Source of the DNA: a virus
Strand: one strand, 5' to 3'
IMG/VR virus record: IMGVR_UViG_3300042691_030306
Coordinates: 1-47,702 of that record
Length of the DNA stretch: 47,702 nucleotides
Part shown: positions 1 to 47,702 of the stretch, one piece after another
How the letters are laid out: each line of letters starts with the position of its first letter
How positions within the stretch are numbered: the first letter of the stretch is position 1
The notes under the pieces: model-generated
Told to the model about the DNA's origin: nothing
Databases searched by the model: none
The model's input: only the letters and a program-made list of their open reading frames with translations
Program-made: the position numbers and the translations under genes

Positions 1-83
1 TTATTAGATTTTAGCATAAAATGGAGTTGTCGTGCTTGGTCTTCTGTGAGTGTGAGTTTATACTGCTTTTGGACTTCAATCAT
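1..83 (-). CDS. Partial small conserved phage protein (N-terminus only)
   Basis: An ATG at 83-81 opens a frame that runs 27 codons to the window edge without a stop. It begins MIEVQKQYKLTLTEDQ, followed by ARQLHFMLKSN. The ATG overlaps the TGA of the next upstream gene as ATGA, the coupling used throughout this block, which is the main reason to believe it. GGGAGG lies 8-13 nt upstream as a ribosome site. The charged, amphipathic start gives no recognisable function. Confidence 0.6.
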   Translation of the reverse strand, partial: MIEVQKQYKLTLTEDQARQLHFMLKSN

Positions 84-292
84 TTCCGTGCCTCCCAATA
101 CTTACCTTCCATACCACATCCTTGATACTTTCTCACACTATCACAATAACGACCATTAGATTTTCCAGTCACAACATTTTCAGTCACAAGAGGATGAAGG
201 CATAAGTCAAAAGTGTCTCCAAATCCAGTAATACGAGCACCCCAATCTCTCTTATAGTGCTTACAATCTTTACAGAGTTTGATGTCAGTCAC
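80..292 (-). CDS. Small cysteine-rich protein, possible zinc binder
   Basis: A 70-aa protein if started at the GTG at 292. That GTG overlaps the stop of the upstream gene as GTGA and has GGAG about 7 nt upstream; a TTG further out (307) is less likely. Near the N-terminus is LCKDCKHY, followed by DLCLHP, RYCDS and GCGME, giving six cysteines and several histidines in a short chain. Spacing such as CxxC is what small phage metal-binding proteins show, so zinc binding is an inference. I do not recognise the family. Confidence 0.65.
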   Translation of the reverse strand: MTDIKLCKDCKHYKRDWGARITGFGDTFDLCLHPLVTENVVTGKSNGRYCDSVRKYQGCGMEGKYWEARK

Positions 293-513
293 TGAGGTTC
301 TCCACAATCACAATCAAAGTCAAGATACTCAATCACAGGTTCTCTCAAATAGTTACAAAGGTGCCACTGTGCTTCTTCAAATGTAGAATAATCACCATCC
401 CTATATTCATCTACAAATAGATTATACCAAAACAATCCAAATCTTTTGTGTTGTGGGTAGTATCTGGTTGAGTGTCCGTCTGTTACTTTTTTGATGCGGT
501 AGTTTTTAGTCAT
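289..513 (-). CDS. Small hypothetical protein rich in aromatic residues
   Basis: A 74-aa protein starting MTKNYRIKKVTDG. The ATG at 513 is preferred over the one at 519 because GGAAG then lies 6 nt upstream, whereas the earlier ATG touches it. The start overlaps the upstream stop by 8 nt. The chain is rich in Tyr, Trp and Phe (KRFGLFWYNLFVDEYRDGD) and ends in an acidic, Cys-containing tail (DFDCDCGEPQ). No family recognised. It is followed by a GTGA-coupled gene, so the pair is probably co-translated. Confidence 0.65.
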   Translation of the reverse strand: MTKNYRIKKVTDGHSTRYYPQHKRFGLFWYNLFVDEYRDGDYSTFEEAQWHLCNYLREPVIEYLDFDCDCGEPQ

Positions 514-832
514 TCCCATCTTCCCAGAAATCTTTCCATTCTACCTTATACTCATCAGTCATCCATTCTACCTCAAAACCACTCACATCTGATTGACGAA
601 GACCAAAATCATTAACAAGTTCATTAGCAATATCATTTGCCAAGTAATCACCAAAGTCTTCTGGACTTCTCAAGTCACTATATGGGTTGGTGGCAGGATT
701 AAACTTCACACAGAAGGTGATTTTATATCCTTCAACACAATCCTTTGATTCACTCAATACTTGTTTGCGTTCTTCAATTTGCTTTTCAAGTTGTTGAAGT
801 TCTTTGAAAGAAAGTTTAGAAATGTCAGTCAT
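506..832 (-). CDS. Small acidic hypothetical protein
   Basis: A 108-aa protein starting MTDISKLSFKELQQLEKQIE. The first 30 residues look like a short coiled coil (ELQQLEKQIEERKQVL). The rest is acidic, with aromatic pairs near the end (VEWKDFWEDGND). The N-terminal helix resembles those of small H-NS-like or scaffold proteins, but that is only a shape resemblance and I would not name it. It overlaps its upstream neighbour by 8 nt and its downstream neighbour by 8 nt. Confidence 0.65.
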   Translation of the reverse strand: MTDISKLSFKELQQLEKQIEERKQVLSESKDCVEGYKITFCVKFNPATNPYSDLRSPEDFGDYLANDIANELVNDFGLRQSDVSGFEVEWMTDEYKVEWKDFWEDGND

Positions 833-1004
833 AAGGGTGTTGTGCGTCTTTGTGCCATACTCGGGTGAAAACTAACCATTTTTCTACATCACTTCGCATT
901 TCTGCCATCCAGTGCTGATTATTACTGTCAATGGCATCCAAGTAATGTGTTCCTGTTTTAGGACAAATGGTTCTTGTGACTTGTGTGAATTTTACCTTTT
1001 CCAT
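825..1004 (-). CDS. Very small hypothetical protein (59 aa)
   Basis: An intact 59-codon frame from ATG 1004 to TGA 825, starting MEKVKFTQVTRTICPK and ending HKDAQHPYD. It fills what would otherwise be a 170-nt gap. Its ATG shares one base with the upstream TAA (TAATG), and its stop overlaps the next ATG by 8 nt, just as its neighbours do. The middle contains HWMAEMRSDVEKWLVF, a likely amphipathic helix. No family recognised; the coupling pattern is the main support. Confidence 0.6.
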   Translation of the reverse strand: MEKVKFTQVTRTICPKTGTHYLDAIDSNNQHWMAEMRSDVEKWLVFTRVWHKDAQHPYD

Positions 1005-1195
1005 TAGAGTGCCTCAATTTCATCAGCAATTTCACGCAAAACAGATACGGGGTCTTCAAGTTCTCCACAATCCGTGCATAACCTATCAGCAACTTCGTTG
1101 ATTACACGGGCAATCAACTTCTGCCTATCTTTACTTTTGGGTCTCATAGAGAGTTCCATCGTACATTCCAAGATTTGTAGTGCTCTAGTAGTCAT
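1004..1195 (-). CDS. Small hypothetical protein (63 aa)
   Basis: Started at the ATG at 1195 (MTTRALQILECTMELSMR) because a strong GGGGGA site lies just upstream. A longer reading would run deep into the preceding gene without a ribosome site. The product is mostly helical, with a central CTDCGE motif and an acidic C-terminus (REIADEIEAL). It overlaps the upstream gene by 11 nt. Function unknown. Confidence 0.6.
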   Translation of the reverse strand: MTTRALQILECTMELSMRPKSKDRQKLIARVINEVADRLCTDCGELEDPVSVLREIADEIEAL

Positions 1196-1454
1196 ACTTC
1201 CCCCTGTACCATTCAAGGTCTCTTGGTTTTGTATCAACTATACAACAAGCAAAGTGAAATCGTTTGTATCGTATAACACTCCCAAACAAATGATGAGAAC
1301 CCATACTCAATGAAATTGCTGGGAAAATCTCATCACCACTATAATCGTCCCACTGAACTGTAATATCCAGAAGAGCAAACTTGGGGGATGAGAGAACTTG
1401 GAAGAACCATTCTTTTCCATAGTCCTCATAGGTTTCATAATCAAAGAGTTTCAT
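1185..1454 (-). CDS. Small protein, paralogue of the 3040-3321 product
   Basis: An 89-aa protein starting MKLFDYETYEDYGKEWFF. It lines up along its length with the 93-aa product at 3040-3321: both begin MKLF, then share EDYGKE, a Y/F-x-LL core, an MG pair followed by LF, and a C-terminal W or WR segment. The two are evidently duplicated genes within one 2-kb block that have since diverged. Overlaps of 14 nt upstream and 11 nt downstream fit the local operon. No known function. Confidence 0.7.
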   Translation of the reverse strand: MKLFDYETYEDYGKEWFFQVLSSPKFALLDITVQWDDYSGDEIFPAISLSMGSHHLFGSVIRYKRFHFACCIVDTKPRDLEWYRGKYDY

Positions 1455-1728
1455 ACTTTGCCTCCACTTCTTTTACACGTTCCATAAAACTATCTTCCCC
1501 GTGGTCTCCACTGTATAAGTAGTCCACGTGCCTCATAATTTCTGACATCTTACGAAGTTTAGGGAGTTGTGCTTTCAGATACTTGAGAGTTTCTGGTGAA
1601 AAATTGGGAGCATACTCATACTCATCCAGTTTTTTGTTGTTGTTTTGGATTTCTACTTCAAGTTCATCAGCAAACTGTGCTACCTTGTAGTAATCGTAAC
1701 CACAGTCACCAAAGTGTCCACCACTCAT
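1441..1728 (-). CDS. Conserved phage protein with MSGGHF start
   Basis: A 95-aa protein beginning MSGGHFGDCGYDYYKVAQFA. The MSGGHF opening followed by a helical, Glu/Lys-rich body is a pattern I recall from many small phage hypothetical proteins; no biochemical role is known to me. The C-terminal half (KYLKAQLPKLRKMSEIMRHV) is strongly helical and ends ERVKEVEAKYETL. The start overlaps the previous stop as ATGA. Confidence 0.7.
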   Translation of the reverse strand: MSGGHFGDCGYDYYKVAQFADELEVEIQNNNKKLDEYEYAPNFSPETLKYLKAQLPKLRKMSEIMRHVDYLYSGDHGEDSFMERVKEVEAKYETL

Positions 1729-1901
1729 TCCTCATCCTCCTCATAAGGGAACATTTCATCATACTCTTCATCAGTCAGAGTCAGATACTGAACGTTAGCA
1801 TTCTTGTGTTCTTCAGCATAAACTAACTGGTAGTGTGTGAAGTCAGAGAGACTTGTGCTCCCGTATTCTACCACACCATCAACAAAACAAAGGTAGTTCA
1901 C
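1725..1901 (-). CDS. Small acidic hypothetical protein, GTG start
   Basis: A 58-aa protein started at the GTG at 1901, which overlaps the upstream TGA as GTGA and has GGGAGG four bases upstream. It reads (M)NYLCFVDGVVEYGSTSLSD and ends in a very acidic tail, MFPYEEDEE. A TTG at 1913 would lengthen it by four residues but lies before the ribosome site. Function unknown. Confidence 0.6.
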   Translation of the reverse strand: MNYLCFVDGVVEYGSTSLSDFTHYQLVYAEEHKNANVQYLTLTDEEYDEMFPYEEDEE

Positions 1902-2098
1902 AATACCTCCCAATCACATTCCCAATGACAATCGTTGCTTACATTGACCCAGAAGAAGTATTTTTGGTTCTCTGATGCGAGAAACAGCATACCATCACCT
2001 TTGTCTTGCTCTACAATACAGATGGCGTTGTTGTCCATCATATTAGCAAGACGGTTCTTTGCTTTACTGCTCTTCGGTTTTACAGTCACTCTTCGCAT
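1898..2098 (-). CDS. Small conserved cyanophage protein
   Basis: A 66-aa protein with a basic N-terminus (MRRVTVKPKSSKAKNRLAN) and an aromatic, acidic C-terminal half containing QKYFFWVNVSND and HWECDWEVL. I recall near-identical short proteins from other cyanophages, always unnamed. The basic start next to a compact aromatic body could fit nucleic-acid binding, but this is only inference. It overlaps the upstream gene by 35 nt, one of the longest overlaps in the block. Confidence 0.65.
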   Translation of the reverse strand: MRRVTVKPKSSKAKNRLANMMDNNAICIVEQDKGDGMLFLASENQKYFFWVNVSNDCHWECDWEVL

Positions 2099-2255
2099 TG
2101 AGGGTCACCCGTGGTTGAATCTCCATAAGTTCATTATACAACATCTTGGCAAACCCATAGTGGGGTCTTATGCCAGTTTCGATACTGGTTGAGGTGGCAA
2201 CAGTCCACATAATATCAAGTTCTTTTTTATCAGGTAGTTTCTTCATCTTTCTCAT
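2064..2255 (-). CDS. Small basic hypothetical protein
   Basis: A 63-aa protein starting MRKMKKLPDKKELDIMW; a second ATG three codons in (2246) is an equally good start. The body TSIETGIRPHYGFAKMLYNE looks like a short helical segment and the tail is polar. It overlaps genes on both sides (26 nt upstream, 35 nt downstream), so the gene is more strongly supported than its exact start. No function recognised. Confidence 0.55.
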   Translation of the reverse strand: MRKMKKLPDKKELDIMWTVATSTSIETGIRPHYGFAKMLYNELMEIQPRVTLNAKSDCKTEEQ

Positions 2256-2634
2256 CAGTCAGGACAGTTCCCATGGGACCTTTTTTGAGGCGTTCCCACT
2301 CTTCTTCTGCTTGTCGCATATCATCAAACTTACCTTTCAAGTCCTCACCCAAAGTCAGTTCAAACTCATCAGCAACCTTACGCATATTTTCTTGACTTCT
2401 CTCTTCACCAAATGCAACACCACAACCACCTTTCATAATGTTGAGTTCATCGTGACCCATCGCACGAGCAACAGTCGCAAAGAATCGAAACAGTTGATAG
2501 ACATTAAGATCTTCGGCAGGAATCTGAAAAGTATAATGCTCTTCTGGAAGACATGTATCATCAAAACCACTACTGTAACTAGTGGAAGTCCATTCAGAAT
2601 CAAAAGAAACTTTGAGAGTTGCCTTGTAAGTCAT
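2230..2634 (-). CDS. Conserved hypothetical protein behind a strong promoter
   Basis: A 134-aa acidic protein starting MTYKATLKVSFDSEWTSTSY. It has a beta-rich first half and a helical second half (ADEFELTLGEDLKGKFDDM, followed by RQAEEEWERLKKG). It is the first gene after the promoter at 2656-2706, so it heads the early transcript that runs through the small genes down to the window edge. There are no enzyme motifs and I do not recognise the family. Confidence 0.65.
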   Translation of the reverse strand: MTYKATLKVSFDSEWTSTSYSSGFDDTCLPEEHYTFQIPAEDLNVYQLFRFFATVARAMGHDELNIMKGGCGVAFGEERSQENMRKVADEFELTLGEDLKGKFDDMRQAEEEWERLKKGPMGTVLTDEKDEETT

Positions 2635-2655
2635 TGGTTTATTTCGGATGTACTC

Positions 2656-2706
2656 ATTATAGGGGTAACTCCACTCATTCTAGGGGTGGATGTGCCAGTT
2701 TGTCAA
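2656..2706 (-). promoter_or_regulatory. Sigma-70-type promoter with a duplicated -10 element
   Basis: TTGACA (2706-2701), then 18 nt, then TAGAAT (2682-2677); a second -10, TATAAT, follows at 2661-2656. The two -10 boxes lie in near-identical copies of ACCCCTANAATGAGT spaced 21 nt apart. The -35 starts within the stop of the upstream gene. It would drive the genes from 2634 leftwards. Confidence 0.7.
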
Positions 2707-3053
2707 GTGTCCTCGTCGGGCAGTTCTTCATCTAAATCTACATCAATTCCATCAGTGAGTTCTTTCATTCGTTCAAAGAAATCTTCATCTAATGGAATCA
2801 GTTTCTCTTCTCCACGATCAATTCTATCACACATTTCCATCAGATACTCAAGAAACTCTTTTGGAAGAGTTTCATCAAGGTTAATACTCGTCCAGAACCA
2901 ATTATAACATTCTTCATAAGGGTCATCATCTTTCAGTAGAGCATAGTTCTCATAGTTTCCACTGATGAGATCTCTCCACATCTTAAAGTTATTCCAGATC
3001 TCTCTCCAACCAGTTTGAAGGCAGTGTCCGAAATAATACTCAATCCAGTTCAT
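2703..3053 (-). CDS. Acidic hypothetical protein (116 aa)
   Basis: Started at ATG 3053 (MNWIEYYFGHCLQTGWREIW), 14 nt inside the end of the upstream gene, in keeping with the local coupling. The longer frame upstream is simply the other reading of the previous gene. The product is rich in Trp and Tyr at its N-terminus and ends in a run of acidic residues (DVDLDEELPDEDT). Function unknown. The promoter at 2656-2706 begins at its stop codon. Confidence 0.65.
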   Translation of the reverse strand: MNWIEYYFGHCLQTGWREIWNNFKMWRDLISGNYENYALLKDDDPYEECYNWFWTSINLDETLPKEFLEYLMEMCDRIDRGEEKLIPLDEDFFERMKELTDGIDVDLDEELPDEDT

Positions 3054-3321
3054 TTTTTTGGACATAGAACAATTCATCTCTCCAGTTTCTACCAGCAATA
3101 TCAAAACTAAATCCCAACTTACCAAAAGTAAAAAGAAGTGAAAATAATCGACCATATCCCATGCAGATTTGTAGATAGGGCCATTCCATCCAGTTACTAT
3201 ATTCACCAATATCAAATTCAACTTGAAGAAGTGAATATCGTTCTGTAAGAAAGAGTGCTAGGTAAAACTCTTTTCCATAATCCTCCCTTACACCCCATTT
3301 TGCGACTTGAAACAGTTTCAT
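3040..3321 (-). CDS. Small protein, paralogue of the 1185-1454 product
   Basis: A 93-aa protein starting MKLFQVAKWGVREDYGKE. It shares the MKLF start, the EDYGKE motif, the L-L-x-V core and the MG...LFS segment with the product of 1185-1454. It overlaps the preceding stop as ATGA and the next start by 14 nt. It is aromatic and mixed alpha/beta in appearance, with no catalytic signature. Confidence 0.7.
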   Translation of the reverse strand: MKLFQVAKWGVREDYGKEFYLALFLTERYSLLQVEFDIGEYSNWMEWPYLQICMGYGRLFSLLFTFGKLGFSFDIAGRNWRDELFYVQKNELD

Positions 3322-3500
3322 ACCATTTTCCTCTTTTCAGTGTCGAATACAGTCCATTTTGCTATTTTAAGACACATCAGTAAAGTCTGATGTTCTCTAT
3401 CATATAATTGCCAATCTCCTTTAACTTTTGCGGCATAACGTCGTTGAAATGCACAACACCATACGTTCTTGTAGATTTTTGCTTTTTCTGTAAGAGTCAT
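3318..3500 (-). CDS. Small basic hypothetical protein (60 aa)
   Basis: Started at the ATG at 3500 (MTLTEKAKIYKNVWCCAFQR), which overlaps the DUF4385 stop as ATGA; five more codons could be read upstream but would lose this coupling. It has a CC pair and several Lys/Arg residues and ends DTEKRKMV. It is again ATGA-coupled to the next gene. No function recognised. Confidence 0.6.
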   Translation of the reverse strand: MTLTEKAKIYKNVWCCAFQRRYAAKVKGDWQLYDREHQTLLMCLKIAKWTVFDTEKRKMV

Positions 3501-3958
3501 TCTATTGCTCTCCACTCTTTTCTCATTCTAACATACTCTGGATCATAAGCAACCCTGTCGCGTATTTCTTTAAATATAGTCGCAGATTTTGCTTTAATCG
3601 ACACCAGAGCGTCTGTTTCTTGAGGAAGTATGGCACCAGTCGAATCGTATTTTTTTCCGTTCTTATGATTCGCATACCTTCTGGCGCGAGTGAATCCCAT
3701 CTCAAGGAACTTTCGCGACATATCCATTCCAATGAAATCCTTCTGTCGTTTGTAATCACAATACAATTCGTATATCTTATCAGCAGATTTACGAGCAGTA
3801 TCCACATCTTTAAACCTCCAGTGGCAACATATGTCATCAGTGTAAGGTCTCACAAGAAGAACTCCTTGTTCTCCGCGACCAATGCGATAAAGTTTTTTTG
3901 TATTTTGATCTGTAAAATCAAGACTCTTATAATCAAGAGAGTAATCAAACTCTTTCAT
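3497..3958 (-). CDS. DUF4385-like protein
   Basis: A 153-aa protein that matches my memory of the DUF4385 family of phages and bacteria. It has an aspartate/tyrosine-rich start, then LYRIGRGEQGVLLVRPYTD, then HWRFKDVDTARKSADKIY, and the strongly conserved block MGFTRARRYANHKNGKKYD near residues 86-104. The length is typical of the family. The biochemical role is unknown; the conserved Arg and His residues suggest binding to an anionic ligand, which is inference. Its ATG shares one base with the upstream stop (TAATG). Confidence 0.75.
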   Translation of the reverse strand: MKEFDYSLDYKSLDFTDQNTKKLYRIGRGEQGVLLVRPYTDDICCHWRFKDVDTARKSADKIYELYCDYKRQKDFIGMDMSRKFLEMGFTRARRYANHKNGKKYDSTGAILPQETDALVSIKAKSATIFKEIRDRVAYDPEYVRMRKEWRAIE

Positions 3959-4191
3959 TACTTGCTTTCAAACTCTTTCTGCAATTCTTTAGCAATCTTA
4001 TATGCCCTTCTCCAGATCAAATATTTTACTACAGGGTTTGCTGGATTGTGAAGTATCCACCACTTAGTCTTCTCATATTGTACTCTTGCCAGTTGAGTTA
4101 GCATATAAAATGCCCTCGCTACAGACTGATCGGTAATAATCAAATATGCCACACAAAAGAATATGATAAAGTAGATGTAGAGGGTATTCAT
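3958..4191 (-). CDS. Single-pass membrane protein, conserved in cyanophages
   Basis: A 77-aa protein with an N-terminal hydrophobic helix, roughly residues 3-20 (LYIYFIIFFCVAYLIIT). An amphipathic, basic, Trp-rich remainder follows (KTKWWILHNPANPVVKYLIW) and ends AKELQKEFESK. It probably sits in the host inner membrane with a cytoplasmic tail. I recall similar short cyanophage proteins without a known role. ATGA overlap with the gene upstream. Confidence 0.65.
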   Translation of the reverse strand: MNTLYIYFIIFFCVAYLIITDQSVARAFYMLTQLARVQYEKTKWWILHNPANPVVKYLIWRRAYKIAKELQKEFESK

Positions 4192-4358
4192 TTTCGATCA
4201 CTCTTTACTATAATTGGGCAGGTAGGAATTATTTTTTTTATTTCTTCAGATAGTTCATTCTTAATCTGCTTAGATAGATTTTCTTTTGCTTCGATGCGAT
4301 TGATTATACCAATTGCCTGATTGCAAGTAATGATCGTCGTAAGAAACAGAGCAGTCAT
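4188..4358 (-). CDS. Small protein with hydrophobic N-terminus (56 aa)
   Basis: ATG 4358 to TGA 4188, starting MTALFLTTIITCNQAIGII. A good ribosome site (GGAGAG) lies about 4-9 nt upstream and the stop overlaps the next ATG as ATGA. The first 20 residues could be a signal anchor, and the TxITC context even resembles a weak lipobox. The remainder is Lys/Glu-rich. It is probably exported or membrane-bound together with its 77-aa neighbour; function unknown. Confidence 0.6.
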   Translation of the reverse strand: MTALFLTTIITCNQAIGIINRIEAKENLSKQIKNELSEEIKKIIPTCPIIVKSDRK

Positions 4359-4379
4359 AGCTCTCTCCTATTCTCAAAA

Positions 4380-4387
4380 TATTTATT
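4380..4387 (-). promoter_or_regulatory. Possible T4-type late promoter (AATAAATA)
   Basis: AATAAATA (4387-4380) lies 22 nt upstream of the ATG at 4358, overlapping the end of the preceding gene. It is one or two bases away from the T4 late consensus TATAAATA. No -35 is expected for this class. Supported only by motif and position. Confidence 0.35.
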
Positions 4388-4589
4388 GACTAAATCCCTT
4401 GGTCTTAACCTTTTTTTTATCTTTGACGATTATAACATCTAAAAAATCGGGGATCTGGCAGTTCTGGAACCAGAACCCCTGAGCATCCGTCCAATTGTCG
4501 AAAAATACCTTTTTGTCATTTTTCAGGACAATTTCATAGGTATGTCGATCATAAGGGACATCAGATGTGACCTTAAATGTCTGAGTCAT
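4383..4589 (-). CDS. Small hypothetical protein (68 aa)
   Basis: Starts MTQTFKVTSDVPYDRHTYE and is mostly beta-like in character, with a Lys-rich tail (VKDKKKVKTKGFSQ). Its start overlaps the previous stop as ATGA. No motif recognised. Confidence 0.6.
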   Translation of the reverse strand: MTQTFKVTSDVPYDRHTYEIVLKNDKKVFFDNWTDAQGFWFQNCQIPDFLDVIIVKDKKKVKTKGFSQ

Positions 4590-4807
4590 AGAAATTTGTT
4601 GAGTGAAGAGACTGATTTGCCCTTTATTGCCTTTAAAATATAAGACTTGGCAGTCTTATAGGTGCTGGCAGTATGAACTTGCTGTCCATTGTAAAGGATT
4701 ACAAACTTTTTCCCCCACGGGACGGCAGCCCATGTGCCGTCCTTGGTCACATATCCATTGGGGTCTCCTGGTACGTTGTCCAGGAGGGTTTCGTTTTGTA
4801 TGTTCAT
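4586..4807 (-). CDS. Small hypothetical protein (73 aa)
   Basis: Starts MNIQNETLLDNVPGDPNGYV. The segment KDGTWAAVPWGKKFVILYNG looks like two short beta strands; the tail SYILKAIKGKSVSSLNKFL is basic. It is ATGA-coupled on both sides to equally small genes, so the three (45, 73 and 68 aa) form one translational unit. Function unknown. Confidence 0.6.
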   Translation of the reverse strand: MNIQNETLLDNVPGDPNGYVTKDGTWAAVPWGKKFVILYNGQQVHTASTYKTAKSYILKAIKGKSVSSLNKFL

Positions 4808-4941
4808 ACGGCAGTCACACTGACCACCTTGGCAGTTGGATTCCGTGCCAGAGCAGTCCTCTTGGCATCCTGATAGTCCCGTGCTTCAACGTGCTCATAG
4901 AACACTTTACCAGCAACATACAGTTCAACTTTGCAACGCAT
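4804..4941 (-). CDS. Very small conserved cyanophage protein (45 aa)
   Basis: ATG 4941 to TGA 4804, starting MRCKVELYVAGKVFYEHVEA and ending with ARDYQDAKRTALARNP and a short beta tail. GGAG lies 8-11 nt upstream, and the stop is ATGA-coupled to the next gene. I recall near-identical short proteins in other cyanophages (two strands, then a helix), none with a known role. The codon use looks clean and the frame fills an otherwise empty gap. Confidence 0.7.
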   Translation of the reverse strand: MRCKVELYVAGKVFYEHVEARDYQDAKRTALARNPTAKVVSVTAV

Positions 4942-4996
4942 TGGTTTTCTCCTTGGATTCAGAAATTAAAATAATTGCTAATCAATGAAAGTGCTT

Positions 4997-5968
4997 TTAT
5001 CGAATCAATTTGTCAGGATCCTCGGCACCAAGAGCTTGAGGAACAAATCCTTCGATTGAAAGAAGTTCAAAAGTAGGATCCGTATTATACTTCTCGGCAG
5101 CAACCCGAAACATCTTATTCAATTTTGCGATCTGTTTGACAAGTTTCTTACGTTCATCAGATGCCTTTTCTGCAGTAACATTCTGAAGAAATCCAACTGG
5201 AAAAGGATCTTTACCTTCTGCAACTGCCTGAAGTGCATCAAAGAATGCCCGTTTATGATAAGTGCTGTTGCCATTGTTGATCGCAATCACTTCTGCATTT
5301 TCAGGAAGTTTATCCTTCAAAATTTTCTTTACAAGAGTTTCTGCAGATTCTTTATTGAAGGAAACCATACTTGACGAAGCCATAATGTTGTTTACGACTT
5401 TGTTACAACGATTTTCCACTACCTTTTGACTGAAAGAGTGTGGGATAGAGTTCCACCAATTCATACATTCTTGAACTGTAGGAGGGGAATCTTGCCGTGC
5501 AATCCAATTTCGTAGACGAACTTCAAAATCGTCTTCAGTGGCAGGTTTTGAAGGAGAGTGATTGTTGCATCCCAATCCAAGTTCGTCTTTCAAATCTTCG
5601 ATAGAAAAACCAGATTTCAGATCAACAACAAGATAAATCCATTTCTCTTGTTCTAGAACTTTAAGAGCACCACCACGGGTAAAACCATCCACAGAAGTTC
5701 CATCAGGAAGAATAATAGGAGGAGTAACATCAACCTGCATACCATTCACTTCAATGGCATTTTTGATCCTTTCACGGTTTACATAGTCCGTTCCAGTTGA
5801 TCGAGCAACGTTGACTTCTTGCCCACCAGCATTGGTGTAGATGATAGAAGAACAATCTCGAATTTCAAGTCCAATTACGTTTGCAGTTCTGAACTTAGGA
5901 AGTTCAAAGTCGTTGAACCAATTCAAGTCAGGTACGCCACAAGGCACACTAATCTTTTGAAATTTCAT
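4997..5968 (-). CDS. ParB-like protein of unknown role
   Basis: A 323-aa protein. Residues about 61-118 resemble the ParB N-terminal fold: a helix (VNRERIKNAIEVNG), then PPIILPDG, then VDGFTRGGAL at 93-102, equivalent to the G-x-R-R nucleotide-binding box of ParB. In known ParB-like proteins this fold binds CTP or acts as a nuclease or kinase. The C-terminal two thirds are helical and Lys-rich, with no helix-turn-helix that I can see. It is downstream of the helicase and has its own promoter at 6034-6062. Its leader contains a TTGAAAG/CTTTCAA stem and has no clear ribosome site before the ATG. Confidence 0.6.
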   Translation of the reverse strand: MKFQKISVPCGVPDLNWFNDFELPKFRTANVIGLEIRDCSSIIYTNAGGQEVNVARSTGTDYVNRERIKNAIEVNGMQVDVTPPIILPDGTSVDGFTRGGALKVLEQEKWIYLVVDLKSGFSIEDLKDELGLGCNNHSPSKPATEDDFEVRLRNWIARQDSPPTVQECMNWWNSIPHSFSQKVVENRCNKVVNNIMASSSMVSFNKESAETLVKKILKDKLPENAEVIAINNGNSTYHKRAFFDALQAVAEGKDPFPVGFLQNVTAEKASDERKKLVKQIAKLNKMFRVAAEKYNTDPTFELLSIEGFVPQALGAEDPDKLIR

Positions 5969-6033
5969 TTAAAATCATGCGAGATACAATATTGAAAGTG
6001 CTTCAGCAAGAGCATTTGCCTTTCAACCCCCAT

Positions 6034-6062
6034 ACTATAGGGTAAAAAAAGAGGGGTGTCAA
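6034..6062 (-). promoter_or_regulatory. Sigma-70 promoter embedded in a terminator
   Basis: TTGACA (6062-6057), a 17-nt spacer and TATAGT (6039-6034). The -35 spans the loop of the terminator at 6044-6069 and the spacer contains the T-tract. CCC precedes and ATGGGGG overlaps and follows the -10, as at 16479-16507. It drives the ParB-like gene. Confidence 0.8.
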
Positions 6063-6069
6063 CCCCTCT
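6044..6069 (-). terminator. Intrinsic terminator after the helicase
   Basis: Stem AGAGGGGT (6069-6062) pairs with ACCCCTCT (6057-6050) around a TGAC loop, followed by six further Ts. It lies 18 nt after the helicase stop codon. Confidence 0.9.
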
Positions 6070-6087
6070 GTACCATATGAAGAAGTG

Positions 6088-7323
6088 TCACCGACGAATG
6101 ACACTGACTGCCACATCACCTTTGTTGAAGATGATGTCCACCACGTTCTGAACTGCCTTGGCAGTGCCTGCAGATGCCTTGTCAAAGGTCGGGCAGATCA
6201 CCAGACCATAGGATTTGGTGTACGATGCCAGATCACCTGCCTGAAGGGCACCTGAACGGATTCCAGCAGCATCTGAGGGGTGCAGACGCAGAGTACGTCC
6301 GACCGTCTGACCGATGCCCACAACGTCCATAGAACGCAGGAACACCACTGCCTCAAGTGCCGAAATGTTGATGCCTTCTGCCAGAATGCTGTGGTGCAGA
6401 ACCACAAACTTCTTGTCTGCATCCTTACCCCAAGCATTCAGAGTGTCAAAGAATACCTCACGGTTGACCTTCTGACCGTCGATGAATGCACCGTGCTTGG
6501 CAGTAATGTGCATCACAGAGTAACCTTCCTCTGCCAGTTGTTCGGCAAAGTTAGTTTCAGACAGCAGACTGATGATGTGACGTGTTGCCTTGGCACAGAT
6601 CAGAATCTTGTTGACAGGATGATCAGAGATCGTTTCCAGCAGATACTCACAGTCACGTTGAGCAATATCCTCACCCTTGACAGACAGACGCAGTTGCTTG
6701 GCAATCACCTTCGGAGGAATGATATAACCACCTTCCACCAGTTCGGGTGCAGGAACCTTGGCGATGATGCTACCGTAGACTTCGGTATCATTCATACCAG
6801 GTTTGCCAACAGTGGCAGAATACTTCGGAGTTGCGGTGAAGAAATAGCAACGATCTGCTTCCTGAGAGAAATACTCTACGGCAGGAAAGAAGTGACGTTG
6901 AATGCTGTTGTGTGCCTCATCAAAGTAGATCGTATTCACATCAATCTCTGCCTTGGCAAGTTGCTGCAGAGAATTGTAGGTGGTGAAGATCAGTTTGTGA
7001 CCTTGAGTTTGCTCTACCCAAGTACGAATCACGTTCGGACGAGTGCTGCTAAAGTGATGAGTCTCACCACTATGAACGTGCAGCACAGAAGCATTGGTGA
7101 TAAACTCAAGATACTCAGAAGACAGTTGCTCTGCCAAAAGAATGCGGGGAGCAACAATTACAATAGTCTGAGCAGTTTCTTTCAGAAACTCTTGAATCGC
7201 ATCAAAGATACCAACGTTGGTCTTGCCCCCACCAGTTGGGAACACACAAATACCCTTGGCATTCTGACGCAGTGCATCAAGGGCAATCTGCTGATGAGGT
7301 CGGAGTTGGAACACAGGTCTCAT
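6088..7323 (-). CDS. SF2 DEAD/DEAH-box helicase
   Basis: A 411-aa superfamily 2 helicase. Visible motifs: a Q-type start (LRPHQQIALDAL), motif I PTGGGKT (29-35), motif Ia VAPRILLAEQL, motif II DEAH (135-138), motif III TATP (163-166) and motif VI QTVGRTLR (339-346). The core is complete without large extra domains, so this is a compact ATP-dependent translocase of the ResIII type rather than a full UvsW. Codon choice is noticeably richer in G/C (CTG, ACC, GGC) than in its neighbours and resembles the gp32 gene. It begins only about 7 nt after the predicted transcription start of the -10 at 7337-7342, with no ribosome site, so it may be read from a nearly leaderless mRNA. It is followed by a strong terminator. 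Confidence 0.9.
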   Translation of the reverse strand: MRPVFQLRPHQQIALDALRQNAKGICVFPTGGGKTNVGIFDAIQEFLKETAQTIVIVAPRILLAEQLSSEYLEFITNASVLHVHSGETHHFSSTRPNVIRTWVEQTQGHKLIFTTYNSLQQLAKAEIDVNTIYFDEAHNSIQRHFFPAVEYFSQEADRCYFFTATPKYSATVGKPGMNDTEVYGSIIAKVPAPELVEGGYIIPPKVIAKQLRLSVKGEDIAQRDCEYLLETISDHPVNKILICAKATRHIISLLSETNFAEQLAEEGYSVMHITAKHGAFIDGQKVNREVFFDTLNAWGKDADKKFVVLHHSILAEGINISALEAVVFLRSMDVVGIGQTVGRTLRLHPSDAAGIRSGALQAGDLASYTKSYGLVICPTFDKASAGTAKAVQNVVDIIFNKGDVAVSVIRR

Positions 7324-7336
7324 TGCGTATGAAACT

Positions 7337-7345
7337 ATTATAGCA
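7337..7345 (-). promoter_or_regulatory. Extended -10 promoter for the helicase
   Basis: TGCTATAAT (7345-7337) is an extended -10 element. The -35 region at 17-18 nt is poor, which extended -10 promoters tolerate. The same TGTGCTATAAT sequence occurs at the 31519 promoter. Confidence 0.65.
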
Positions 7346-7378
7346 CAAAACCGTCCCTGATGCGACTCAGTGGACGGT
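7345..7378 (-). terminator. Intrinsic terminator between fibre gene and helicase
   Basis: ACCGTCC (7378-7372) pairs with GGACGGT (7356-7350). An inner CTGA/TCAG stem and a 6-nt loop follow a single bulged A, and TTT follows the stem. The U-tract is short. It directly precedes the helicase promoter. Confidence 0.65.
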
Positions 7379-7415
7379 TCTTAAAGTGGCTCATACTCTC
7401 ATCTTCAACCGGGAC
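7345..7415 (-). ncRNA. Candidate small RNA (about 70 nt)
   Basis: Bounded by the promoter at 7422-7450 and the terminator at 7345-7378, with no open frame of more than a few codons. Half of the predicted RNA is the terminator hairpin. The start is predicted 7 nt after the -10, not observed. Alternatively this is only the 3' boundary of the fibre operon with a stray promoter-like sequence. Confidence 0.4.
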
Positions 7416-7421
7416 AAAGGT

Positions 7422-7450
7422 AGTCTACAGGGTTTTTATGAGGTTGTCAA
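7422..7450 (-). promoter_or_regulatory. Sigma-70-type promoter after the 814-aa fibre gene
   Basis: TTGACA (7450-7445), a 17-nt spacer and TAGACT (7427-7422), starting 4 nt after the fibre stop codon. The -35 is perfect and the -10 matches at four of six positions. The only product before the terminator would be a short RNA. Confidence 0.55.
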
Positions 7451-7453
7451 GTA

Positions 7454-9898
7454 TCAGATTTGAAGAATCATTACAGAATAACTTTGCGTAGAAGCATTAG
7501 AAGGACTGAATGTAATTCTGAATCCTGTTGTTACTTTTTGTACTTCTGGTACTGTGTATGATTCTGTAGTGCTACCAAAAGATACCATTACGGTATAATT
7601 TGCTGATTGTAAAGCAGTGCTAAACGTAAAGTTGGCATTAGTTGTACTGTTTGATAATGAAAGATTATAACCATCAGTGGAAACAATAGATCCACTATCA
7701 ATAGTTGCAAACGCAACTACAGGACTTAGATTTCTAAAAGAGTTTGTTCCATAACCAACCTGAACAGAATTAGTTGTTCTATTATGAACAATTGCACCAG
7801 GTGGAACACCATTTGGAGTTACTCTTCTCGCAGTTGTGTATCCAGTTCTTGTTGAAGTAGCCCATAAGGTACTTACAATATCAAGTTCAGATTGTGTAAG
7901 AGATGGTGGTATGAAATAACTGTTCATCGTTGTCGATGCAGTTCCAACGTCAAGAATACCTCTTGCAAAGTAAGTATTGATACCAATCGTTGTCAGATAA
8001 TTATTTGCATCAAAATTTCCACCTGGTTTGAGTCCACCATTAGTCGTGCCAAATCCTACGGTTGCAACACCAATCTGAGGAACTAATATGATATTCTGAG
8101 TTACAACACTTGCTCCACCTTGGGTGACCATCTGAATGTCACCATAACTGAAGTAAGGAACTTGACTTGAGAATGGTTCAACGTTTGGAATGACTCTAGG
8201 ATCTGAGTAAAATATTCCATCTGTAGAAATACCAAGTCTTCCGGAAAAACTAATGTCTCCTGCGGCTCTCGTACCTCCAGAAACAACTAACTTATAAGAA
8301 CTAGATGGATCAAGTACACTAAATGTGGAGGTATTGATCGCAACTCTCTTTTCAAATATTGAATCTTGTTTTGCGGTAACACCGAGACCAACTTCAACAT
8401 AACCAGCTGTTTTTAGATTGTTAAATGTGCTAAGTCCCGAAGTGGTATTAAAGTTTTGAGATGATGGGAAAGGAATTATACTACCTCCACCAATCGGATC
8501 TAAAACAATCTTAGATGCTCCCGTTCCAATTGTCAGAATACCAACGACTTGAGTATTTCCAGAAACATAGGCAGTTCCGTTGACTTGTAAATTGTAGTCA
8601 GGATTGGAAACATTGACACCTAATTTACCAGCATATGTGAGATCTAGAAGAGTACCGGAATTATATCGAACTCTAAATCCATCAGTTGTTCCAGTGCCAG
8701 TTCCTTCATGAAGATTGAATTCAATACCACCGAGATCATAATTATTGATTTTTAAGAGTCCAGAATCATAAATGAATGCTGCACTACTGTTTCCAAGACC
8801 TACGGACTTACCGATTGCGATCGATGAAGTGCTCGTATCACTGATAACTTCAATTCCAGATGCTCCAGATCTCCTTACTTGTAGATCTTCGGTTGGATTT
8901 GTGGTGCCTATACCAATATTACCAACCACATAAACTGTAGTTGCATTTGCCGTTGTTGCTGTTAATATGCCAACATTAATATTCGGTGTTCCAGAAAGAC
9001 TTGATGCAGTGCTTGCTGTGCCTGTTAAAGAACCAACAAACGTTGTTGCAGTAACAATTCCAGTAGAGAAAATATGACTTGTCGTTACAATTCCTAGTGT
9101 AGATACGCCAGTGACTTGAAGGTTTTGAGTTGTGGTAAGACCAGTCACTCCCAAAGTTGCAACCGTAGAAACACCAGTAACTATATGATTTCTCGTTGTT
9201 GAAAGTCCAGTCACTCCTAACGTTGTGACTGTAGATACACCAGTGACTTGGAGGTTTTGAGTCGTGGTAAGACCAGTAACACCTAAAGATGGGAATGTGG
9301 ATACACCAGTAACCTGAAGATTCTGAGTTGTGATGATTCCAGTAACTGCTAGAGTTGCAATGGTGGATACACCGGTGACTCTTTGATCTCTAGTTGTGGT
9401 GAGTCCAGTCACTCCTAAAGATGAAAATGTAGATATTCCATTAACTAAAACATTTCCTTCTGATGTAATTGCAACTCCACCAGAAGTTTCTGGATTTCCA
9501 CCAATCTGTAACTGATAAACTGGATTTGTGGTTCCTATACCAATTAACAGTGATGTTGAAAGAGTTCCTGCATTCGATATCCATCCAGTTGTGGCAATTG
9601 AAACAACTCCACTCAGTTGAGATCCATCACCTCTGAATGAGATTGCACTAATAATTCCGGATGCACCGATTGTAATGGCAGATCCAACTTTTATGTCACT
9701 TGAGAATGTAGATATTCCAGAAACACTTACGTTTCTAGATTCTAGCAAGCCATTTAATCTCGTAGTGCCAAAAACATCCAATTCCCTGTTGGGAATAGAT
9801 GTTCCGATTCCAACATTGCCTCTTCCATCTACGATTAATCTATCGTTATCAACTTGAACACCACTTCTAAAATTAAATGACTTCCTATAATTTGCCAT
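7454..9898 (-). CDS. Large fibre-like virion protein with GVST repeats
   Basis: An 814-aa protein starting MANYRKSFNFRSGVQVDND. It carries several GIGTTNP-x-LQV motifs (the GIGT-x-P sequence typical of phage fibre shafts). Between about residues 150 and 280 there is a run of roughly 20-residue units of the type TTQNLQVTGVST followed by a TLGVTGL half. Composition is Ser/Thr/Gly/Val-rich with almost no Cys, as in beta-helical fibres. Unlike its upstream neighbour it lacks an S74 chaperone; the C-terminus is a compact beta-rich segment. It probably assembles onto the virion as a tail or head fibre. A late-type AATAAATA lies about 20 nt upstream. Confidence 0.8.
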   Translation of the reverse strand: MANYRKSFNFRSGVQVDNDRLIVDGRGNVGIGTSIPNRELDVFGTTRLNGLLESRNVSVSGISTFSSDIKVGSAITIGASGIISAISFRGDGSQLSGVVSIATTGWISNAGTLSTSLLIGIGTTNPVYQLQIGGNPETSGGVAITSEGNVLVNGISTFSSLGVTGLTTTRDQRVTGVSTIATLAVTGIITTQNLQVTGVSTFPSLGVTGLTTTQNLQVTGVSTVTTLGVTGLSTTRNHIVTGVSTVATLGVTGLTTTQNLQVTGVSTLGIVTTSHIFSTGIVTATTFVGSLTGTASTASSLSGTPNINVGILTATTANATTVYVVGNIGIGTTNPTEDLQVRRSGASGIEVISDTSTSSIAIGKSVGLGNSSAAFIYDSGLLKINNYDLGGIEFNLHEGTGTGTTDGFRVRYNSGTLLDLTYAGKLGVNVSNPDYNLQVNGTAYVSGNTQVVGILTIGTGASKIVLDPIGGGSIIPFPSSQNFNTTSGLSTFNNLKTAGYVEVGLGVTAKQDSIFEKRVAINTSTFSVLDPSSSYKLVVSGGTRAAGDISFSGRLGISTDGIFYSDPRVIPNVEPFSSQVPYFSYGDIQMVTQGGASVVTQNIILVPQIGVATVGFGTTNGGLKPGGNFDANNYLTTIGINTYFARGILDVGTASTTMNSYFIPPSLTQSELDIVSTLWATSTRTGYTTARRVTPNGVPPGAIVHNRTTNSVQVGYGTNSFRNLSPVVAFATIDSGSIVSTDGYNLSLSNSTTNANFTFSTALQSANYTVMVSFGSTTESYTVPEVQKVTTGFRITFSPSNASTQSYSVMILQI
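9085..9440 (-). repeat. Tandem GVST coding repeat in the fibre gene
   Basis: About six copies of a roughly 60-bp unit encoding VTGVST-x3-LGVTGL-x-TTQNLQ. The copies are similar in DNA as well as protein, so slippage or recombination could change the shaft length. Confidence 0.75.
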
Positions 9899-9910
9899 TT
9901 TATATGTTTT

Positions 9911-12900
9911 TTAGTTATTTATTTGTAACTTTTGCTCAAGAATTTCTACCTTATGAGAAAGTTCTTTGATTGCTTCAACAAGAAGTGGAACAATCTTGTG
10001 ATAATCAACTGCTAGGTAACCATTATCTCGTTCAATTACTGCCTCTGGTAGAACTGATTGAATTTCTTGTGCGATTACACCGACATCATGACCCGATTTG
10101 TTTGATTTTTCATTCCAATCATAAGTATTACCACTGATTGAAAGAACTTTTGCAAGAGGATCATCAATCGGTATGATGTTATCCTTCAATCTTTGGTCAG
10201 ATGTATAGAATGCAACAATATCTTGTGTTACATAAAGATTACCATTGACTGTTGTAGTATCAGTTGATGCATCTCCAAGAGTTGTATTTCCATTTACACT
10301 TAAGGTATTAGTGACGATCAGATTGTCATCAATCGTTGTAGTTCCACCCGTAGAATCAATTACTAGATTTCCTGTTGAGGTATCAATTGTATTGTCATTA
10401 GTAATACCTATTCGAACATTATCAATAGTTGCTCCAGCATTTGCATCTAGAAGACTTGCAAATGTCGCGACACCTACAATTGATAAATTGGCAGTTACAC
10501 TTAAATTGTCATCAACTGTAGTGGTTCCACTCGCAGAATCGAGTGTGAGACCCCCAGTGGAAGTATCAATCTCGTTATCACCAGCAACACCAACACGAAC
10601 ATTGTTAATTGTTGCACCACCATTAGCATCCAACAATGCAGTAAACGTTGAAACTCCAGTAACACTTAATGTTCCACCGACATTTAGATTCTTCTCAATT
10701 CCAACACCACCCTTGGTTGTAAGAGATCCAGTTTTTGATGTAGTCGATTGAGTATCATCAGCAATCTTTGTAGGATCTCTTAAATTAACAATATCATTGA
10801 AGTTAATTTCTTTATTGAAAGTAACCGGACCATCAAATTGCGATAGAACCGTGTTGGAGTTTCCACCCTCAACAACTAATCTTTCTTTAACGGTAACTTC
10901 ATCAAATACGACACTCAATCTCGACGGATCTTCTCCAGTTACGGTTGGAACTGGTGTATCAAAAGTAACTTCTTCACCAGTTGTAGATGTTTTCTTCTGG
11001 TTTCCAACAAAGAAATCACCTCTGTTGTTCATACCTGTATAAACAACAATTCCACCCTTTCTTTCTTGTGATTGAACAAGAAACTCCTCTCTTTCTGATA
11101 GAGATTTGATTTGAATTTGTGGAAGACCAGTAGAGTAGTTTCCAGGACCATAACCAAGGTATTCGAAGGTATGACCAGAGGCACGAATAATTGATGGCCT
11201 ATGATATTCGATAGGAATTGGTTTGATCTTTCTGATCAGTGACCCATTATCATGAGATACTTTTCTCGTTGCAAGAGCACCACGAATGACGGTGATTTCA
11301 TCATTATTTGTTCCACCAAGAGTGCTGCTCGCAACTCTCATAATTTCTTCATCAATCTGAATGTAAGATCCATAGGGGAATCTTTGAACGGTTCCAATAC
11401 CAGAATTTGGAATGCTAATTCTAATTTGAGAGTCATTTGTGAAGCTAACCACATATGCAACTTCTTCATCAAAGAGGGAAATTCCCCTTATTGCTAGATT
11501 TTCTTGCGACTGATCTGATATTCCATCATTTGCAGAAAATGCATGTTTTAGAATATGTGTTACAATACCAAGATTTCCATTGGTGAGTGCAGTAAAAGTA
11601 TTAACTCCAACTCTTGATCTTACTATGAAGTCACCTTTATTATTATGATTTGAATCTAAAACTCTAAATTTGTTTCCAGCAACCAATCCATGGGCACTAG
11701 TACAAGTGAATGTAGTAATTCCGGTTGCAGATGAGTAAGAAGTTGATGCAATACTAATAGTTGGCCCAGTGATAACAGCATATTGCGATGTTGTAATCCC
11801 TGGATCTCCAGAAGTCTTAGCAATTGAAATCTGATTGGCTCCAAGAATACTAGCGATACGATAGTATCCATCGGAAGTTGTGCCAGCACCCGTAAATTGA
11901 ATAGTTTGACCAACAGCAGATGAAATACCAGTTGCGGTAACAGTGAGTGCTACATCTGTACTTGCTCCATTATTGCCAATTGCAGTCTCATCGAGTTCAT
12001 AAGTTCCTGCCGTATATGCGGATCCTCCATTGGTAATGATTACTGAGTTTACTTGACCACTACTTATGGTAACAGTTGCCGTTGCACCTTGCCAATTGCT
12101 GGTGATCGTTCCGTCTGGTAGAATCTTAACGTTGTAGAATGTTCCGTTGTTGTATCCGGCACCAACATTACTGACTGTTGCAGTTATAATACCAGCAAGA
12201 TTATGCTGTCTTGCAAATGTAACCGTGGAGACTCCAGATGAAGTGCTGACGGCAGAAACACCGAGTCCAACTCCAAGTGTTGTCAGCAACTTATCAGTGG
12301 TTTCTCTCGTAACACTTTTCTTGAGATCATTTGTTACAACTTTTCCAAGTGGTGATCTAAGTGCGTAAGATTTAGATGCTCTTGGGTTATCATCAATATT
12401 ATCCCTATCTAGTTGTGGATAAAAATCAACAACATTTTGACTGTAAGATAGATCAGTAAATTCATTTTCAATTGTGTTACTTGCATTGAGTGCAAATACA
12501 TGATAGATACCATCCTGCTGACCTTCAATATACTCAGAAATTGGTACACTACGATAAATGTAAATATTTGATTTTAGATCAGTTCTTTCAAATCTTGGCC
12601 AACTTGAGGTTTTGGATGTTGGCATCGTTGCAGATGCTGCAACAGCAATTTCAATTTCATATGTGAATGATAGATCACTTATAATTGATTTTACGGAATA
12701 TGTTCCATTATATCCTAGATCATTTTCTCCATTTGGATTAATAACAGAATCCTTCACATTATAAATGGTAACATCATCTCCGACTTGAAGATTATGTGGA
12801 ATTTCCGTTACGATTGTTACGGTGTAAACTCCACTGACTGCTGCTGATCTCGTGCAGTTTGCAATAAATCTTGGATTGCGATTATATTTGTAGTCAGAGG

Positions 12901-15409
12901 TATTGAGATTTCTGACTGATGCAAGAGTAAAGTCTCCATCTGTTCTGACACCAGTTGTACTTGATTCTTGAAGAATAAATCCTGGCTCTGGTGCCTTGGC
13001 ATTTGTGAGTTCTTTTGGAATAACGACTCTCAATTTATAGATCTTTTCATCCAAACTTCTTGAATCTGGAGTTCTCTTGATATAAGATGGTTCTGTTCTA
13101 TCTCCAAGAATAGTAACACCACCAAGAGAGTTGAGTTGAGTGTAGATTTGATTATTTGCGGTAGATGTAATATACCACTGACTATTTGTGGAGTCAAATT
13201 GAACCGGATGCCCAACATCACCAGATTCTTTGTCCGATACTCGACTTAAAATTCTAAGATTTTTTCCAAGATATGCAGTGATTGGAACTCCAAGAGATGC
13301 ATCAGATTCTGAAGATGCTAATTGAATTTCTCCAGTTGTTAACGTTACACCGTCTGTTCTCGTTCCATTAGAAGTTGAAGTAATTGCATAATAAACTGTG
13401 TGTTCCGTGATATTTTCTGGTAAATCTCCAGTGTCACTGATGATAATAACTTTTTCACCATTTACAATGGTATTTGTACCAATCGTAAACTTATTCGATG
13501 CAATCGTTGCAGTATATTCTTTGACGCTGCTTGTTACACCATCAGACATCAAAATACTCGCAGAGTATTCTGTATTGTTTAATTCAACAAACAACTTATC
13601 ATGTAATTTAGCACCAACACGATATCCTTGAGTTAGAATTGGTGGTACATCATCTTCTGTTGTAAATCCATATAGATAGAGATGGCTAGAAATACCAACA
13701 GCAGTCGTAACTCCAACATCAATTGAGATCCAATCAATTTCTTTCTCAGTTTCTACAATTGATCTAGGAGTGATGATATTTGTAATGAAGGCATTATTAT
13801 CCTTTGCGAATGCCTGCTTTCTAAATCCTTCTGAATTGAGAGAGATTTGTCCAAAGTTTGAGTTTGAGTTTGTAATACTCAGGTCACCACCACTTTCACA
13901 ATCGAAGTGCTTTGTGAATCCAATTGCGAAAACAGATACAATCTGAATGAATCCATCATTGCTTACTTTAATGTGACTTGAATCCCATCCTCTTCTATAG
14001 ATAGCTTCAGAGTCCAAGTGGTAAGCAGTATTTGGACTAGTTGATGATGATTGAGTCGAAAGAGTTGCACCAGATACCTTGCTAGTATCATTTCCAACAT
14101 AAGTTCTGGAGTCTGGGAAGTATTTTACAAATGCACGATCGTCTTTTTGAAGTGAAACCCCAGTAAATTGTGCAACAACCATTGAACGGAATCCCGATGC
14201 TTTGCTACCATCGGCGTGCATTCCATTCATACCCCAGATTGAACGTAGGGAAATGTTGAAGATATATGGAGAAGCACCAGATACAGTATCAGTTTCAATC
14301 GTGACTTTTGCTCCAGCCGTGCTTCCAGTGAGTTCTAGATCTCGTCTTGCACCTGGAATTAAATATGTAAATGTGGTACTGTTAATAACTGTTTGAACTT
14401 TCGTCGAAACGTTATAATCAACTGGAGATACATTTCTAATCTTAATTGGAGTTCCTTCAATGAATTCATGAGGAACATCGGTAACAACTGTAACTAAATT
14501 ACTTCCAGTGCTGGAAAGATTAATTGAAGTGATGGAAATGTCATCAGTATCAAATGCACCAACAATTTCCCATTCTGGTCTTTGCTTTGCAAATGCATCT
14601 GGATCAGTGGGGTATTTATCTGCAGACTCAATTTCTCTGTTTGTACCTCCACTAAACGCATAACCTAACTTCGCATAATACATATCAAGATCGGTAAGAC
14701 CTGTATCAGCATATTCGTTCACACCATCGGCATATTCAAAACACGTTACTTTGTGATGTGAAAAAGTTGGTTTAGCAATATCGGTAAAGTCAGATGAGTT
14801 TGTATAGACTGTACCAGACTCTAAAGCATCAAAGATACAAAATTGCCAGAAGTAACATGCACCGGTGATTCTAAAAATTGCAGTGTTATCTGCATCAGGA
14901 TCTGTTGGATTAGGAACGTACTTTGGTCGAATTTTAGTCTTTCTAAGGTCAAGACCAACAATTGAAGTTCCTCTCGGAACAACTACACCACCATTAATAC
15001 TATTAAATTTGATGAGGTCATTGTCGGATTGCGTGAGATCAAAGTTTGATGTGAGGGAGAGGCTCAACGCAGCGAGTGCTTCTTCGTTTGAAACACCTTG
15101 AGATCCTCCTGGAGGAATGACTTTTGCAGTGCCACCATCATTATAAATTCTATAACCAGGTCTGTTATCAACCGTATGCTCACCAGGCATCAACAGAATG
15201 GTTGTTTTTTCTGTAATATCGTTGTTTGATCCCTTAACATATGAAAATCTTGCGGCCTCGATAAGTGCTCTCTGAATCGTTTTAAAGGGTCTGGCAAGAG
15301 AATTTCCTTGATTATCGATGCTATCGGTAGAATCCAGATCACTAGGGCTTACATAAAGAATACGACCCTCAGTGTTCTTGATGAAATTATCTAATTTATT
15401 TAATGGCAA
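9911..15409 (-). CDS. Giant tail-fibre protein with S74 chaperone domain
   Basis: A 1832-aa protein. The N-terminus (about residues 1-120: GRILYVSPSDLDSTDSID, then RPFKTIQRALIEAA) resembles the pectate-lyase-like beta-helix start seen in cyanophage structural proteins. The middle is Ser/Thr/Gly-rich. Near 1550-1720 there are repeated TIDNVRIGI/TIDTSTG/TTTIDDNL units. The last 96 residues are an intramolecular chaperone of the S74 family, beginning SDQRLKDNI (Ser at about 1737 is the expected autocleavage residue), with GHDVGVIAQEIQ and a terminal coiled coil (IKELSHKVEILEQKL). In known S74 proteins this domain trimerises the fibre and then cuts itself off. A late-type GATAAATA lies upstream. 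Likely a host-recognition fibre. Confidence 0.9.
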   Translation of the reverse strand: MPLNKLDNFIKNTEGRILYVSPSDLDSTDSIDNQGNSLARPFKTIQRALIEAARFSYVKGSNNDITEKTTILLMPGEHTVDNRPGYRIYNDGGTAKVIPPGGSQGVSNEEALAALSLSLTSNFDLTQSDNDLIKFNSINGGVVVPRGTSIVGLDLRKTKIRPKYVPNPTDPDADNTAIFRITGACYFWQFCIFDALESGTVYTNSSDFTDIAKPTFSHHKVTCFEYADGVNEYADTGLTDLDMYYAKLGYAFSGGTNREIESADKYPTDPDAFAKQRPEWEIVGAFDTDDISITSINLSSTGSNLVTVVTDVPHEFIEGTPIKIRNVSPVDYNVSTKVQTVINSTTFTYLIPGARRDLELTGSTAGAKVTIETDTVSGASPYIFNISLRSIWGMNGMHADGSKASGFRSMVVAQFTGVSLQKDDRAFVKYFPDSRTYVGNDTSKVSGATLSTQSSSTSPNTAYHLDSEAIYRRGWDSSHIKVSNDGFIQIVSVFAIGFTKHFDCESGGDLSITNSNSNFGQISLNSEGFRKQAFAKDNNAFITNIITPRSIVETEKEIDWISIDVGVTTAVGISSHLYLYGFTTEDDVPPILTQGYRVGAKLHDKLFVELNNTEYSASILMSDGVTSSVKEYTATIASNKFTIGTNTIVNGEKVIIISDTGDLPENITEHTVYYAITSTSNGTRTDGVTLTTGEIQLASSESDASLGVPITAYLGKNLRILSRVSDKESGDVGHPVQFDSTNSQWYITSTANNQIYTQLNSLGGVTILGDRTEPSYIKRTPDSRSLDEKIYKLRVVIPKELTNAKAPEPGFILQESSTTGVRTDGDFTLASVRNLNTSDYKYNRNPRFIANCTRSAAVSGVYTVTIVTEIPHNLQVGDDVTIYNVKDSVINPNGENDLGYNGTYSVKSIISDLSFTYEIEIAVAASATMPTSKTSSWPRFERTDLKSNIYIYRSVPISEYIEGQQDGIYHVFALNASNTIENEFTDLSYSQNVVDFYPQLDRDNIDDNPRASKSYALRSPLGKVVTNDLKKSVTRETTDKLLTTLGVGLGVSAVSTSSGVSTVTFARQHNLAGIITATVSNVGAGYNNGTFYNVKILPDGTITSNWQGATATVTISSGQVNSVIITNGGSAYTAGTYELDETAIGNNGASTDVALTVTATGISSAVGQTIQFTGAGTTSDGYYRIASILGANQISIAKTSGDPGITTSQYAVITGPTISIASTSYSSATGITTFTCTSAHGLVAGNKFRVLDSNHNNKGDFIVRSRVGVNTFTALTNGNLGIVTHILKHAFSANDGISDQSQENLAIRGISLFDEEVAYVVSFTNDSQIRISIPNSGIGTVQRFPYGSYIQIDEEIMRVASSTLGGTNNDEITVIRGALATRKVSHDNGSLIRKIKPIPIEYHRPSIIRASGHTFEYLGYGPGNYSTGLPQIQIKSLSEREEFLVQSQERKGGIVVYTGMNNRGDFFVGNQKKTSTTGEEVTFDTPVPTVTGEDPSRLSVVFDEVTVKERLVVEGGNSNTVLSQFDGPVTFNKEINFNDIVNLRDPTKIADDTQSTTSKTGSLTTKGGVGIEKNLNVGGTLSVTGVSTFTALLDANGGATINNVRVGVAGDNEIDTSTGGLTLDSASGTTTVDDNLSVTANLSIVGVATFASLLDANAGATIDNVRIGITNDNTIDTSTGNLVIDSTGGTTTIDDNLIVTNTLSVNGNTTLGDASTDTTTVNGNLYVTQDIVAFYTSDQRLKDNIIPIDDPLAKVLSISGNTYDWNEKSNKSGHDVGVIAQEIQSVLPEAVIERDNGYLAVDYHKIVPLLVEAIKELSHKVEILEQKLQINN

Positions 15410-15439
15410 TTTTCCGCACCAATTATTACTTCTATGCTT

Positions 15440-15447
15440 TATTTATC
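15440..15447 (-). promoter_or_regulatory. Late-type promoter for the giant fibre (GATAAATA)
   Basis: GATAAATA (15447-15440) overlaps the stop of the upstream gene and lies 31 nt before the fibre ATG, the expected distance for a T4-type late promoter. It matches TATAAATA at seven of eight positions. Confidence 0.55.
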
Positions 15448-15748
15448 AAGTCAAATCTTCCCCATCACACTCAAATTCTATCTCGTCTGGCATATCCTCA
15501 GGGTTCTCTAACTCAACCGGAAATAAGCAAGGATGTGCTTCTTCATCAATCAAATAGAAAGAACTTCGATATAGATCTTCGGGTTCAAATGTGCGATTCT
15601 TATCTGCTTCTCTACAAAGATCTTGATCGTATAGATGTCCATCAGGCATTTCATCAAAAGTAAAAGGAACCTGATTGATAAAATACATTTTCACAATCAT
15701 AGTGCCGTTATTGTACCAGCAGTATGCGGAATCGATACGATAAGACAT
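15446..15748 (-). CDS. Small acidic hypothetical protein (100 aa)
   Basis: Starts MSYRIDSAYCWYNNGTMIVK and ends EIEFECDGEDLT. It is acidic, with many aromatic residues. It stands between the tRNA cluster and the giant fibre gene, with a late-type AATAAATA 21 nt upstream, which suggests late expression, perhaps a virion or assembly factor. No family recognised. Confidence 0.65.
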   Translation of the reverse strand: MSYRIDSAYCWYNNGTMIVKMYFINQVPFTFDEMPDGHLYDQDLCREADKNRTFEPEDLYRSSFYLIDEEAHPCLFPVELENPEDMPDEIEFECDGEDLT

Positions 15749-15768
15749 AGGGATTTTCCCATATCTTA

Positions 15769-15776
15769 TATTTATT
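15769..15776 (-). promoter_or_regulatory. Possible late promoter (AATAAATA)
   Basis: AATAAATA (15776-15769) lies between the 3' end of the first tRNA and the gene at 15748. Position and motif only. Confidence 0.4.
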
Positions 15777-15780
15777 TTTA

Positions 15781-15853
15781 TACCCGTGAGTGGATTCGAA
15801 CCACCGCTTGGAAGATTTTAAGTCTTCTGCCTCTTCCGCTGGGCTACACGGGC
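15781..15853 (-). tRNA. tRNA with UAA anticodon (Leu), short variable loop
   Basis: A 73-nt cloverleaf on the minus strand. Acceptor GCCCGTG/CACGGGT has one G-U at the end; T8 and A9 are present; anticodon stem GAAGA/TCTTC surrounds loop CTTAAAA, giving anticodon UAA; the T-arm is GGTGG-TTCGAAT-CCACT; discriminator A; no encoded CCA. UAA reads UUA, a leucine codon. But the variable region is only five bases (CAAGC), whereas bacterial tRNA-Leu normally has a long variable arm. The gene is therefore secure while the amino acid is not. Confidence 0.8.
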
Positions 15854-15865
15854 GTGTATGAGACC

Positions 15866-15894
15866 ATTATAACTCTTAGAGTCTGAATGGTCAA
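15866..15894 (-). promoter_or_regulatory. Sigma-70 promoter between two tRNA genes
   Basis: TTGACC (15894-15889), a 17-nt spacer and TATAAT (15871-15866). The -35 begins one base after the 3' end of the upstream tRNA, and the predicted start is about 6 nt before the next tRNA. Confidence 0.8.
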
Positions 15895-15895
15895 G

Positions 15896-15968
15896 TGCTC
15901 GTTGTCGGTTACGATCCGACCTGTGCCGATTTATGAGATCGGTGCTTTCACCAGATAGCTAAACGAGC
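15896..15968 (-). tRNA. tRNA with CAU anticodon (Met, or Ile2 if modified)
   Basis: A 73-nt cloverleaf: acceptor GCTCGTT/AACGAGC, D-stem GCT/AGC, anticodon stem CCGAT/ATCGG with loop CTCATAA (anticodon CAU), T-stem GTCGG/CCGAC, discriminator A. The stem lacks the three G-C pairs of an initiator, so it is either elongator Met or an Ile tRNA whose C34 becomes lysidine. The T-loop reads ATCGTAA instead of the usual TTCGAAT form, which is odd. No CCA is encoded. Confidence 0.8.
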
Positions 15969-15972
15969 AAGG

Positions 15973-16060
15973 TACGAGTGCCTGGATTCGAACCAGGTCA
16001 AAGCCGCTAATCTGGCGGAAAGAGTTTATAAGACTCCTCTGACTACCAAGTCTCACTCGC
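15973..16060 (-). tRNA. tRNA with long variable arm and UAU anticodon
   Basis: An 88-nt structure: acceptor GCGAGTG/CACTCGT, anticodon stem GGAGT/ACTCT with loop CTTATAA (anticodon UAU), a long variable arm with stem CCGC/GCGG, T-arm CCTGG-TTCGAAT-CCAGG, discriminator A. The D-arm is compressed (GAC-TTGGTA-GTC). UAU would read the isoleucine codon AUA, but a long variable arm belongs to Leu, Ser or Tyr tRNAs. Either an unusual tRNA or one with a changed anticodon. Confidence 0.65.
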
Positions 16061-16077
16061 ATAAAAAACTCAGAATA

Positions 16078-16251
16078 TTACTGAGCTTCGTTGTTTAACT
16101 CAGTGTGTATTCGTATCAGATCTTCGTCTGCGGGCATCATAACTGCTGTCTGCCCGTCTTCATTGACGATACCTAAACTTTCTCCATTTTCGACTCTTTC
16201 CATGAGTTCGTCAAATTTCTCTTGAAACTCTTCCACAGTGAAAACTTCCAT
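16078..16251 (-). CDS. Orphan Phd/YefM-like antitoxin
   Basis: A 57-aa protein starting MEVFTVEEFQEKFDELMERV, then ENGESLGIVNEDGQTAVMMP. This matches the Phd/YefM DNA-binding half: a strand, a helix with F-x-E-x-F-D, an ENGE turn, a G-x-x-N/R strand and an A-V-x-M-x-P strand. Family members repress their own promoter and neutralise a partner toxin through a C-terminal tail, here ADEDLIRIHTELNNEAQ. No toxin gene lies beside it: upstream is a 65-aa unknown and downstream are tRNAs. A role in blocking a host toxin, or as a small repressor, is inference. No clear ribosome site precedes the ATG; a CATAAATA motif lies 7 nt upstream. Confidence 0.7.
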   Translation of the reverse strand: MEVFTVEEFQEKFDELMERVENGESLGIVNEDGQTAVMMPADEDLIRIHTELNNEAQ

Positions 16252-16266
16252 TTTGGATATTTATGG

Positions 16267-16464
16267 TCAAGAAGGATGAGAGTATGCCAAACAATCCTCG
16301 CTTACTTGAGTGCGAACCACTTCTAGTACATTCATAAACTGATCTACAGTTTCACAATCCACGACTCGTTCACTACCTTCACTTGAATACAAATAAAACT
16401 TACGTGCCTGAGTATCGACAACGCAACGAGTCAGGGTTTCTTCGGTGGGCATCGGGTGATTCAT
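16267..16464 (-). CDS. Small conserved cyanophage protein (65 aa)
   Basis: Starts MNHPMPTEETLTRCVVDTQA; an internal ATG at 16452 (MPTEETL) is also possible. It has a mixed alpha/beta look, with RKFYLYSSEGSERVVDCETV followed by DQFMNVLEVV. I recall relatives in other cyanophages without assigned function. It is the first gene after the perfect consensus promoter at 16479-16507, so it should be strongly and early expressed, together with the Phd-like gene and the tRNAs. Confidence 0.65.
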   Translation of the reverse strand: MNHPMPTEETLTRCVVDTQARKFYLYSSEGSERVVDCETVDQFMNVLEVVRTQVSEDCLAYSHPS

Positions 16465-16478
16465 TTGATTACCCCCAT

Positions 16479-16507
16479 ATTATAGGGCAGGTCGGTCCCC
16501 GTGTCAA
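16479..16507 (-). promoter_or_regulatory. Perfect consensus sigma-70 promoter
   Basis: TTGACA (16507-16502), a 17-nt spacer and TATAAT (16484-16479), matching the textbook consensus at all twelve positions. The -35 sits between CCCC and GGGG arms that could form a hairpin, and ATGGGGG overlaps and follows the -10, as at 6034-6062. Confidence 0.9.
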
Positions 16508-16522
16508 GGGGGTTGAGAAAAA

Positions 16523-17368
16523 TTACTGAAATGCGGACTCGTTTCTAATTGTAGACATTACCGTATCGTTATTGGAGGTGAAATTGCGAACTTTCTTATC
16601 TCGACTTTTATATCCCCATACAAATACTTCACTAGATGTTTTTCTATCTTTGATCGTATTTGTATTAACAATCAAAGCAACATTAATTTGAGATCGAAGG
16701 GTGTTAATTTCAGTAGCCAAGGCATCAATTTCTGCTGTACGAGTCGCACAAATTGTCGGAGGAGATGCAAATCCATCGTAAAAAACAGTATAATATGTTC
16801 CAACTGTACTTCCAGCATTTGCCGTAAATCCAGAGAAATATCCAGTTCCTGAATTTGATGCCGATAATGTGAGAGTATCATCAGAAGAAAATGGGTTAGA
16901 AGATGAATAATTGTCAAGACCAGAATACTTTTTAATATATGCATAATCTCCAACGACCGTGCTACCGACACCTACAGTAACTCCATTAATAATTGCGGTA
17001 GCCATACCAAAACTACATCCGGCACTAATTGCCTCTGTAACCTTTGTAATGATTAATTGTTTTTTCTCATTGATTTGAGTTGCGATGCTTAACAACCTAT
17101 CATCGGATATCTTTGCCAAATCAGTGAAGTTTTGAACATCAGTTTCTTCTGATGCTAATTCTTCTGCTCTTATCTGCGTATCTTTTTTGATTTCAGAACT
17201 TGAAGGTGTCTCGTCCTTAACCCATCTACCTTTTTCATCTTGAACAAATGTGACATCGGTTATTGATGTTGGTGGAGTGATTCCTACAGATCCATCACCA
17301 CCACTTTTTGATAGAACTTGATTATCAAGTTCTAAACTTAGAATTGCTCTGTCTGCTGGATTAATCAT
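16523..17368 (-). CDS. Virion structural protein (tail/baseplate region)
   Basis: A 281-aa protein starting MINPADRAILSLELDNQVLS. An N-terminal linker-like half is followed by a helical centre (ISDDRLLSIATQINEKKQLI), and a Ser/Gly/Thr-rich beta region at about 150-210 contains SASNSGTGYFSGFTANAGST. The end is polar. Its place as last gene of the baseplate module, ATGA-coupled to the fibre-like gene before it, supports a minor structural role. No named family. Confidence 0.6.
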   Translation of the reverse strand: MINPADRAILSLELDNQVLSKSGGDGSVGITPPTSITDVTFVQDEKGRWVKDETPSSSEIKKDTQIRAEELASEETDVQNFTDLAKISDDRLLSIATQINEKKQLIITKVTEAISAGCSFGMATAIINGVTVGVGSTVVGDYAYIKKYSGLDNYSSSNPFSSDDTLTLSASNSGTGYFSGFTANAGSTVGTYYTVFYDGFASPPTICATRTAEIDALATEINTLRSQINVALIVNTNTIKDRKTSSEVFVWGYKSRDKKVRNFTSNNDTVMSTIRNESAFQ

Positions 17369-18219
17369 TGTCTACCTCCATTGATAACATACTCTCTATT
17401 GTCTCCTGGATAATCATTTGGAGTTTGGCCAACATATTCGGAAATGTTTCTTGTAGTATCTTTCCGTTCCCCATATACAACATAATGAAAGTTTGACCCA
17501 CCATCAATGTAGATTTTATTATCTTCTATTTTCTTCACATATAATTGTTGAAAATAATCAATAGGAGTCAAATTGACAGTGATACTTTCCTCATCAACTA
17601 AATCCTTCCAATAATCTGGAAGTTCTATAACTGAATTATTTCTTATTTTACCCCTTACAAATACATCTGCCGCAGGACCTTCCAGACAAATATATCTGAG
17701 TCTATGATTTTCTTTTGATGGGTGTGGAATATCAAACGATTTTTTAGAGTCCCAATATGCTGTTGAAGATAACCAGTTTCGACCACCAATCGTAATATTA
17801 GGAGAACCAATATTTATATTTGCCCCAGCAATATTGACCGTTTTTCCAACAACATCAACTTCCTTACCAAGTAATGCACACGTCATTCCTTTTACTTGTG
17901 CATTAACAACGGAGGTTCTAAACTCAATTCCTTTTACACATCCTCTACCAATAATTTGATGATCCCCAATATATTTCGTAATAGAAGTATTGTGAAGATT
18001 GACATTACCAGGTGCTCCATAGATTGCAAGAGGAGATGTTGGATTCATTCCAATACATACCGATCCTTGTCCGAAACCAAGAATGGACGTTTTTCCTAGA
18101 TATGCATTATAAATTGATCCCGTTCCAGGTAACCAAAATCCTTTTGGTAATTCTAGTGAACTACCAGTAACTGCACTAAAAACATCTAAAGATCCAAGGT
18201 CTAAAGTATCAAAAGCCAT
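17365..18219 (-). CDS. Fibre or baseplate protein with C-terminal PHPSKE domain
   Basis: A 284-aa protein. The first 160 residues form a Gly/Ile/Asn-rich beta-stack (NIAGANINIGSPNITIGG), like a gp5-type needle or short fibre. From about 165 on is a domain I recall from many cyanophage fibres, beginning SFDIPHPSKENHRLRYICLE and continuing with VIELPDYWKDLVDEESITVN. That domain commonly ends such fibres; it may act in trimerisation or as a tip. It follows the baseplate spike genes, so it may be part of the central spike or its cap. Confidence 0.65.
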   Translation of the reverse strand: MAFDTLDLGSLDVFSAVTGSSLELPKGFWLPGTGSIYNAYLGKTSILGFGQGSVCIGMNPTSPLAIYGAPGNVNLHNTSITKYIGDHQIIGRGCVKGIEFRTSVVNAQVKGMTCALLGKEVDVVGKTVNIAGANINIGSPNITIGGRNWLSSTAYWDSKKSFDIPHPSKENHRLRYICLEGPAADVFVRGKIRNNSVIELPDYWKDLVDEESITVNLTPIDYFQQLYVKKIEDNKIYIDGGSNFHYVVYGERKDTTRNISEYVGQTPNDYPGDNREYVINGGRQ

Positions 18220-18227
18220 ATTTTACC

Positions 18228-18815
18228 TCATTTACAACTAAGTGCGATTCCATCGATTAGATCCTTAACTGGACCTGGGATGAGACTTCCTAAAACACCA
18301 GCAAGTGGTGATCCTTTACTTATATCCTTACATAACATATAAATGATTCCATCCGCATTGAAAGTAATTGAATCTGGAGTTGACATACAAATTTTTGCAC
18401 CACCTAGAGTCATTTGTTCTCCAGCAGTCATGGTAATTGCTTCATTTGCCTTTACCATAAATGAACCATCATTACCAGATCCAGTGGTTTCGATGAAAAC
18501 ATTTTTTGCGATGAGTTTTATATTTCCATTAATCGCATGAAGTACAAGATCTCCTTCCTCAACAACAATTGACTTGGTTGTATTTTCATCTTCCTTCTTC
18601 TTTCGATTATCTCCAGGTTTTTGACCTTTTACGATCTCGTGGGAAGTTCCTCTGACGATTTCACCTTTGTTTCCAGTTTTTGTATGAGTTTCATTATACC
18701 CATTTGTCAATGAAATAGTATACTGAAGTCCAGGATCTTTTTTTGGATTGGCTCCTGGACCAAAGAATATTTTTCCATAAGGATTATCACTCAATAACCA
18801 TTCTGGTTTTGGCAT
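18228..18815 (-). CDS. Baseplate spike-like protein with beta-helix segment
   Basis: A 195-aa protein starting MPKPEWLLSDNPYGKIFFGP. Residues about 85-165 contain VVEEGDLVLHAINGNIKLIA and KANEAITMTAGEQMTLGG, the alternating polar/hydrophobic pattern of gp5/VgrG-type triple-stranded beta-helices. In T4 this needle is the C-terminal part of gp5. Here the OB domain is a separate gene at 21213-21698, so the spike appears split into several proteins. The C-terminus is hydrophobic and glycine-rich. Confidence 0.6.
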   Translation of the reverse strand: MPKPEWLLSDNPYGKIFFGPGANPKKDPGLQYTISLTNGYNETHTKTGNKGEIVRGTSHEIVKGQKPGDNRKKKEDENTTKSIVVEEGDLVLHAINGNIKLIAKNVFIETTGSGNDGSFMVKANEAITMTAGEQMTLGGAKICMSTPDSITFNADGIIYMLCKDISKGSPLAGVLGSLIPGPVKDLIDGIALSCK

Positions 18816-18818
18816 ATT

Positions 18819-21176
18819 TTACCTCACGCAATCGATGACTCTGATGATATTTCTTTGACCCGTCAAAGTTGTAGATTTGAGTTCATCATCTGTGGCAACT
18901 CTTCCTAAAACAGTAACATCTCGACGTGTGGTTGGATCTAATACTCTTCTACTGGTCGAATCAATAGAAATATTTGGTGTTGCGTTTGGATCCACTTGTT
19001 CTATAGTATCACCACCGACAGGCAATGGATTGACTCTAATAATTTCAAACACAGGTTTAATTTCAACTCCAGAACCGGTATTACTATTTATTTCTATTTC
19101 TGGAATCTCTGTCACACCACAAACTCTACTTGAAAGTTGTATATCGATGATTTGGCCAGATTCTGTCATTCTTACAACTGCCTCAATACCCTCAATATCT
19201 GGAGTGATTCTTACAGTATCAGTTGGTTTATATCCGATTCCAGTTGATAGAACTTTAAATCCTGATAAGCAGACAATATAATCATTAACTCTGGTTTTTG
19301 TGAGAGTAAAATTAGGATCTATAGGTTCATCAAATTCGTTCAATCCTGTCGGTTCATTAACATATCCTGTCCCCGGATCCACAATTATAACATCTACAAC
19401 TTCCCCATCATCATTAATTTCTGTATATCCGGAAGCATAGTTTCCATTCTCGCAAGGATCTATAATTGAAACAAACGGAGGGCTGGTATAATTTGATCCA
19501 CCAAAGACAAGATCAACACCAACAATTCTACCAATTCGATCTACTACAGCATTACCAATTGCACCAGATCCACCACCACCAAAAATTTCAATAGATGGAG
19601 GTCCGCATCTAAATGGTGCAGTATCACATTGAGTAATACTATCTGGAATTGTGTCGTCATACTGACCTAGAGTTCCACCAAAAATTGGTAAATCTTTTGT
19701 CCATCCTGTTACTCCCTCAATAATATCACTGTCGGATGGAACTGGTAAGAAATTATTAAAGTTATCAATATCTTGTTGATTGGGTCCGTCTTTAAGTGGA
19801 TTTCCTATGAAACTTTTAACTTTTGGACAATTTGGTTTTGCACATAAGAATGATTCAAATCCAAGAATAAAATCAAGTGCCTGAAAAACTGATCCAGCAA
19901 TTTTACCAACACCACCCAATACATCATTGATTTGATCTAATATTGGTCCAATTGCTTTATCAATATCTGCTGCCAATTTATTGATCAGAGCATTAGTCCA
20001 TTGTTCTGCTGCACAAAAAGGAATATTAACAATTTTACCGATGAGTTCAAACAGAAAATCACCAACCATTTCTGCTAATCCTTTAATAATATCCTTAAAC
20101 TTACAAAAAATTGTATCTACAACTTTTTGTACAATAGTATTCTTGATTGCTCTGGCAACTGTTGGTATTAAAATATCGAGAAGATCTTGTATTGCTGCTC
20201 TAATTTTTCCAATTAGATAATTTCTCAATCGTTGAATGAGAATTTTAAGAATTGCTGCAATGATATTTCCCGTATTACGAATTAAACTGGTAATTTGACC
20301 GACTTTGTTAATCGTTCCATTGACATATAATTGACCATACTTTTTAATCTTCTTAAGAGTTTTGAAGAAACTAAGTAATGCAGTATTAATTCCTGCAAGT
20401 TCTGATGTTCCGCAAGGGTCTGGTAGAATTCTCTCTGTTTGGTACGTTTGTAAAGCTTCTTGAAATGCAGTAGAATTGATATATTCTTCACACTTTGGAG
20501 GATTTTCATATACAACTCCCTTATCAGTTTGTAGTGTTTTACATGCGGCAGATTCTCGAATTGCTTTTTCCTCTGCAATTGAATCGAGAATAGTTTGAGT
20601 TGACTTGAATAGTTCTTGCTGCTCTGGAGTCCAAGTGTCAGACCCTTGCTCATTCAGTTGTGAAACTACGTCATTTTGCCCTTTTGCGATTCTATCTAAT
20701 GCTTCATCCGAAACATTTTTCCACACAGGACTTGGTTGAATTGGAGTATCGGGAACAAATACTGATTCTTGAGTTGAAGGTGTTTGAACGTCTGGATTAC
20801 TTGGTGCAGACTCATTAGATGGTTGAACAGGAATACGTGTTACTGTCGTTGGACCAATTGGAGTACTTTTAGAAACTTCTTGACTTAACAATCGTGATGT
20901 TCCAGATGTTGGTCCAGTTTTAACTCCTAAGTATTCTGCTGCCGACTCTGTTAGATCATATTCTCTTCCTTGTATGGAAGGTCCTCGATCTTTTACTTCA
21001 AGAACAATCTTTTTCCCGTTATTAGGATTAGTGAATTGTATTTTTGTTCCAAAAGGTAATGATTTATGTGCTACCCATAAACTATCTCTTTTGAGAACCG
21101 TTCCATCTGAAGTTTTTTTACCATAAAAACCAGGACCGTACCAACTAGTAACTCCCTCTGATTTTACATTTGCCAT
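18819..21176 (-). CDS. Baseplate protein with N-terminal RlpA-like domain
   Basis: A 785-aa protein. Residues about 8-85 match the RlpA/DPBB fold: TSWYGPGFYGKKTSDGTVL, then AHKSLPFGTKIQFTNPNNGK, then VKDRGPSIQGREYDLTESAA. RlpA-type domains are lytic transglycosylases or glycan binders, and the conserved aspartate in the DRGP motif is present. A Pro/Ser-rich linker (about 90-160) and a long amphipathic, partly hydrophobic helical region (about 270-460) follow. The C-terminal third is beta-rich, with GGGGSGAIG. Likely the cell-wall-degrading part of the baseplate hub, in place of T4 gp5 lysozyme. A strong ribosome site (AAGGAGGT) and a late promoter CATAAATA precede it. Confidence 0.7.
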   Translation of the reverse strand: MANVKSEGVTSWYGPGFYGKKTSDGTVLKRDSLWVAHKSLPFGTKIQFTNPNNGKKIVLEVKDRGPSIQGREYDLTESAAEYLGVKTGPTSGTSRLLSQEVSKSTPIGPTTVTRIPVQPSNESAPSNPDVQTPSTQESVFVPDTPIQPSPVWKNVSDEALDRIAKGQNDVVSQLNEQGSDTWTPEQQELFKSTQTILDSIAEEKAIRESAACKTLQTDKGVVYENPPKCEEYINSTAFQEALQTYQTERILPDPCGTSELAGINTALLSFFKTLKKIKKYGQLYVNGTINKVGQITSLIRNTGNIIAAILKILIQRLRNYLIGKIRAAIQDLLDILIPTVARAIKNTIVQKVVDTIFCKFKDIIKGLAEMVGDFLFELIGKIVNIPFCAAEQWTNALINKLAADIDKAIGPILDQINDVLGGVGKIAGSVFQALDFILGFESFLCAKPNCPKVKSFIGNPLKDGPNQQDIDNFNNFLPVPSDSDIIEGVTGWTKDLPIFGGTLGQYDDTIPDSITQCDTAPFRCGPPSIEIFGGGGSGAIGNAVVDRIGRIVGVDLVFGGSNYTSPPFVSIIDPCENGNYASGYTEINDDGEVVDVIIVDPGTGYVNEPTGLNEFDEPIDPNFTLTKTRVNDYIVCLSGFKVLSTGIGYKPTDTVRITPDIEGIEAVVRMTESGQIIDIQLSSRVCGVTEIPEIEINSNTGSGVEIKPVFEIIRVNPLPVGGDTIEQVDPNATPNISIDSTSRRVLDPTTRRDVTVLGRVATDDELKSTTLTGQRNIIRVIDCVR

Positions 21177-21202
21177 TTTATATTGTCACCTCCTTGTTTT
21201 CA

Positions 21203-21210
21203 TATTTATG
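21203..21210 (-). promoter_or_regulatory. Late promoter (CATAAATA)
   Basis: CATAAATA (21210-21203) lies 27 nt before the ATG at 21176, followed by AAGGAGGT. One base from the T4 late consensus, at the expected distance. Confidence 0.6.
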
Positions 21211-21212
21211 AG

Positions 21213-21698
21213 TCATTTTACTGCTCCGGTGATTTCTTCCTTTGTTGGTTGTGCAGGACCTTTTGGTTTAGTGGAATCTCCAATGATCTGATGTCCTCCA
21301 GGGGTTAATCCAGAATTAAAACGATCTACTCTCTTGAACTCTGTCGTTCCGTTCTTAGACTCTCGTATATCAAATTGAGTTAGATTATTTCCAAATACAT
21401 GAACAATTGCTGGTATCTGTTCACTTTCATCCAGATAACATGCCATCACCCACTCACCACCCCACAGTCCACAGGAACCACCATTTAAGTTTCCATGTGA
21501 AGTAGGTTTTAAAACAATTGCCCAAGGTAAGTTTTCATCCTTTACCTCATCGGTGCTCGGATGTTTACCAGGTATTCTTATTCTAACTCGATCACCATGA
21601 GCATCTTGCCATTTTGCATTTTTTAGGTGCTGGTTTTGTCCAGGAGCAACTTGGGCAATAAAGAATTTATTGATATTAACGGTTCCTAGATTACGCAT
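21213..21698 (-). CDS. 5: Baseplate hub gp5-like OB-fold protein
   Basis: A 161-aa protein starting MRNLGTVNINKFFIAQVAPG. It shows the gp5/VgrG N-terminal OB pattern: HGDRVRIRIPGKHPST, then DENLPWAIVLKPTSHGN, then GGEWVMACYLDESEQIPAIV. T4 gp5 carries this domain fused to lysozyme and needle; here it stands alone directly after the gp27-like gene, with the lysis and needle functions probably on neighbouring proteins. The last base of its upstream neighbour's stop is shared with its ATG (TAATG). Confidence 0.75.
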   Translation of the reverse strand: MRNLGTVNINKFFIAQVAPGQNQHLKNAKWQDAHGDRVRIRIPGKHPSTDEVKDENLPWAIVLKPTSHGNLNGGSCGLWGGEWVMACYLDESEQIPAIVHVFGNNLTQFDIRESKNGTTEFKRVDRFNSGLTPGGHQIIGDSTKPKGPAQPTKEEITGAVK

Positions 21699-22984
21699 TA
21701 TTTACTTTTATTTGTATATAGACCGTAAGTATCACGAACCAGTGTCATTGATGTAAAAGATCTCAGAGGATCAAAGTGATGACACAAATTCACGATCAAA
21801 TATTTTCCACTATTCACTGGATCAGAGGTTCCTTGTATCTTTTTACCTTGTGATACAACTTCAAAATCACATTGAATTGTATTACCTGCTCTCAGATTTG
21901 GATTACATGGAACTTGAACCTGAATAATCTGTGTGAATAGCAGATTGTATCTCATTGTTGATTTTGCCTGCCATTCTTTCGGATCATTATTAGGATCATC
22001 TTTTATTTTAGAACTTAAAACTCCAATGTCTTTAATATGAAAATGAGTTCTCGTATAAGAATCTAATTGCGGTATTGATACATTTTTACCTAATGATTTC
22101 TCAAGTCCCTGATCAGTTAACTTATAAATTCCTTCTTCATATTTGAAAGACTGAGGATCCCAGAAAATATTGCGACTTTGGTAAATTCCAGATTTTAGTG
22201 CAGTAATCAAATCTTCTCGTTTGATATCTGATTTCAGTGCGATCTTAAAATCATTTTCATCACTTTCGACTCCAGATCTCAAAACGTCTGTTCTATAATA
22301 AGTTGCAACTGGTGGTTGAGAAACTAGATCATCAATTGCTCTAAAATTAAAACCATCTCTAGTCTCATAGAAAAAATATCCAGGATTCCCCTTTCCTGGT
22401 ATTGATTTTGATGCAAGATTACAAATTACATCAAATACTGAATTGGTGTTTCCAATAAATGAATATGAATTTCGAGTTGGTGTTTTTGAAAAGAGTTTTG
22501 TTTTCAAATAGTCCGTAACTAATTTATCAACCGTATTTGTAATATTTCCAGAGTATGCTTTAAAAATTGCAGTTTCTTGATTCAATTTAGCAGATTTCGA
22601 AACCAAATTCATGACAATTGCTTCACGATTCGATTCCTGATTTGGATTGATCTGTTTGTCAAAAATTAATGGATTTCGAGTAAAATCAAGAGTTCCCAAC
22701 TTTGATCTAATCTTAAAAGGCACACTTACATCACCTGTAAGTGGAAGTGCCGCACTGAGAGTTCCAAGTCTTTCCTGTTTATCATAAGTTTGATCATAAG
22801 TAGTAGTGCCACCAACATCCATTAGAGATAAAACTGCAGTAACGTTTGGTGACAGCAGACTCTCATAATAATCAAAACTTGTTGTTCTAGCACCATAAGG
22901 ATCCTGTCCAGTGATATCTACTGTTTTTCCACCTTTTTGAATCTGAAAAACTTCGTATGCTGATGCCTGTGCTGCATTTGCCAT
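21698..22984 (-). CDS. 27: Baseplate hub protein, gp27-like
   Basis: A 428-aa protein starting MANAAQASAYEVFQIQKGGK. The N-terminal SLLSPNVTAVLSLMDVGGTT and the central YFFYETRDGFNFRAIDDL are typical of cyanophage gp27-type hub subunits, as is the C-terminal LRAGNTIQCDF followed by GKYLIVNLCHHFD. In T4, gp27 forms the trimeric torus that joins the gp5 spike to the tail tube. The neighbouring gp5-like OB gene supports this. Length is close to T4 gp27. Confidence 0.8.
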   Translation of the reverse strand: MANAAQASAYEVFQIQKGGKTVDITGQDPYGARTTSFDYYESLLSPNVTAVLSLMDVGGTTTYDQTYDKQERLGTLSAALPLTGDVSVPFKIRSKLGTLDFTRNPLIFDKQINPNQESNREAIVMNLVSKSAKLNQETAIFKAYSGNITNTVDKLVTDYLKTKLFSKTPTRNSYSFIGNTNSVFDVICNLASKSIPGKGNPGYFFYETRDGFNFRAIDDLVSQPPVATYYRTDVLRSGVESDENDFKIALKSDIKREDLITALKSGIYQSRNIFWDPQSFKYEEGIYKLTDQGLEKSLGKNVSIPQLDSYTRTHFHIKDIGVLSSKIKDDPNNDPKEWQAKSTMRYNLLFTQIIQVQVPCNPNLRAGNTIQCDFEVVSQGKKIQGTSDPVNSGKYLIVNLCHHFDPLRSFTSMTLVRDTYGLYTNKSK

Positions 22985-22989
22985 TTATC

Positions 22990-24792
22990 TTACTGTCTCC
23001 ATATTTCGGGCAATCTTTGTCTCTGTGGTGGTGAACTTGATGTTTGTTGCGTCGGAACTGGATATGGAAATGGTACAAAAGTTTCGACTGGTTGAACAGC
23101 ATAAATGAAGAGTGATCGATTACCACCACTGCTTGTATTATTTAATAGTTTTCTGCCACCACCTCCACCAGGTCTTTGTAATGCACCAGACAAACCTTTA
23201 ACTGCATCTGCCACTGGATCTTTAGATGCTGGTTCTATTCTTATTCCTGAAGGTGGTTGTATGACTTGTGCTGGTTTAATTGCTGATGCTGGTGGTTGTG
23301 ATCCAGGTGCTGGTTTTCCTTTAGAAATATCCTTGGCAACGTCAACTAGAACAGAATTTGATGCTCTAAATCCTACACCATTAATATGAAGTGATATATG
23401 AGGATATGGTTTATTTCCAGCGCCAATTGTTCTTCCAGATGCACCTTGATATCCTAATAAAGTTCCTTTTGGTATTATTTGCCCCTCCTTTGCTCCCTTA
23501 AATGGTAAACTCTTAAAATGTCCCATTAAAACTTCGTATTCTTTATTTCCTCTTTTGAAATAATAAGCACCATAATATCCAAATCCTCTTCCAGATGCTC
23601 CTAGAACATCTGCTGTTCCTTGAAGACCAACGGAAGGCATTCCATCTGTTCCTCTGCTTTTATAGATCAAATCGAATGGTGCATAAATTGGTGTCCCAAT
23701 ACCACCAGCAAGATTCATATCTAATCCAGTTTGATTTCCATCCGTATCTCCAGTTGCTCCAATAGAAGCACCAGATGCATAAGTTTGTCCAGAATACTGT
23801 TGATCTCTGATAGATTGTTGATCTGGAGTTGGTTGAGGACCAAATCCAGGACCAGTTTTTCTGGTTTCGGTCAATCCTGATAAAGAACTCCATTCTCTAA
23901 AATTCTTTGACAATTCTGCAAATGCCATCACATTTTTTTCATCTCTTTGAACTGTCTGATTAATATTTTCAACTGCTAAAGAAAAATCTTCAAATCCATT
24001 ACCCATTCCCCTCTCTGCTCTCTTGAGCTGACCACTTTTTCTTGGCTGATATGGTGCTTTTGTTTGTTGATTATTCTCTGGTTGTACAGTTCCACCCTTA
24101 GAAAACTTTTGTGTTGGTTTTTCTGGAGCACTTTTTGGTTGAGATGATTGAGATGTTGGAGATTGTGGAGTAATTGCTGGATACATTGATCCAGGTGCCA
24201 TAAGTGTCATTGGCACAGATGGAATTGAACTTTGCTTTTTATTGTTTTCTCTTTTATTGAGTTCTTTTTCTAGTCGAGATATATCTTTATCCGATTGATC
24301 TGCCAGTTTCAGACCGTCATCAGACTCTTTTTCGATTGCCTTTAGGTTTTGATCTATCTCTTTTTGTTTTTGTGGTGTTAAAAAATCAATAAGTTCCCCA
24401 AGTTTTTGAAATCCTGTTCCGATTGTAGTTAATACACTTCCTACCGTTTTTATAAAATCACTGTTGAAAAATTCTTCAATCTTTGCAATAATGGCAGGAA
24501 TTTTTTGAACTAAGATTCCAAGAGAAATTAGTCCAAAGAAATCCAAAATTCTATCAAAAATATTTCTCGCAGGAGCAGTTACAACATTGACTAATCTTGA
24601 AAATCCTGCACCGATTCCTAAATTTTTAGTCTCTAATCTCGATTCTTCTGCTTTTAATTCTTTTTGTTTTTCTAGTTTGAAAAAAAATTCTTTTTTGTTA
24701 ATTCTAAGTTTTCTCAGTTCTTTATTTGAACTGATCAAATAACTTTTAATGTTTGTAACATTCAGTTTGAGTTGTTTGACTTGAGTATCCAT
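22990..24792 (-). CDS. Tail protein with a degenerate M23-like domain
   Basis: A 600-aa protein. Residues 1-55 are a Lys/Glu coiled coil; 60-140 hold hydrophobic helices (ILDFFGLISLGILVQKIPAI); a Pro/Ser/Gln linker follows. Residues about 350-480 resemble a peptidase M23 fold: GLDM, GTPIYAPFD, MGHF, IIPKGTLLGYQGASG and PHISLHI. The first zinc histidine of the usual H-x-G-x-D is Gln here, and the HLH motif reads H-I-S-L-H, so peptidase activity may be lost. It lies between gp27 and the tape-measure-like gene, so a hub or tail-tip role (T4 gp28/29 region) is likely. Confidence 0.6.
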   Translation of the reverse strand: MDTQVKQLKLNVTNIKSYLISSNKELRKLRINKKEFFFKLEKQKELKAEESRLETKNLGIGAGFSRLVNVVTAPARNIFDRILDFFGLISLGILVQKIPAIIAKIEEFFNSDFIKTVGSVLTTIGTGFQKLGELIDFLTPQKQKEIDQNLKAIEKESDDGLKLADQSDKDISRLEKELNKRENNKKQSSIPSVPMTLMAPGSMYPAITPQSPTSQSSQPKSAPEKPTQKFSKGGTVQPENNQQTKAPYQPRKSGQLKRAERGMGNGFEDFSLAVENINQTVQRDEKNVMAFAELSKNFREWSSLSGLTETRKTGPGFGPQPTPDQQSIRDQQYSGQTYASGASIGATGDTDGNQTGLDMNLAGGIGTPIYAPFDLIYKSRGTDGMPSVGLQGTADVLGASGRGFGYYGAYYFKRGNKEYEVLMGHFKSLPFKGAKEGQIIPKGTLLGYQGASGRTIGAGNKPYPHISLHINGVGFRASNSVLVDVAKDISKGKPAPGSQPPASAIKPAQVIQPPSGIRIEPASKDPVADAVKGLSGALQRPGGGGGRKLLNNTSSGGNRSLFIYAVQPVETFVPFPYPVPTQQTSSSPPQRQRLPEIWRQ

Positions 24793-24795
24793 ATC

Positions 24796-26715
24796 TTACA
24801 CAATTAACTGAATTCCGTATAACGAAGGTGTGACTTCCATATAAGGATTGGCAAAATTCACTGGAGATATCACAGGAACATCCGTTGCCTTACCTTGCAT
24901 TTGTGGTATTTGTGGTGGTTTTGATGATTGCTTTGGTAATACCATTGGTAAGAACGTCATTCCACCAGAACCAGCAGAGACATTCATGTTGATGTTTGTG
25001 ATTCTTGGTGCTGCAGATACTGATGCGGGTTGAGAAATTGGTTTTGCTGAAATTGATGGAACCCTAAATCCACCACCACCAGGTTTTGTTGGCTTACTTT
25101 TTTTCTTTAAGATCTCGTCCTTCAGATACTTATTGAAATCTTCAATAACTTTTGAAAACTCTATTGATACATCTCTTTGATAATCGGAAACAGTGAGCAG
25201 TTTATTAATTGCCTGTGTAAAAAGTGTCCATAATCTTCCGGCATTATCATTAATATCTTTTAAGAGAGGTCTGAACAACATTGCAGAGGTTGTTCTAATG
25301 ACTTCCTCTCCAGGTGCAAGCATTGCTTTTACACTATCAACAAATCCGGATCCTTTACCAGGAACTGTTCCTCCACTTGCAAATCTTGGTGTCTCTCCAA
25401 GATCTTTTAAAAGTGAAAGAAGAAAGTCTGTTTTTATTTCACTCTGCGTAGCAGATCCCAAATTTATCATCTTCTCAAGAGAATGTTGCGGTGAAGACTG
25501 ATAATTTTTCTCTCTTTCTAAATCAGATTGTATTCTCTCGATTGTTCTACTTCTTTTATTTGGATCATAAGTGTTAATCCTATTAACGGTATCTTTTCTC
25601 GTTTTTTCAACTAGAGGATCGGTTACTTTTTTGATTGCAAACTTTCCTAACATTTCAAGTCCAATACCTATTCCAAGACTTGCTCCACCCTTTAGTAAAG
25701 AACCTGGTGAAATTTTAGGTAGACTAGGTAATTTAAATCCTCCTGTTCCTTTTAAAGTTCCTTCTGGTGTAAGACCACCTTTGGTTAACATTCCAGTTGG
25801 ATCTATCAATCCCTTGCGAAGTAATCTAAATCTATCTCCAATATTTGATTTTCCTTCAATAAATCTGGCGAAAGATTGATTTGTACGACTTATTGATGGT
25901 CCAGATATTGGTTTTGGTACACTTGGTTTTGGTCCTTCAGGAGGTTTTTTTTGAAATATATTAAATAATCTTCCAGGTAGTTTCCATAAAAATCTTCCAA
26001 GTGAAAAGAGTCTTCGAACCCACTTAAAGACTTTAAATCCTATAATTGTAATGACTGCCGGTACAAATGCCTTACCAATCCAGTAGAAAATTTGATCTAA
26101 TAACTTTCTATTATTTTTGTCTTGTAACCATTTAAATGCGACATTTAAAACTATGCCAGTTAAGATAAGAGAGAAAAATTCTTTTATCTTATCAAAAACA
26201 TTTTTGATTGGTGAGGTAACTTTATTTACAATCGACTCTCCAATGCCGACAATTTTTTTACCAACACCTTCTATTGATTTTTCTTTTTCTGCAAACTTTC
26301 TTTTAGATTCTACAGATTTAATTTTTTTAACTGCTTCCTTCTCTTCTGCAATTCGCATTGCAAAATCATAAGACAGTTGTTTTTGAATCTCTACAAGGAT
26401 TCGATTTGTTTCTGCTAATGCTTTATAAGTATTTTCTTCTGTATTTTGTTGTTTTGATAAAATTCTAGATGATATTTTTTCAGTGTCTGGTGACCTTGAT
26501 TTGATTGATTCAAAATCTAATACTTTTGGTTTAAGTGCCTCAAGTTTTTCTGATAAATTAATTGGTGATCTAAAACTAAATCTCGTAGTTCTTAGTTTTG
26601 GTGTGATTGGACTCGTAGACGAGATCGCAGAAGATGCGCGAAGAACCGAAGAAGAGATATTTCTCTTACTCAACTTCGGTACTGCTGGTGCTCTGTAGAT
26701 CTGATTAATGTCCAC
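24796..26715 (-). CDS. Putative tape-measure or tail-hub protein
   Basis: A 639-aa protein with a GTG start overlapping the gp51-like gene by 11 nt. It has a basic, Ser/Pro-rich start (residues 1-80), a coiled coil (AEEKEAVKKIKSVESKRKFA) and a membrane-like segment around 185-240 (FFSLILTGIVLNVAFKWL and FVPAVITIIGFKVF). A Pro/Gly/Lys-rich part follows, then another helical region near 430-540. Hydrophobic helices in a tail protein placed right after gp26/gp51 fit a tape measure that also touches the host membrane (T4 gp29 position). No strict sequence match to gp29 is evident to me. Confidence 0.55.
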   Translation of the reverse strand: MDINQIYRAPAVPKLSKRNISSSVLRASSAISSTSPITPKLRTTRFSFRSPINLSEKLEALKPKVLDFESIKSRSPDTEKISSRILSKQQNTEENTYKALAETNRILVEIQKQLSYDFAMRIAEEKEAVKKIKSVESKRKFAEKEKSIEGVGKKIVGIGESIVNKVTSPIKNVFDKIKEFFSLILTGIVLNVAFKWLQDKNNRKLLDQIFYWIGKAFVPAVITIIGFKVFKWVRRLFSLGRFLWKLPGRLFNIFQKKPPEGPKPSVPKPISGPSISRTNQSFARFIEGKSNIGDRFRLLRKGLIDPTGMLTKGGLTPEGTLKGTGGFKLPSLPKISPGSLLKGGASLGIGIGLEMLGKFAIKKVTDPLVEKTRKDTVNRINTYDPNKRSRTIERIQSDLEREKNYQSSPQHSLEKMINLGSATQSEIKTDFLLSLLKDLGETPRFASGGTVPGKGSGFVDSVKAMLAPGEEVIRTTSAMLFRPLLKDINDNAGRLWTLFTQAINKLLTVSDYQRDVSIEFSKVIEDFNKYLKDEILKKKSKPTKPGGGGFRVPSISAKPISQPASVSAAPRITNINMNVSAGSGGMTFLPMVLPKQSSKPPQIPQMQGKATDVPVISPVNFANPYMEVTPSLYGIQLIV

Positions 26716-26884
26716 TCTGCTGTTGCGCCTTTAGGTTTTCCTCTTCAATATGCTGTTCGAGTAAAGTAAGATATACTTCTCTCTCCCAAGGAATCATATT
26801 TTCGAGCTCTGTTAATGAATATTTATGGTGCTGCACGAGGGCAAAATTAACCTTGTAGTATGACTCAAGATTAGTATGAGCCAT
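26705..26884 (-). CDS. Tail assembly chaperone, gp51-like (59 aa)
   Basis: ATG 26884 to TAA 26705, starting MAHTNLESYYKVNFALVQHH and containing ENMIPWEREVYLTLLEQHIE. The IPWERE-Y-x-x-L-L pattern recurs in short proteins encoded after the gp26 or T/G-type chaperone gene in many myoviruses. It begins 2 nt after the gp26-like stop and overlaps the tape-measure-like gene. Its position just before the tape-measure candidate is where assembly chaperones usually lie, sometimes as frameshift products. Confidence 0.65.
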   Translation of the reverse strand: MAHTNLESYYKVNFALVQHHKYSLTELENMIPWEREVYLTLLEQHIEEENLKAQQQSGH

Positions 26885-26886
26885 AC

Positions 26887-27609
26887 CTAACTGAAAAAAC
26901 TTGCCAGACCCTCCAGAACGACTTCACTTTCAACACCAGTGTTTGGATTCTTGACTTTTACGGTATGTGACAGTTTTGGCATCGTGACAAAGAAAGTTTC
27001 AATTTCTTTGAATTGTTTTGTATTTAACTGCTCTAAGAATTCATCAAGTTCTTTCTTTGTACAATCTGCAGCACTCCAACTTTCTTCTGAATCATAGATA
27101 ATGTCAATACAAGATGTAATCATACTCAGAGACTTATTAACATCACTTGAGTCATCAGCAGTTTCAAAATTATTTTCAACAAACTGTTCCAGTGATGGAT
27201 ACTTCAGTTTCATTGAAAGATTGTCATCAAGTTTAATAATGTTCGTATGTTCTGAGGTTTTTTGAACCTTAATAGAATCGATGTCAATCTCCATCTGAAC
27301 CGTTGTTTCACCATCATCAGGACAAGTTACGTTCACTTCTACCGTTTCGCCAACAGACTTGGCACGAACGTTTAGGAACAAGTATTCAATATCAAATGTA
27401 GAAAGATCTGATACCTTGACTGATTTTGTGAGAATACAATCTGATAAAATTTGAACAATGGCATCTGTAATCTGCTTCATGCTCTCAGATTCGAGTGCCA
27501 TGATCAGGATTTTTTCTTCTCTGACTAGAAAAGGTCTGTATCTAATTTTCTTTCCAGTCGAAGGCAATTCCAACTCATAGGTTGGAGTATTAACTTTTGG
27601 TAAAGGCAT
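26887..27609 (-). CDS. 26: Baseplate hub/assembly protein, gp26-like
   Basis: A 240-aa protein starting MPLPKVNTPTYELELPSTGK. It contains IRYRPFLVREEKILIMALES, characteristic of T4-type gp26, then beta-rich CPDDGETTVQMEIDIDSIKV and a helical C-terminus. In T4, gp26 acts in hub assembly and belongs to the tail chaperone group. A late-type TAATAAATAA lies 28 nt upstream, directly after the gp54-like stop. Confidence 0.75.
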   Translation of the reverse strand: MPLPKVNTPTYELELPSTGKKIRYRPFLVREEKILIMALESESMKQITDAIVQILSDCILTKSVKVSDLSTFDIEYLFLNVRAKSVGETVEVNVTCPDDGETTVQMEIDIDSIKVQKTSEHTNIIKLDDNLSMKLKYPSLEQFVENNFETADDSSDVNKSLSMITSCIDIIYDSEESWSAADCTKKELDEFLEQLNTKQFKEIETFFVTMPKLSHTVKVKNPNTGVESEVVLEGLASFFS

Positions 27610-27636
27610 AATAACCTACGATAACTTCAGTTGTGA

Positions 27637-27646
27637 TTATTTATTA
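27637..27646 (-). promoter_or_regulatory. Late-type promoter for gp26 (TAATAAATAA)
   Basis: TAATAAATAA (27646-27637) begins with the TAA stop of the gp54-like gene and lies 28 nt before the gp26 ATG. It is a close match to TATAAATA. Confidence 0.45.
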
Positions 27647-28414
27647 TGCCAATCCTTGGTTTATATTATCTGGCATTATTGGATAAATTACTGTGCCAGG
27701 GATTCGTGGATCTTCAAATGGTGTGGTTGTTACAAGAGCTTTATCTCTGATTTCTTTATCAAATTGTTTTGTAAAATCTCGACTTACAACATATCGATCA
27801 TAATTGAATGTGACCGTAACTTTTAGTAAATCGGCAGGACCATAAGACACAGGCATTGTCGATAGTCCCTTGGGAAAGACATTGACAAAAGTATAAGTCA
27901 ACTCATATCTAAAATCTCGTTCAAATTTTGATATGGTCATGTTATCAACTTTGTAAAAATCTGGAAAATTAAATCTTCGATAAATGTTTCTACTAAGAAC
28001 TGTTGCTGCTGCAGGTTCGTTTAGTTCCTGAGAATTACCACCTGCAATATAATCCATCCAACCTTCAAAGAACCTCAAAACTGAATAATCAGAATCAACA
28101 TAAAATGTTAGATCCATATCAGTATAAAGACGAGTATGAGCAAACTCTTGAGTTATGCCCATATAATTATCTTTTACTTCTGCAGTTGCATAAGATGTAG
28201 TTGGGAGTGTTGCTTCTGAACAAAGTAATCCTAATTTATTTTTAGCAAACGCATCGATATTTGAGAGATCTTCCCCCGGATAACTAGTTTCGTAGTGTTT
28301 TTTTAATTCCTTTTTAATTGGAATATCAACAAGATAATAGTTATTAAGAGCAAGATTTCCAATCTTCTCTCTCATTTCACTCATTTTAAGTTTTTGAACC
28401 AGAGAGTTACCCAC
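27644..28414 (-). CDS. 54: Baseplate-tail tube initiator, gp54-like
   Basis: A 256-aa protein with a GTG start. The core (CSEATLPTTSYATAEVKDNY, then YMGITQEFAHTRLYTDMDLT, then FFEGWMDYI) has the tail-tube fold pattern shared by gp19, gp48 and gp54. Since gp48 is encoded on the plus strand nearby and the true tube gene (gp19) normally sits with the tail sheath, gp54 is the best fit. In T4 it starts tube growth on the baseplate. The RBS is weak. It is driven by the minus-strand late promoter at 28447-28454. Confidence 0.6.
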   Translation of the reverse strand: MGNSLVQKLKMSEMREKIGNLALNNYYLVDIPIKKELKKHYETSYPGEDLSNIDAFAKNKLGLLCSEATLPTTSYATAEVKDNYMGITQEFAHTRLYTDMDLTFYVDSDYSVLRFFEGWMDYIAGGNSQELNEPAAATVLSRNIYRRFNFPDFYKVDNMTISKFERDFRYELTYTFVNVFPKGLSTMPVSYGPADLLKVTVTFNYDRYVVSRDFTKQFDKEIRDKALVTTTPFEDPRIPGTVIYPIMPDNINQGLA

Positions 28415-28415
28415 T

Positions 28416-28423
28416 CTAAATAC
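28416..28423 (+). promoter_or_regulatory. Late promoter for gp4 (CTAAATAC)
   Basis: CTAAATAC at 28416-28423, 31 nt before the gp4 ATG. It faces an identical element on the other strand at 28447-28454. Confidence 0.6.
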
Positions 28424-28446
28424 CTTATACGAGTCTTCATTATTAA

Positions 28447-28454
28447 GTATTTAG
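28447..28454 (-). promoter_or_regulatory. Late promoter for gp54-like gene (CTAAATAC)
   Basis: CTAAATAC (28454-28447), 32 nt before the GTG at 28414. Mirror image of the plus-strand element; it touches the gp4 start codon. Confidence 0.6.
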
Positions 28455-28892
28455 ATGTCATATAAAGGAAGATTTCAACCTTCTTATCCAAACAAATACA
28501 AGGGTGATCATCGAAACATAATTTATCGTTCTCTATGGGAACGAAAATTTATGGTGTATTGTGATACCAACCAGAATATTTTGGAATGGGGAAGTGAGGA
28601 GATGTGTTTACCCTACAAGTCTCCTGTAGATAATCGTTATCACAAATATTTCCCTGATTTTTATATCAAAGTTAGGGAGTCAAATGGCAAGATTAAAAAG
28701 TACATCATAGAAATTAAACCACTGAAGCAAACCATTGAACCAAAAGTTCAAAAAAGAAAAACAAAAGGATATATCTATGAGGTTGTCGAATATGCCAAAA
28801 ATCAGGCAAAGTGGGAGGCAGCACGAGAATGGTGTGCCGATCATGGTTATGAGTTCAAAGTTCTAACAGAAAACGAACTCGGTATTCAATAA
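28455..28892 (+). CDS. 4: Head completion protein gp4
   Basis: A 145-aa protein starting MSYKGRFQPSYPNKYKGDHR. It contains NIIYRSLWERKFMVYCDTN, then EEMCLPYKSPVDNRYHKYFP, then DFYIKVRESNGK and IIEIKPLKQT. This closely follows the T4 gp4 family (head completion nuclease-like protein, PD-(D/E)XK-type with D and E-x-K in the FPDFYI...IEIK segment). It acts late, at head finishing before tail joining. First gene of the only plus-strand block. Confidence 0.9.
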   Translation: MSYKGRFQPSYPNKYKGDHRNIIYRSLWERKFMVYCDTNQNILEWGSEEMCLPYKSPVDNRYHKYFPDFYIKVRESNGKIKKYIIEIKPLKQTIEPKVQKRKTKGYIYEVVEYAKNQAKWEAAREWCADHGYEFKVLTENELGIQ

Positions 28893-29302
28893 TGCCTAGA
28901 AAAACTCTGAGAGAAAGAAGAGAGCAAAATCCCACTGATGATAATAGTAATCGTCTGCGAGAAATTGTAGATGAAATTAATGGTCTTGAAAAACCTGCAG
29001 ATATGATGCAGAGAATCAAAGAAACTCTGCCATCAGTTAGTAAAACAAGTGCTCGGGTTGGAGATATCTATACCTTCGTTTATAATGCCAAAACTCCTGG
29101 AATGAGTTATGATCCTTATCCTTTAGTTGTCGTAACTGGAGTATATTATTGGGGATTTACTGGACTTAATTTTCACTGGGGAGAATCTCGACAGTACACT
29201 TGGAGTGAAATTATTGGTGATCTCCATCCTGTTCAAGAAGAAGAACTTCCAGATATGAAACGAATATCATATGCCGATCTTTTAGAAAATCCTTCTAAAT
29301 AA
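28892..29302 (+). CDS. Conserved cyanophage structural or assembly protein
   Basis: A 136-aa protein starting MPRKTLRERREQNPTDDNSN, with a basic disordered-looking head. A compact domain follows, containing VGDIYTFVYNAKTPGMSYDP, then PLVVVTGVYYWGFTGLNFHW. The Y-x-x-x-P-L and GLNFHW signature recurs in cyanophages between gp4 and gp48. Its ATG overlaps the gp4 stop by one base. The role is unknown; its place suggests baseplate or head-tail joining. Confidence 0.65.
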   Translation: MPRKTLRERREQNPTDDNSNRLREIVDEINGLEKPADMMQRIKETLPSVSKTSARVGDIYTFVYNAKTPGMSYDPYPLVVVTGVYYWGFTGLNFHWGESRQYTWSEIIGDLHPVQEEELPDMKRISYADLLENPSK

Positions 29303-29317
29303 TTAAAAAATAGCCAA

Positions 29318-30220
29318 ATGGCAAGTATACTAAGATATCCATACGAAGCACTATTAGATACTACCGACTATTTGCGAGTTGATTTACTTTCATATGATGC
29401 AGTTAGATCAACTGGTCCTGGAAATTTAATAAGAAACAGTGTTGCATTTGATACGACAGTAACTCAACCAAAAAAAGCAAAGACACTAAGTGGTAGTATA
29501 ATATTACCAATGCCATCTAATGTTCAAGATGGAAACAGTGTTTCTTATGCTGACTCTAGTTTAGATGGTTTAACTGCGCAGGTTTATGGTGTTGTAAATG
29601 ATAATATAACTGGTGGTGGACGCAATGGAACACTTGGATCAGTAGCAGATGCCTTGTCAAATACTTTAAAGGGTTTAGCAGATGTAACTGTGTTAAATCC
29701 AGACGCTCAAAAAATATTTACAAAATCAATTGCAGCACAAGCAGCAAATATTCCATTTGGAGGTAACTTAACACTAAGTCAAATTCTGGCAAGAGAATCT
29801 GGTCAAATTCTAAATCCTAACATGGAACTTCTTTTTAATGGAGTGACTCTGAGATCATTTAAATTTTCTTTTAAAATGACTCCTAGAAATCCAGATGAAG
29901 CACAACAAATTAGAGCAATAATAAAAACATTCAAATTAAATATGGCACCAAAAGCTCAAAGTGATGTATTTTTGAAAACACCAAATCTTTTTCAATTAAG
30001 TTATAGAAAGGGTCCAGATCTTCATCCATATTTAAACTTATTCAAACAATGTTTTTTAACTGATATGTCTGTTAATTATACTGGTGAAGGTGTTTATTCT
30101 ACCTATAGTGATGGATCTCCAATTTCATATACGATGGATCTTGGATTTAAAGAACTGGAGCCCATTTATGAAGGAGATTATGCAAGTAATATTACTCCAG
30201 CAAACAGTGTAGGATTCTAA
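29318..30220 (+). CDS. 48: Baseplate tail-tube cap, gp48-like
   Basis: A 300-aa protein starting MASILRYPYEALLDTTDYLR. Features of the gp48 family: an N-terminal RYP-x-E start, a Ser/Thr-rich first half, and a C-terminal tube-like segment NMELLFNGVTLRSFKFSFKM followed by TPRNPDEAQQIRAIIKTFK. In T4, gp48 caps the baseplate and, with gp54, begins the tube. It is followed 1 nt later by gp53. Confidence 0.8.
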   Translation: MASILRYPYEALLDTTDYLRVDLLSYDAVRSTGPGNLIRNSVAFDTTVTQPKKAKTLSGSIILPMPSNVQDGNSVSYADSSLDGLTAQVYGVVNDNITGGGRNGTLGSVADALSNTLKGLADVTVLNPDAQKIFTKSIAAQAANIPFGGNLTLSQILARESGQILNPNMELLFNGVTLRSFKFSFKMTPRNPDEAQQIRAIIKTFKLNMAPKAQSDVFLKTPNLFQLSYRKGPDLHPYLNLFKQCFLTDMSVNYTGEGVYSTYSDGSPISYTMDLGFKELEPIYEGDYASNITPANSVGF

Positions 30221-30221
30221 A

Positions 30222-30911
30222 ATGGGATACTTCAGAGAACTACCAGACGTAGACTATCAATCATTTCTTTCGGACAGCATCTCGTCACAAAGTTATCTTA
30301 GAGTCAAGAACTTATTCAGAAGAAACAAGTTACGTGATGATCTAAAAGGCATCTTCACCATCTTCAATAAGTATGAGATTGTAGAGGGTGCCAGACCAGA
30401 TACCGTGGCAGAAGAATACTACGGAGATGCTGAACTTGACTGGGTTGTTCTTATGACTGCTGGAATCATTCATGTTAGAAATGAATGGCCATTATCAAAC
30501 TATGATCTTTACAGATATGTAGAAGAAAAATATGGCACATCACTAAATGATGTACATCATTATGAGACTGTTGAAGTTAGAGATTCTGATGGTAAATTAA
30601 TTCTTCCTGCTGGTAAAATTGTTGATGAAGATTTTAAAATTTATTACTACGATAATGATCAATATTATACGAATGATGCGACTGTATTAGGTGCGAACGT
30701 TACAAGAATTAGTAATCCTACAGTATCAATCAGTAATTATGAGTATGAAGTTAGAAAAAACAACGAAAAGTCATCAATTTATCTGTTGAAACAAGAATAT
30801 CTACAACAGTTTCTAAATGATATGAGACAGATTATGCTTTATGATCGATCCTCACAATATATTGATGAGAGTCTAATTCGTACTGAGAATACCAGAGTCA
30901 CTCTTCCATAA
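30222..30911 (+). CDS. 53: Baseplate wedge protein gp53
   Basis: A 229-aa protein starting MGYFRELPDVDYQSFLSDSI. LRVKNLFRRNKLRDDLKGIF and the LysM-like segment EGARPDTVAEEYYGDAELDW, then VVLMTAGI, are typical of gp53. In T4, gp53 binds the wedge and helps bind the hub. Its 3' end overlaps the convergent Mom-like gene by 39 nt, and a hairpin sits on the stop codon. Confidence 0.85.
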   Translation: MGYFRELPDVDYQSFLSDSISSQSYLRVKNLFRRNKLRDDLKGIFTIFNKYEIVEGARPDTVAEEYYGDAELDWVVLMTAGIIHVRNEWPLSNYDLYRYVEEKYGTSLNDVHHYETVEVRDSDGKLILPAGKIVDEDFKIYYYDNDQYYTNDATVLGANVTRISNPTVSISNYEYEVRKNNEKSSIYLLKQEYLQQFLNDMRQIMLYDRSSQYIDESLIRTENTRVTLP

Positions 30912-31490
30912 GAGTTCTAAACTCTTATCAAATATCATCACATATCGGTGCTTGCGGGAACGGTCTTTCCATTCTCCTGCAGCACCTTTAACTTTGCCCC
31001 TAGAGTGTTTAGTTCCGTCTGCATAGTAGAAATCTTTTTTTGGGTCTGAAAGTCCGCAATATTTAAAATTACAAGCGCGGTAGATTGTACCAGAATGGAA
31101 ATCACTATCAGCGTAAGAGATGATTGCTTTAACTTCAGTATCCTTCCGTAACTGTTTAATCGATCTTGAAACAAACCAAGAAGTAATATTATGCTCGGTT
31201 CCTTGGGTTTCAGGGTGGATGCAAAGTCGTGAAAGTTCAAATAACCCTTCTTGCTCATTTCTTTCTAATCCAAATGCTCCTTGTGCAATTTCAGGAACAG
31301 GGAGACCTGTAAAGACGCAGACTCCCTGAATACCACCAATGTTCAGAGGGCAGAAATCGTTTCCCTTATAAAGACCGTAATTGTAACCAGATCTAAATCC
31401 CTTTGAAATGTCCTTAAGATAATGAAACCGCAGAAGTAACTCTGCGGCTTCGGATTTACTTATACGGTCAATGTAGTAATCAGTCTTCAT
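30873..31490 (-). CDS. Mom-like DNA adenine modification protein
   Basis: A 205-aa protein started at ATG 31490 (MKTDYYIDRISKSEAAELLL); an earlier ATG falls at the predicted transcription start and is not usable. It resembles Mu Mom and cyanophage Mom-like proteins of the GNAT fold: HYLKDISKGFRSGYNYGLY, then GVCVFTGLPVPEI, GLFELSRLCIHP, NITSWFVSRSIKQLR, SYADSDFHSGTIYRACNFKY and SRKHRYVMIFDK. Mom adds a methylcarbamoyl group to adenine N6 and hides DNA from restriction. Ser, Asp and Tyr residues around SYAD match family positions as I recall them. The leader is a hairpin that ends in U6 right at the ATG. Confidence 0.7.
   Translation of the reverse strand: MKTDYYIDRISKSEAAELLLRFHYLKDISKGFRSGYNYGLYKGNDFCPLNIGGIQGVCVFTGLPVPEIAQGAFGLERNEQEGLFELSRLCIHPETQGTEHNITSWFVSRSIKQLRKDTEVKAIISYADSDFHSGTIYRACNFKYCGLSDPKKDFYYADGTKHSRGKVKGAAGEWKDRSRKHRYVMIFDKSLELLWKSDSGILSTN
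30908..30928. terminator. Hairpin at the gp53 stop codon
   Basis: ATAAGAGTT-CTA-AACTCTTAT is a perfect 9-bp inverted repeat with a 3-nt loop. It contains the gp53 stop on the plus strand and lies within the end of the Mom-like gene on the other. There is no long T-tract, so termination may be weak. Confidence 0.45.
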
Positions 31491-31515
31491 AAAAAAGGGG
31501 AGACCTTGCCTCCCC
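31491..31515 (-). terminator. Hairpin and U-tract between promoter and Mom-like gene
   Basis: GGGGAG (31515-31510) pairs with CTCCCC (31502-31497) around a 7-nt loop, followed by T6 and directly by the Mom ATG. It would end transcripts coming from the GIY-YIG gene. For the promoter at 31519-31547 the start point falls inside its 5' arm. Confidence 0.75.
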
Positions 31516-31518
31516 ATT

Positions 31519-31547
31519 ATTATAGCACAGAATCAGTCCTTCGTCAA
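31519..31547 (-). promoter_or_regulatory. Sigma-70 promoter for the Mom-like gene
   Basis: TTGACG (31547-31542), a 17-nt spacer and TATAAT (31524-31519) with extended TGTGC. The -35 lies within the last codons of the GIY-YIG gene. Confidence 0.85.
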
Positions 31548-32072
31548 TTTTTTGCCCTTATTCCAGGGAATTCTTCCTTTACAAGATTCACTTATTTTTT
31601 TTCTAACTTCAGGTCTTCTTGATGGATTCTCATCACCAACTAATTTTCCTCTTGCTCTTAAACCTTTTTCTATATCAGACTGCCTTCTTTTTTCAGTCAT
31701 AGTTTTTGGAGTTCCTCTATTTGCCTCTGCTATTTTTCTTTTATGAGATTCTGATAAAGGTTTTCCAAGTCTTCCTTTCCTTCTATTTTGAATATCTTTC
31801 TCCGTCATTATTTTACCAGAGCATCCATCACCACCATTAGTTTTATTATGAAGAATTCCATCTCCCAAATCTTTTCTACCAAAAATAGAAATCATATAGA
31901 TTTCGTGATTAAATGCCTGTTCTTCTGTAAGATTTTTCTTTAAAAATAAAATCCTATCTTTTGATGGTGGGTAAAAACCACTATGTTTTAAAAAAGCTCT
32001 TCTACCCTTTCCCTTACCTATGTAATAGGGAGTTCCATCTTCACGCAAATATGCGTAAGTGTAATATTCCAT
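31533..32072 (-). CDS. GIY-YIG homing endonuclease
   Basis: A 179-aa free-standing homing endonuclease. The N-terminal GIY-YIG module reads YYTYAYLREDGTPYYIGKGK, with the second half (YYIG) clear and the arginine in GRRAF. The catalytic glutamate helix is in NLTEEQAFNHEIYMISIFG, and HNKTNGGDGCSG is typical. The C-terminus has NUMOD3-type DNA-binding repeats (KGRLGKPLSESHKRKIAEA and, later, NPSRRPEVRKKISESCKGR). Such genes copy themselves into allelic sites that lack them. It has its own perfect late promoter (32099-32106) and sits just after gp32. Confidence 0.9.
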   Translation of the reverse strand: MEYYTYAYLREDGTPYYIGKGKGRRAFLKHSGFYPPSKDRILFLKKNLTEEQAFNHEIYMISIFGRKDLGDGILHNKTNGGDGCSGKIMTEKDIQNRRKGRLGKPLSESHKRKIAEANRGTPKTMTEKRRQSDIEKGLRARGKLVGDENPSRRPEVRKKISESCKGRIPWNKGKKLTKD

Positions 32073-32098
32073 CTGCTTCTAAATTAAGGTCGCAATAG

Positions 32099-32106
32099 TA
32101 TTTATA
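32099..32106 (-). promoter_or_regulatory. Perfect T4-type late promoter (TATAAATA)
   Basis: TATAAATA (32106-32099), an exact match to the T4 gp55 late consensus, 27 nt before the GIY-YIG start. Confidence 0.75.
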
Positions 32107-32133
32107 ATAAAATAGGGTGGATTTCTCCACCCT
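32107..32133 (-). terminator. gp32 terminator
   Basis: AGGGTGGA-GAAA-TCCACCCT (32133-32114), an 8-bp stem with a GNRA tetraloop, followed by ATTTTATT. It lies about 43 nt after the gp32 stop. Confidence 0.8.
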
Positions 32134-32175
32134 TCTCTAAAAGTGCGACCTTGTTAGAGCATCACTATTTAGACA

Positions 32176-33102
32176 TCAATCATCTGATGCTAATTTTGCG
32201 AAGTACGAAAGTGTATCATCATCATCGTCATCTTCTTCAACAGCAGCACGACGAGTTGGTTGAAGATTGTTGAGTTCGGTACGAAGATCTTCATCAAGAT
32301 CCTTTACAGGACCACGAGTATTGTCTTCATCAAACTCTTCAGGATCTTGATAACGGGGAGTTCCTTTGTTACCAAGCACATAGTCAAGACGCTTTTTCAG
32401 TTCTTCATAAGACTTGAACTGATCGGCAGCAGTCAGTTCGGCAAGAGAATACTGCCTCTTCCACACTGCTTCCATCGCATCATCATCATCCAGCAGAGGA
32501 CCTTGAGGGGAAAACTCAGAGGAATCATAGTTGCGATAACCAGCAACATTCTTTGCCTTCAGTTTGAAGTTAGCACCCTGCCAGAAGTCAAACGGATCGA
32601 TTGCTTCTTCATCTTCAAACTCAGGTTGCATTGCGGCAGTGAGTTTATCAAAGATCTTCTTACCGTACTTGAAGAGAAAGACTTTACCTTCATTCTCAGG
32701 GTTTGCAGGATCTTTTACCACATAGATGTTCGACACATAAGTCAGTTTACGTTTCTGCTTACGTGCCAGTTCTTTACCAGCATCGGTGCCGTTGTTCCAG
32801 AGTTCGGTATTGTACTCAGACACAGGATCTTTCTGACCCAAAGTGGTGAGACTGTTCTCAATGTACCAACCACCAGGACCTTGGAAAGCATGACTGTAGA
32901 GTTTCACGAACGGAAGATCCTCACCGTTCGGAGCAGGAAGGAAACGGATTACGGCATAACCATTGCCACTCTTATCTACATCCAGTTTCCATACACGGTC
33001 GTCACCAGAACCGCTTGTAGTATTCATTTTTTCAACTTCTTTGACCAGTTTTGCGGTCAAATTGCCAAGTTTAGATTGCTTCTTAAGATCAGCAAAAGAC
33101 AT
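32176..33102 (-). CDS. 32: Single-stranded DNA-binding protein gp32
   Basis: A 308-aa T4-type gp32. The N-terminal self-association region (residues 1-30, MSFADLKKQSKLGNLTAKLV) is followed by the core with VWKLDVDKSGNGYAVIRFLP and PFVKLYSHAFQGPGGWYIEN. The last 50 residues are acidic (EEDDDDDDTLSYFAKLASDD), which in T4 contacts replication partners. It coats ssDNA during replication, recombination and repair. Zinc-type Cys/His residues of T4 gp32 are not obvious. The codons are G/C-rich, as expected for a heavily expressed gene. Its leader carries two copies of a 16-17-nt repeat that could be an autoregulatory operator. Confidence 0.9.
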   Translation of the reverse strand: MSFADLKKQSKLGNLTAKLVKEVEKMNTTSGSGDDRVWKLDVDKSGNGYAVIRFLPAPNGEDLPFVKLYSHAFQGPGGWYIENSLTTLGQKDPVSEYNTELWNNGTDAGKELARKQKRKLTYVSNIYVVKDPANPENEGKVFLFKYGKKIFDKLTAAMQPEFEDEEAIDPFDFWQGANFKLKAKNVAGYRNYDSSEFSPQGPLLDDDDAMEAVWKRQYSLAELTAADQFKSYEELKKRLDYVLGNKGTPRYQDPEEFDEDNTRGPVKDLDEDLRTELNNLQPTRRAAVEEDDDDDDTLSYFAKLASDD

Positions 33103-33104
33103 TT

Positions 33105-33148
33105 GGATTACCTCGGATAGTTTGGATTCGGGGGATTACTCGGATAGT
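33105..33148 (-). repeat. Direct repeat in the gp32 promoter and leader
   Basis: ACTATCCGAGTAATCC (33148-33133) and ACTATCCGAGGTAATCC (33121-33105), 27-28 bp apart. The first starts in the -10 box and the second contains the likely ribosome site region just before the ATG. Confidence 0.75.
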
Positions 33149-33174
33149 ATAACAGAGTTTCTCTCAACGGTCAA
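33146..33174 (-). promoter_or_regulatory. Sigma-70 promoter for gp32
   Basis: TTGACC (33174-33169), a 17-nt spacer and TATACT (33151-33146), lying across the end of the preceding gene. Confidence 0.8.
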
Positions 33175-33496
33175 TGTATTTCTTGAGAGATTCGATCGTC
33201 TTGTTCATACTACTGAATAAAACTTGCATATCAGTCTCTGGTGGGAATCCCATCAGTGCGACTGATTTGCGTAGGTTCTCTTTCATCTCAACCGCTTGAG
33301 GGTCATCTGAAAGGGATAACCTAGTATACATCACTCTCTGCTTTTCAAGCAGTACTTCAAGTTTTTCAATATGTTCCAGTTTGTCTTCACGGGACATCAT
33401 GCCAAAAGTAAGAATACTTCCGTAAATACTCTCTTGCAACTGATTGATTTCTTTCAGTTCATCTTGAATAATATCAGAATCAAAAAAGTTACTCAT
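33164..33496 (-). CDS. DUF1825-like conserved cyanophage protein
   Basis: A 110-aa helical protein starting MSNFFDSDIIQDELKEINQL. The FFDS-x-I-x-Q-x-E-x start and the segment EKLEVLLEKQRVMYTRLSLS resemble the DUF1825 family of cyanobacteria and their phages; I recall the match rather than having checked it. It is always near gp32/gp59 in cyanophages. No known function. The gp32 promoter overlaps its 3' end. Confidence 0.6.
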   Translation of the reverse strand: MSNFFDSDIIQDELKEINQLQESIYGSILTFGMMSREDKLEHIEKLEVLLEKQRVMYTRLSLSDDPQAVEMKENLRKSVALMGFPPETDMQVLFSSMNKTIESLKKYIDR

Positions 33497-34085
33497 TGAT
33501 TATTTCTCGCAGAATGCGTTTAAACTGGAATACGTCAATATTTAGAAAGGGATTATATTTTTTAATTTTTAAAGATACGGTCTCCCACACTGGGTCCAGA
33601 AGTTTCTTATCAAACGTTTTCCCGAACAGGAATATTTTATCATAGATCACTAGGGTTTCTAGTGAAATTTTCCCGCTCAGGAACTTCTTAAGGATGGGTG
33701 GATGACCTTTGGAACAGTTCAAGGCATCGTCTAATTTTGTCTCCGAGAACAATTCGTTGCTTTGTTCTTTGAACAAGTAAGTCAAACTCTGCTGTCTTCG
33801 CATCCAATCTGCGTAAGTCCTTTCTCCAGAATTTATAATTTCTCCAATCCATAGATTTTGTGGGTTATCGGCAGCAACAAAGTTTGATACTAAAAAATCT
33901 ACGACTTCTTTATCGGAGTATTTTCTAGAGGTGCGTTCAAAAAAATATTTATCGCGCCTCTTGTTAAATGATGTGATAGATGCCCTGGTTTTTGCACCAT
34001 ACTTAAAGAAATCGTATTTTGGATTTGTGAAATGATTTTTGAGTGACAAATAATGTTGATAAGTTTCAAATGGCGTCACGATCAT
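33489..34085 (-). CDS. 59: Helicase loader gp59
   Basis: A 198-aa protein starting MIVTPFETYQHYLSLKNHFT. It matches T4-type gp59: TPFE-x-Y-x-x-Y-L start, YDFFKYGAKTRASITSFNKR, then DKYFFERTSRKYSDKEVVDF and a basic C-terminal half. In T4, gp59 loads the gp41 helicase onto gp32-coated ssDNA at forks. It is ATGA-coupled to gp33 upstream and next to gp32, the usual order. Confidence 0.85.
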   Translation of the reverse strand: MIVTPFETYQHYLSLKNHFTNPKYDFFKYGAKTRASITSFNKRRDKYFFERTSRKYSDKEVVDFLVSNFVAADNPQNLWIGEIINSGERTYADWMRRQQSLTYLFKEQSNELFSETKLDDALNCSKGHPPILKKFLSGKISLETLVIYDKIFLFGKTFDKKLLDPVWETVSLKIKKYNPFLNIDVFQFKRILREIINE

Positions 34086-34342
34086 AGGGGCAACTTTGCT
34101 CTAGATGTTTTCTTCATAAAATTAAGACGAGTGGCATCCCACTTCAGCCTTTCTTTCAGAGGTTTTGAAATCAGTTTTGTGACGGATTCTACCTCAAGAC
34201 TGTTGATTTCACAATAGTGGCAAATTGCATCAATATAATTCATATTTTCGGTTGCCACAATATGCTCTATCTCCAGAGCAAACTTTGATGGAGTTAAAAA
34301 CTTATTCTCGATGACTTGTTCTAGTTCTTTATTTGGTTCCAT
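34082..34342 (-). CDS. 33: Late transcription co-activator gp33
   Basis: An 86-aa protein started at ATG 34342 (MEPNKELEQVIENKFLTPSK), inside the end of the nuclease gene. The body MNYIDAICHYCEINSLEVES and the tail LNFMKKTSRAKLPL match cyanophage gp33. In T4, gp33 binds the RNA polymerase beta flap and links the gp55 late sigma to the sliding clamp. Its presence fits the late-promoter motifs seen across this window. Confidence 0.85.
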   Translation of the reverse strand: MEPNKELEQVIENKFLTPSKFALEIEHIVATENMNYIDAICHYCEINSLEVESVTKLISKPLKERLKWDATRLNFMKKTSRAKLPL

Positions 34343-35054
34343 ACAATTCCAGTCTATCTCTAACAAACTCTCTAATGTATTCGGTGAGTAGTTTGATGTA
34401 CTTTGATTTGTCTCTTTCTTCATAAACGATACATTCTCCATTTTCACAAGCCATGATGATTACAAGTTTTTTGACTGAAATACCAGTCAGTTCGTAAAGC
34501 ATACAACCATATGCCATACACTGAACAAAATAATGTTCGATCCACTCTCGTGGTTTAGGTTTTTTGGAAGTTTTAAAATCGATTATTGCTAGTTCACCAT
34601 CAAACTCGGCAATACAATCTACGGTTCCAGCAATACCTAACTGCTTGCTATAAAGAGAACCTTCAAGAGCATGAATATTATTTATACGATTGAGAGTTGA
34701 CTTAGAAATCTTGAATAAGAAATCAGAGAGTGGTTGGACTGGAGGAAGATCACGATTATATAGATAGTTCTCCACCAAAGTATGCATATCAGTGCCACGA
34801 CTGGTTGCTTGTTTGGTGATCTTATCTGCTTCCTCCTCTCCAACTTTTTTGCGCCAGTTAACAAATATCTGACGATTCTTATGACTGGTTACCGAAGTGA
34901 TGGAAACCAGTTTTAGTAGTTCATCTTCATCAGGTACAGAATAATAACGAACACCATCTATAGTTTCACGATCTAGTTTAGGAAGTTCAATATCAATATG
35001 TTTGAATTTTTGACCGTGCAATTCATTATATTTTTCAATTAAAGGATTTGACAT
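34329..35054 (-). CDS. PD-(D/E)XK exonuclease
   Basis: A 241-aa protein. The catalytic region GTVDCIAEFDGELAIIDFKT (about 143-162) gives D146 and D159-x-K161. An upstream motif, RGTDMHTLVENYL, supplies the helix with Glu95, and a downstream Q lies in HYFVQCMAYGCML. This is the MGME1/RecB-like single-strand exonuclease fold common in cyanophages between gp33 and phoH. It probably acts in recombination, DNA end processing or host DNA recycling. Confidence 0.8.
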   Translation of the reverse strand: MSNPLIEKYNELHGQKFKHIDIELPKLDRETIDGVRYYSVPDEDELLKLVSITSVTSHKNRQIFVNWRKKVGEEEADKITKQATSRGTDMHTLVENYLYNRDLPPVQPLSDFLFKISKSTLNRINNIHALEGSLYSKQLGIAGTVDCIAEFDGELAIIDFKTSKKPKPREWIEHYFVQCMAYGCMLYELTGISVKKLVIIMACENGECIVYEERDKSKYIKLLTEYIREFVRDRLELYGTK

Positions 35055-35812
35055 TAAAACCCAGCATCCATTTTTGCAATAATGTATTCCTTGACAAGTC
35101 CAGAACGAACGATGTCATCTACACCAAATTCGATTATATCAAAAGATGGCATTTTACGCAAGACTGACATGAAATCAACGATTCCATTGCGTTCATTTGT
35201 TTTCTGCAAGTCAGACTGAGATGCATCACCACAGAAACAAATCTTTGTATTTTCACCAACACGAGTGATGATGGAATCAAGTTCGTGGAAGTTTAGGTTT
35301 TGAAACTCATCTACAATCACAATAGCATTATCAAGAGTTGTTCCACGCAAGAATGAAGTTGACCAGAACTTGATGGTTTCTTGTGATTTGAGATTTCCGT
35401 AGAGCATCTCAAAGTCGGCATCAGAAGGCATCTGGAACATATACTTCACCATATTCTTATAAGGAATCTGGTAAATATCTGCCTTATCCTCGTGAGAACC
35501 AGGCAGGAATCCAATCTCTCTTGTGGCAACTAAAGAACGAACAAGATAGATTCGTTCGTAAGGAGTTCTCTCATCAAGAACATCACACAGAGCATTATAA
35601 AGTGTAATGAACGTTTTACCTGTACCAGCACATCCGTATGCAACTAGATGTTTACCTTCTTCGTAAGAATTAAAAAGTTTTCTTTGATTTTCTGTGAGTG
35701 GTTCAATATCAACCAAATAGTCCATACTGAGAGGTTTTTTCCTCTTCATCTGCTTTGCCGTGAGACCAACTCCAATTGGTTGCTCTGCAGATCCTCTTTT
35801 TCTTCTTGCCAT
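35054..35812 (-). CDS. phoH: PhoH-like ATPase
   Basis: A 252-aa protein. Walker A GCAGTGKT (60-67) and Walker B IVIVDEFQN (164-172) match PhoH, as do the family segments RIYLVRSLVATREIGFLPGS, SFLRGTTLDNA and CFCGDASQSDLQK. In E. coli PhoH is phosphate-starvation induced, but phage copies are widespread and their role is unsettled; RNA-related ATPase activity is likely. It shares the A of TAATG with the nuclease gene. Confidence 0.92.
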   Translation of the reverse strand: MARRKRGSAEQPIGVGLTAKQMKRKKPLSMDYLVDIEPLTENQRKLFNSYEEGKHLVAYGCAGTGKTFITLYNALCDVLDERTPYERIYLVRSLVATREIGFLPGSHEDKADIYQIPYKNMVKYMFQMPSDADFEMLYGNLKSQETIKFWSTSFLRGTTLDNAIVIVDEFQNLNFHELDSIITRVGENTKICFCGDASQSDLQKTNERNGIVDFMSVLRKMPSFDIIEFGVDDIVRSGLVKEYIIAKMDAGF

Positions 35813-36060
35813 TAGATTTTCTTTACTTGAGACTTCGGTGCTTTACTTGCTTTGGAAAGAACTTCATTCCATCCTGGATGCTTATTGACGAGTTTGTCCC
35901 GCCACTCACCCACTTCTCCAGGAGAAGGGCAAGTCGAAGGATCAGACCAATCACGAATCCAATCTGGATTTTCATTTTTCCACTGATCCCAGTCGTGGAT
36001 GCTCATTTCCACTTCTTTCTGTTCACCAGTTTTTGTATTCACTATTGGGTATGTTGCCAT
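35812..36060 (-). CDS. Small conserved cyanophage protein (82 aa)
   Basis: Starts MATYPIVNTKTGEQKEVEMS and contains WDQWKNENPDWIRDWSDPST, then GWNEVLSKASKAPKSQVKKI. The MATY start with N-x-x-TGE resembles a degenerate FmdB-type phage protein without its cysteines (only one Cys is present), so no zinc ribbon is expected. A late-type CTAAATAA overlaps the thyX stop just upstream. Confidence 0.65.
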   Translation of the reverse strand: MATYPIVNTKTGEQKEVEMSIHDWDQWKNENPDWIRDWSDPSTCPSPGEVGEWRDKLVNKHPGWNEVLSKASKAPKSQVKKI

Positions 36061-36080
36061 TGTTATAATTTCAAGATAAT

Positions 36081-36088
36081 TTATTTAG
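36081..36088 (-). promoter_or_regulatory. Late-type motif (CTAAATAA) over the thyX stop
   Basis: CTAAATAA (36088-36081) includes the thyX TAA and is 21 nt before the next ATG. Confidence 0.4.
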
Positions 36089-36720
36089 ACCCATTCCAGT
36101 GCTTCTGCAACAGAGGGAAACTGCTCTTTGAACACTTCTTTGCAAGCAAGTGCGATGTCCATGTGTTCCTTTTGAGTACCATTCGCAGATCTCAAATTGA
36201 TATAATGGACCCATGACCTGCAAGAACCGGACATATAGATGCGTGTGGGGGTCGCCAAGGGCAATACAAACCTTGCACACTCTTTTGCTACACCGTGAGC
36301 AAGAAGTTCCTTGTAGAGTTGCATGGAGTGTGTAAAATGCTCTTGAATCTTGCTCTGTAAAGACAGTTTCTCATACTCACCAATATCATCAATAGAGTTT
36401 TGACGGTTCTTGGTGTCTTGACGACGAAGATCGGGTACGGGAATATAATCACTTAACAGAGAAGAATCTGCATAACGTTGTGAAAATTCTTGATATGTAA
36501 AAGAACGGTGGCGTAGAATTTGTGCTGCGATTCCACGATTCGTTTCAATCTCAAGAGTCATAAAAGACTGTTCAAAAACAGACCAATGATTATGCTTAAT
36601 ACAATAAGCAAGCAACTTGGCATAGTTTTCGTTGTCTTGATTCGCAGGATTGCTAACTCTCGCAACATATGCCATTGTTTTTTCTGCATCGGGAGTTACA
36701 CTGATGAGTTTTACTGTCAT
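36085..36720 (-). CDS. thyX: Flavin-dependent thymidylate synthase
   Basis: A 211-aa ThyX. The signature RHR-x7-S-x-R is present as RHRSFTYQEFSQRY (70-83). LPLATPTRIYMSGSCRSWVH carries the second conserved block. ThyX makes dTMP from dUMP with FAD, NADPH and methylene-THF. It supplies nucleotides for phage DNA synthesis. ATGA overlap with the small helical gene upstream. Confidence 0.92.
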   Translation of the reverse strand: MTVKLISVTPDAEKTMAYVARVSNPANQDNENYAKLLAYCIKHNHWSVFEQSFMTLEIETNRGIAAQILRHRSFTYQEFSQRYADSSLLSDYIPVPDLRRQDTKNRQNSIDDIGEYEKLSLQSKIQEHFTHSMQLYKELLAHGVAKECARFVLPLATPTRIYMSGSCRSWVHYINLRSANGTQKEHMDIALACKEVFKEQFPSVAEALEWV

Positions 36721-36884
36721 TTCTTTCCAAATCCTTTTGATGTTTTTGCTTCTAATTCTGCAAGTTCTTCTTTTACGACTCGCAACTGTCTTTTCATATC
36801 AATCAATTGCTCTGGAGAATATAAGTGGTCTTGTTTCGTCATTCTCTCAAGCAACTTTACGAGTTCTCGTGCTTTACTAGTCAT
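36717..36884 (-). CDS. Small coiled-coil protein (55 aa)
   Basis: ATG 36884 to TGA 36717, starting MTSKARELVKLLERMTKQDH and containing LRVVKEELAELEAKTSKGFG. The whole chain is helical and highly charged. It overlaps the upstream gene by 8 nt and thyX by 4 nt. It could be a partner of a neighbour, but there is no direct evidence. Confidence 0.6.
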   Translation of the reverse strand: MTSKARELVKLLERMTKQDHLYSPEQLIDMKRQLRVVKEELAELEAKTSKGFGKK

Positions 36885-37050
36885 CTAAATCAGAATCCTC
36901 AAAAATTTCATCGTAATCTAAAATTGTTCTCTTTCTCACTTCTGGTTCTGTATGTTTATATGCAGAGGTGTCAGAATAAATTTCTGCTTTCAGAGAATCA
37001 ACCAACAGTTCAAGATTACGGACAATTAGTTTTAGTTTGTCTTTGTCCAT
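36877..37050 (-). CDS. Small acidic protein (57 aa)
   Basis: ATG 37050 to TAG 36877, starting MDKDKLKLIVRNLELLVDSL and ending DYDEIFEDSDLDD. First gene after the terminator-embedded promoter at 37072-37100, so it heads the run through thyX and phoH. An N-terminal helix and an acidic tail are all that can be seen. Confidence 0.6.
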   Translation of the reverse strand: MDKDKLKLIVRNLELLVDSLKAEIYSDTSAYKHTEPEVRKRTILDYDEIFEDSDLDD

Positions 37051-37071
37051 AAGATACCATTCTCTTCGCCA

Positions 37072-37100
37072 ATTTTACCATAAAAAAAGGAGGGAATCAA
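37072..37100 (-). promoter_or_regulatory. Promoter embedded in a terminator
   Basis: TTGATT (37100-37095), a 17-nt spacer and TAAAAT (37077-37072). The -35 is the loop of the terminator at 37082-37107 and the T-tract is the spacer, the same design as at 6034-6069, though the boxes are weaker. Confidence 0.6.
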
Positions 37101-37107
37101 CCCTCCT
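37082..37107 (-). terminator. Intrinsic terminator after the 33-aa gene
   Basis: AGGAGGG (37107-37101), loop TTGATT, CCCTCCT (37094-37088), then T6. Strong stem and U-tract. Confidence 0.9.
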
Positions 37108-37112
37108 AAGCA

Positions 37113-37214
37113 TCAAGCAATTTGTGGTTGCTTTGCCATATTCAGTTGTGCATTTTTAAGAAGTTGTTCCCTTTTTGCTTTTTGTTTAAGGTAACGAACG
37201 AAGTAAGTATTCAC
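37113..37214 (-). CDS. Micro-protein (33 aa)
   Basis: A GTG at 37214 overlaps the TGA of the DUF4278-like gene as GTGA. AAGGAGGGG lies 6-14 nt upstream, one of the best ribosome sites in the window. The peptide reads MNTYFVRYLKQKAKREQLLK, then NAQLNMAKQPQIA: basic and helical. A strong terminator follows directly. It is the last gene under the riboswitch. Confidence 0.6.
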   Translation of the reverse strand: MNTYFVRYLKQKAKREQLLKNAQLNMAKQPQIA

Positions 37215-37348
37215 TTATGCCCCTCCTTTACAAACTTAACACCACGATAGGTTTCGTTATACTGTTGGGGTTGTTGCATCATTTGTTGTTGGTATTCAAT
37301 ACGTTTTTGAGTATCGTATTCAACACCACGATATACGACTTTAGACAT
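37211..37348 (-). CDS. DUF4278-like short protein under a riboswitch
   Basis: A 45-aa protein starting MSKVVYRGVEYDTQKRIEYQ with a second TYRGVKF near the end. Paired YRG-x-x-Y motifs are the hallmark of DUF4278 proteins of cyanobacteria and cyanophages. A good AAGGAG site precedes the ATG by 8-13 nt. It follows a glutamine-riboswitch-like leader, which fits the downstream peptide for which that RNA class is named. In cyanobacteria, related glutamine-controlled small proteins act on glutamine synthetase, but this product does not look like one of those inhibitors. Confidence 0.75.
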   Translation of the reverse strand: MSKVVYRGVEYDTQKRIEYQQQMMQQPQQYNETYRGVKFVKEGHK

Positions 37349-37377
37349 TAGGGTTCTCCTTAATTGTTTAGGTTAAA

Positions 37378-37480
37378 GAGCGTTCCTTCAGTCGGCTTTT
37401 GCGTTCGGTATTTGCGAATACCGAATGAACGATCCGTTCCGAGTCGGCTTACTTCCGTCCAGATCACTGGATGAACGTAG
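37378..37480 (-). promoter_or_regulatory. Glutamine riboswitch (downstream-peptide/glnA type)
   Basis: In the leader, in order, are CGTTCATCC, then GGACGGAAGTAAG, and 60 nt later CTGAAGGAACGC. These are the conserved elements I recall for the glnA/Downstream-peptide RNAs that bind L-glutamine. CGTTC and GAACG would form P1, and TCC/GGA P2. The P3 region is enlarged: it contains a second CGTTC, a second GAACG and a stable TTCGGTATT/AATACCGAA hairpin. The promoter, riboswitch, short ORF order is also the known arrangement. Confidence 0.85.
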
Positions 37481-37484
37481 AGGT

Positions 37485-37513
37485 ACTATACCTCACTGTT
37501 CTTATATAGTCAA
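37485..37513 (-). promoter_or_regulatory. Sigma-70 promoter for the riboswitch operon
   Basis: TTGACT (37513-37508), a 17-nt spacer and TATAGT (37490-37485). The predicted start is about 37478, directly at the first conserved riboswitch element. Confidence 0.85.
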
Positions 37514-37557
37514 ATAATTTTGTAAAATAAAATACAATTCTTAAAAACCTTCACGCG

Positions 37558-37583
37558 TAAAAATTTTGCCGGAAAAATTTCCG
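37558..37583 (-). terminator. Weak terminator after the 112-aa gene
   Basis: CGGAAATTTTTCCG forms a short stem, followed by GCAAAATTTTTA. The loop is tight, so efficiency is uncertain. The rest of 37514-37557 is AT-rich without recognisable features. Confidence 0.45.
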
Positions 37584-37596
37584 ACGATTTGGGAAA

Positions 37597-37935
37597 TCAC
37601 TTCCTCTTTTTGGTTTTGGGTGCTTGATATCCCCAGAGTTTAGGATTGACTCTGCCATATCCAAAGTCAATGCTCTTTAGATTCTCACGAAACTTATCCC
37701 AGTACATATCAAACAATCTAGATCTCGTACCTCTTGTAAGATCAAAACATATCTTTTCATCAACAAAATACTTCACGATATAGGCATCATTAGGAGCATC
37801 TTTGGTGCAGACATCAGCATACGAACCGTTTTCAACCAAAATGTCACACCCATAACGTGACTTACAAGTTTCCTTTTCTGCTGGTGTCCAATGATCCATA
37901 TTTTCTACCTGTGTTGTATCAATAACTTGACTCAC
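37597..37935 (-). CDS. Conserved hypothetical protein (112 aa), GTG start
   Basis: Started at the GTG at 37935 (GTGA overlap with the upstream stop). It begins (M)SQVIDTTQVENMDHWTPAEK, contains CTKDAPNDAYIVKYFVDEKI, and ends in a basic tail (APKTKKRK). It has three or four Cys residues, not spaced like a known metal site. Unknown function; linked to the DUF6433-like gene by translation coupling. Confidence 0.6.
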   Translation of the reverse strand: MSQVIDTTQVENMDHWTPAEKETCKSRYGCDILVENGSYADVCTKDAPNDAYIVKYFVDEKICFDLTRGTRSRLFDMYWDKFRENLKSIDFGYGRVNPKLWGYQAPKTKKRK

Positions 37936-38540
37936 GAACGACCACCCCAAACAATCTGAGGAAATGCTTCTGAGACAATTTCTTTTGAGATCTTATACTT
38001 TTCTTCTAGTTTCTTATCTTTTACCAAGCAAATAATTTCTGCCTCAAGAGGATGAAGTCCCTGAAGTAGATTAATAAACATTGTTTCTCTACGAATTGAA
38101 CTCATGCCATCATTACCACCTTTAATAAAATGATAAAAATGCTTAAATTCTTTACGAATAGTTGTTCTACCCTGAGTGTCTGATGCTCCTAGAGAAAAAG
38201 ATCCTGCTTCATACATTGCACGAATCTCTTCTGTAATTTTTGTCGAAAGAGTTCCGCTATGAACAGTCTGATCATCATAACTCGAATATGGAACTGGACC
38301 TTCGGGGAGCACTGTGATTACAGATTCATCAAAGTTCCAGATCAACAGAGCCCGAATTGAATCGTGATTATATTTTTGAAGTAGTTCTACTTTCTTTTCT
38401 TTAGACCTCTGTTTTGAGATTAAATCAAAAATTTCAAAAACAAGAGGATTATTTGGCAGACTATCAACAACAGTAGATTTTGCCGTCGTATTAGTTGCTT
38501 TCGATTTAGTCGTTGTCTTCTTCTGTGTCGTCGTTGTCAT
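37932..38540 (-). CDS. DUF6433-like conserved phage protein
   Basis: A 202-aa protein started at MTTTTQKKTTTKSKAT (ATG 38540). After a Thr/Lys-rich disordered head come KVELLQKYNHDSIRALLIWN, VLPEGPVPYSS and FKHFYHFIKGGNDGMSSIRR, then a run through FINLLQGLHPLEAEIICLVK and EAFPQI. This order recalls the DUF6433 family of T4-like phages. Function is not established. Its first 35 nt overlap the acidic tail of the upstream gene in another frame. Confidence 0.6.
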   Translation of the reverse strand: MTTTTQKKTTTKSKATNTTAKSTVVDSLPNNPLVFEIFDLISKQRSKEKKVELLQKYNHDSIRALLIWNFDESVITVLPEGPVPYSSYDDQTVHSGTLSTKITEEIRAMYEAGSFSLGASDTQGRTTIRKEFKHFYHFIKGGNDGMSSIRRETMFINLLQGLHPLEAEIICLVKDKKLEEKYKISKEIVSEAFPQIVWGGRS

Positions 38541-38733
38541 AATAGTTTTCAAAATTAAATGCAATTACTTCGTCTGGTATCAGGTTGCCTTGCGAATCAA
38601 ACATTTCGGGGTGAGGTCTAGGAATTTCCCGATAATTCATCATATATTCTCTTGCTACCCAACCAATTATTACTCCCACTATAAGAAACAATACTGTTAG
38701 AAAGGAACCAAATACTAAACTAACTGCTAACAT
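38506..38733 (-). CDS. Small single-pass membrane protein (75 aa)
   Basis: Residues about 3-27 are hydrophobic (VSLVFGSFLTVLFLIVGVII). A basic-acidic soluble part follows (REIPRPHPEMFDSQGNLIPD), with an acidic tail DNDDTEEDND. GGAG lies 9-12 nt upstream. It probably anchors in the host inner membrane. I recall similar unnamed cyanophage proteins in this place. Confidence 0.65.
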   Translation of the reverse strand: MLAVSLVFGSFLTVLFLIVGVIIGWVAREYMMNYREIPRPHPEMFDSQGNLIPDEVIAFNFENYYDNDDTEEDND

Positions 38734-38968
38734 TGTTTTTTCTCCGGGAAACTACTTTTCTCTTCCTTGACTTAAAGGAAAACTCAAAATAGATAGTGAC
38801 TTCCCGATTCAGAAGGCAAACTATCTTCTCAAAAATGATGTGAAATGGTTGAGTTTGCTTTCTTTTTCCTCCATAGAGAATGAGTTCAACACCACGATTT
38901 TTGTGGTCTGAATTATTTAGGTCAGGACTTGATGATTTGTTGTTCTTTGAGGAATTTGATTGTGTCAA
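38720..38968 (-). CDS. Doubtful small basic protein
   Basis: A frame of up to 82 codons from a TTG at 38968, overlapping the glutaredoxin gene by 47 nt. The part outside the overlap (RGVELILYGGKRKQTQPFHI, then LLNREVTIYFEFSFKSRKRK) looks protein-like and basic. But there is no good start codon or ribosome site, and a late-type CTAAATAA with a small hairpin sits inside it. It could be a real gene with an unrecognised start or non-coding space. Confidence 0.35.
   Translation of the reverse strand: MTQSNSSKNNKSSSPDLNNSDHKNRGVELILYGGKRKQTQPFHIIFEKIVCLLNREVTIYFEFSFKSRKRKVVSRRKNNVSS
38913..38920 (-). promoter_or_regulatory. Late-type motif (CTAAATAA) after glutaredoxin
   Basis: CTAAATAA (38920-38913) directly follows the glutaredoxin stop, like the motif over the thyX stop. 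Confidence 0.35.
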
Positions 38969-39164
38969 CGGATCCTCCTAATTTTTTATCATCACAAATA
39001 ACTTGTGGAAACGTGGAACCTTCACCAAACTCGGCATAAAATTCCTCTTTAGTAAAATGCTCATTCAGATTATAAACCACAAAGTTGCTTCCTGTCAATT
39101 CAAGAACTTGTTTGACTTTATAGCAGTATGGGCAATCTTCTTTTGAGTAAACTGTAAAATTCAT
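38922..39164 (-). CDS. grx: Glutaredoxin
   Basis: An 80-aa protein started at ATG 39164 (MNFTVYSKEDCPYCYKVKQV). The CPYC active site at residues 11-14, the STFPQVICDD cis-proline loop and GGSVDTIKFL are all classical glutaredoxin features. It reduces disulfides with glutathione, for example keeping phage ribonucleotide reductase active. TATAAATC and TATAAATT motifs 15-30 nt upstream suggest late-type expression. Confidence 0.92.
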   Translation of the reverse strand: MNFTVYSKEDCPYCYKVKQVLELTGSNFVVYNLNEHFTKEEFYAEFGEGSTFPQVICDDKKLGGSVDTIKFLKEQQIIKS

Positions 39165-39197
39165 AAGTAGCAAAAGATTTATAGTAATTTATAATAG

Positions 39198-39224
39198 AAA
39201 AAAAGAGGGTATAAAACCCTCTTT
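39198..39224 (-). terminator. Intrinsic terminator
   Basis: AAAGAGGGT (39224-39216), loop TTTAT, ACCCTCTTT (39210-39202), then TTTT. A 9-bp stem with a clean U-tract. Confidence 0.9.
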
Positions 39225-39297
39225 ATTAACCACCAACTCACCCCTTCACACCACCGAAGAGGGTCTTCATTCCCAAAGATACAAGGATGCTGAAGAC
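39198..39297 (-). ncRNA. Candidate small RNA or micro-ORF transcript (about 100 nt)
   Basis: Lies between the perfect promoter at 39304-39332 and the terminator at 39198-39224. The only open frame is 10 codons (39270-39238) encoding MKTLFGGVKG, with GGGA just before the ATG. The unit therefore makes either a regulatory RNA or a leader-like peptide. The transcription start is predicted. Confidence 0.5.
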
Positions 39298-39303
39298 CTT
39301 GAT

Positions 39304-39332
39304 ATTATAAGGGATTTCAAGTCAGGTGTCAA
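39304..39332 (-). promoter_or_regulatory. Perfect consensus sigma-70 promoter
   Basis: TTGACA (39332-39327), a 17-nt spacer and TATAAT (39309-39304), beginning one base after the stop of the 131-aa gene. Confidence 0.9.
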
Positions 39333-39333
39333 G

Positions 39334-39729
39334 TCAGAGAGCACGAATGGCAGTCGTTGCTTCTGTGAGTTTTGCTGCTGCTGCGGTTTCTTTTGCTTCT
39401 GCAGTGGCATCATCACCATTCTGTTTTGCTTGTTGTGCTTCACCAGAAAGCACTGCCGCCTCAAAATAAGGAGTGGCAACTGACTGATACTCTACTTCGG
39501 TCAGAACCTGAACGGCATTCTTACCACAAGGACTTACAACGGTTGATACTGCAGTCGAATCAGGAAGTTCTGCAAGGCAAACATCAATACCCTCCGCATC
39601 AGTCAACCAGACCTTTACATTCAGTCCAGCATATTGTCTCCAGGGATGCACCTTCGATGCTGGTTCTGCTGTGTCACAACAGAAGGCACCATTGCTTTCA
39701 TTAACGTAGTAGTGCTTGATATATTGCAT
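39334..39729 (-). CDS. Conserved cyanophage protein, Ala-rich C-terminus
   Basis: A 131-aa protein starting MQYIKHYYVNESNGAFCCDT. A beta-like first half (VKVWLTDAEGIDVCLAELPD) is followed by a helical, Ala/Glu/Thr-rich tail (EAKETAAAAKLTEATTAIRA). It is the last gene of the repeat-protein/oxygenase cassette and may be a virion accessory protein. Codons are G/C-rich. I recall relatives in cyanophage structural regions but no function. Confidence 0.6.
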   Translation of the reverse strand: MQYIKHYYVNESNGAFCCDTAEPASKVHPWRQYAGLNVKVWLTDAEGIDVCLAELPDSTAVSTVVSPCGKNAVQVLTEVEYQSVATPYFEAAVLSGEAQQAKQNGDDATAEAKETAAAAKLTEATTAIRAL

Positions 39730-39747
39730 TGTAAGTTTAAAAAATCT

Positions 39748-40413
39748 TTAGTTATTTATGGCAATCCCATACTTTTGGGAGAGTTCTTTGTTTTGGTCAT
39801 CCATCGTCGGAAATCCTTTAACCTTTGCCCAGCAAACAATCGAGTATCTTTTCCCTTTTGTAACTGGTTCAACTCCGTGCTTGTAATGATGATTAGAAGG
39901 GAAGCAAACCAACATTCCTGGTTCTGGTCTCACACGAATCTTGAGATCTGGGAAAATAAAATCCCCACCTTCAAAGTCATCGTTGAGATAAAAGACCATT
40001 GATATGTCTCTTTCGGTTGATTTCTTCCAGATCAGTTCACCATCTGGAGTTTGCCAGAGTGACTCACCATCAATGTGTGGACAGTAATGTCCTCCGATTC
40101 CATAAGATAAGATCTGAGGAACCTCACTTTCAGAAATTTCAACACCATAAAAAGGATTCACAACTTCTTTGACGACATTGTGCATCAATTCAATAATCTT
40201 TGGTTGAATTGGACCCATCTCAATATGTTGGGTATCACGAATTGTCTTATCAACTCTCCATTCCTTCCCACCAGTTTCATTTGATTTATGTGGATCAAAG
40301 ACTGCCAGATCGGTTGCTGATGAAGATTTAATATGTTGAACTATTTCTTGAACACCATGTTCATTGATCACATTTGGTTTGATCAAAACATAAGATAAAG
40401 GATTTTCAATCAT
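39748..40413 (-). CDS. 2OG-Fe(II) oxygenase, prolyl-4-hydroxylase-like
   Basis: A 221-aa protein. The iron triad is visible: H113-x-D115 in HYCPHIDGES and H179 in YKHGVEP, with R189 in KGKRYSIVCW for 2-oxoglutarate. DISMVFYLNDDFEGGDFIFP is the typical jelly-roll strand pair and PGMLVCFPS the turn before the distal His. Such enzymes hydroxylate prolines or other residues, nucleobases or small molecules. It directly follows the 1573-aa repeat protein, so that protein may be a substrate; this is inference. Confidence 0.85.
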   Translation of the reverse strand: MIENPLSYVLIKPNVINEHGVQEIVQHIKSSSATDLAVFDPHKSNETGGKEWRVDKTIRDTQHIEMGPIQPKIIELMHNVVKEVVNPFYGVEISESEVPQILSYGIGGHYCPHIDGESLWQTPDGELIWKKSTERDISMVFYLNDDFEGGDFIFPDLKIRVRPEPGMLVCFPSNHHYKHGVEPVTKGKRYSIVCWAKVKGFPTMDDQNKELSQKYGIAINN

Positions 40414-40438
40414 AAGTTTTTGAATATTATACTACTAA

Positions 40439-43400
40439 TTATACTAGAATTGAACTTTCTGGTAGTGCATTGGCTCTGGCACTTGATGCGGCAAGATATG
40501 CACGTGCTGCACTTAATGGAGCACCAGGAACTGCTGCAGTAGTATCAGTCAAATAGGTAACCTTATCCATTGTTGATACTGGACCAGGAAATCCACCGCC
40601 AAAATATCCGGCAGTTGAATTACCTGTTGCACCCATACCATAACGTCCCACACTTAATGCGGCACCAGGAACCGCCAATCTTATATCAGTCGAATAAATG
40701 ACCTTATCCATTGTTGATAATGGACCAGGAGAACCACCACCAAAGTAACCAGCAGTTGAGTTTCCTGTTGCGGCAAGATCTTGTCGTGCTGCACTTAATG
40801 CGGCACCAGGAACTGCTGATGTTGTGTCTGAAGAATAGACTAATTTTTCCACAGTAGTGTTAAACCCAGATCCAGGACCACCTCCACCAAAGTATCCTGC
40901 AGTTGAATTACCTGTTGCGGCAAGACGAAAACGAGTAACAGTTAATCCAGCACCTGGAACTGTTGTTCTAGTATCAGTTGAATAAGTGACCTTATCCATT
41001 GTCGAATATACACTTGGAGAAGGAGTAGAACCACCACCAAAGTATCCTGCTGTTGAGTTTCCTGTTGCAGCAAGACCATAACGAGCAACACTTAAGTTTG
41101 CACCAGGAACTGCTGCAGTGGTGTCTGATGAATAAGTAACCTTATCCATTGTTGATCTAACAGCAGGAAACGATGATAGACCACCACCAAAATATCCTGC
41201 GGTTGAAGATCCTGTTGCAATAGGAAAGTAACGTGCTGCACTTAATGCGGCACTAGGAACTGTTGCTCTTGTGTCTGATGAATAATTAACCTTATCCATT
41301 GTTGATAATGGACCAGGACCACCACCAAAGTATCCAGTATTGGGAACAGAATCAGCAATAAAAGTCGGTTGAGGTAGTGCATTTGCTCTGGCACTTGTCG
41401 CAGATAGATTGAAAAGACCCACACTTAATGCGGCACCAGGTACTGCTACCCTAGTATCAGATGAATAAGTAACCTTCTCCATCGATGATACAACAGAAGG
41501 AGTAACACCACCACCAAAGTATCCTGCAGTTGAATTACCTGTTGCGGCAAGATTGGCACGTGTAACACCCAATGCTGCACCAGGAACTGCAGATGCGGTA
41601 TCAGTTGAATAGGTGACCTTATCCATTAATGATGATAGAGGTTGACCACCACCAAAGTATCCGTGTGTTGAGTTTCCTGTCGCAGCAAGTTGGTATCGTG
41701 CTGCAGATAATGAAGGAGATGCTGCGGTTGTATCAGTTGAATAAGTGACCTTATCCATTGTTGATCTAACAGAAACTCCAACACCACCACCAAAATATCC
41801 GGCAGTTGAGTTTCCTGTTGCGGCAAGCTGATGTCGAGCAATACTTAATGATGCACCAGGGACTTGTGCCGTGGTATCTGTCGAATAGGTCACCTTATCC
41901 ATTACCGATCTTGCTCCAGGAGCAAGAAATCCACCACCAAAGTAACCAGCAGTTGAGTTTCCTGTTGCGGCAAGATTACGACGAGAACTACTTAATCCAC
42001 CTCCAGGAATTGTAGAAATAATTGATCTACTATCAGACGAGTAATGGATTTTATCCATTGTAGTCAATGGTCCACCACCACCACCAAAGTATCCATGTGT
42101 TGAGTTTCCTGTTGCAGCAAGACCATAACGTGCTGAACTTAGTGCTGCAGTAGTTGATAATGATGTCGTATCAGATGCATAATTGACTTTATGTATTGAT
42201 GAGTAAGTCGCAGGAACAGAAGAATTTCCTCCAGAAAAATATCCATCATTTGAAGTTGAAAAATTAATTGTTGCTGGTGTTAGTGTGAATGCCGGTGGTT
42301 GTGAAAGTGCGTTTGCTCTGGCACTTGATGCCGCAAGACCAGCACGATTAAGACTTAATGCGGCACTATGAACTGTCGATGTTGTATCTGTTTCGTAAGT
42401 GACCTTTTCCATCGATGTTAATGGACCAGGATTACCACCACCAAAGTATCCTGCCCCCAAATTACCTGTTGCGGCAAGAGAACTACGAGCAACACTTAAT
42501 GCGGCACCAGGAACTACTGATCTTGTATCAGTCGAATAGGTGACTTTATCCATTGTTGCTACTGCACCAGGACCACCACCACCAAAATATCCGGCAGTTG
42601 AGTTTCCTGTTGCGGCAAGACCATAACGTGCCGAACTTAATGCTGCCCCAGGAACTACTGATCTTGTATCAGTCGAATAGGTGACTTTATCCATTGTTGA
42701 TCTTGGAGAACCATCAAGTCCACCACCGAAATAACCTGCTGTCGAGTTTCCTGTTGCGGCAAGATATCCACGTGCTGCACTTAATGCGGCACCAGGAACT
42801 GCTACAGTAGTATCAGTCGAATAGGTAACCTTATCCATTGTTGAATAATAAGGAAACCCACCTCCACCACCAAAGTATCCTGCTGTTGAGGAGCTTGTTG
42901 CACCAATATATTGACGAGCAATACTTAATGATGCACCAGGAACTGTTGATCTTGTATCAATAGAATAAGTGACCTTATCCATTGTGGTATACGGTCCAGG
43001 ACCACCTCCACCAAAGTATCCTGCCGTCAAAGATCCTGTTGCTCCCATAGCCAAACGAGCAACACTTAATGCAGCACCAGGAACTGATACTGTTACATCA
43101 GTTGCATAGGTAACCTTATCCATTGTTGATCTTAGACCTGGAGAACTACCACCACCAAAGTATCCGGTGTTTGGACCAGAAACGGTGTTGTCGGTAAATC
43201 TCTTTTCAGATCTATCAACATCTTGAGGAAGTGCATTTGCTCTAGCACTTGATGCTGCAAGACCACTACGAGCACCACTTAGAAATCCCGTAGTGGGAAG
43301 TGCTGCTGTTGTATCATTCGAATAAGTAACCTTATCCATTGTTGATGCATCAGTTGGACCAGCAACACCACCACCAAAGTATCCTGCCGATGAAGATCCT

Positions 43401-45037
43401 GTTGCAGCAAGAGAATTACGAGCAAGACTTAATGCAGCACCAGGAACTGCTGCTGTTGTATCAGTTGAATAAGTGACTTTATCCATTGTTGAGGATGTAG
43501 GAAATCCACCACCAAAGTAACCTGCCGTTGAGTTCCCTGTTGCAGCAGGATAAGTACGAGCAGAACTTAATGCGGCACTAGGAACTGCTGCTGTCGTATC
43601 AGATGCATAAGTGACCTTATCCATTGTTGAAAAGGGACCAGGAAATCCACCGCCAAAGTAACCAGCAGTTGAGTTTCCTGTTGCGGCAAGACCGGAACGA
43701 GCAGCACTTAATGAAGCACCAGGAACTGCTGCAGTAGTATCAGTCGAATAAGTAACCTTATCCATTGTTGAGAATATTGATGGAGAAGGATTCTGACCAC
43801 CACCAAAATATCCGGCAGTTGAAGATCCTGTTGCGGCAAGACCATAACGTGCCGAACTTAATGCTGCAGCAGGAACTGCTGCTGTGGTGTCTGATGAATA
43901 AGTGACCTTATCCATTGTTGAGGATGTTGTTGAGGGGCTAAGGCCCCCTCCACCAAAATATCCGACAGTAGAGTTTCCTGTAGCAGCAAGAAAACGACGA
44001 GCCGAACTTAATGCTGCAGTAGGAACTGCTGCCCTAGTATCAGATGAATAAGCAATCTTATCTATTGACGAATAAAATGCAGGAAAAGCACTACCTCCAC
44101 CAAAGTATCCGGTGTTCGGAATTTCTGCTGCCACTGAGAACGGAAGTACATTGGATCTTGCACTCGATGCTGCAAGATAACGACGGGCAGCAGTTAATGA
44201 GGCACCAGGAACTGAAGCAGTAGTATCAACAGAATAAGTAACCTTATCCATTGTTGAGGATGACGCTGCAGGACTAGGAGATCCCCCACCAAAATATCCT
44301 GCCGATGTAGAAGATGTTGCGGCGTGAGCAGCACGTGCTATGCTTAGTGGAGCACCAGGAACTGCTGCTGTGGTATCAGTCGAATAAGTGATCTTATCCA
44401 TCGTGGAATAATATCCGGGAGTACCAGGTCCAAGTCCACCACTAAAGTATGCTGCTGTTGAGTTACCTGTGGCAGAAAGACTAAGACGTGCAACACTTAA
44501 TGCGGCACCAGGAACTGCTACCCTAGTATCAGATGAATAAGTAATTTTATCCATTGAGGATAATGGTCCAGGTCCACCACCACCAAAGTATCCTGCTGTT
44601 GAGTTTCCTGTTGCAGTAAGATAACGACGGGCACCACTTAATGCGGCACCAGGAACTGCTGCAGTGGTGTCTGATGAATAAGTGACCTTATCCATTGTTG
44701 AGGATGTTAATGGGGCAGTAACAGCTCCTCCACCAAAATATCCTGCGGTTGAGTTACCTGTTGCACCAAGAGCACCACGCGCAAGACTTAATGAGGCGCT
44801 AGGAACCGTCACTCTTATATCAGTCGAATAAATGACCTTATCCATTGTAGAATAGTATCCTGGAGTACCAGGGCCAAGTCCACCACCAAAATATCCTGCG
44901 GATGAAGATCCTGTTGCGGCTAAAGATCCCTTAGTAAAACTCAATGCAGCACCAGGAACTTGTGCGGTTGTATCTGATGAATAAGTGACCTTTTCCATTG
45001 ATGATAATGGACCAACAAAACCTCCACCGAAGTAACC
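40439..45037 (-). repeat. 30 tandem 140-165-bp coding repeats in five groups of six
   Basis: Group boundaries lie at about 44150, 43215, 42295 and 41370, each marked by the ARANALP-type linker. Long stretches (for example GAGTTTCCTGTTGCGGCAAG on the complementary strand) are almost unchanged between units, so recombination between copies is expected. Confidence 0.9.
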
Positions 45038-45160
45038 AGTGTTTGGTGCTGACAGTGGTGAAGGTGCTATCCACACATCACTCAATGAAACCCATCCATA
45101 AAGAGGTATCTTTTCTTCTCTAATATAACTTAATCTGAAGACTCCTCTGGTATTTGCCAT
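40439..45160 (-). CDS. Kelch-like multi-propeller repeat protein
   Basis: A 1573-aa protein. A 41-residue head (MANTRGVFRLSYIREEKIPL and on) is followed by 30 units of the form GYFGGG-x(4-11)-TMDKVTYSTDT, then TAAVPGAALSAAR-x3-AATGNSTA. After every sixth unit the AATGNSTA end is replaced by an ASSARANALP-type linker of up to 40 residues, so the protein is 5 x 6 units. GG pairs and conserved aromatics fit kelch-type blades, implying five six-bladed propellers in a row. Relatives occur in marine phages, annotated as fibre-like or unknown. Likely a virion surface adhesin. Late-type CATAAGTA lies near its start. Confidence 0.8.
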   Translation of the reverse strand: MANTRGVFRLSYIREEKIPLYGWVSLSDVWIAPSPLSAPNTGYFGGGFVGPLSSMEKVTYSSDTTAQVPGAALSFTKGSLAATGSSSAGYFGGGLGPGTPGYYSTMDKVIYSTDIRVTVPSASLSLARGALGATGNSTAGYFGGGAVTAPLTSSTMDKVTYSSDTTAAVPGAALSGARRYLTATGNSTAGYFGGGGPGPLSSMDKITYSSDTRVAVPGAALSVARLSLSATGNSTAAYFSGGLGPGTPGYYSTMDKITYSTDTTAAVPGAPLSIARAAHAATSSTSAGYFGGGSPSPAASSSTMDKVTYSVDTTASVPGASLTAARRYLAASSARSNVLPFSVAAEIPNTGYFGGGSAFPAFYSSIDKIAYSSDTRAAVPTAALSSARRFLAATGNSTVGYFGGGGLSPSTTSSTMDKVTYSSDTTAAVPAAALSSARYGLAATGSSTAGYFGGGQNPSPSIFSTMDKVTYSTDTTAAVPGASLSAARSGLAATGNSTAGYFGGGFPGPFSTMDKVTYASDTTAAVPSAALSSARTYPAATGNSTAGYFGGGFPTSSTMDKVTYSTDTTAAVPGAALSLARNSLAATGSSSAGYFGGGVAGPTDASTMDKVTYSNDTTAALPTTGFLSGARSGLAASSARANALPQDVDRSEKRFTDNTVSGPNTGYFGGGSSPGLRSTMDKVTYATDVTVSVPGAALSVARLAMGATGSLTAGYFGGGGPGPYTTMDKVTYSIDTRSTVPGASLSIARQYIGATSSSTAGYFGGGGGFPYYSTMDKVTYSTDTTVAVPGAALSAARGYLAATGNSTAGYFGGGLDGSPRSTMDKVTYSTDTRSVVPGAALSSARYGLAATGNSTAGYFGGGGPGAVATMDKVTYSTDTRSVVPGAALSVARSSLAATGNLGAGYFGGGNPGPLTSMEKVTYETDTTSTVHSAALSLNRAGLAASSARANALSQPPAFTLTPATINFSTSNDGYFSGGNSSVPATYSSIHKVNYASDTTSLSTTAALSSARYGLAATGNSTHGYFGGGGGPLTTMDKIHYSSDSRSIISTIPGGGLSSSRRNLAATGNSTAGYFGGGFLAPGARSVMDKVTYSTDTTAQVPGASLSIARHQLAATGNSTAGYFGGGVGVSVRSTMDKVTYSTDTTAASPSLSAARYQLAATGNSTHGYFGGGQPLSSLMDKVTYSTDTASAVPGAALGVTRANLAATGNSTAGYFGGGVTPSVVSSMEKVTYSSDTRVAVPGAALSVGLFNLSATSARANALPQPTFIADSVPNTGYFGGGPGPLSTMDKVNYSSDTRATVPSAALSAARYFPIATGSSTAGYFGGGLSSFPAVRSTMDKVTYSSDTTAAVPGANLSVARYGLAATGNSTAGYFGGGSTPSPSVYSTMDKVTYSTDTRTTVPGAGLTVTRFRLAATGNSTAGYFGGGGPGSGFNTTVEKLVYSSDTTSAVPGAALSAARQDLAATGNSTAGYFGGGSPGPLSTMDKVIYSTDIRLAVPGAALSVGRYGMGATGNSTAGYFGGGFPGPVSTMDKVTYLTDTTAAVPGAPLSAARAYLAASSARANALPESSILV

Positions 45161-45162
45161 TC

Positions 45163-45981
45163 TTAAAAATACTTATGATTAGAATACTTCCAGTATTCCA
45201 AGTTACTATACCTATTTAGAATCTCATCACTCAAAATACTCTCTGGTTTCGAAGACACTTTTTCCAATTTACCACGAACATGATGCATGTCTTTGAGATA
45301 CCACTGATCATCAATTTCACGATGCGTGTTTTCAATGTGACCAAAGTTATGAGTATAAGATTCGACTCCCAGAAACTCATAGATTCGATTCATAGTTTCA
45401 TTTGGTTTTGCAATCAGATCATCATACTCAACCATTAACAAATACTTCTGATCTCCACGAATGAATGCCTGTGATTGTGCCCAGAGTGCCTGTTCTACAA
45501 TACCTTCTTTACTCATCAGATAGTGACACCGATTATCATCCGTGATTGGGTATCCTCTTTCAATCAGATGCTGATCAATAAAAGAAACCTGATCTGAATT
45601 GCGTCGGATCATTGTAATAAAAGAAGTCAGAATCTCTGTAATATTCCGAACAGGACAAATGATCTTTGGTTCTGGTGTGATATAAGTTTTAATGCGTTCA
45701 ATATTATTACTCCAAGCACGACAGTGATCGATGATAATGGGTTTCTCCACATCAAAGTAGTAGTCTTCAATGATTGTAGAAACAATCCGATGTGCCGATT
45801 TTGGTTTTGGATACCCAAGATACTGTTCACTATCAGAAAAATAATGATCGTTCCAATACATCAGTTCCATCACAGGACTCACTGGTTCCGTATGAAGTTC
45901 TGGATTCTGATTCAAAATACTTTTCAATAGAGTGCTACCAGATCGTGGAAGACCTGCCATGAAATAATAAGTTTTATTCAT
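45163..45981 (-). CDS. PAPS-dependent sulfotransferase family protein
   Basis: A 272-aa protein. AGLPRSGSTLLKSILNQNPE (9-28) is the phosphosulfate-binding loop of sulfotransferases. The second PAPS site (3'-phosphate) is probably PEPKIICPVRNITEILTSFI, with R and S/T residues, and KYLLMVEYDDLIAKPNETMN is the usual following strand. It transfers sulfate from PAPS to a sugar, tyrosine or other hydroxyl. It lies between two repeat proteins and beside a 2OG oxygenase, so modification of the adhesin or of host surface glycans is possible. Confidence 0.85.
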   Translation of the reverse strand: MNKTYYFMAGLPRSGSTLLKSILNQNPELHTEPVSPVMELMYWNDHYFSDSEQYLGYPKPKSAHRIVSTIIEDYYFDVEKPIIIDHCRAWSNNIERIKTYITPEPKIICPVRNITEILTSFITMIRRNSDQVSFIDQHLIERGYPITDDNRCHYLMSKEGIVEQALWAQSQAFIRGDQKYLLMVEYDDLIAKPNETMNRIYEFLGVESYTHNFGHIENTHREIDDQWYLKDMHHVRGKLEKVSSKPESILSDEILNRYSNLEYWKYSNHKYF

Positions 45982-45982
45982 A

Positions 45983-46597
45983 TCACCATTCAGTAGGATT
46001 AAAGAAAAATAATTGAACTAGACGACCGTTTTGTAAATTGGTTCCGAAGTTATAGTTATGAGAGTGCCAAAGATTTGTCTTGAAGATCACTATTCTATTA
46101 TACTTCATCGGTGAAAGCAAGTACCGAGTCCATTTAGAACGATCTAAACCTTCACCATAAACCGTTGTCCACCATGCCTCTTTTGCCGATGAGTATCCAA
46201 GATGCTTTGCCTCATCATCTGTGCGTGGACAGGTTTCTGTGTGAGTTTTATTGTGAATCCAGAACGATGTGCCACCTTCATCGATGACCTGTTCTGGTGG
46301 ATTGAGATAACAGACGGCACCAAACTCCCAGACTGGATCGACATGAACATCCTGGCGGTAGGTATCAGTCTCTAATGACAGACGAAAATATCCGTTTGGT
46401 TGTGCAGGAGTCAATTTACGATTCAAAATTGTCTCAAACTTTTGATGCAGTGATTCTGGATAATAACCATCTCTTGAGTTCTTTCCAGGATAGGTATACC
46501 CATCAGTTGGTTCTGGATACGATTCGTTCAGTGCGAACTGTCGAATCTCATCAGGGTTTGAATAGAAATCATCAATGACAATAATATTACGTCTCAT
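45983..46597 (-). CDS. 2OG-Fe(II) oxygenase-like protein, DUF6445 type
   Basis: A 204-aa protein starting MRRNIIVIDDFYSNPDEIRQ. H85-x-D87 (VHVDP), distal H178 or H180 (LWHSH) and R192 (NGRLVQLFFF) make a plausible iron/2OG site. GAVCYLNPPEQ and GGTSFWIHNKT resemble DUF6445. Its sequence is clearly different from the oxygenase at 39748-40413, although both follow a kelch-like repeat gene through a nearly identical junction. Confidence 0.75.
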   Translation of the reverse strand: MRRNIIVIDDFYSNPDEIRQFALNESYPEPTDGYTYPGKNSRDGYYPESLHQKFETILNRKLTPAQPNGYFRLSLETDTYRQDVHVDPVWEFGAVCYLNPPEQVIDEGGTSFWIHNKTHTETCPRTDDEAKHLGYSSAKEAWWTTVYGEGLDRSKWTRYLLSPMKYNRIVIFKTNLWHSHNYNFGTNLQNGRLVQLFFFNPTEW

Positions 46598-46622
46598 AGG
46601 TTTTTAAATATTATAACACTAA

Positions 46623-47702
46623 TTATACGTTAACTGGTGCAGGGTATGTTGGTTGAGGTAGTGCATTTGCTCTTGCGCTTGATGCTGATGAAATACTACG
46701 AGCAACACTTAAAGCAGCACCAGGAACTGCTGCAGTGGTATCTGATGAATAAGTGACCTTATCCATTGTTGAAGATGTAGGAAATCCAGCCCCAAAGTAT
46801 CCTGCTGTTGAGTTTCCTGTTGCAGCAAGAGAACTACGAGCAACACTTAATGCAGCACCAGGAACTGCTGCTGTTGTATCACTTGAATAAGTAACCTTAT
46901 CCATTGTTGATCTTGAATTGAAAGATCCATCAACACCACCACCAAAGTATCCTGCGGTTGAGTTTCCTGTTGCAGCAAAACGATAACGAGCAAGACTTAA
47001 AGCAGCACCAGGAACTGCTGCTGTTGTATCACTTGAATAAGTAACCTTATCCATTGATGACCCTCCTCCGAAACCAAAACCACCACCAAAGTAACCAGTA
47101 GTTGAATTTCCAGTAGCAGAAAATTGATAACGAGCAGCACTTAATGAGGCACCAGGAACTGTTGATCTTGTGTCTGATGCATAAGTGACCTTATCCATTG
47201 TTGAAAATGGACCAGCAGGACTTCGTCCTCCACCAAAGTAACCTGCCGTTGAGTTTCCTGTTGCAGCAAGATAACCACGTGCTGCACTTAATGCAGCACT
47301 AGGAACTGCTGCAATAGTGTCTGAAGAATAAGTAACTTTTTGAATTGTTGAATAGTATGACGCAGGCCAAATTTGTCCACCACCAAAGTATCCTGCTGTT
47401 GAAGACCCTGTTGCAGCAAGATCACTAAGAGCAGCAATTAAAAACGCACTAGGAACTGCTGCAGTAGTATCTGATGAATAAGAGACCTTATCCATTGTTG
47501 ATCTTATAGGAGTCTGCGGACCACCACCAAAGTATCCTGTGTTTGGTGTTGGTGCGAATGATGGGGTCTCAAAAGTTGGTTGTGATAATGCGTTTGCTCT
47601 AGCACTTGATGCTGCAAGACTATAACGTGCTGCACTTAATGCGGCACCAGGAACTGCTGCTGTGGTGTCAGACGAATAAGTGACCTTATCCATTGTTGAT
47701 AA
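46623..47702 (-). CDS. Partial kelch-like repeat protein (C-terminal 359 aa)
   Basis: Runs off the window end; the visible part reads into the window as LSTMDKVTYSSDT, so the true start is outside. It holds the last part of one repeat group, a linker (ARANALSQPTF and on), then a full group of six GYFGGG units, ending ARANALPQPTYPAPVNV. The units are the same as in the 1573-aa protein, so this is a paralogue. One unit reads GYFGAG. Confidence 0.85.
   Translation of the reverse strand, partial: LSTMDKVTYSSDTTAAVPGAALSAARYSLAASSARANALSQPTFETPSFAPTPNTGYFGGGPQTPIRSTMDKVSYSSDTTAAVPSAFLIAALSDLAATGSSTAGYFGGGQIWPASYYSTIQKVTYSSDTIAAVPSAALSAARGYLAATGNSTAGYFGGGRSPAGPFSTMDKVTYASDTRSTVPGASLSAARYQFSATGNSTTGYFGGGFGFGGGSSMDKVTYSSDTTAAVPGAALSLARYRFAATGNSTAGYFGGGVDGSFNSRSTMDKVTYSSDTTAAVPGAALSVARSSLAATGNSTAGYFGAGFPTSSTMDKVTYSSDTTAAVPGAALSVARSISSASSARANALPQPTYPAPVNV
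46623..47702 (-). repeat. Kelch-like coding repeats, second gene
   Basis: Six complete units plus the end of a further group, close in DNA sequence to those at 40439-45037, about 1.5-2 kb away in the same orientation. Confidence 0.9.

Follow-up and report, generated by a model that had tools for sequence, protein, structure and literature searches.

The right-hand part of the analysed window, a 47,702-nucleotide stretch of viral DNA, raises the question of why long repeat proteins are encoded among two oxygenases and a sulfotransferase, and whether these proteins are what the enzymes act on. Open reading frame coordinates bear out the layout given in a preliminary description, with five minus-strand genes in the order repeat protein B, DUF6445 protein, sulfotransferase, repeat protein A and P4H-like oxygenase, separated by 25, 1, 2 and 25 nt (Table 1). 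The cassette continues beyond the end of the window with a glycosyltransferase-methyltransferase gene, a second DUF6445 gene and further kelch genes, as shown by a relative (L010) that has three enzymes in common with the window at 97–98% protein identity.

Table 1. Coordinates of cassette features and adjoining elements in the window.
Feature	Coordinates	Strand	Evidence
Kelch-propeller protein B, C-terminal part, open at window end	46623..47702	-	blade counts; phrog_19111 2.6e-50
DUF6445 protein, 2OG-Fe(II)-oxygenase-like, 204 aa	45983..46597	-	PF20043 3.4e-16
Sulfotransferase, 272 aa, PAPS-binding loop GLPRSGSTLL and VRN..S motif	45163..45981	-	PF13469 1.2e-17
Kelch-propeller protein A, 1573 aa, 30 blades	40439..45160	-	blade counts; AlphaFold and Foldseek
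Kelch A N-terminal anchor-like segment (MANTRGVFRLSYIREEKIPLYGWVSLSDVWIAPSP)	45041..45160	-	common to kelch genes of relatives
Kelch A propeller 1	44114..45040	-	blade positions
Kelch A propeller 2	43169..44113	-	blade positions
Kelch A propeller 3	42248..43168	-	blade positions
Kelch A propeller 4	41339..42247	-	blade positions
Kelch A propeller 5	40442..41338	-	blade positions
P4H-like 2OG-Fe(II) oxygenase, 221 aa	39748..40413	-	PF13640 2.2e-17
Conserved 131-aa gene after P4H, family c1	39334..39729	-	homology
Late-promoter-like TAAATA (in CTAAATAG), 52 nt upstream of kelch A	45213..45218	-	motif
Late-promoter-like TAAATA, 23 nt upstream of 131-aa gene	39753..39758	-	motif; upstream of 95/95 homologous genes

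The repeats are Kelch-type propeller blades, an identity missed in the preliminary description. Protein A contains exactly 30 blades in five blocks of six, i.e. five six-bladed propellers, and the visible part of protein B comprises the tail of one propeller, a linker and a single complete six-bladed propeller. The blade unit is 46–51 aa long, and blade number is a multiple of six in 194 of 224 complete related kelch genes. Protein A matches the designed six-blade kelch protein SAKe6BR by phmmer (2e-7), and an AlphaFold model of its first propeller retrieves KLHL12, Keap1 and SAKe by Foldseek (E 5e-14; TM(target) 0.80–0.85). Across 279 repeats the double glycine that closes strand 2 is conserved at 99–100% and the tyrosine of strand 3 at 100%. 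Since the Kelch tryptophan position, seven residues after this tyrosine, is mostly alanine and no Pfam Kelch model matches the phage repeat proteins, the repeats are Kelch-type by fold, yet lie outside the curated sequence family. The N-terminal segment of protein A is found in nearly all kelch genes of related phages and in the FG-GAP propeller proteins of one other locus (L059); as a probe for further structural proteins in isolates it gave weak matches only, to the same single-cell phage genomes.

While the blade framework is fixed, hypervariability in the 279 repeats is confined to the loop following GGG and to the two residues following AR. Position mapping aligns these residues with the ligand-binding loops of Keap1. 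The propellers diversify much faster than the adjoining enzymes, and their number differs between phages whose adjoining enzymes are 97–98% identical. Changes in propeller number, on a modular binding scaffold of fixed framework and hypervariable loops, may underlie host-range turnover.

The three enzymes retain the residues expected of their families. The P4H-like protein matches PF13640 (2OG-FeII_Oxy_3; 64 bits against a cut-off of 27) and carries an iron triad and arginine (H113 x D115 ... H179 ... R189) kept in at least 95% of 68 relatives; its nearest PDB chains are prolyl 3-hydroxylase 1 and a bacterial P4H, and by sequence it is a predicted P4H-like 2OG-Fe(II) oxygenase with putative prolyl specificity. 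The DUF6445 protein matches PF20043 above the Pfam cut-off and has a corresponding motif (H85 x D87 ... H178 ... R192), with triad and arginine present in at least 95% of 74 relatives. A sequence search for solved DUF6445 structures returned none. Its AlphaFold model (pLDDT 91) has prolyl hydroxylases/PHD2 as best Foldseek matches (6e-5), with TM values of about 0.5 that indicate fold class only. The family match, the modelled double-stranded beta-helix fold and the HxD...H...R motif together mark it as a probable 2OG oxygenase. The sulfotransferase matches PF13469 (Sulfotransfer_3; 65 bits against a cut-off of 27), residues P12, R13, G15, T17, R112 and S120 are conserved among its relatives, and with its PAPS-binding loop it is predicted to be PAPS-dependent. 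Its nearest PDB chains are TPST2 and TPST1, at only E 0.002 and chiefly across the PAPS loop. Searches with close patterns recovered no relatives from 85,000 bacterial and archaeal genomes, and its origin was thus not found.

The proposal that the phage decorates its own repeat protein had been made to depend on an association of repeats and enzymes in related genomes, and this association recurs in dozens of contigs. It is not an artefact of how loci were fetched, since all 69 loci fetched with the kelch protein of Synechococcus phage S-SKS1 alone contain at least one of the enzymes. Among the 40 kelch-fetched loci of at least 12 kb, the GT4-FkbM family is present in 40, P4H in 39, the sulfotransferase in 32 and a second GT-like gene in 27. 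Beyond the genes in the window, cassettes of relatives contain a GT4-FkbM methyltransferase gene, another GT-like gene and, in some cases, one for a carbamoyltransferase. In ten records of 71–349 kb, all Sulfotransfer_3 matches fall inside the kelch cluster. The enzyme genes alternate with kelch genes (19 pairs of kelch genes are direct neighbours, where 36.3 ± 4.3 would be expected by chance; none of 5000 shuffles gave so few), and all 775 cassette genes are on the kelch strand, with a median gap of 6 nt. Kelch propellers also occur without these enzymes (L241–L244, L248 and BcepSaruman), and decoration is therefore not needed for the propeller fold.

Sequence signals and neighbours point to the virion. 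The motif TAAATA lies within 150 nt upstream of 139 of 222 kelch genes, 66 of 123 P4H genes and 56 of 101 GT genes, compared with 39, 7 and 3, respectively, for its reverse complement. Large genes of a tail-structural family (c3), encoding long repetitive fibres, lie upstream of the cassette and genes for Phage_tail_APC proteins downstream; the N-terminal part of the 131-aa c1 protein is homologous to Phage_tail_APC-domain proteins of S-SKS1-like phages. With late expression predicted from the motifs, and with this linkage to tail genes, the kelch proteins are putative virion adhesins or tail fibres.

The acceptor sites originally suggested do not hold up. The tyrosine of DKVTYSTDT, put forward as a sulfation site, is the invariant Kelch framework tyrosine (100% of the 279 repeats) and aligns with a Keap1-derived tyrosine, and the VPGA proline occupies the usual Kelch proline position ahead of the conserved arginine. 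An N-x-S/T sequon at the 'GNST' turn (seen in 791 of 1204 turns with Asn) was considered and rejected, as it is not conserved, whole clades having NSN, NAD or SST, and a turn fits better. The variable loops are threefold enriched in proline (14% vs 4%), to about the same degree in loci with and without a visible P4H gene, the latter being few and mostly truncated. No conserved acceptor residue was identified in the kelch propellers. Given the presence of the GT4-FkbM protein and the carbamoyltransferases, sulfate is more likely to be accepted by glycans, of either the propeller or the host, than by tyrosine. What survives of the decorated surface adhesin is thus the idea without its acceptor-site argument: linkage, interleaving, late-promoter-like motifs before both kinds of gene, tail context and catalytic residues favour it, as do the closest solved relatives, which are protein-modifying enzymes (prolyl hydroxylases and, weakly, tyrosylprotein sulfotransferases).

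The best explanation, which we consider to have about an even chance of being correct, is that this is a late-expressed tail or virion-surface adhesin locus of a T4-like (Kyanoviridae-like) cyanophage whose propellers are modified by the co-encoded enzymes. The kelch proteins are strings of one to six six-bladed propellers, preceded by a short, conserved N-terminal segment that would serve for docking. Each propeller would offer a binding face that varies, on an antibody-like framework, at the loop after the double glycine and at two residues after the conserved arginine. Kelch and enzyme genes would be expressed late, alongside the structural genes, and the interleaved enzymes would modify freshly synthesised propeller proteins in the cytoplasm. 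The P4H-like and DUF6445 2OG oxygenases would hydroxylate side chains, the glycosyltransferase/FkbM-methyltransferase (and in some relatives the carbamoyltransferase) would build and cap glycans, and the sulfotransferase would sulfate glycan or protein. Such decoration may tune how the particle binds, how stable it is or how it is recognised. A broader version, offered tentatively and with the chances against it, is that these phages encode a multi-step post-translational pathway (hydroxylation, then glycosylation, methylation or carbamoylation, then sulfation) that serves only their modular propeller adhesins, which diversify rapidly. It would be a phage counterpart of hydroxyproline-linked sulfated glycoproteins, widespread in T4-like cyanophages and larger gp23-bearing phages.

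The enzymes could instead remodel host surface glycans (LPS or exopolysaccharide), for example to block superinfection, and lie near kelch adhesins because a single receptor is involved in both. Glycan capping is indeed typical of GT4, FkbM methyltransferase, carbamoyltransferase and sulfotransferase enzymes, and the glycan-type enzymes could act just as well on sugars of the host surface. However, no flippase, polymerase or membrane-anchored GT was recognised in the cassette, hydropathy revealed no membrane segments in the cassette products tested, and late-type promoters would be late for superinfection exclusion; these points, the close alternation with kelch genes and the many protein prolyl hydroxylases among solved relatives of the P4H and DUF6445 proteins make this rather unlikely. 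Modification of other tail proteins of the locus, with the kelch proteins as bystanders, is suggested by the large c3 genes that adjoin the cassette, but is quite improbable, as the enzymes sit between kelch genes and not between c3 genes, and enzyme order is shuffled along with the kelch copies. We give equally little credence to kelch proteins as intracellular protein-binding hubs within a host-takeover module, which would accord with eukaryotic kelch domains as protein-interaction adaptors; against it stand the late-type promoters, tail-gene neighbours, fast propeller diversification, fusions of kelch with Ig/fn3 in which the Ig part is similar to proteins annotated as 'whisker' or 'capsid decoration', and the precedent of CBB_552, a Kelch protein identified by mass spectrometry in virions of phage CBB (PMC5259590). 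That these are ordinary auxiliary metabolic genes, with oxygenases drawing down 2-oxoglutarate or repairing DNA and a sulfotransferase in sulfur metabolism, follows how such genes have been discussed (PMC3037559; PMC13079714) but is most improbable, because kelch coupling is specific and conserved, neither position nor expression signals are independent of virion genes given this linkage and the late-type motifs, and in two near-genome-sized records (222 and 219 kb) the sole 2OG-FeII_Oxy_3 match is inside the kelch cluster.

Under the preferred reading of decorated propeller adhesins, many virome genes now listed as metabolic may be virion-decoration genes. The linkage also singles out the adjoining Kelch propeller proteins as a testable substrate, and one phage that encodes them, S-SKS1, is in culture (on Synechococcus WH7803). 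This isolate (Llyrvirus) has the cassette at SWZG_00284–00291 / 00001–00003 in the same order as the window, with kelch genes, sulfotransferase, P4H and a tail-chaperone-like gene followed by NrdC, ThyX, gp33, gp59 and gp32. DUF6445a was not found at this locus. The genes are annotated piecemeal ('hypothetical', 'sulfotransferase', '2OG-Fe(II) oxygenase'), the deposited record splits the P4H gene and several of the kelch ORFs, and no published description of a kelch/enzyme cassette was found in the open-licence literature.

Other known systems share parts of this arrangement. The 2OG-Fe(II) oxygenase/tryptophan halogenase array of cyanophage Syn9 (gp41–gp60) likewise has runs of 2OG oxygenases including DUF6445-type proteins, although identity to the cassette DUF6445 protein is about 27% and the stretch read contains no kelch annotation. 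The Kelch domains of Keap1 and KLHL12 are six-bladed propellers like the phage proteins, which differ in the replacement of the blade tryptophan (mostly by alanine), the lack of BTB/BACK domains and an identity of 16–18%. The jumbo-phage Kelch proteins (CBB_550/552/554 and BcepSaruman, with others reported for Yersinia and Pseudomonas giant phages) are also Kelch-type beta-propellers in tailed phages. No enzymes of these kinds are annotated within 8 kb of the BcepSaruman kelch gene, whereas the family in the window is distinguished by as many as six propellers in a chain, a common N-terminal segment, CDR-like loop variation and interleaved enzymes.

The five open reading frames of the cassette had been placed exactly in the preliminary description, and all lie on the minus strand with intervening gaps of 25, 1, 2 and 25 nt. 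Pfam matches identify the enzymes as a P4H-like protein (2OG-FeII_Oxy_3, 2e-17), a sulfotransferase (Sulfotransfer_3, 1e-17) and a DUF6445 protein (DUF6445, 3e-16). The repeat proteins are matched by phmmer to SAKe6BR, a designed six-bladed Kelch protein (2e-7), and to Keap1. Protein A contains exactly 30 repeats, organized as five blocks of six, each starting with '(N)TGYFGGG' and ending with an 'SSARANALP'-like linker. An AlphaFold model of its first propeller (mean pLDDT 69, pTM 0.75) has short strands in a repeated pattern, and its Foldseek neighbours are the six-bladed Kelch domains of KLHL12, Keap1 and SAKe (E 5e-14; TM by target 0.80–0.85). Based on the phmmer matches, the repeat arrangement and the placement of this model, the 'repeat adhesin' consists of six-bladed propellers in a row. 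It lacks two classical Kelch marks: the blade Trp is mostly replaced by Ala, and the Pfam search matched the repeat proteins to no family, Kelch models included. Independent support for the fold comes from 224 distinct complete kelch ORFs of related viral contigs, 194 of which have 6, 12, 18, 24, 30 or 36 detected blades; the unit of gain and loss is the whole propeller, not the single blade.

Coordinates of the cassette genes and associated features
Feature	Sequence	Coordinates
Kelch B (open at the end)	Window	47702-46623
DUF6445	Window	46597-45983
Sulfotransferase	Window	45981-45163
TAAATA ahead of kelch A	Window	45213-45218
Kelch A (1573 aa)	Window	45160-40439
P4H-like	Window	40413-39748
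TAAATA ahead of c1	Window	39753-39758
c1 (131-aa gene after P4H)	Window	39334-39729
Structural genes preceded by TAAATA (examples)	Window	28455, 29318, 27609, 21176
Tail protein gene	Window	7454-9898
66-nt tandem repeat, 5.3 copies, in the tail protein gene	Window	9098-9446
Three tRNA genes (Leu-TAA, Met-CAT, Ile-TAT) amid tail genes	Window	15781-16060
600-aa baseplate-region protein, weak Peptidase_M23 match (0.0014)	Window	22990-24792
Short DUF6445	L010	5021-5527
Split sulfotransferase	L051	6517-7350
FG-GAP proteins (two)	L059	14276-17677
Ig-fn3-kelch protein	L241	9389-10945
Oxygenase and halogenase run	Syn9 (L195)	33425-50009

The framework (GYFxGGG, MDKVTYS, DT, PGA, LS, AR, AATGN) hardly varies among 279 blades. 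The post-GGG loop is hypervariable, differing in length and with an entropy of up to 3.7 bits, as are the two residues following AR (3.1 and 3.2 bits). In an alignment with a Keap1-derived design these positions are adjacent to the double glycine and to the Arg of the blade, residues that line the ligand pocket in Keap1. The Tyr earlier proposed as a sulfation site is invariant and aligns with the conserved Kelch Tyr, and is therefore a framework residue. An N-terminal segment (TRGVFxL...W...DVW) is common to most kelch genes, and two proteins at the related locus L059 join a kelch-type segment to FG-GAP (integrin-like) propellers and contain no kelch; the head domain thus seems exchangeable, as expected of a docking segment. 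Hydropathy analysis found no membrane segments in the cassette products tested.

The three enzymes look active as judged from conserved residues. At least 95% of the relatives keep H113/D115/H179/R189 of P4H (68 sequences) and H85/D87/H178/R192 of DUF6445 (74 sequences), and the PAPS loop and VRN..S motif of the sulfotransferase are conserved among its relatives. For P4H the nearest solved chains are those of a bacterial P4H and of collagen prolyl 3-hydroxylase; for the sulfotransferase they are tyrosylprotein sulfotransferases, a weak match (0.002). The high-confidence DUF6445 model (AlphaFold, pLDDT 91) has prolyl hydroxylases such as PHD2 as fold neighbours, so its PHROG label, 'minor coat protein', is probably misleading. 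A short DUF6445 with ~30 relatives, usually beside a kelch gene, has HxE...H and lacks the 2OG-binding Arg, and thus may not be an active oxygenase but perhaps an inactive partner. The sole broken copy noticed is a sulfotransferase in two overlapping open frames (180 and 119 aa) at locus L051 on the 207,616-bp contig IMGVR_UViG_3300046171_000252, reflecting sequencing error or decay.

Loci retrieved via the enzymes carry kelch genes, evidence that is partly circular by retrieval. The predicted co-occurrence of repeats and enzymes in related genomes held when the S-SKS1 kelch protein alone was used for retrieval: all 69 loci, in part near-duplicate contigs, contain at least one enzyme. The 40 such loci of at least 12 kb include the GT4-FkbM family in 40, P4H in 39, the sulfotransferase in 32, a second GT-like family in 27 and DUF6445 in 10. 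All Sulfotransfer_3 matches in ten records of 71–349 kb are inside the kelch cluster, as is the sole 2OG-FeII_Oxy_3 gene in records of 222 kb and 219 kb. DUF6445 relatives elsewhere (~30% identity) lack kelch neighbours at 48 loci, and the tie is therefore specific to the cassette's DUF6445 subfamily. Exceptions, with the enzymes absent nearby, are BcepSaruman and an Ig-fn3-kelch type (L241–L244, L248). The latter, near-identical in all five loci, is a 518-aa protein with Ig-like and fn3 parts and one six-bladed kelch propeller; its Ig part resembles Stenotrophomonas phage proteins annotated 'whisker' or 'capsid decoration'. Within 52 non-redundant loci there are 19 kelch-kelch adjacencies, whereas shuffling the gene order gives 36.3±4.3 and never so few in 5000 trials; intergenic gaps are ≤60 nt in 368 of 402 cases (median 6 nt). 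All 775 scored cassette genes are on the kelch strand.

The window ends within the middle kelch gene of a larger cassette. Locus L010 has the order kelch, GT-like (c2), GT4 protein (c0), a second c0-family gene, short DUF6445, kelch, DUF6445, sulfotransferase, kelch, P4H and c1. In several relatives the c0 protein combines a GT4 glycosyltransferase and an FkbM methyltransferase in one fusion, and other relatives have an additional carbamoyltransferase. DUF6445, sulfotransferase and P4H are 97–98% identical in protein (91–95% in DNA) between L010 and the window, whereas kelch A shares only 70% protein identity with its counterpart and has five propellers rather than four. The part of the cassette that changes fastest is the adhesin.

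The T4-type late core TAAATA lies upstream, mostly within 0–75 nt of the gene start, of kelch (139 of 222), P4H (66 of 123), GT4 (56 of 101) and nearly all of 95 c1 genes, with 39, 7, 3 and 5 in the respective reverse-complement controls; structural genes of the window are similarly preceded. The motif is no commoner overall in the window than chance predicts, so its position is what constitutes evidence. Sulfotransferase and DUF6445 genes mostly lack their own motif and are probably carried on transcripts from upstream. The locus lies between tail-structural genes of family c3 on one side and, on its downstream side, genes whose family members in the S-SKS1 clade have a Phage_tail_APC domain. 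The window shares the downstream order NrdC, ThyX, gp33, gp59, gp32 with Synechococcus phage S-SKS1, and gp23 is found in five large relatives; these signatures mark the phage as T4-like and, very probably, as a cyanophage. The deposited S-SKS1 genome breaks several kelch ORFs and P4H into fragments, perhaps as a result of frameshifts in that record.

We propose that late in infection multi-propeller binding proteins would be made alongside enzymes that would hydroxylate, glycosylate, methylate and sulfate them ahead of assembly. Of the elements of this proposal, linkage, late-type signals and fold have support from the analysis, and the propeller proteins are the putative substrate. The main rival, less likely but plausible, is that the enzymes act on host surface glycans. 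From context and from the precedent of CBB_552, present in virions of phage CBB (PMC5259590), the kelch proteins are predicted to be in the virion.

Kelch proteins have been described in phage virions before; the open-licence papers searched contained no report of multi-propeller kelch genes alternating with a conserved set of enzymes. In published views, phage sulfotransferase function is unclear (PMC10580990), and 2OG oxygenases have effects on 2-oxoglutarate or on the repair of DNA (PMC3037559). In phage Syn9, 2OG oxygenases lie in a row together with two tryptophan halogenases and a pair of 'minor coat proteins', of which one is DUF6445-like by tblastn; this may be another protein-decoration array.
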